Virus record (IMG/VR): IMGVR_UViG_3300048592_000110
Span: 1-23,778 of that record
Reading direction: 5' to 3' (one strand)
Origin: a virus
Length of the DNA stretch: 23,778 bases
Shown here: piece by piece, positions 1 to 23,778 of the stretch
Layout of the letters: each line of letters begins with the position of its first letter
Position numbering within the stretch: position 1 is the stretch's first letter
Notes under the pieces: generated by a model
Told to the model about the DNA's origin: nothing
Database searches by the model: none
The model's input: only the letters and a program-made list of their open reading frames with translations
Made by a program: the position numbers and the translations under genes

Positions 1-312
1 AATCCACGTCTTGTAGGCCAGCAATTCACTGGCGAGGAAGGCGTCAATCTGCGCCTTGGTCATCGTGTGCGCTGCGCCCAGGTCGTACTGGCGCGCCTGC
101 TCGTGCAGCACCACGATGTTGCGCTCGGTCGCCGGATCGCCCGGCTTGTAGTTCGCGCCGGTCACGACAGCATCGTCATAGGCGACCGCCTGCGCGATCA
201 GGACAATCTGTCCGCCCGGCGGTGTCACCGTCGGGTCGAGGCCCAGCACCGTCGCCTCGATGCTGCTGCGCGCATGGTCCGGCTTCCACCGGACGGCTCC
301 CCTAACAGGCAT
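1..312 (-). CDS. Phage tail-region protein, 5' part only (cut by window edge)
   Basis: An open frame runs from an ATG at 310-312 to the left edge (104 codons, no stop), so the C-terminus is missing. The start is well supported: GGAAAGGAG lies about 7 bases upstream. The visible part begins MPVRGAVRWKPDHARSS and ends in a segment with TKAQIDAFLASE, with no motif I recognise. It follows the tail fibre gene in transcription order, so a structural or fibre-associated role is likely but inferred. The first seven codons and ribosome-binding site resemble a second gene start at 1112-1150, on the other side of the inserted HNH gene. This suggests the downstream gene's start was duplicated or replaced when the HNH cassette arrived. 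Function unknown. Confidence 0.75.
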   Translation of the reverse strand, partial: MPVRGAVRWKPDHARSSIEATVLGLDPTVTPPGGQIVLIAQAVAYDDAVVTGANYKPGDPATERNIVVLHEQARQYDLGAAHTMTKAQIDAFLASELLAYKTWI

Positions 313-330
313 GGAAGTACTCCTTTCCAA
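292..330 (-). repeat. Imperfect direct repeat, copy 1 (RBS plus gene start)
   Basis: This copy covers the ribosome-binding site and first seven codons (M-P-V-R-G-A-V) of the leftmost gene. It matches 1112-1150 with the pattern AGGAGTA...ATG followed by codons ending GGAGCCGT. Over the 21 coding bases, 16 are identical (292-312 against 1112-1132). The two copies bracket the plus-strand HNH gene. Confidence 0.6.
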
Positions 331-353
331 AACCCCCGGAATGTCGCGGATTT

Positions 354-362
354 TGGTATAAT
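354..362 (+). promoter_or_regulatory. Extended -10 promoter of the HNH gene
   Basis: TGGTATAAT is a perfect TATAAT with an upstream TG, the extended -10 pattern of sigma70-type promoters. I see no good -35 at 17-18 bases, as is common for extended -10 promoters. It faces the HNH gene and opposes the phage operon, so the HNH gene can be transcribed on its own. The start of transcription would be near 369, giving a leader of about 75 bases. Confidence 0.6.
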
Positions 363-377
363 TGAGGAACGCAGAAA

Positions 378-407
378 GCCCCGGCAGTGCTGCAAACACT
401 CCGAGGC
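378..407 (+). ncRNA. Hairpin in the 5' leader of the HNH gene
   Basis: GCCCCGGCAGTG (378-389) pairs with CACTCCGAGGC (397-407) around a 7-base loop, CTGCAAA. The stem has about ten pairs, one bulged C and one C-A mismatch. It starts only about nine bases after the predicted transcription start and ends about 20 bases before the AGGAGG ribosome-binding site. There is no following U-tract, so it is not an ordinary terminator. It could protect the transcript, regulate the nuclease, or be part of the mobile cassette. No Rfam family is assigned. Confidence 0.5.
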
Positions 408-442
408 ACGGCACCCCGGAACCTGTGTAGGAGGCTCCAGAA

Positions 443-1111
443 ATGCCCCGTAATTCTAGCCCATCCCTTTCCTGCCGAACATGCGGTGAGAGCTTGCCGC
501 GAGGTGCGTTCGACATCGATAGTCGCGGGAAATTGCATCTTCGTTGCCGGTCCTGTCGGTCGTCGTTCTCCCACAACCGCTACCCAACCGGGTACGAGGT
601 TGAAGACCGGGGACACGAAACTCCCTGCCATATATGGAAGCGCGCTGTGGACCCAAAGACCGGATATGGGAAGGTGTCCGACAAGGGGGTGGTTCGCAAC
701 GCGCACAAGGTCTTTTACGAGCGTGCTTATGGCTCGGTCCCTGAGGGGATGCAATTGGACCATCTTTGCCGTGTTCGTGCGTGCGTCAACCCCGAACATC
801 TTGAGGTTGTCACCCCGGCCGAGAATGCCCGACGAGCGGCCGCCGTTCGTGATCGGATGCCCCTCCCCCGGTGCCTGGACTGTGGGGTTGTCATTTCTGC
901 GCGAGAGCATCAGCGATGTCCATCGTGTGCGCAATTGAAGCGATGGCAAGGTGACCGCGCTCGTCACGCCTCCCCTAACCCCTCCGGAATGTGCTTGTGC
1001 GGATGCGGCCAAACTACTGACATTGCGAAACGTACGAGAGTCGAGTTGGGATGGGTGCAAGGGGAATACAAGCCCTATTGCCGATGGCATGGCTCGGTTA
1101 AGCCCCATTAG
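443..1111 (+). CDS. Zinc-finger HNH homing-type endonuclease, inserted antisense
   Basis: This 222-residue protein is a probable DNA-cutting mobile nuclease. A cysteine pair at 11-14 (CRTC) and another at 35-38 (CRSC) form an N-terminal zinc finger. The HNH core at about 104-120 reads QLDHLCRVRACVNPEHLE, with the D-H pair, metal-binding cysteines and the N-P-x-H ending typical of HNH_3-like nucleases. More cysteine knuckles follow at CLDC (144-147), CPSC (159-162) and CLCGCG (near 184-189). The start is firm, with AGGAGG 8 bases upstream of the ATG. It is on the opposite strand to its neighbours, has its own extended -10 promoter and hairpin leader, and ends exactly where a remnant of a phage gene start begins. 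That layout fits a free-standing homing endonuclease. It lacks a RuvC domain, so it is not IscB. Confidence 0.92.
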   Translation: MPRNSSPSLSCRTCGESLPRGAFDIDSRGKLHLRCRSCRSSFSHNRYPTGYEVEDRGHETPCHIWKRAVDPKTGYGKVSDKGVVRNAHKVFYERAYGSVPEGMQLDHLCRVRACVNPEHLEVVTPAENARRAAAVRDRMPLPRCLDCGVVISAREHQRCPSCAQLKRWQGDRARHASPNPSGMCLCGCGQTTDIAKRTRVELGWVQGEYKPYCRWHGSVKPH

Positions 1112-1132
1112 AACGGCTCCCTTGACTGCCAT
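1112..1132 (-). pseudogene. Seven-codon remnant of a phage gene start
   Basis: After the tail fibre stop there is a good ribosome-binding site (GGTGAGGAG) and an ATG at 1130-1132. Seven codons (M-A-V-K-G-A-V) follow, matching the start M-P-V-R-G-A-V of the gene at 312. Similarity stops exactly at the HNH stop codon; beyond that the frame only reads through the antisense of the HNH gene. It is best seen as the stranded 5' end of the gene interrupted by the HNH cassette. The long antisense frame starting here (302-1132) is not taken to be a real protein. Confidence 0.55.
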
Positions 1133-1150
1133 GTGCTACTCCTCACCTGT
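1112..1150 (-). repeat. Imperfect direct repeat, copy 2 (RBS plus gene start)
   Basis: This is the partner of 292-330. Read on the minus strand it carries GGTGAGGAGTAGCAC and then an ATG with seven matching codons. The match covers both the ribosome-binding site and the coding start, so it is more than a shared start-codon context. Confidence 0.6.
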
Positions 1151-1155
1151 CATCA

Positions 1156-1638
1156 TCACGAGGTCACGACCCAGGTGTCCCCGTTCGCCATGTTGGTGGG
1201 CTCGACGCTGCCGAGCCATTCGATTGAGGCGTACCCGGTCGGTCGCGAGGTGCCCGCCGTCGCCCCGTGGTTGACAAAGCCCTTCGCTCCGCCCTTCACG
1301 GCGTCCACATACGCTTTCGCGCTCTGCTGTGTCGGCACCTTCGTGGCGCTGTTCGTCGCGAACGAATCCTCATCAATGACAAACGCCATGCTCGCCGTAC
1401 TGGTGTCCGCCTCCATCACCGCCCCGGCGGCGGCAACGTTCGTCGCATCGGTCACGTCGGCAGCGGTCTCGATGCCGGAGAGCTTGGTTTGCTCGGTCGC
1501 CGTGTACGCCTTGTTGGTGGTGCCGTCCGGGATATCGTCGGCCGTCGCGTTTTCGAGGTCCGTGTAGATCACGTTGATGTTCGCGGCTTCCGCCTCGCTC
1601 ACGCCGTCGACCAGCGGTGTATAGGGTCCGAATGCCAT
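1156..1638 (-). CDS. Phage tail fibre protein
   Basis: This 160-residue protein has the low-complexity, Asp/Thr/Ala-rich style of phage tail fibres. The segment DGTTNKAYTATEQTKLSGIE near residues 38-57, then AADVTDATNV, is a repeat motif known from many siphovirus and myovirus fibre shafts. A second fibre-like motif, PTQQSAKAYVDAV, lies near residue 105. The C-terminal part ends in WVVTS and may form the tip or a trimer head. The start overlaps the stop of the previous gene (TGATG), showing translational coupling. It probably helps the virion contact the cell surface. It is short for a complete fibre, so it may join a larger fibre encoded next to it. Confidence 0.8.
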   Translation of the reverse strand: MAFGPYTPLVDGVSEAEAANINVIYTDLENATADDIPDGTTNKAYTATEQTKLSGIETAADVTDATNVAAAGAVMEADTSTASMAFVIDEDSFATNSATKVPTQQSAKAYVDAVKGGAKGFVNHGATAGTSRPTGYASIEWLGSVEPTNMANGDTWVVTS

Positions 1639-1847
1639 CAGCTTCCTCGTTTCCAGAGCGGCGCATCGGTCATCTCACCGCCACCGGGCCGCTTCGGTGG
1701 GAGTTCGCTCGTCGAGATCGTCTCGGCAACGTGCGCGAGCGGTGACGGGCGCCAGAGCGGCGCATCGGTGAGCTGCTGCATCACCGGCGGCCGCTCACCG
1801 CCCCAGAGCGTGCCGTCGCCCCAAACGAACTCGCCCCATCTGGCCAT
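1638..1847 (-). CDS. Small Trp-rich tail protein
   Basis: This protein of about 69 residues begins MARWGEFVWGDGTLWGG. The ATG at 1845-1847 is preferred to a GTG nine bases earlier because it overlaps the upstream stop as TGATG and has AGGTGG close by. It contains three LW motifs: GTLWGG and two copies of TDAPLW, the latter encoded by an 18-base exact repeat. Small proteins with WG-type repeats often sit beside fibre genes in siphoviruses. No enzyme motif is seen. A structural or adaptor role in the tail tip is inferred from position only. Confidence 0.65.
   Translation of the reverse strand: MARWGEFVWGDGTLWGGERPPVMQQLTDAPLWRPSPLAHVAETISTSELPPKRPGGGEMTDAPLWKRGS
1653..1769. repeat. Pair of 18-bp exact direct repeats
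   Basis: ccagagcggcgcatcggt occurs at 1653-1670 and again at 1752-1769. Both lie inside the small Trp-rich tail gene, in the same frame, and encode the TDAPLW motif. A weaker third copy of the LW-coding part lies near 1802. This looks like internal duplication of a peptide unit. Confidence 0.75.
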
Positions 1848-4426
1848 CAGTCCCACCTTTCGGTGTAGCGTTCGTCCCGCAACTCGATCGCCGCCTCGAA
1901 CCAGTCCGGGACGTGATCGGTGATCTCGCAGCCGGGCATGGTCACGAACTGCTTGCGCCCGTGGTTGTCGCGGTAGCAGAGGGTGCCCGCCGCGATGTCC
2001 ATGGCCTCCAGTTCGAGCCGCCGCACGTTGGCGGTGGCCGCGTCGTCGTTGAAGAGCTGGGCCGTGAAGGCCGGAGCGACCACCCGCTTGCGGCTGCGGA
2101 CGGTCGTCGGCATCGCGCCGTTGACCGGGTAGTAGGGCGACTCATCGATGTCGCGCCCGTAGTCGCGGTCGGCGGTGTACCGGAGCGTGGTCCGGATTTC
2201 CTCCGGGAGCGCGACGCTGCACAGCACGACGCCGCCCAGGGTGACAGTCGCCGCCACGGACACCGGCTCGCTGGTCAGCTCGTCGAGTCCGGTCAGGATG
2301 GTCTGCGTGATCGTGTAGGTGTACTCGTAGCCGCTGGCCGGGACGTAGTCGACGATCGACACCTGTGAGGGTGAGGTGATCCGGCGCCAGACGATCTCCG
2401 TGGCATCGGGGCCGCCGGACGCCTGCCGGGTGATCGTGTACCCCTGCCAGACATCGGTGCCGTAGGTCGTCTGGTCCCAGGTCAGGCGGATCGCCGACTC
2501 CCAGACATCGGTGCCGATCATGACGGTGTCGGCCGCGACGTTGGCGACGGCGTCCGGCTCCACGTAGTCGACCGTGATGTTCCGGATCGCCGACGTGCCT
2601 TCGAGCGGCGTGTCATCCTCGACCCAGACGATCAGGTCGTAGGCGGTGTCGTTGCGCAGGTAGCCCGATGGGATCGCGTGCGAGCCGGTGGCGCTCACCA
2701 CTTCCCCGGAGTCGTAGACGACCGTGTCGGTCCCATCCTCGTAGAGCGTCACCCGGTAGCTCACCTGGTCGGTGGTCGTCCACGTCACCGTCAGGTTGCT
2801 GGTGGTGATCGTCGCCGCCTCGGTAGGTGCGGTGATGGTGACGGTCGGGCCGAGCGCGTAGATGAACGACGCCTCTGGCGACTTCGCGGCGTCGCCCGAA
2901 CTGGACGCCTCGCCAGAGTAGAGCGTGCCATCGTAGCTGTAGGCGTCCCAGCGGTAGGTGTCGTAGGTGGCGAGGTCCGTGCCGTCGGTCTGGTACTCCC
3001 ACTTCCCGGTACCGCTGTTGTAGGTCATTGTGCGGGTGAAGAGCACCGCCCCGGCATCGTCCTTGATCCGCGCGGAGACCGTAAACCCGGTGCCGGTGGT
3101 GTCGTCGGCATCGCTGGCCGTGCAGGTCAGGAGCGGGTAGGCGGTGGTGATGAAGCTGTTGGCCGGCGAGAGGTTGGCCGGCACCGAGGGCGCGGCGTTC
3201 GTCGAGAACGTCCGGGCGGTCGACCAGTCCGACCAGAGCGCGGATTCGTCCTTGCCCCGCATCTGGTACTGGTAGCTGGTGCCCCACGCCAGCGTGGTGA
3301 AGCCGGTGTTGGCCCATGGCACCGTGAACGCCGTGCCGGGGCTGGCGCTGCTGGCGACGTCGGCAATGTTGTACTCGGCACCCGTCTGCAGGACGGTCGT
3401 GCCGGCGGCGTTGAGCAGCCGCACCTGCACGTGGGTCATGTCCTCGCTGGACTGGTGCGTCCACTTGCCGTCGAAATCCGGCGTGGTCTCCTCGATCTTG
3501 CCGGCAGGATCGGCGTCGAGGGTGACGAACCCGAGGTTCGCCGGCGTGAACGCCGTCCACGCCGACCAGTCGGACCACGCCCCGAAGTGATCCGAGACCT
3601 GCGACCGCCATTCGTAGGCGGTGCCGCGCACCAGCGTGGTGCCCCCGTAGGCGCGCGAGAACGCCGCGCCGGTGCGTTCGGCTTCCGTGCTCGATACCGT
3701 CGTGTCCCAGAACGACGTGGCGTCACTGACGCGGCGCACCTGGATGCGGGTCTGGTTGAGGTAGTCACCGACGCCGCTGTTGGCGTCGGCGAACGTGCCG
3801 GTGAAGGTTGGGGCCGTTTCGTTGATCGTGCCGCTCGGGGAGAGCGAACCCGGCGCGCTCGGGGCGCTATTGGCCGTGGCGTCGCCCCAGAACGTCGGGT
3901 GTCCCTCGGTGGAGCTGGTGTACGCGCCGAACGGGTTGGGAGGCGGCTGCGAGAGCCCGGTCCGGTTGTAGAACTTCTCATTCGGGGCGACGATCAGCGC
4001 CGCCTCTTCCATGCCGTGACCGAGGTAGCCAACGGTGCCCAGGGCGGCGATGTGCAGCCGGGTGTTGCTGGCCAGCGGGATCGCGGTCAGGGTCACGCCG
4101 CTCGGCACCGTGGCATCGACCACCGAGACCGCCGCCGTGTAGGCCGCGCCGCCGCTGGCGTCGTTCATGGTGCCGGTGACGGTGAAGCTGCTGGAGTAGC
4201 CGAGGCGGGAGGATGGGTTGTTGCTGCCATCGACGGCGTAGACCGCGACGCGGGTGGTCACGTTGCTGGCAGACAGGGTCGTGTAGCGGCCAGCCCAGAC
4301 GCCGAGATGGGTAATCCAGTAGTGGGCCGCCCGGCCGCTGAAGCTGGCGCCGCGCATCTGGCCCGGCGCGATGAAGCCGTGGTTGGTGCGCGACAGCGTA
4401 TGGTAGCGGCCAAACTCACCAGCCAT
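1847..4426 (-). CDS. Multi-domain tail protein with fibronectin III-like repeats
   Basis: This 859-residue protein follows the tape measure gene, the usual place for distal tail and tail-tip proteins. Residues 1-185 look like a Thr/Ser/Gly-rich beta domain. Beta-sandwich modules of roughly 110 residues follow: about 188-297, 298-410, 411-520, 525-622 and 625-735. The first two end in related WSDW motifs (near 285 and 399), and linkers such as SAPSAPGSLSP and AAPSVPANLSP are typical of FnIII-like tail decorations. The C-terminal 120 residues (RYTADRDYGRDIDES to the end) are charged and may be the attachment domain. Start and stop are both TGATG overlaps with neighbours. Its role is probably tail-tip structure and surface carbohydrate contact; exact folds are inferred. 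Confidence 0.8.
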   Translation of the reverse strand: MAGEFGRYHTLSRTNHGFIAPGQMRGASFSGRAAHYWITHLGVWAGRYTTLSASNVTTRVAVYAVDGSNNPSSRLGYSSSFTVTGTMNDASGGAAYTAAVSVVDATVPSGVTLTAIPLASNTRLHIAALGTVGYLGHGMEEAALIVAPNEKFYNRTGLSQPPPNPFGAYTSSTEGHPTFWGDATANSAPSAPGSLSPSGTINETAPTFTGTFADANSGVGDYLNQTRIQVRRVSDATSFWDTTVSSTEAERTGAAFSRAYGGTTLVRGTAYEWRSQVSDHFGAWSDWSAWTAFTPANLGFVTLDADPAGKIEETTPDFDGKWTHQSSEDMTHVQVRLLNAAGTTVLQTGAEYNIADVASSASPGTAFTVPWANTGFTTLAWGTSYQYQMRGKDESALWSDWSTARTFSTNAAPSVPANLSPANSFITTAYPLLTCTASDADDTTGTGFTVSARIKDDAGAVLFTRTMTYNSGTGKWEYQTDGTDLATYDTYRWDAYSYDGTLYSGEASSSGDAAKSPEASFIYALGPTVTITAPTEAATITTSNLTVTWTTTDQVSYRVTLYEDGTDTVVYDSGEVVSATGSHAIPSGYLRNDTAYDLIVWVEDDTPLEGTSAIRNITVDYVEPDAVANVAADTVMIGTDVWESAIRLTWDQTTYGTDVWQGYTITRQASGGPDATEIVWRRITSPSQVSIVDYVPASGYEYTYTITQTILTGLDELTSEPVSVAATVTLGGVVLCSVALPEEIRTTLRYTADRDYGRDIDESPYYPVNGAMPTTVRSRKRVVAPAFTAQLFNDDAATANVRRLELEAMDIAAGTLCYRDNHGRKQFVTMPGCEITDHVPDWFEAAIELRDERYTERWD

Positions 4427-7248
4427 CAGGACATGCCTCCGCGCATCGCCAGTTCGGCGCCGAACTGGCGGGCGAACGTGCCGCCGGCCTTCGCGTTCTC
4501 GATCAGGTTTCGCAGGTCGTCAGGGGTCACGCTGTAGTAGTGGTGATGGTGGACGCCGCCGGCCGCGCCGGTGCCGTCAACATCGACCAGTCCGGACATG
4601 GACGGGGTGTAGCCGTGCAGCTGGCGGGTGATGTCGTTCCATCCACGATCGAGGCCCTCGCCGAGACCCTGCATGATCAGGACGCCGTTGGCCACCAGCA
4701 ACTTGCGGTCACGTTCGGGCGGACCCTTCCAGTCGGGGATCATGCTGGTCACGGAACCGAGCAGGTCCTGGAGTTCGCCGATCCTGGACGAGATGCCGGA
4801 AATAAGTCCCCCGATCAGGGACGAACCGGCGGAGGTCAGTACGCCGGCCAGCGAGCCGACGGCATTGACGGCCTTGCCAGGGATGCTCGACAGCCACGCC
4901 GCGGCGATCACCCACCGGATCGTGATGCCGTTCAGGAGTCCGGAAATCAGCTCAACGCCCCGGCTGCTGAGCGTGCTCGACAGCGACCCGACATGGGTGA
5001 CGGCAAGCGTCTTGACCGTGCGCAGGAATGCGGCAACGGAATCCCAGACGTTGAGGATGCCGGTAAACAACCCGGCAATCAGGTCCTTGCCCTTCTGGAG
5101 CAACGTAGAGATCAGGCTGCCGACGGTGGACGTGACCCGGCTGGCCAGTCCGGCCAGCCACACCCGGGCAGCTTCCCACCCGCTCAAAATGCCCGCACGC
5201 AACCCGCTCATGAGTTGCGTGCCGTGCGGAATGAGCGTGGAGATCAACGACGGCACCGTGCTGACGATCTTTCCGGGCAGGGCCGACAGCCAGGTCAGGA
5301 CGGCGAACCATCCGAGCAGGATGCCATTCATGAGCCCATCCATCAGCTCCATGCCCTTGGCGAGGAGCGTCACTGCCAGCGAGGTCACCGCCGCCATGAT
5401 CCTTGCGGCCATGCCGGTCAGCCACGTCGTGACCACAAGCCAGCCGAGGGACATCCCGGTCTTGAAACCCTCAAGGAGTTCGATCCCCTTCGCCAGCAGC
5501 GTTGTTGCCAGCGACGTGAGTTTTGCCGTGATCTTGCCCGGGATCGCCGATATCCAGAACGCCACCGAAATCCAGTTGATCTCCAGCCCTTCGATAAACC
5601 CGGCGATGAAGTCCGCCGCCGGTCCCTTCATGACGTCGCCGATCCACCCGGCGAGCAGGGTGGGCAGCGCCAGCACGGACACGCCGATCGCCAGCGCGAT
5701 CCTGGCCCACTTGCCGGGGTCGCTGGCGCCCTCGCGGAACCCGTCCGCAATCAGGCCGCCGGCAGTCACGAACGCGGCGCGGACCAGTTGCCCGGCCCAC
5801 ATGCCGAGCTTGCCCCAGTCGACCGCGTTGACCGCCTCCCGGATCTTGCTGTCGATCTCCGACGCCAGGTTGGCGAGCCCGCCAATCAGGCCGCTCCAGT
5901 TGATCGCGCTGATCCGCTCGCCCAGCCACCCGGCGATGCTGCTGGCGATCCCGGCCCAGTTGATCGACGAGAGCGCATCCCAGACGGCCTGCCCGAGCGC
6001 GAGGAAGGCAGAGCCGAGGTTCTGGACCGCGTCCCAGAGTTCGTCGAACGCTTCGGCATAGTTCCCGTCCCGAAAGGCGTTGAAGGCGTCGGTGAGGTCG
6101 GTGGCAGCCATCCGCATGAAGCGGAACGCCTCACTCAGCGGCGGGAACACCTGCTGCAGGGCAGCGAACGCGGCCTCCAACGGGTTGAGGCCCATCGTCC
6201 GCATGTTCTGCCAGGCGGTGATCACCTCGCCGACCTTCTCGATCACCCAGTCGAGGGCGGCCCCGAGTTCGTCCCGGAAGATGTAGGCGAGGATCCCGAC
6301 CGCGGCGATCACGAGGCCGATCGGTGAGACGAGGAGGCCGATCACCGCCAGCAGGGCCGACAGGCCGGGAAGCATCATCCCGATCACGATCAGCAGCGGA
6401 CCCAGCGCCGCGGCGGCGGCGGCAATCGCGAGGATCCACGTCTGCATCTTCGGGGAAAGCTTCTCCAGGCCCCCGATGATGCGTTCGAGGAACCCGAGGA
6501 ATGCGCCCATCGGCCCTAGCAGGCGACTCCCGAGCCGCGCCCCGAGGTCCTTGAACCGGGCGACGAGCCGCCCCATCTTGCCGTTGAAGCTGTCGGCCTC
6601 CCGCGCGGCCTGCCCCTGCTGCTGGGTCGTCTGTTCGAGGATCAGGTTGTACCGGGCCATGACCTTGTCAGCCTCGGTCACCTCCGTCCGACCGTCTGCC
6701 ATGGCGATCGCCAGCGCCTCTTCGCCGACGATCGCTTCGTTCAGGAACACCCCCATCGATTTCAACGACTCATACTCGCCAGTGAGCCCGGCCTGGATCG
6801 CCGCTGACGCCCGATCCGTACTGACGTCGTTGAACGCCGCCATGTCCGCCGAGAGGCCGACGAGGGTGGTGGAATACTGGGCCGAGGCGGCATCGGTCTG
6901 GCCCATCAGCGTGAAGAGCGCGCCGAACCCGCCAGCGGCCTGCAAGGCCTGGGTGCGGGAGATGCCGTACGCCTTCGCCGTCGTCTCGGACCAGGCAAGG
7001 ACCGTGGCGGCGGAACTCCCGAACACGGCGTCGGTCTTGCCCATCGCGTTCTCTTGCGCAGCTGCCCAGCCAACCAGCGCCGCGCCGGCGCCGAGGATCG
7101 GCGTCGTGACCCAGCCGGTCAGCGATCGGCCGGCGTTCCGGGCTTTTGCGCCGAAGCTGTCCAGCCCGCCGCGTGCTCCGTCGAGGCCGCGCAGGAAGGC
7201 GTTGTTGTCGAGGCTGAGTTCGGCGACCAGCTTGGCGATCGTGGCCAT
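4426..7248 (-). CDS. Tail tape measure protein
   Basis: At 940 residues this is a tape measure protein, which sets tail length and is threaded through the tail tube during infection. The N-terminus (AKLVAELSLDNNAFLRGLDG) and the region to about 225 match phage tape measure families. Hydrophobic segments lie near 265-325. Residues 550-813 are six tandem repeats of exactly 44 residues, patterned on GWxxxxxWL, SLxxTL and KGxELxxGL. A His-rich stretch (VHHHHYY) lies near 886-892. The gene directly follows the chaperone pair, as in lambda-like phages, though here the antisense gene at 7299-7709 separates them. GGGAGG lies about ten bases before the start. Confidence 0.95.
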   Translation of the reverse strand: MATIAKLVAELSLDNNAFLRGLDGARGGLDSFGAKARNAGRSLTGWVTTPILGAGAALVGWAAAQENAMGKTDAVFGSSAATVLAWSETTAKAYGISRTQALQAAGGFGALFTLMGQTDAASAQYSTTLVGLSADMAAFNDVSTDRASAAIQAGLTGEYESLKSMGVFLNEAIVGEEALAIAMADGRTEVTEADKVMARYNLILEQTTQQQGQAAREADSFNGKMGRLVARFKDLGARLGSRLLGPMGAFLGFLERIIGGLEKLSPKMQTWILAIAAAAAALGPLLIVIGMMLPGLSALLAVIGLLVSPIGLVIAAVGILAYIFRDELGAALDWVIEKVGEVITAWQNMRTMGLNPLEAAFAALQQVFPPLSEAFRFMRMAATDLTDAFNAFRDGNYAEAFDELWDAVQNLGSAFLALGQAVWDALSSINWAGIASSIAGWLGERISAINWSGLIGGLANLASEIDSKIREAVNAVDWGKLGMWAGQLVRAAFVTAGGLIADGFREGASDPGKWARIALAIGVSVLALPTLLAGWIGDVMKGPAADFIAGFIEGLEINWISVAFWISAIPGKITAKLTSLATTLLAKGIELLEGFKTGMSLGWLVVTTWLTGMAARIMAAVTSLAVTLLAKGMELMDGLMNGILLGWFAVLTWLSALPGKIVSTVPSLISTLIPHGTQLMSGLRAGILSGWEAARVWLAGLASRVTSTVGSLISTLLQKGKDLIAGLFTGILNVWDSVAAFLRTVKTLAVTHVGSLSSTLSSRGVELISGLLNGITIRWVIAAAWLSSIPGKAVNAVGSLAGVLTSAGSSLIGGLISGISSRIGELQDLLGSVTSMIPDWKGPPERDRKLLVANGVLIMQGLGEGLDRGWNDITRQLHGYTPSMSGLVDVDGTGAAGGVHHHHYYSVTPDDLRNLIENAKAGGTFARQFGAELAMRGGMS
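4810..5601 (-). repeat. Six 44-codon tandem repeats in the tape measure gene
   Basis: Units begin at residues 550, 594, 638, 682, 726 and 770, each exactly 44 residues (132 bases) with no indels. Conserved positions are Gly1, Gly5, Trp10, an aromatic residue near 16, Ser-Leu at 30-31, Leu35, Gly39 and Leu42. A degenerate seventh unit starts GLISGI. Sequence identity has drifted while length has been kept, fitting a ruler under length constraint. Confidence 0.9.
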
Positions 7249-7250
7249 TA

Positions 7251-7279
7251 TTCACGCCCTCCCGCCGCTGTGGTGTAAT
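7251..7279 (+). promoter_or_regulatory. Promoter of the antisense SnoaL-like gene
   Basis: TTCACG (7251-7256) and TGTAAT (7274-7279) are 17 bases apart and match the sigma70 boxes at 4 of 6 and 5 of 6 positions, with TG also at the extended -10 position. Transcription would start near 7286, leaving a leader of only about 13 bases that is mostly the ribosome-binding site. It diverges from the tape measure gene start at 7248. Confidence 0.5.
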
Positions 7280-7298
7280 GCTGCGAAAGGAGGGAACC

Positions 7299-7709
7299 AT
7301 GAACCGACGAACTGCCCTGCTTGGGGCGCTCGCATCCACCCTGCCCACATCCGCCACGGCCCAGGCGGACGAACCGCTCGTGCTCGCCCGCCTGATTGCC
7401 GACGTGATTGCCGCCGGCGAGGTGTCCGGCCTGCCCGACATGGTCACCGCCAACGTGCGCATTCCCGACGTCGCCGTGACCGGTATCGATGCCTTCACCG
7501 CCGCATCGGAGAGCGGTCACGCCGCCCGGCAGGCCCGCTATTCCGAGTACGAGTTCGCGATCCAGGCCATTGCAGAGGCGGACGGGTGGCAGCTGGCCTA
7601 CGTGCGCCTGACCGGCACGACGACAGCCGGAGTGACCGTCGACGATCCCGGCTTCTACGCTGCCAGGGTGGTCGATGGCCTGATTGCCGAGCTGTACATC
7701 GGTCAGTAG
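7299..7709 (+). CDS. Secreted SnoaL/NTF2-like protein (moron)
   Basis: This 136-residue protein begins MNRRTALLGALAS and continues to TAQA|DE. That is an N-terminal Arg pair, a short hydrophobic stretch and an A-x-A cleavage site, giving an export signal that could use the Tat route. The mature part fits the NTF2/SnoaL fold: an early helix pair (IAAGEVSGLPDMV), a middle sheet and the closing strand motif FYAARVVDGLIAELYI, which resembles the family's F-x-x-R-x-x-D-G-x-I-x-E ending. The upstream in-frame ATG at 7278 is rejected because AAAGGAGGG lies 5 bases before this one. It is on the opposite strand to the tail genes and has its own promoter. A lysogenic-conversion role outside the cytoplasm is plausible; the ligand or reaction is unknown. 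Confidence 0.8.
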   Translation: MNRRTALLGALASTLPTSATAQADEPLVLARLIADVIAAGEVSGLPDMVTANVRIPDVAVTGIDAFTAASESGHAARQARYSEYEFAIQAIAEADGWQLAYVRLTGTTTAGVTVDDPGFYAARVVDGLIAELYIGQ

Positions 7710-7711
7710 CA

Positions 7712-8056
7712 TTACCCGCTCCGTTTGCCGGCAAAGGCCAGCAACTTGCCCTTGAGTTCTTCCGGTGGGGCCGGTTCGTCGACCTGGTCCGGCTCCGGTT
7801 TCTCCGAGAACGGAAGGAAGTCCTCGGCCTTCTTCCACTTCGGGTTCTTTCGTTGCGCCTCGATCGTGTTGTGGACCGCCGCCGTCGTCATCGCCTGCCG
7901 CAGGTCCGCCCGCTCTTCGCCGAAGGGTTCGATCCGGTAGTACGCCATCCATTCGGTCAGCTCGTGACTCGACATGCGGACTTCGAGCTCGCCGACGGTC
8001 ATGCCCAGGGCCAGAGCTAGGCGGAACGCGAAGCGTCGCTCTGGCCGGGCTCGGAG
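7712..8056 (-). CDS. Tail assembly chaperone, frameshift extension (gpT-like)
   Basis: This frame is read after a -1 shift from the upstream chaperone gene, and has no good start of its own. From the slip site it reads LRARPERRFAFRLALALG, then TVGELEVRMSSHELTEWMAYYR, the typical C-terminal extension of lambda gpG-T-type chaperones. It adds 114 residues, giving a 234-residue fusion. The internal ATG at 8000-8002 would lose the conserved RLALALG segment. The Pro/Lys-rich end closes with FAGKRSG. The product coats the tape measure protein during tail assembly and is not part of the virion in known cases. It converges with the SnoaL-like gene, with two bases between stops. Confidence 0.88.
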   Translation of the reverse strand, partial: LRARPERRFAFRLALALGMTVGELEVRMSSHELTEWMAYYRIEPFGEERADLRQAMTTAAVHNTIEAQRKNPKWKKAEDFLPFSEKPEPDQVDEPAPPEELKGKLLAFAGKRSG

Positions 8057-8062
8057 TTTCCC
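8003..8062 (-). promoter_or_regulatory. Programmed -1 ribosomal frameshift signal
   Basis: The heptamer GGGAAAC (8056-8062) sits in zero frame as G-GGA-AAC, a canonical X-XXY-YYZ slip site. Five bases later a strong stem begins. GCCC (8047-8050) pairs with GGGC (8003-8006), and GGCCAGAGC (8038-8046) pairs perfectly with GCTCTGGCC (8009-8017). The 20-base loop can form a small ACGC/GCGT stem. The zero-frame stop lies at 8017-8019, so the stem also covers it. Confidence 0.88.
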
Positions 8063-8415
8063 TCCAGGTCCTCCATGTCACCGTCGGTGATGCCGGACAG
8101 CCGCTGCGCCACCTCGAACACCCGGTCCAGCGCCGAAGCGGATTTCTCCGCCAGCGCCGCCACGTCGTTCTTCGTGAAGAGCCGGCTCCCTGCCTCATCG
8201 ACCAGCGAGAGCGACACCAGGCGGGCCCGCATGTCGAGCATGTTCAGCTCGCGGCGCTTGCCCCGCATGACCAGGATGGTCGATTCGAAGGCGTCCCGCT
8301 CGCCGGCGGTCAGGCCCTTGACCCGGACGGTGCCGCCCCACTCGGGGACGGCCACGTCTTCGGTCTTGATGTCCAGTGCGCCCAGGATGGCCTCGCGGCC
8401 CAGCAATGCGGTCAA
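8017..8415 (-). CDS. Tail assembly chaperone, short form (gpG-like)
   Basis: This 132-residue protein lies between the tail tube and tape measure genes, the standard chaperone position. It opens MTALLGREAILGALDIKTEDV and contains VPEWGGTVRVKGLTAGERDAF, a pattern typical of siphovirus chaperones. Its acidic C-terminus is replaced by a longer tail in ribosomes that shift frame after residue 120. The start is a TTG with AAAGG seven bases upstream; no ATG gives the conserved N-terminus. The two products normally occur in a fixed ratio that matters for tail assembly. Confidence 0.88.
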   Translation of the reverse strand: MTALLGREAILGALDIKTEDVAVPEWGGTVRVKGLTAGERDAFESTILVMRGKRRELNMLDMRARLVSLSLVDEAGSRLFTKNDVAALAEKSASALDRVFEVAQRLSGITDGDMEDLEGNSEPGQSDASRSA

Positions 8416-8429
8416 CGATGTGCCTTTCT

Positions 8430-8447
8430 GGCCGCCTCATCGCGGCC
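8430..8447 (-). promoter_or_regulatory. GC-rich hairpin after the tail tube gene
   Basis: GGCCGC and GCGGCC form a perfect 6-base stem around a 6-base loop in the 38-base gap between the tail tube and chaperone genes. No U-tract follows, so full termination is unlikely. It may stabilise the abundant tail tube message or reduce read-through into the chaperone. Confidence 0.4.
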
Positions 8448-8453
8448 TGGTGC

Positions 8454-8876
8454 TTACGCGCTGGTGATCGCCCCGGTGACCATCAGGGTCACGGACGCGC
8501 GGAAGATGCCCTCGACGGGAGCCGAATACTCGAACCCGGTCACGTAGGCCGCGAACGAGAGCGTCTCGGTCACCGCCAGCGGGATCACCATCTGGAAGTT
8601 CCGCTTGGTCCGGTTCGTCTGCAGGGTCCGGAGGGCCGTCTGCGTGGTGGCCTTGTAGTAGTTGATCTCGAACGTGACCTCGCCGCCCTCCAGGATGGTC
8701 GGGACCGGCTCCCGCCAGCCCGCGCTGTCGTGGTTGGTGGCGTCCTCGGTGTTGAGCGTGGTGCCGGGGCCGCTGATGTCGAGCACTTCGGCGATCGTGG
8801 TGAAGGCCTCGGTGGGGGTTGCGCCGTCGCCGACTTTCAGCAGCGTGCCGTGCGAGCTGCGTGCGCTGGTGGCCAT
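8454..8876 (-). CDS. Major tail tube protein
   Basis: This 140-residue protein is probably the tube subunit that stacks as hexamers around the tape measure. Features typical of tube proteins are the N-terminal GTLLKVGDGATPTEAFTTIA, then the loop LDISGPGTTLNTEDATNHDS. Near the middle is FEINYYKATTQTALRTLQTN, and the C-terminal end TLMVTGAITSA is also characteristic. It precedes the chaperones and tape measure, as expected. The ATG has AAGGACAGG upstream. The length is within the usual range for short siphovirus tube proteins without an extra Ig-like domain. Confidence 0.88.
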   Translation of the reverse strand: MATSARSSHGTLLKVGDGATPTEAFTTIAEVLDISGPGTTLNTEDATNHDSAGWREPVPTILEGGEVTFEINYYKATTQTALRTLQTNRTKRNFQMVIPLAVTETLSFAAYVTGFEYSAPVEGIFRASVTLMVTGAITSA

Positions 8877-8904
8877 TGCCTGTCCTTCCTGCCCGTTCTG
8901 CGGG

Positions 8905-9249
8905 CTAGATGACGATCACGCCGAACTGAACGGCGGCGTTCGATGCCTCGATGTAGATATTCCCGTCGGTCTGCTGCCAGCCCTCCAGGGCGATCGGGCC
9001 GAAGACGCGGATGGCGCCGGCGGCGATCGATTCGGCCGCAACGTTCTCCGACCGCCCGAGGCGGTCATCGACGCTGGTGGCGGTCCACGTGTAGGCGGAC
9101 CCTCCCGTGTTGTGGATCAGCAGCAGCTCGCGGCCGGTAAGACTGAACTGCTCCTTGTTCGTGGTGTCGGCCGCCGTGAGGGTCACGGCGGTACTGGTCC
9201 CGGCGTAGGCGCCGGGCGCGTTAGTCTTCGTGAGCGTTACCCGGGGCAT
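8905..9249 (-). CDS. Small beta-rich virion-associated protein
   Basis: This 114-residue protein is dominated by alternating Thr, Val and Ala and has no charged catalytic cluster. The segments LLLIHNTGGSAYTWTATSVDD and GAIRVFGPIALEGWQ resemble small beta-sandwich proteins found among capsid-decoration and tail-associated genes of siphoviruses. The start has AGGAGA six bases upstream and lies inside the end of the previous gene (29-base overlap). It lies just upstream of the tail tube gene. A structural or decoration role is likely; I cannot tell whether it belongs to head or tail. Confidence 0.6.
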   Translation of the reverse strand: MPRVTLTKTNAPGAYAGTSTAVTLTAADTTNKEQFSLTGRELLLIHNTGGSAYTWTATSVDDRLGRSENVAAESIAAGAIRVFGPIALEGWQQTDGNIYIEASNAAVQFGVIVI

Positions 9250-9556
9250 CGGCGTCTCCTGTCTGGTCTACGGCCACGATGGCCTCGACGAGGTCGGTCT
9301 TGTTGGGGAAGTTGGCCGGCGACTCGACGCCGAGCTTGCGGGCGATCTCCTCCAGCTCCTCCCGGCTCATGCGCTCATTGGCCGGCGCCGGCGCTTCGGC
9401 CTCCCCGCCATCAAGGATCTCCAGCGGCGGGTGGACGGTCGCAAAGTGGTAGACGAACTTCGTTTCCTCCAGGGTGTCGTAGTCGCAGAGACGGCAGCGA
9501 TAGACGGTCTGGCCTGCCCACACGGCATTCAGCGGCGTGGGATCGCGATCGGTCAC
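9221..9556 (-). CDS. Zinc-finger plus HeH/SAP-like domain protein
   Basis: This 111-residue protein has two small domains. Residues 20-45 read YRCRLCDYDTLEETKFVYHF and end in ATVH, giving a C-x2-C...H-x4-H zinc-finger pattern. Residues about 70-105, MSREELEEIARKLGV followed by FPNKTDLVEAIVAV, match the helix-extended-helix (HeH/LEM/SAP-like) fold, which usually binds nucleic acid. The start is a GTG overlapping the previous stop (GTGA), with AGGAGG seven bases upstream. A DNA-binding-type protein in the head-tail joining block is unusual. It might contact packaged DNA at the portal, or it might be a regulator carried here. Confidence 0.7.
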   Translation of the reverse strand: MTDRDPTPLNAVWAGQTVYRCRLCDYDTLEETKFVYHFATVHPPLEILDGGEAEAPAPANERMSREELEEIARKLGVESPANFPNKTDLVEAIVAVDQTGDADAPGNAHED

Positions 9557-10023
9557 CGATACACCTCCTGTTCGGTCGTGACGTCGAAATCGAGCAGGAG
9601 CGCGATCGTCTCCGTGCTGTTCCACGCCGCCGGGGTGATTTCCCACCGCACGGGCGCCGTGGCGTTGTTGGCCGTGCGCGGATCGCCCGTCGTGACCATC
9701 GCGCCGTCGAAGCGGTCCCGCACGAATGCGCTGTAGAGCCACACCGGCAACGTCGACGCGATCGCCGCGAGACTGCGGTAGGCGGTCGGCAGATCCTTGC
9801 TCGGCAGGTGGACTTCAATCCGGATCCCGCACTGCGAGTGCAGCGGGGCGGCCGTGTCATGCCCGTGACTGCCGAGCCACGACGCGCCGGCCAGCGGCAC
9901 CACGACGAGGGCCGGCCATTCGTTGATGGCGTTCGGCACCTCGCTGTAGAGGCGCTCGATCTCGGGCAGCGTGGAAAGCGCCTCCCGGATTTCGTCGCAC
10001 AGGTTGGCCAGCGTCTGCGTCAT
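9553..10023 (-). CDS. Tail terminator/completion-like protein
   Basis: This 156-residue protein sits between the gp10-like gene and the tail tube gene, where siphoviruses encode the tail terminator that caps the finished tube. It begins MTQTLANLCDEIREALSTLP and includes WPALVVVPLAG and a middle beta segment, CGIRIEVHLPSKDLPTAYR. This is a familiar layout for minor tail proteins of the gpU or neck class. The assignment rests on position, size and fold style rather than a diagnostic motif. It is transcribed from one base after the previous stop. Confidence 0.65.
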   Translation of the reverse strand: MTQTLANLCDEIREALSTLPEIERLYSEVPNAINEWPALVVVPLAGASWLGSHGHDTAAPLHSQCGIRIEVHLPSKDLPTAYRSLAAIASTLPVWLYSAFVRDRFDGAMVTTGDPRTANNATAPVRWEITPAAWNSTETIALLLDFDVTTEQEVYR

Positions 10024-10024
10024 G

Positions 10025-10489
10025 TCAGGCCCTCGCGTAAACGGTCTCGATCTCCCCGGCCAGGATCGGGATCAACTGCCGGACAAAGCCTTCGGTCTCC
10101 TGTGCCGCCGGTCCAAGGAACGGCCGCGCCTTCGTGCCCTTGCGGGCGATCGCGCTGCGGACGGCGTAGTCCGTGGTGCCGTGCCGTGAGGCCCACCCGG
10201 AGAGCGCCCCCTTCGGCGGCATGTGGGGCCGGGTGCCGAACTCCACGTACGGCCCGTAGTGAACGTTCGGCCCGATGTGCCGGGCGCGGACGCGCGGCGT
10301 CGAGACGGCAATGCTGTTTCGCATCCGGCCGGTATCGACCGTCGCCTTTGCCCGGGCGCGGCTCTGCATGAAGATCGCGCCCCGGTCGAGGAAGCGGTTG
10401 ACCGGCCCGTCGGCCCGGCTGCCGTGGAGCTTTGCCCGCAGCGGGCCGAGCCCGTGAATCTGGATGCTGATGCCGCTGCCGGTGGCCAT
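10025..10489 (-). CDS. HK97 gp10-like head-tail/tail completion protein
   Basis: The central motif VDTGRMRNSI, then VHYGPYVEFGTRPHMPP and the later ARPFLGPAAQE, is the clear signature of the HK97 gp10-like family. These proteins help join head and tail or complete the tail. The N-terminal ISIQIHGLGPLRAKL is also typical. At 154 residues the length is normal. The gene follows the connector gene directly, as in HK97-type phages. Confidence 0.85.
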   Translation of the reverse strand: MATGSGISIQIHGLGPLRAKLHGSRADGPVNRFLDRGAIFMQSRARAKATVDTGRMRNSIAVSTPRVRARHIGPNVHYGPYVEFGTRPHMPPKGALSGWASRHGTTDYAVRSAIARKGTKARPFLGPAAQETEGFVRQLIPILAGEIETVYARA

Positions 10490-10491
10490 CG

Positions 10492-11076
10492 CTACACCCC
10501 CACCAGGCCGAACCGGCGATACGGCATGAGCAACTGCTTGACGTCCGGGTCCATGCCCGGCAGGGTCAGCAGTTGCCCATGGTCCGCCGATCCGGCCACC
10601 CCGAACGGGGCATCGCGACGCTTGAAGAGCCGGCCCACGAGCAACAGGCAGGCTTCCCGGATCGCGTGCGGCACCTCCGCCGCGTAGCCCCAGGTGCCGG
10701 TCACCCGCACCGTGCCCCTGCCGACGGGGAATGCCTGCGCTCCGACCGGCGACGTGTAAATCAGCCCGTACGGCGGGCCGTCCCCGAGGTCGTAATCCGC
10801 CGCCGCCCAGGCCGTCGCGTAGGTCCGGCTGCCGTCGGCATCGGTGGCGATCGAGGTCACCGTGAGCAAGTCACGGTCAAGCTCCAGCACGTCCGGGTAG
10901 GACGCCGTGAGTGTCCGGGTCGCCGTTTCGACGAAGAACGACCGGCCACACCACCCGTCGATCTGGCGCGACGCGGCCTCGATCATCTGCTCGATGGTCG
11001 CGTTCTGCGAATCACCGACGATGTCGAGCCGGGCCTTGGCCTCGACGAGGGTGGCGTAGCCGTTCGTCACTGCCAT
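10492..11076 (-). CDS. Head-tail connector protein (HK97 gp6-like)
   Basis: This 194-residue protein begins with a helical segment, YATLVEAKARLDI. The signature ATIEQMIEAASRQIDGWCGR follows, typical of gp6-like connectors that form a ring below the portal. LTVTSIATDADG and the beta-rich middle also fit. The C-terminal part has AIREACLLLVGRLFKRRDAPFG, again a familiar connector element. The start has GGAG about eight bases upstream. Confidence 0.85.
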   Translation of the reverse strand: MAVTNGYATLVEAKARLDIVGDSQNATIEQMIEAASRQIDGWCGRSFFVETATRTLTASYPDVLELDRDLLTVTSIATDADGSRTYATAWAAADYDLGDGPPYGLIYTSPVGAQAFPVGRGTVRVTGTWGYAAEVPHAIREACLLLVGRLFKRRDAPFGVAGSADHGQLLTLPGMDPDVKQLLMPYRRFGLVGV

Positions 11077-11077
11077 C

Positions 11078-11566
11078 TCAGGCGCTCCGGTTCTTGCCGC
11101 TGGTGGCCTGCCGGTTCTTCGAGGCGGTCTTCTGGCGCTCGCCGTCGGTCTCGGCGGCGTCTTCGAGCTTCTCTTCCTCGGCTTCGGCCTCTTCGATCAC
11201 CGCTTCAACGACGGGTGCGGCGTCCTGCTGGGCCGGGTGCGTGCCGTCGTTGGCGACCACATCGAGGTCCACGTCGGCATCGCTGGGCGCAATGGCGACG
11301 GCCTGACGGCGGGCCGCTTCCTGTTCCTTGAGGCTGGCCGGGTCGACGATCAGCGGGCGATCGAGGATGCGGTCGTAGTCCGGCGTGACCTGCGTCGACG
11401 GGCCCGCCACCACATCGAGCGGCGCATCGTCGCCGACGCCCTCCAGGGCGCCGGGCACGTCCCGGTTGATCCAGGAGGCGGTCGCGGCGTCGAAATCGGC
11501 TTCGTCGCCCGCGCGCCAGGCGCCGCGATCGGAGGCGTAGTTCTGGGTGAATCGGTAGGTGGGCAT
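11078..11566 (-). CDS. Unknown phage head-region protein with charged C-terminus
   Basis: The supported start is the ATG at 11564-11566, with AAGGA upstream, giving 162 residues; a longer frame upstream reads antisense-like and is rejected. The N-terminus (YRFTQNYASDRGAWRAGDEADF) is compact, and a similar N-terminal style occurs in small genes next to capsid genes of other phages. Residues 110-145 are very acidic (Glu/Ala-rich) and the last 15 residues are basic. Such a charge-split, low-complexity tail suggests a flexible linker or capsid-interior contact. Function unknown. Confidence 0.65.
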   Translation of the reverse strand: MPTYRFTQNYASDRGAWRAGDEADFDAATASWINRDVPGALEGVGDDAPLDVVAGPSTQVTPDYDRILDRPLIVDPASLKEQEAARRQAVAIAPSDADVDLDVVANDGTHPAQQDAAPVVEAVIEEAEAEEEKLEDAAETDGERQKTASKNRQATSGKNRSA

Positions 11567-11606
11567 GGTCTGGGTTCCTTCCAGAGAGTGCACCAGGGAG
11601 ACGCCC

Positions 11607-12032
11607 CTAGATGCCTTCGAGGTAGTGCAGGGCGTAGACGACAACCGCCAGGTCGGCGGTTGTGCCGTCCCAGGTACCGCCAGTCGTGATCTCCGCACCG
11701 AGGCTGTCGCCAGCCGCGAACGTGCACTTGCCGCGCGGTACCCGCACGGAGCCGTCGGCCGTGGTGCCGACGGTGACGGTCGTATCGGCGTCTTCGGTGC
11801 CGTTGACGGTCGCCCCGATGGTGAACGTGCCGGTCGTGCCCGCCGCCGAGAGGGTGTAGGCAACGGCGATCACCTCGCCCCGGAACGGCATTTCGTACCC
11901 GGCGACGGCCTGCGAGCCCTCGCCGATGGCAACGGGCAGCTGCACATCGGTCTGGGAGGCCGCGACGGCGTCCTGACCGAAGACGTAGGCCACGAGCTGG
12001 CCCTTGCTGGTATCGAGCGTGATCTGGGTCAT
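11607..12032 (-). CDS. Probable capsid decoration/head fibre protein
   Basis: This 141-residue, almost cysteine-free protein is rich in Thr, Val, Ala and Gly. It contains beta-strand patterns such as EVIAVAYTLSAAGTTGTFTIG and ADLAVVVYALHYLEGI. It lies immediately downstream of the major capsid gene, where decoration proteins are usually encoded. Its ribosome-binding site GGAGG, five bases before the ATG, is buried in the 3' arm of a hairpin, so translation may be damped. The assignment is based on position and beta-rich composition. Confidence 0.6.
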   Translation of the reverse strand: MTQITLDTSKGQLVAYVFGQDAVAASQTDVQLPVAIGEGSQAVAGYEMPFRGEVIAVAYTLSAAGTTGTFTIGATVNGTEDADTTVTVGTTADGSVRVPRGKCTFAAGDSLGAEITTGGTWDGTTADLAVVVYALHYLEGI

Positions 12033-12037
12033 GGTGT

Positions 12038-12075
12038 CCTCCAGTGGCCCTGGAGGCGGGGTTCAGCGCCCCGCC
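12038..12075 (-). promoter_or_regulatory. Overlapping hairpins after capsid gene, masking next RBS
   Basis: On the minus strand GGCGGGG (12069-12075) pairs with CCCCGCC (12055-12061). CCTCCAG (12050-12056) pairs with CTGGAGG (12038-12044). Both stems are perfect 7-mers, and they share two bases, so the structures compete. The GGAGG of the second stem is the ribosome-binding site of the next gene. No U-tract follows. Confidence 0.55.
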
Positions 12076-12090
12076 CCGATGGCCGAAACG

Positions 12091-13569
12091 CTAGACCGTG
12101 ATGTTGTACAGAACATCCGCGCTTTCGATGCCGCTGGCCGCGCCGGTCGGCGTGAACCGGCCCATGCCGAGCCGCAGGCTGGCCACGATCCGGGTCTGGT
12201 CGGTGGCCGGAAGCCGCTCCGTCTCAATCCGGATCCGCCGGCGCCAGCCCACCACGAACCCGCGGCGGTTGAAGGTCGCCAGCTGGCCCTTGGTGTTATT
12301 GCCGCCGGTGGTCGAGACCTTGCCGTCGGCCTCGGTGAGCGGCATGGCAATCGAGCTGATCACCGGGTAGCCGAGGATCGCCGCCACCTGGCCAGAGAGC
12401 AGGTCGCGCCCGCCGTTGTAGATGCGGGCGTTGAGCACCGGATCGAGGGCCGCGATCTGGTCCGCCGTCGCCGGATCGGCCACATAGATCAGGTCACCGC
12501 TGTTCGTCGGGTGGCCCCAGTCGTGCAGGTAGCTGTAGTCGACCATCCGGCCACGCGCGGCGGCGAGCGCCGCCAGGGTCAGGGGTCCGGCCATGTTCGC
12601 CGAGTTCGCCGTGTTGTCGACCAGCCCGGCGTGACGGATGCCGTCGAACGCGAGGTAGTGCTTGGTGTCGGCGGGATCGGCGTCGTCCAGGTTGATGTTG
12701 CCCGTGCCGGCGTTCGTGGTGTCGCCGTTGAGCACCAGGCTGTCGCTGTAGTGGGCGACGGCCAGCGCCATCTGGCGGCGGATGAACGGCACGAACGGGA
12801 TGATGGAATCCTCTTCCATTTCCCCTGACCACATCTGGTGGATCACGAACTTCTTCGCGGTCACCGTCACCCGCTGCGATCCGGTCTTGACCGTCGCGTA
12901 GGCGCTGGAGTTGTTGGCGACGGACTCGGAGACCAGCAGCATTTCGGGGATGTCGACCTCGACCGGCAGGTAGGCGGTCGGTGCCGTCATCTCGAAGCTG
13001 TTCAGCAGCCCGAAGACGCGGGATTCCGGCCGGGCCGCTTCCCAGAGGTCGCCGACGTACTGGGCGCCCACCAGCTGCGAGCCGTAGCCGCTCTCCTGCG
13101 TGTCCATGGCCCGGATCGCACGCTCGTGGGCCTCAATCTGGCGCTTGTTCAGGCGCGGATAGAGGTCGTCGATCGCCTTGCGGTCGATCTCGCGCGCCTG
13201 CTCCTCGCTCAGGTAGTAGGCGTCCGAGACCGCCTTGAAGACGCGGCTCAGCTCCTCCGACGGCCCCTCGTGGACACCACCGCTCACCTTGCGCTGGCCG
13301 CGCAGCGAGTCCTGGAGGTCGTAGAGGAACTCGATGTCGGCGACGCCGAGGTTCCAGCGCCCGTACTTGCTGCCCGCCAGCTCCGGATCGGGCGCGCCGA
13401 ACCGCATCTTGCGCAGCAGCGGGTCGTTGTCGTCGAGGCCGGTGAGGTACGCCTCGACCAGCGACCGGACGTTGGCTTCCGAGACGGCGTCACGGGCTTC
13501 CGTGGCCGTGGTCTCGATCGCCTGCATCCGGGTGTTGATTTCCTGCAACAGGTCTTCCGTGGTGGCCAT
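12091..13569 (-). CDS. Major capsid protein (HK97 fold)
   Basis: This 492-residue protein follows the protease gene, as expected. The N-terminal 45 residues are helical and charged (LLQEINTRMQAIETTATEARD), and a further helical region runs to about 155. This is compatible with a scaffold-like delta region removed by the protease. From about 160 the pattern is of an HK97-type shell protein: VFGLLNSFEMTAPTAYLPVE, the E-loop-like SSAYATVKTGSQRVTVTAKKF, the long helix FIRRQMALAVAHYSDSLVLNGD, then GDLIYVADPATADQ, and a C-terminal IRIETERLPATDQT. It is longer than many HK97-type capsids. The ATG has AGGAG eight bases upstream. Confidence 0.9.
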   Translation of the reverse strand: MATTEDLLQEINTRMQAIETTATEARDAVSEANVRSLVEAYLTGLDDNDPLLRKMRFGAPDPELAGSKYGRWNLGVADIEFLYDLQDSLRGQRKVSGGVHEGPSEELSRVFKAVSDAYYLSEEQAREIDRKAIDDLYPRLNKRQIEAHERAIRAMDTQESGYGSQLVGAQYVGDLWEAARPESRVFGLLNSFEMTAPTAYLPVEVDIPEMLLVSESVANNSSAYATVKTGSQRVTVTAKKFVIHQMWSGEMEEDSIIPFVPFIRRQMALAVAHYSDSLVLNGDTTNAGTGNINLDDADPADTKHYLAFDGIRHAGLVDNTANSANMAGPLTLAALAAARGRMVDYSYLHDWGHPTNSGDLIYVADPATADQIAALDPVLNARIYNGGRDLLSGQVAAILGYPVISSIAMPLTEADGKVSTTGGNNTKGQLATFNRRGFVVGWRRRIRIETERLPATDQTRIVASLRLGMGRFTPTGAASGIESADVLYNITV

Positions 13570-14394
13570 CTATCGCGCTCCTGTCATGAGCTCGTGGAGC
13601 CGCACGAGCGCGGCGTCCGGTGCGGCCGGGGTGGCGATCGCCGGGACGGCGAACAGCTCCGGCACGAGGTCCGGCTCTCCCTCCAGGAAGAGCCCGCGAA
13701 TATCCGTGACGCTCATGGCGTCCAGGTGCGGCGGCACCTCCGGCGCGGTCTTGCCGAGCCGCTTGTACTGCCGTTCGAGCTGCCGGTAGACCCGCTGGTC
13801 GAAGGCGTCGTCAGCGGCGGCAACGAACAGCCGCGCCATGCGGAGCGCCGTTCCTTCCCAGACCGCCTCGGCCTCGAATCCCTGCAGGTCATCCGGCTCG
13901 TCGTCAATCAACTGCGTGAGGGCCTCGCCCAAGCCGGCGAGGCTGCGGCGCTGGCGTTCCATCAGTGCGTCGGGATCGCCCGGCATCGGCACGGCGGACA
14001 CGTCGAGCAGCTCATTGCGGGTGGTGTTGGCATCGGGCTTGTAGGTGTCCCAGCCGACCGAGACGGCGTTGAGGAAGCCGTTGCGGTACTTGCGCTCGAT
14101 ATCGGCGGCGAACGGGTCGCCGGCATCGAACACGACGTCGGCCAGCAGCACACGCTCGTTCGTGTCGACCTCGACGTCAGCCCGTCCGATCGGCGGCCGG
14201 GGCGAGGCGAACCCGCCGTAGTCGTGGGCCCACAACACCACCGGGTTCTTCCGGTAGTTGTCGAGGTCCCAGTCTTCGATCTTCAGCTCGAGGCCGTCGC
14301 GCTTGACGCCCTCGGCAGAGGCGACGAACCGGATCGGGCCGGTATCGGGTGTGCTGTCGTTGCGCTGCATCAGCGCTCGCAGGTAGTGGCTCAT
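13570..14394 (-). CDS. Prohead maturation protease (HK97 family)
   Basis: The start is the ATG at 14392-14394, with GGAGGG nine bases upstream, giving 274 residues. The core matches the HK97 prohead protease family: LDNYRKNPVVLWAHDYGG with His57, PPIGRADVEVD, GFLNAVSVGW with Ser112, and NELLDVSAVPMPGDPDA with Ser133. The His and the Ser-containing motifs are the family's conserved catalytic region; which Ser acts is not settled here. It would cut the capsid's N-terminal region during maturation. About 100 extra residues after the core may be a scaffold-like or self-cleaved part. Confidence 0.88.
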   Translation of the reverse strand: MSHYLRALMQRNDSTPDTGPIRFVASAEGVKRDGLELKIEDWDLDNYRKNPVVLWAHDYGGFASPRPPIGRADVEVDTNERVLLADVVFDAGDPFAADIERKYRNGFLNAVSVGWDTYKPDANTTRNELLDVSAVPMPGDPDALMERQRRSLAGLGEALTQLIDDEPDDLQGFEAEAVWEGTALRMARLFVAAADDAFDQRVYRQLERQYKRLGKTAPEVPPHLDAMSVTDIRGLFLEGEPDLVPELFAVPAIATPAAPDAALVRLHELMTGAR

Positions 14395-14399
14395 CTCGT

Positions 14400-16532
14400 C
14401 TATCCCTCCACGTCCAGAACGGCTTCCATCGAGCAGCGGCAACGGAGGTTCTCGTCTTTGATGCCCATCGAGCCAGGACAGGGGCCGCTTCCCCTGCCGA
14501 CCGTAAACACGTCGTCAATCCCGACTTCCTGCCCGTGGGCGGCCCGGTGAGTGGGGCGAGTGCGGCTGTCCAGCGCGGCCAGCCACCGCTTGCGGGTGAC
14601 GACGCCGGATTGCCGCCAGCCCTCCAGGGTCGATGAGTTGTACGCCGTGGTGACCTCGGTCCGGGCGATCGCCTCGGCATCGCCACGGCGCACGCTGTAG
14701 ACGTGCTGGATGCGGTCGACCATCTGGTCGATCGACTCGCGTTCGTTGATGCCGTCGGCGATCGCCTCCCGGATGGCGGTCCAGGTGGTCTGGTTGACGC
14801 CCTCGGCAAACCGGCTCACCTGCTGTTCGAGCACGGAGAGCACGTTCGGATCGGCGACGTTGAACGACAGCCCGAGTCCCAGCTCATCGAGCGCCAGCCC
14901 GCCGAACTCCTCGAACGCATCGGCGGCCAGCGGCCGGAAGGCCACCCGGAACGCCTTGATCCAGCGTGAGCGGTCGAACGGCTCCAGCAGCAGCTCTTCG
15001 GCCACCCGCACGCCACGGCGGCGCAGGACAGCGATCACGCTCTGCTGCTGGTCGAGGAAGAGACCGACGGTCACGCTGCGGATCCGCTCTTCCCACGGCT
15101 CGGTGGCGTCAATCTGGCGCTGCCAGCGGGATCGGTGTTCGGGGGAGTCGAAGGCGATCACCCGGGCGCGGCGGCTGCGCTCGGTTTCCTCGCCGGGTGG
15201 CAGGGCGGGCGGGTTCGTTTCATCCTCATCGTCATCGCCGGCCTGCGTGACGGTGCCGCTGATCTGCTGGGCCATCTCTTCGGCCTTCGCGGCCTTCTCG
15301 TCGGCCAGCGGCCCGCCGACGGGCGTCAGGGTCGCCTGCGCCCACCAGTCGTCGCCCCACGGCACCGGCTTCAGCCCTTCAGCTGCCCGGTATTCATTGA
15401 CCGTGCGGACTCCGGTCGTCAGCTGGCCCTGCCACCGCTCCCACTTGGCCGTCTCCGCCTCGTGCAGGACGTCGATGTCGGAGTCGTCGAACTCGGCAAC
15501 CAGGTCGCCCCCAAAGAGCGGGAGCAGCTGCTCGGTGATCTCGCGGGCGATGAACCGCGCTTCCGGCAGGATGCAGTCGTTCCAGAAGACCTTTTCGGAG
15601 TCGTCGACGTTCTGGTAGGTCCGCTTGCCGCCGATCTTGTCGATCGGCACGGCGTAGGCCCGGGCGATGTCTTCCAGGCTCCAGTTCATCATGCCCAGGA
15701 ACTCGGCATCCTTCGGCGTGAGGCTGAGTTGCTTGATGTCGACGCCGAACCGCAGCACGGCCACCTTGTGCGCGTTGTCGACGCCCCGGAAGCGGCGGGT
15801 GAGGTCGGCGGCAACTGCCTTCGCCTGCTCGTCGGTCAGGTTCTGGCCCTCTTTCGGCGACACCATGCCCGCCCCGGTGAGCCCGTTGCGGAAGATGTTG
15901 AAGTTGCTCTTCATCGCCGCGGACGACGTATCCGCCGCCAGCCGGGCCGCGGCCAGCGGCGAGAGCCCCTCCCACTGGTTGGCGACGTTGGGGAAGCGCA
16001 GCCAGAGCGTCTCTTCCCGCTCGAACCGGATCGGCTTGCCGTTGCCGGTGTCCAGGGTGAAGTGGCTGATGTACTCGGTCGGGTGCGGGTGCACCTTCAC
16101 CTGGTCGGCACGCGCCCACCAGAGTTCCGACGGCCGGCCACCCCGGGTGCCGTAGAAGGTGAACGACTCGCCCCAGACGCAGAGCGACTGCTCGGTCATG
16201 TCGAGCCAGCGCTGGAAGGTCCAGAACGGGTTGATGCTGTCGAGGATGTCCCGGGCCGGGCCGCTGGTGATCTCCTTGCGCCGGCCGTCGGCCCCGACCC
16301 GCTTGCTGTAGAGCTTGATCGGCAGGCTGCTGAGGGCCTTGGTGCGGGCGTTGATGCAGGCGTAGACGCCGTTTGAGGTGGCCGGGTAAGAGACGTACTC
16401 GGGCGGCTGGTAGTCGCTGCCCGTGCCCCACCACGCCTGGTCGGCGTAGACCTCGACCGGGCCGGTGACAAACGACCGGGCGGCGCGCGGGTCGCTGGTG
16501 AGGATGGTCCGGATGTCCTGCAGCACGCCCAT
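14400..16532 (-). CDS. Portal protein fused to a Mu gpF-like head domain
   Basis: This 710-residue protein joins two functions. Residues 1-430 are an HK97-type portal: VYACINARTKALSSLPIKLY near 56-75, the NPFWTFQRWLDM helix, RFEREETLWLRFPN, and MNWSLEDIARAYAVPIDKIG. A Pro/Asp/Glu-rich linker lies near 435-460. Residues 623-710 are the Mu gpF/SPP1 gp7-like head morphogenesis domain: ARTEVTTAYNSSTLEGW, then KRWLAALDSRTRPTHRAAHGQ, and the Cys motif near the end (GPCPGSMG...LRCRC). The portal forms the DNA entry ring. Start and upstream stop overlap as TGATG. The frame is continuous, so the fusion is real in this sequence. Confidence 0.9.
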   Translation of the reverse strand: MGVLQDIRTILTSDPRAARSFVTGPVEVYADQAWWGTGSDYQPPEYVSYPATSNGVYACINARTKALSSLPIKLYSKRVGADGRRKEITSGPARDILDSINPFWTFQRWLDMTEQSLCVWGESFTFYGTRGGRPSELWWARADQVKVHPHPTEYISHFTLDTGNGKPIRFEREETLWLRFPNVANQWEGLSPLAAARLAADTSSAAMKSNFNIFRNGLTGAGMVSPKEGQNLTDEQAKAVAADLTRRFRGVDNAHKVAVLRFGVDIKQLSLTPKDAEFLGMMNWSLEDIARAYAVPIDKIGGKRTYQNVDDSEKVFWNDCILPEARFIAREITEQLLPLFGGDLVAEFDDSDIDVLHEAETAKWERWQGQLTTGVRTVNEYRAAEGLKPVPWGDDWWAQATLTPVGGPLADEKAAKAEEMAQQISGTVTQAGDDDEDETNPPALPPGEETERSRRARVIAFDSPEHRSRWQRQIDATEPWEERIRSVTVGLFLDQQQSVIAVLRRRGVRVAEELLLEPFDRSRWIKAFRVAFRPLAADAFEEFGGLALDELGLGLSFNVADPNVLSVLEQQVSRFAEGVNQTTWTAIREAIADGINERESIDQMVDRIQHVYSVRRGDAEAIARTEVTTAYNSSTLEGWRQSGVVTRKRWLAALDSRTRPTHRAAHGQEVGIDDVFTVGRGSGPCPGSMGIKDENLRCRCSMEAVLDVEG

Positions 16533-17854
16533 CAGTACACCAGCTGTCCGTCGAGGCCATCGACCAGGGGAATCGCGATGTACCGCCAGGCATCGAGGTA
16601 GTGGTATTGCTCCTTGTCGACGATCCCCTCCATGGGCTCGCCGTGCTCGTCAACCGGGCGGCTGTACGTGCCCAGCTGGTCGATGGTGCCAATGAGGTCG
16701 TCGAAGAGGATGAACATGTCGGTCTTGATGCCGGCGTAAACGCGCTCGATGCCGACCTCGACATCGGCGATCCGCGGCTTGCTCACGGCCAGGCCGGCGG
16801 CACTGAACTCGTTGCGCCACTGGCCCTCCGACCACGATCCACCGTAGGCCGTCGGCATCCGGGGTTCGTCCTTCAGCAGATGGGCGACGTGTTCCTTCGC
16901 AGTGCGGTCGCCGGCCTTGTACTCCCGGTACCCGAAGTAGCGCCCCGTCGGCTGGCCGGCGGGCGAGAGCTCCTTCGCCCAGAAGATGCCCGCCGTGTTG
17001 ACACCGCCGAAGTCGAGCCCGAGGAAACGCGACCACGCATCCGGGATGGCGAACCGGGGGACGACGTGGCGCTTGCGATCGAAGCAGCCGTAGATCATTC
17101 CGGCCGGACGGGTGAACCGGCCCCGGTAGAACATGTCGAACTTCCACTCCTGCATGGTCTTCTGGATCCGGTCGTACTCAGCCCGCGAGAAGGCTGGGTT
17201 CTGCGTGCTGTCGAAGTTGATGACGTCGATGTCGGGGTGGTTGCCGTTCGCCTGCTCCCAGGGCAGCCAGATCAGGTCGTAGAGCCAACCCAGGCTGTAC
17301 GGCGTCGTCGTCAGCAGTGCCCGACCCTGATGGAGGGCGAGCCGGCGCTGGATGGCTTCCCAGCTGGCGAGCTTGAAGGTCCGTTGCCCGGCCTCATCGA
17401 GCCAGGCGCCCTTCGCGGTCATCGACTCCAGGGAATCGGGATCGGCCGCGTACCCGAAGCGGACGATCGTCGGCACATCCTGGACGGCCCCGAAGATGCG
17501 GCGCTCGCCCTCTGGTGAGAACTGGAACGTGCGGGTGGGTGACGCCTTGTAGATGCCGAGGTGGAGCTGATGCTCGAACAGGCGACGGAACTCCGGCAGG
17601 GCCTTGGCTTCGAGCAGGGGGAAGGTCGGGGTGGCGACCAGGTAGTCGCCCGGCCCCTCGCGCCGGATTTCGTCCAGGAGCCAGTGCGGGCCGAACGACG
17701 TCTTGCCGGACTGCGAGCCGGCGATCACGCAGACGAACCGCTTGCGCGAGACCCAGGCCCGCTGCTGCCCGCGATGCAGGTGCAGCGTCATCTCGCCATC
17801 GTCGACCGTGGCAAGGGACAGGGGCGTCGGCGGGGCGGCCAGCTGGGCGACCAT
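16532..17854 (-). CDS. terL: Terminase large subunit (packaging ATPase/nuclease)
   Basis: This 440-residue protein drives DNA into the prohead. Walker A is AGSQSGKT at residues 45-52. Walker B is GAWLDEAG, with Asp153 and Glu154. The coupling motif LTTTPYSLGW follows at about 181-190. The C-terminal RNase H-like nuclease begins at LGLDFGG (Asp281), with acidic residues further on (FDDLIGTI and the EQYHYLDAWRY end). All three ATPase motifs are intact. Start and stop overlap neighbouring genes as TGATG. Confidence 0.93.
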   Translation of the reverse strand: MVAQLAAPPTPLSLATVDDGEMTLHLHRGQQRAWVSRKRFVCVIAGSQSGKTSFGPHWLLDEIRREGPGDYLVATPTFPLLEAKALPEFRRLFEHQLHLGIYKASPTRTFQFSPEGERRIFGAVQDVPTIVRFGYAADPDSLESMTAKGAWLDEAGQRTFKLASWEAIQRRLALHQGRALLTTTPYSLGWLYDLIWLPWEQANGNHPDIDVINFDSTQNPAFSRAEYDRIQKTMQEWKFDMFYRGRFTRPAGMIYGCFDRKRHVVPRFAIPDAWSRFLGLDFGGVNTAGIFWAKELSPAGQPTGRYFGYREYKAGDRTAKEHVAHLLKDEPRMPTAYGGSWSEGQWRNEFSAAGLAVSKPRIADVEVGIERVYAGIKTDMFILFDDLIGTIDQLGTYSRPVDEHGEPMEGIVDKEQYHYLDAWRYIAIPLVDGLDGQLVY

Positions 17855-18243
17855 CAGGACGACTCCCCTGCCAGGTCGCGGTCGAGCATGACCCGGATCG
17901 TTGAGATGGGCGTCGCGATCTCGCCGGAGTGCTCGATCTGCTGGCGGTCGCCGTAGACCTCGCGGCGGTGGGACTTGAGCATGAAGATCGCGGCGGTGGT
18001 GTCGTTCTTCAGGCCACGGGTGACGAGGGCGTCCTCAAGGGCGTCGAGCCCCTCCTCCCGGGCGGTGAGGACGTCGGCGTCGAACTCCGGTTCGTCGTGC
18101 CGCCAGCTGTAGAAGGCGAACCGGGAAATCTTGGCCTTCCGGCAGGCAGCGGAGAACGACGGCCGCTCTCGCAGCGCCGCCAGGATCGCTTGCCGCTTTT
18201 CAGGTGTGCGGATTGTGATATTTGCCACGAATGCGACCAACAC
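17854..18243 (-). CDS. terS: Terminase small subunit-like DNA-binding protein
   Basis: This protein of up to 129 residues lies directly upstream of the large subunit gene. TPEKRQAILAALRERPSFSA followed by ACRKAKISRFAFYSWRHDEP is a helix-turn-helix of the kind found in small terminases that recognise the packaging site. EGLDALEDALVTRGLKNDTTA and IFMLKSHRREVYGDRQQIEH are family-like C-terminal elements. No ATG is available. The frame can start at GTG 18241-18243 or, more naturally, at GTG 18226-18228 (V-A-N-I-T-I-R-T). Neither has a strong ribosome-binding site, and an intrinsic terminator ends only bases upstream. Confidence 0.82.
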   Translation of the reverse strand: MLVAFVANITIRTPEKRQAILAALRERPSFSAACRKAKISRFAFYSWRHDEPEFDADVLTAREEGLDALEDALVTRGLKNDTTAAIFMLKSHRREVYGDRQQIEHSGEIATPISTIRVMLDRDLAGESS

Positions 18244-18244
18244 G

Positions 18245-18290
18245 AAAAAGCCGCCGCCGAACCGTGGTTGCCCACGATCACAGCGACGGC
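18245..18290 (-). terminator. Rho-independent terminator between early and late modules
   Basis: On the minus strand GCCGTCGC (18283-18290) pairs with GCGGCGGC (18250-18257). An inner stem, GATCGTGG with CCACGGTT, closes on a GCAA tetraloop. The stem is followed at once by TTTTT (18245-18249). It would end transcripts from the right-hand operon just before the small terminase gene. On the plus strand there is no following T-run, so it works in one direction. Confidence 0.75.
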
Positions 18291-18306
18291 CTCAAGCATC
18301 CGTCAA
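18277..18306 (-). promoter_or_regulatory. Possible late promoter overlapping the terminator
   Basis: TTGACG (18301-18306) and TGTGAT (18277-18282) lie 18 bases apart on the minus strand and match the sigma70 boxes at 5 of 6 and 4 of 6 positions. Transcription would begin near 18270, inside the hairpin. Such RNAs would lack the 5' arm and escape termination. The match is modest. Confidence 0.3.
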
Positions 18307-18313
18307 CGGGTTG

Positions 18314-18532
18314 TTATGTGGATTCTACACCAGGCTGCCACGAATTGGGGTCGTAATCGATTTCATCGTAGTACCCACTCGAAATGGTGAACTCCGCGAC
18401 AATGCGCCACTCGCCGGTTTCGGCGTCCCACACTTCACGGTCCCACTTGCCGTCACGCATCACAAGAATCTCAACCGGGTAGCCGAGCGAGTCCACGAAC
18501 GCGCGCAGCTGCTCCCACTTTTCAGGATCCAT
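18314..18532 (-). CDS. Small acidic protein of unknown function
   Basis: This 72-residue protein begins MDPEKWEQLRAFVDSLGYPVE. The ATG at 18530-18532 overlaps the previous gene's end by eleven bases, with GGGAG about nine bases upstream. It has a Trp/Asp/Glu-rich C-terminal half (WDREVWDAETGEWRIV). It is the last gene before the terminator and the last member of the right-hand operon. No motif is recognised. Confidence 0.65.
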   Translation of the reverse strand: MDPEKWEQLRAFVDSLGYPVEILVMRDGKWDREVWDAETGEWRIVAEFTISSGYYDEIDYDPNSWQPGVEST

Positions 18533-18758
18533 TCGACACCACTCCCACCTTCCGGACGATGACGCGCTGGCCATCGAACGCCTTGGCGGCACCACACCCG
18601 CAGCGGACCACGACCGTCACCCGACTCAGCTCCACCAGTGAGGATACTGCCGTCACGATCAGATCGCCCGAGCCGGTGACATGGCCCAGCGGAGACCCGC
18701 AGCGGGGACAGCGCCACTCCCGGGCGGAGGTTCGGGACGTGGCGCGCGGCTGCACCAT
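18522..18758 (-). CDS. Small zinc-ribbon protein
   Basis: This 78-residue protein has CPRCGSPLGH near residues 18-27 and CGCGAAKAF near 52-60, together a four-cysteine zinc-ribbon pattern. The ATG at 18756-18758 overlaps the XRE gene stop (TGATG) and is preferred to a GTG three bases earlier. Zinc ribbons of this size often bind DNA, RNA or RNA polymerase, but the target is unknown. Its place after the repressor-like gene suggests a regulatory role. Confidence 0.7.
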   Translation of the reverse strand: MVQPRATSRTSAREWRCPRCGSPLGHVTGSGDLIVTAVSSLVELSRVTVVVRCGCGAAKAFDGQRVIVRKVGVVSNGS

Positions 18759-19195
18759 CACGAGACGACCGCCGTCTCGGCACCCGCCACGATCGACGCC
18801 TGTTCCACCAGCGACCGCAGGATGCCCCGCACCGCGTCCCGGTAGTCGGCCCCGAGCGCTTCGTTCCGGAGCACCGCCAGCACGTCGGACAGCTCCGGCT
18901 CCTGGGAGAGCAGGCTGGCCACGTCGCCCGGCAGGAAGCCCGCAGCCGCGAGGAGGGCGTCACATTCCGCCGGGTCGAGCTGCAGCGCCCGGGCCAGCTG
19001 CTCGATCGCCTCCCGGCTCGGTGTGCGGGTGCCGGTCTCGATCCGGCTGATGTACGAGTGGTCGAACCCGGCTCGCTCGGCAAGGCACGTCTGGGAGACA
19101 TGACGGGCGGTGCGCAGGGATCGCAAAAGGGCGGCGAAGGGCGTTTGCGGAACCGTGTGTGGTCCATGGCCGGTGAACGTGAGGCGGGTGGTCAT
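18758..19195 (-). CDS. XRE-family transcription regulator
   Basis: This 145-residue protein has a clear lambda-repressor-type helix-turn-helix at about residues 20-75: FAALLRSLRTARHVSQTCLA, then ERAGFDHSYISRIETGTRTP, then LARALQLDPAECDALLAAAG. The C-terminal 60 residues are helical with no peptidase motif, so this is not a self-cleaving CI type. It lies in the middle of the operon rather than beside a divergent promoter, unusual for a lysogeny switch. It may control the operon or the late genes. Confidence 0.88.
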   Translation of the reverse strand: MTTRLTFTGHGPHTVPQTPFAALLRSLRTARHVSQTCLAERAGFDHSYISRIETGTRTPSREAIEQLARALQLDPAECDALLAAAGFLPGDVASLLSQEPELSDVLAVLRNEALGADYRDAVRGILRSLVEQASIVAGAETAVVS

Positions 19196-19239
19196 CGGTC
19201 ACCGTCCTCTGTCGCCGCGATGGCCTGCTTCCGGGTCAT
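19192..19239 (-). CDS. Possible 15-residue peptide coupling two genes
   Basis: MTRKQAIAATEDGDR is encoded between the 197-residue unknown and the XRE gene. Its ATG overlaps the upstream stop (ATGA), its stop overlaps the XRE start (ATGA), and GGAGG lies seven bases before it. Both overlaps follow the style of this operon. It may be a translated spacer that keeps ribosomes coupled, or chance. Confidence 0.35.
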   Translation of the reverse strand: MTRKQAIAATEDGDR

Positions 19240-19829
19240 TCGGCCACCTCCGGCAGGTGACGCCGGAGCCAGTCGGAGACGCCAATCCATTGCTGGCGTG
19301 GCTCGTCGTAGTACATGGCACCCTTGCAGAACGGGAATGCGCCGTCCGCCTCCTGTGCCAGTTCCCCGATCACGGCCCGGATGGCCGCGTCGGCATCCTC
19401 CAGGTATTCGTGGTGATGCACGCCAAGCTGGTCATTTTCGGCGAGTACGACCGCCACCCGTTCCCGTAGTTCGTCGTGCGTCACCGCTGCCGCCGCGATG
19501 GCGGCGTTCAGGGCGTCGTGCCATTCAGCGGCGTATGCCTGAACGCCGTTGTTCGGCTCTCGCTCCTTGCCATCCCTCCAGAGGCAGCACACGTACTCAG
19601 TGGACCCAATGGGGCGCATGACCGCGCTAAGGTGCCACCCCTCCGGGATCACCGGCACCGTCGCCACCCGCTCGGCGGCGATCCGGGCGGCTGCTACGGA
19701 TGCCGCAATCTCGGAAACCTCGCGCACGTCCCAGTCGGCCAACTGCGGGAACCGGAACTGGAGCGCCGTCTCAATATCCGAGACGAGTGCCGGGTCGGCC
19801 TTGTCGAACGGTATTGCGGTGCGGTTCAT
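19236..19829 (-). CDS. Unknown phage protein (197 aa)
   Basis: The protein has an Ala-rich helical middle (VAAARIAAERVATVPV), a Trp-containing segment (VIPEGWHLSAVMRPIGS) and a later helix (EWHDALNAAIAAAAV). The C-terminal third contains MYYDEPRQQWIGVSDWLRRH. It resembles hypothetical proteins of GC-rich phages in style, but I know no function. Start and stop overlap neighbours by four bases. Confidence 0.7.
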   Translation of the reverse strand: MNRTAIPFDKADPALVSDIETALQFRFPQLADWDVREVSEIAASVAAARIAAERVATVPVIPEGWHLSAVMRPIGSTEYVCCLWRDGKEREPNNGVQAYAAEWHDALNAAIAAAAVTHDELRERVAVVLAENDQLGVHHHEYLEDADAAIRAVIGELAQEADGAFPFCKGAMYYDEPRQQWIGVSDWLRRHLPEVAE

Positions 19830-20185
19830 GTCGTCTCTCCCTTCAGCACATGCTCAATCTGGCCGGTCAACCAATCCATGGGCCGCCACACGTACACCTC
19901 GGCCCCGCCCGCCCGATCGGCCAGCGCATCGAGCCATCGTTGCTGCTCCGCCGTCGGGGACTTGCTCTGCCGCTTGAGCTCCACGAAGAGCAAGCGCGGC
20001 GGGCGCACCATCACCAGGTCGGGGAAACCGGGCTCGGAGCGGCGGGAGTCAAATGTGTGGTACGACATGTAGCCGAGCCGCTGGGCCGCGCCGATCACCC
20101 ATTGCTGCAAGTCCCTTTCGCTCATGTCACGCGCGACGATGGCGCGCACCTGGTCCGCGTTGATGGTCGTCTCGTGGCGGGTCAT
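19826..20185 (-). CDS. VRR-NUC domain nuclease
   Basis: This 119-residue protein fits the VRR-NUC branch of the PD-(D/E)xK nucleases. Helix one has DLQQWVIGAAQRLGY with Gln28. The catalytic block is PGFPDLVMVRPPRLLFVELK, with Asp56, Glu69 and Lys71. EQQRWLDAL and GGAEVYVWRPMD complete the fold. Stand-alone VRR-NUC proteins occur in phages and are thought to act on branched DNA or in recombination and repair. Start and stop overlap neighbours (ATGA), so it is co-translated with them. Confidence 0.88.
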   Translation of the reverse strand: MTRHETTINADQVRAIVARDMSERDLQQWVIGAAQRLGYMSYHTFDSRRSEPGFPDLVMVRPPRLLFVELKRQSKSPTAEQQRWLDALADRAGGAEVYVWRPMDWLTGQIEHVLKGETT

Positions 20186-20502
20186 CGTCGGCGACCGAAC
20201 CACGCGAGCCACCGGTAGTGCAGACGCTTCCAGAACGGCACCCGATAGCGATCCCAAATACCTCGGCGTTCCGTCTCCGTGAGGAGGACGTTCTGCCATG
20301 ATTCCCTGAGCAACCCTTTGCGCATTGATGCAGCGCTCTCTTCCGCCGTACTGGCACCACGCTCGCGCAGGAGTTCGACCAGGTTGTCCATGTAGGGCTG
20401 GCCGCGGTTGTAGGCATCGTCGACGGTGTGGACCATCTCGATCGGCACGATGCCGCAGGACAAGGTAAAAGCCCACTTCGACCCGTCTTTTGGCTCGTTC
20501 AC
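20182..20502 (-). CDS. Unknown protein (106 aa)
   Basis: The start is a GTG at 20500-20502 overlapping the previous stop (GTGA), with AAAGGA nine bases upstream. The N-terminal part (WAFTLSCGIVPIEMVHTVDD) is mildly hydrophobic; the C-terminus is basic with several Trp residues (WKRLHYRWLAWFGRRR). A membrane-edge or nucleic-acid contact is possible. A much longer frame extending upstream is rejected because it overlaps well-supported genes. Confidence 0.65.
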   Translation of the reverse strand: MNEPKDGSKWAFTLSCGIVPIEMVHTVDDAYNRGQPYMDNLVELLRERGASTAEESAASMRKGLLRESWQNVLLTETERRGIWDRYRVPFWKRLHYRWLAWFGRRR

Positions 20503-20633
20503 CGTCGCCGGTCCTTTCGCTCGTGCTCGCGCTTGCTCTCGACCGCCGCGGTCATCACGCTGACGGCGAGCAGGATGCCGATCACGGCGGCGAGTAGCTT
20601 CACCAGGCCCCAGGCCATGTCGAGTTCGATCAC
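20499..20633 (-). CDS. Small single-span membrane protein (44 aa)
   Basis: The frame begins MIELDMAWGLVKLLAAVIGI from a GTG and continues through one hydrophobic span (about residues 7-30) to a highly basic tail (ESKREHERKDRRR). GGGAGG lies six bases before the start. Both ends overlap neighbours as GTGA, so the frame is embedded in the operon's coupling. The span and charged C-terminus suggest an inner-membrane anchor. It could be a holin-like protein, but no endolysin is nearby. Confidence 0.7.
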   Translation of the reverse strand: MIELDMAWGLVKLLAAVIGILLAVSVMTAAVESKREHERKDRRR

Positions 20634-21037
20634 AAGGCACCTCCCGCAAGTTCGAGTTGGCCCGTGGTTTCGAGGCGTCGCCGGCGACGCCTCGCCGCCT
20701 GCACCTCCAGGTGGTGTTCGCGGTCGTGGTTGAGATGGCAGCGTTGGCAGAGCGCGAACAGGTGCCCGGGGTCGATGCAGGCCGTGTTCTGGCAGGCGTG
20801 GGCCGTCGTGAGCACGATCCGGATGATGCGGGGGTACTCACCGTCGAAGAGGGCGTACCCGACGTCGCTGTTCATCGACTCGATGTCATCCTCGGTGTGC
20901 CACTCGCCGTGGCGATCGCGCGCGCCGAACGACCCGTTCGGCACCCTGCACCACTCGCAGCAGTTGCCGGCCTGATCGAGGATCTGACGCCGGATGTCTG
21001 GCCACGATGGGTGGTAGTCGACAGCGTTGAACGTCAT
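20630..21037 (-). CDS. HNH-type endonuclease
   Basis: The chosen start, ATG at 21035-21037, overlaps the upstream stop (ATGA) and has AAAGGA eight bases before, giving 135 residues. CCEWCRVPNGSFG near residues 26-38 provides the first zinc pair. IVLTTAHACQNTACIDPGHL then LFALCQRCHLNHDREHH gives the HNH core with the second cysteine pair and the final His-Asp. This resembles phage HNH proteins described as nucleases. The first catalytic position reads TTAHA rather than the more usual VxHLDHD, so activity is uncertain. The C-terminus has an Arg run (RRRRRRLETT). Confidence 0.82.
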   Translation of the reverse strand: MTFNAVDYHPSWPDIRRQILDQAGNCCEWCRVPNGSFGARDRHGEWHTEDDIESMNSDVGYALFDGEYPRIIRIVLTTAHACQNTACIDPGHLFALCQRCHLNHDREHHLEVQAARRRRRRLETTGQLELAGGAL

Positions 21038-21150
21038 TCCTCCCGTCCTTTCAGCCGCATGGCGGCCCACACGTACAGCAGCCCGGACACGATCGACACG
21101 CCGGTCCAGAGCCCGGCCCCAATCAGCACGATCCGCAGCCAGTCAGGCAT
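21034..21150 (-). CDS. Small single-span membrane protein (38 aa)
   Basis: The frame reads MPDWLRIVLIGAGLWTGVSI, then VSGLLYVWAAMRLKGREE, with one hydrophobic span over about residues 6-30 and a basic end. Its stop overlaps the HNH start (ATGA), and its ATG lies just inside the end of the GreA-like gene. Like the 44-residue protein downstream it flanks the HNH gene. Function unknown; a holin-like or membrane-anchor role is possible. Confidence 0.65.
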   Translation of the reverse strand: MPDWLRIVLIGAGLWTGVSIVSGLLYVWAAMRLKGREE

Positions 21151-21394
21151 GACGCACCCCTTCCACGGTGATCGTCTTCGGCCCGAACCCGGTCTCGACG
21201 GTCACCACGTCGCCGGGCATGTGCCCCATCACCGCGCGGGCGATCGGAGCCGTCTCCGGCATCAGCTGGTCATGGGCATCCCGGACACTGACCGCGACGG
21301 CCCGCAGGAACGCCTCGTCGGTCACGATCCGGCGGGTGAAGCGGCGGTCGAGGGGCAGCTCGCGCCAGGTGACAACGCTGTGCAGGGCGATCAC
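21143..21394 (-). CDS. GreA/GreB C-terminal (FKBP-like) domain protein
   Basis: This 83-residue protein matches only the C-terminal half of the GreA/GreB transcript-cleavage factors. RFTRRIVTDEAFL near residues 18-30 corresponds to the early strand of that domain. ETAPIARAVMGHMPGDVVTV then ETGFGPKTITVEGV (about 47-80) matches the family's S-P-I-A-R...G...D-V-V...T-x-x-G pattern. The N-terminal coiled coil, which enters the RNA polymerase channel, is absent. The GTG start overlaps the previous stop (GTGA). It could bind RNA polymerase without the cleavage activity, perhaps competing with host Gre factors; this is inference. Confidence 0.72.
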   Translation of the reverse strand: MIALHSVVTWRELPLDRRFTRRIVTDEAFLRAVAVSVRDAHDQLMPETAPIARAVMGHMPGDVVTVETGFGPKTITVEGVRHA

Positions 21395-21762
21395 GGGGTC
21401 ACCGCCGATCCGAAGAGGTCCAGCTGGGACACGCCAGAACGAATCTCTGCGGCGATCTCGGCGAGCTTGAACCGGGCGGCGAGCTCATTGCCGTCGGCAT
21501 CCCAGATGACGATGCCGATCTCGCCCGCCTTGATGCGCAGGAGGGGCGGCACGGATTCCTCGTACAGCGGCTTCGCGAGGAAGCGCGACCACAGCGCGCC
21601 CTCTGGCATGCAGGTGTAGGAGTAGCCAGGCGAGCCAGGGACGATCGGGCTACCTCCACCCATCCAGCGCCTGGTGATGTCCTCCGGTGGATCGCCTCGC
21701 TCGATGTAGGGGCGAATAAGTTCGCGCGCCTTGGCCCGCGCCATGTCGATCGTGACGGTCAT
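21391..21762 (-). CDS. Unknown protein (123 aa)
   Basis: The ATG at 21760-21762 overlaps the LuxR-type gene's stop (ATGA). The N-terminus (MTVTIDMARAKARELIRPYI) is a basic amphipathic helix. The middle is Gly/Pro/Ser-rich (GGGSPIVPGSPGYSY). The C-terminal half (IKAGEIGIVIWDADGNEL) looks like a small alpha/beta fold. No family is recognised. Confidence 0.65.
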   Translation of the reverse strand: MTVTIDMARAKARELIRPYIERGDPPEDITRRWMGGGSPIVPGSPGYSYTCMPEGALWSRFLAKPLYEESVPPLLRIKAGEIGIVIWDADGNELAARFKLAEIAAEIRSGVSQLDLFGSAVTP

Positions 21763-21977
21763 GGCTGCACCTCGAACGTCACCCACCCGCGTCGGACCGC
21801 CGTCAGGATCAACTCCACGCGGTTCCGGGTGCCGGTGGCCTGCATGAGGCGCTCAACATGCGCCTTGACGGTGTGAGGGCTGATGCCGAGGTCGTAGGCG
21901 ATCTCCGAATTGGTTTTCACTTCGCAGAGCGCCCGCAGCACGTCCCACTGGCGCGGCGTGAACTCGGGGATAGTCAT
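21759..21977 (-). CDS. Stand-alone LuxR-type HTH protein
   Basis: This 72-residue protein is little more than a GerE/LuxR-type DNA-binding domain. FTPRQWDVLRALCEVKTNSE, then IAYDLGISPHTVKAHVERLM, then GTRNRVELILTAVRRGWV covers the whole four-helix domain. No receiver or ligand domain precedes it. The ATG at 21975-21977 is chosen because it overlaps the upstream stop (ATGA); an upstream ATG is less likely. Its target may be the phage's own promoters. Confidence 0.85.
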   Translation of the reverse strand: MTIPEFTPRQWDVLRALCEVKTNSEIAYDLGISPHTVKAHVERLMQATGTRNRVELILTAVRRGWVTFEVQP

Positions 21978-22210
21978 GGCTGCATCGCCTGCCACTTCCC
22001 GTAGCCCTGGTGGACGGCGTTGTCGGCGCCGGCCGTGCAGGTGGTCTGGCAGACGATCCGTCGGCTGTTGGGGGCGTAGATTCGCATCCGGATCGATCCG
22101 TCAGGCAACCGGTCGAGCATGATCCCGAGCCTCGCGCCGCGGATTTCCGCGAGCTGCTCCCGCGCCGTGTCGGACAGGGTGCGCTCATCGATGACGGGAT
22201 ACTTGTTCAT
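21974..22210 (-). CDS. Unknown protein (78 aa)
   Basis: It begins MNKYPVIDERTLSDTAREQL. The middle (ARLGIMLDRLPDGSIRMRIY) suggests two beta strands, and two Cys residues (IVCQTTCTAG) lie near residue 55. The start overlaps the previous stop (ATGA). No family is recognised; the frame is supported by its place in the coupled operon. Confidence 0.65.
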   Translation of the reverse strand: MNKYPVIDERTLSDTAREQLAEIRGARLGIMLDRLPDGSIRMRIYAPNSRRIVCQTTCTAGADNAVHQGYGKWQAMQP

Positions 22211-22959
22211 CCCCGCCTCCCGTTCTTCCAGCTATCCCGGATCGGAATCGCCTGCACCCGGGGCAGGCAGACGGCGAGCAGCTCGGCCATGGCCGGGTGC
22301 GGCACCCGCCGCCGACCGACCGGCTCGCCGATCAGGAACCCGTTGGTCGCGAGCACCACGATGGCGTAGCGGTCGCAGGCCGCCCGGGTTGGTTTCTTGA
22401 TCTCGCCGCGCTCCCATTTGAGCAGGTTACCGAGGGACGTGTCCGTGAGCCGGGCGATCTCGGTTTTGGTCAGTCCCCGCCGGCGCAGCAGCAGGATCGA
22501 CTCCTGGAGGTACCGGCGGCGCTCGGCGAACACCCGGGCCTGCTGCCGGCGCTTCGCTGCAGTGCGCCGCTCGATCTCCGCCAGCGCCCGCTCGTAGTCG
22601 CGCATCTTCCGGGCGTAGCGTTCGCGATCGATCTCTCGCGTGCAGGGCACGCAGTAGCTCCACAACTTGCCCGGCCGCGACGGGTGCCGCCGGAAGTCCT
22701 CCACCGGCCGGTAGTGCTTGCAGTGGTTGCACCAGCAGTCGCCGCGGGCGTTGAACCGCGTGTGCCGGACAGGTGCGCCCTGGCGGCGGCGGTTGCGAGC
22801 CTGCTGGTCGCTCACGCAGCGCCGGCAGACGCGCCGGCGGTGACGCTCGTCGCCGTGGAAGTTCGCCGCTGGCTGCGGGCGATGGCAGGCGGTGCAGGTC
22901 CGGACCTCGCCCGGGCTGGGGGCGTCTGAGGCCGGAATGACCGTGATCGTGAAGCCCAT
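22207..22959 (-). CDS. Zinc-finger and HTH protein (250 aa)
   Basis: The first 100 residues carry two treble-clef-like zinc fingers: CTACHRPQPAANFHGD closing with CRRC, and CNHCKHYRPVEDF closing with CVPC. A basic coiled-coil-like region follows (YARKMRDYERALAEIERRTA to about 150). Residues 155-200 form an XRE-like helix-turn-helix (LRRRGLTKTEIARLTDTSLG, then NLLKWERGEIKKPT). The ATG at 22957-22959 has GGAGG seven bases upstream. The zinc fingers resemble those of HNH proteins, but no HNH catalytic core is present, so this looks like a DNA-binding regulator. Confidence 0.8.
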   Translation of the reverse strand: MGFTITVIPASDAPSPGEVRTCTACHRPQPAANFHGDERHRRRVCRRCVSDQQARNRRRQGAPVRHTRFNARGDCWCNHCKHYRPVEDFRRHPSRPGKLWSYCVPCTREIDRERYARKMRDYERALAEIERRTAAKRRQQARVFAERRRYLQESILLLRRRGLTKTEIARLTDTSLGNLLKWERGEIKKPTRAACDRYAIVVLATNGFLIGEPVGRRRVPHPAMAELLAVCLPRVQAIPIRDSWKNGRRG

Positions 22960-22974
22960 CACACTGCCTCCCGT

Positions 22975-23319
22975 TCAGCGAGCCGAGCCTGGAGCTCGTC
23001 CACAAGGGACGGCATCCGGGTGCCGGATGCCGATGATGGTCTGGCGGTACACGCGCGGGTCATCGTGGCTGGTCGCCTCGGGGCACACCTGATAGATCAG
23101 CCGGTTCTCCGTGTCCGGAAGGAGCAGGCCCTTGTCGAACTCGGTAAAGACTGGCTTCGCGCCTCGCATGCCCCATCGCCAGAACGTCATCACCTCGCAT
23201 TGGCCCCACCGTGAGTGGCGCGCCTGCAAGCTGATGGACTGGATGCTCCGCTCTCCCCACCACGACCAGGGCCCGGGTGTCGCAGCTGCGGCGCGCCTGC
23301 GGATTGCAGCGAGGTCCAT
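22975..23319 (-). CDS. Unknown phage protein with ATPGPW motif
   Basis: This 114-residue protein begins MDLAAIRRRAAAATPGPWSW. The AATPGPW motif after an N-terminal helix is familiar from many small phage early-region proteins of unknown role. The rest is Trp- and Arg-rich with no catalytic pattern. The ATG at 23317-23319 overlaps the HNH gene's stop (TGATG). Confidence 0.7.
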   Translation of the reverse strand: MDLAAIRRRAAAATPGPWSWWGERSIQSISLQARHSRWGQCEVMTFWRWGMRGAKPVFTEFDKGLLLPDTENRLIYQVCPEATSHDDPRVYRQTIIGIRHPDAVPCGRAPGSAR

Positions 23320-23778
23320 CACACCGAGCCTCCGAACGGCGTCACGCCAAAGCCCGGAAGCCCGGCTTGCTCGAACGTGTCCTTCGCCAACCAGGCAACC
23401 AGGGAAAGGTCAGACTTGTCGCGATTGCACGGGAAGCACGAGGGGACGATGTTTTCCGGGGTGTGCGCCCCCCCTTGGCTCAGGGGAATGACGTGATCCT
23501 GTTGGAGGCTGACATCGGATCGGTTGCAGTACGCGCAGCAATGACCAAAGTAGTCGAGCAGACGAGCCCAGTCGTCAGCGGAGAAATCCACGACCGGAAC
23601 GCCCATCTCCCGCGCTCGCCACGAGGATCGATATGCAGCCATCTGGTCAGGGTGAGCGGCGGCGTAGGCGCGACTCGCCTCGCGCTCCCGGTCGCGATTT
23701 TCCGAGTACCGGTCTCGCCTTCGGGCCTTGACCATCTCGGCACTCGCCGCGTAGCGGGCAGTGTCATAGGCACGCTTG
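23319..23778 (-). CDS. HNH endonuclease, 5' end outside the window
   Basis: The frame is open to the right edge, so the N-terminus is missing. An internal ATG at 23733-23735 exists, but the upstream in-frame residues (KRAYDTARYAASAEM) continue the same basic, Tyr-containing pattern, so the true start is probably beyond the window. The HNH core reads HCCAYCNRSDVSLQQDHVIP then LSQGGAHTPENIVPSCFPCN, with both cysteine pairs, the Asp-His and the final Asn all intact. The motif ends RDKSD. It may take part in DNA packaging or genome processing, as phage HNH proteins often do, although it is not next to the terminase here. Confidence 0.88.
   Translation of the reverse strand, partial: KRAYDTARYAASAEMVKARRRDRYSENRDREREASRAYAAAHPDQMAAYRSSWRAREMGVPVVDFSADDWARLLDYFGHCCAYCNRSDVSLQQDHVIPLSQGGAHTPENIVPSCFPCNRDKSDLSLVAWLAKDTFEQAGLPGFGVTPFGGSV

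Follow-up and report, generated by a model that had tools for sequence, protein, structure and literature searches.

A small phage protein that consists of a Gre-type C-terminal domain without the coiled coil

Genomic setting of the gene

What could a phage do with the globular domain of a Gre factor when the coiled coil of GreA and GreB is missing? The question is raised by a short gene in the window, the stretch of 23,778 nucleotides analyzed here, which we assign by sequence to a tailed phage, as phage records contain matches to its portal and to its terminase large subunit. A series of small minus-strand genes sits upstream of the terminase genes and includes an open reading frame of 83 amino acids at positions 21143 to 21394 that starts with GTG. 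Its frame measures just 113 residues from stop to stop, and its G+C content by codon position (0.73/0.48/0.89) is similar to that of the neighboring genes. The GTG shares bases with the stop of the upstream gene (21391 to 21786, minus strand), as GTGA, suggesting from the sequence that the two are translationally coupled. That upstream gene, characterized by its open reading frame and by family searches, matched no family, and no viral relatives of it were found.

Two genes upstream of the Gre-type gene, at positions 21759 to 21995 (minus strand), is a stand-alone LuxR/GerE-type helix-turn-helix protein (PF00196, E = 8.7e-16; phrog_3282, annotated as "sigma factor," E = 5.9e-13), which has 78 amino acids and no receiver domain. 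Downstream lies an HNH endonuclease-like gene (20630 to 21037, minus strand, start taken at an ATG; phrog_1571, E = 2.2e-13), and the same run of small genes contains another HNH-like protein (23319 to 23735, minus strand), a VRR-NUC protein, and an HTH protein. A minus-strand gene at 22207 to 22962 codes for 251 amino acids with a cysteine-rich endonuclease VII/HNH-like part and a C-terminal Cro-type HTH-like part, and a probable membrane protein of 38 residues (MPDWLRIVLIGAGLW...; 21037 to 21150, minus strand) overlaps the end of the Gre-type gene. Rfam gave no match in the window.

Domain assignment and modelled structure

The protein matches the FKBP-like C-terminal globular domain of GreA/GreB (PF01272) with 29.1 bits against a curated cutoff of 26.9 (E = 9.5e-7), its residues 3 to 80 aligning with positions 7 to 75 of the 77 in the Pfam profile. 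NCBIfam models of Gre and Rnk-like proteins matched residues 26 to 82 weakly and far under their cutoffs, and with 23.8 bits against a cutoff of 126 for PRK05892, the protein does not classify as an Rnk-like nucleoside diphosphate kinase regulator. We also built a separate hidden Markov model (HMM) from 18 bacterial Gre C-terminal domains, to which the protein scored 43.2 bits; the best of about 4,500 shuffled sequences reached 9.4 bits, and the runner-up among 383 six-frame fragments of the window reached only 3.4 bits. As the loci behind this model came from an alignment that contained the query, it is the Pfam score that is free of bias.

The signal is uneven along the protein. Residues 37 to 83 (21146 to 21286, minus strand), which include the Gre motif (APIARAVMGHMPGD) and the last two strands, are the best-conserved part and yield 41.2 of the 43.2 bits when scored alone. 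Residues 1 to 36 (21287 to 21394, minus strand) hold the weakly conserved first strands and the beginning of a stretch of about 10 extra residues that GreA lacks, located just ahead of the docking motif. Taken alone, this first half (residues 1 to 36 or 1 to 44) scores about 4.0 to 4.6 bits, a value reached by 7 of 5,000 shuffles, and when it was shuffled inside the whole protein, 55 of 5,000 sequences scored as well, so its contribution is small yet above chance.

AlphaFold2, when given the alignment of the 18 Gre C-terminal domains, produced a model with a pLDDT of 90.9 and a pTM of 0.76, with the lowest-pLDDT block at residues 31 to 40. The main caveat is that the model depends on this alignment of cellular Gre proteins, as prediction from the single sequence fails (pLDDT of 48.7, unusable). 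The modelled fold is that of Escherichia coli GreA residues 85 to 158 (Z of 11.3, 68 residues, rmsd of 1.5), in agreement with the preliminary description, for which a different fold would have been fatal. The top matches are GreA, Gfh1, GreB, Rnk, and a Nitrosomonas Gre-like protein; GreA structures overall give a Z of 11 to 12, and the C-terminal domains of GreA, Gfh1, GreB, and Rnk superpose over 68 to 74 residues with a Z of 8.5 to 12.2. The next match is the Gre-like globular domain of Bacillus subtilis HelD (Z of 7.4), which lies near general FKBP-like proteins. In a viral structure library, the model had no match at an E value of 0.001 or less.

A chance resemblance with no Gre homology would fit the weak matches to single known Gre proteins (best E of 0.07, in the PDB). 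It is already disfavored, and we regard it as scarcely credible, given that the curated Pfam cutoff is exceeded, that the HMM score lies so far above the shuffle maximum, and that the fold agrees over the full length.

Absence of the coiled coil

The N-terminal coiled coil of GreA and GreB (PF03449, GreA_GreB_N), with its two acidic tip residues, was found nowhere in the window, even at E values up to 10. As the frame itself is limited to 113 codons, the protein is a C-terminal domain alone, and the proposal of the preliminary description that it is such a domain, lacking the coiled coil, is borne out on both counts. We also considered a gre gene split in two, which is ruled out by the absence of any PF03449 from the window. 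With neither coiled coil nor acidic tip, the phage protein is not expected to stimulate transcript cleavage in the manner of Gre factors.

This sets the protein apart from the known factors it resembles. GreA and GreB share its motif and modelled fold, but they carry the coiled coil and the acidic tip and lack the insertion of the phage protein and its proline at the position of S121. The inhibitory Gre homologs Gfh1 of Thermus and Rv3788 of Mycobacterium tuberculosis have a Gre-type C-terminal domain in common with it, and Gfh1 is among its best structural and sequence matches, but both retain a coiled coil that works in the channel. Rnk of E. coli, a secondary-channel competitor without Gre activity, and the Nitrosomonas europaea protein 2pn0 are likewise small Gre-type proteins, but they have a short N-terminal part (solved chains of 121 to 135 residues), whereas the phage protein is the domain only. 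Phage TraR homologs (lambda Orf73, P2 Orf82) are also small secondary-channel binders that adjust host transcription, but they do so with a DksA-type zinc-finger fold and a channel-entering helix, a domain unrelated to the phage Gre domain, which contains no cysteine and hence no C4 zinc finger. Last, the N-terminal region of HelD places a Gre-like globular domain on RNA polymerase, but there the domain belongs to a motor protein of 770 amino acids with a long coiled coil.

Rarity among phages and bacteria

No stand-alone relatives were found in 50,697 phage records (tblastn, E of 0.01), where the only match at E values up to 10 was a full-length GreA (E of 5), nor in 72,556 plasmids. All eight Gre proteins from phage records that we read were full length (154 to 188 amino acids); among these entries are several unverified ones, which may stem from contaminating bacterial DNA. 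When 2.9 million viral contigs were scanned by pattern, using the protein by itself and two alignments, nothing related to the query turned up. The scan works, as judged from a positive control with other Gre C-terminal domains, yet it is limited by the patterns; the control retrieved five viral contigs, all coding for a GreA of 157 to 158 amino acids, with the PF03449 coiled coil present in all four of those tested. Four of these GreA proteins were near-identical across several metagenomes. The Salicola phage SCTP-2 and the five contigs do carry a PF01272-type domain, but within full-length GreA-like proteins (154 to 158 amino acids).

The same holds for bacteria. Among 120 genomes, 60 from each of two phyla, all 174 PF01272 matches fell in frames of at least 138 amino acids (63 matches in frames of at least 157 amino acids in one phylum and 111 in frames of at least 138 in the other). 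A genome scan yielded 34 loci, and the 30 of them that were read contained only full-length Gre proteins. No close relatives were found in 141 genomes of one bacterial phylum, in a search run without a positive control. The phage closest by terminase, a viral record with 83% identity, has no PF01272 protein, and synteny searches through the upstream gene, the HNH gene, and the terminase revealed no further gene of this type. The 83-residue protein is a real, unusual phage protein made only of the Gre C-terminal domain.

Residues that bear on polymerase docking

Gre factors contact the beta' rim helices of RNA polymerase through their globular domains (PMC7527559). Four positions that are invariant across the 18 aligned relatives (P125, R128, G132, and D137 in E. 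coli GreA numbering) are retained in the phage protein as P50, R53, G57, and D62, and the motif P-I-A-R-A-x-x-G is intact. Two neighboring positions differ. P46 aligns with E. coli GreA S121, where the substitution S121P reduces RNA polymerase binding (PMC7527559). A49 aligns with S124, the serine before the proline; the S124L mutant of E. coli GreA still binds the polymerase and loses activity (PMC7527559), and S127E in MtbGre abolishes binding (PMC3132773), S127 being, as placed by its mutagenic primer, the same serine preceding the proline. An alanine occurs naturally at this position in 2 of the 18 aligned relatives. In addition, both GreA domains seem to be needed for specific polymerase binding in E. 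coli, where the overexpressed C-terminal domain alone is neither toxic nor lethal (PMC7527559). The earlier claim that the polymerase-docking domain is retained holds by homology, but docking itself is uncertain, given P46 and the apparent need for both domains; judged from these residues, it is plausible and far from assured.

The main rival to a docking role is that docking has been lost, so that the protein is either an FKBP-like binding module for some other phage or host protein or the decaying, functionless remnant of a gre gene taken from a host. P46, the insertion directly before the docking motif, the weak first half, the lack of relatives in phage records, plasmids, and viral contigs, and the absence of the gene from the phage nearest by terminase all fit this explanation. 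However, the intact motif, the retained invariant positions, and a frame that is open, coding-like in its codon composition, and overlapping the upstream stop speak against it. We consider loss of docking or decay possible, at something like one chance in three.

The hairpin upstream of terS

The preliminary description placed a terminator near position 18245, with the Gre-type gene ahead of it in the operon, and this arrangement was confirmed. Direct folding reveals a terminator-like hairpin at 18247 to 18293 (minus strand; -35 kcal/mol, z of -4.1) with a TTTTT tract at its foot (18249 to 18245), directly upstream of terS; the promoter and terminator scan omitted it, probably due to its bulge. 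The first possible start of terS is at 18243, just past the hairpin, so a late promoter cannot fit between the two, and transcription from upstream has to cross the hairpin to reach terS. To be transcribed, the late genes require that the hairpin be read through or leak, or that a promoter lie upstream of it, and some read-through or leakiness at this site is likely. All the open reading frames read as genes between the Gre-type gene and the hairpin are on the minus strand.

It was also suggested that the Gre-type protein is linked to late transcription, that is, that it promotes read-through of this hairpin and so enables transcription of the late genes. The strength of the hairpin, its position adjoining terS, which leaves no space for a promoter between them, and the place of the gene ahead of it in gene order are in keeping with such a role. 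Nevertheless, the hairpin lies downstream at a distance of about 2.9 kb, or roughly nine genes, and an upstream position is common to every gene there, about ten in all, with none singled out. Gre factors act on backtracked complexes, and we know of no Gre C-terminal domain with antitermination activity. The suggested link found no support, and we consider this role very improbable.

Proposed role

The presence of the domain suggests that the phage may employ it to take up the docking site on the host RNA polymerase. Our preferred reading, to which we give a probability of roughly 0.4, is that the protein binds the host enzyme at its beta' rim helices and excludes Gre-type factors; a block on host Gre factors, as put forward in the preliminary description, is thus the most favored mechanism, though a hypothetical one. 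The gene product would then be a minimal secondary-channel factor without the coiled coil, sitting through its Gre-type domain on the rim helices, where the channel opens, and inserting nothing into it. The competitors displaced would be those with the same kind of docking domain (GreA or GreB, Rnk or Rv3788-like proteins, and possibly HelD), and the outcome would be a modest retuning of the host polymerase while the phage grows. What we observe is the domain, the fold that it takes when modelled with relatives, the missing coiled coil, and a site among co-directional small genes ahead of the terminase genes; we infer expression, polymerase binding, competition, and a benefit to the phage.

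Rv3788 and GreA compete for RNA polymerase (PMC4598747), and Rnk is a competitor of Gre factors and DksA (PMC9239242). Phages do employ small proteins that target the secondary channel: the polymerase is bound by lambda Orf73 and by four further TraR homologs from phages, and Orf73 increases burst size (PMC9239242). The above-cutoff PF01272 match, the 43-bit profile score, the superposition, the kept residues, and the lone GerE-type HTH protein in the operon count for a docking role, and the nontoxic E. coli domain, the two-domain requirement, P46, A49, and the alignment-dependent model count against it. No close relative was found that would point to conserved selection.

The nearby HTH protein raises the further alternative of an adaptor, in which the Gre-type domain, anchored on the polymerase, would recruit a neighbor (the GerE-type HTH protein or the product of the overlapping upstream gene) and so direct the enzyme to phage promoters. 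The GTGA overlap and the lone HTH protein nearby would suit such a partnership, and HelD provides a case of a Gre-like globular domain fused to other activities (PMC7749165). However, no conserved gene pair was seen, the upstream neighbor has no viral relatives, and the records carrying homologs of the HNH gene have no PF01272, so we find an adaptor improbable.

A bolder reading, which we consider unlikely, is that the phage has evolved this coiled-coil-free domain to cap the secondary channel of RNA polymerase from outside, perhaps together with the adjacent lone HTH protein. We found no description of an outside-capping polymerase modulator of this type in the literature consulted. Should the phage protein bind, it would be the smallest of the Gre-type factors compared here and a natural test case for whether docking by itself, with nothing inserted into the channel, suffices to exclude Gre-type factors.
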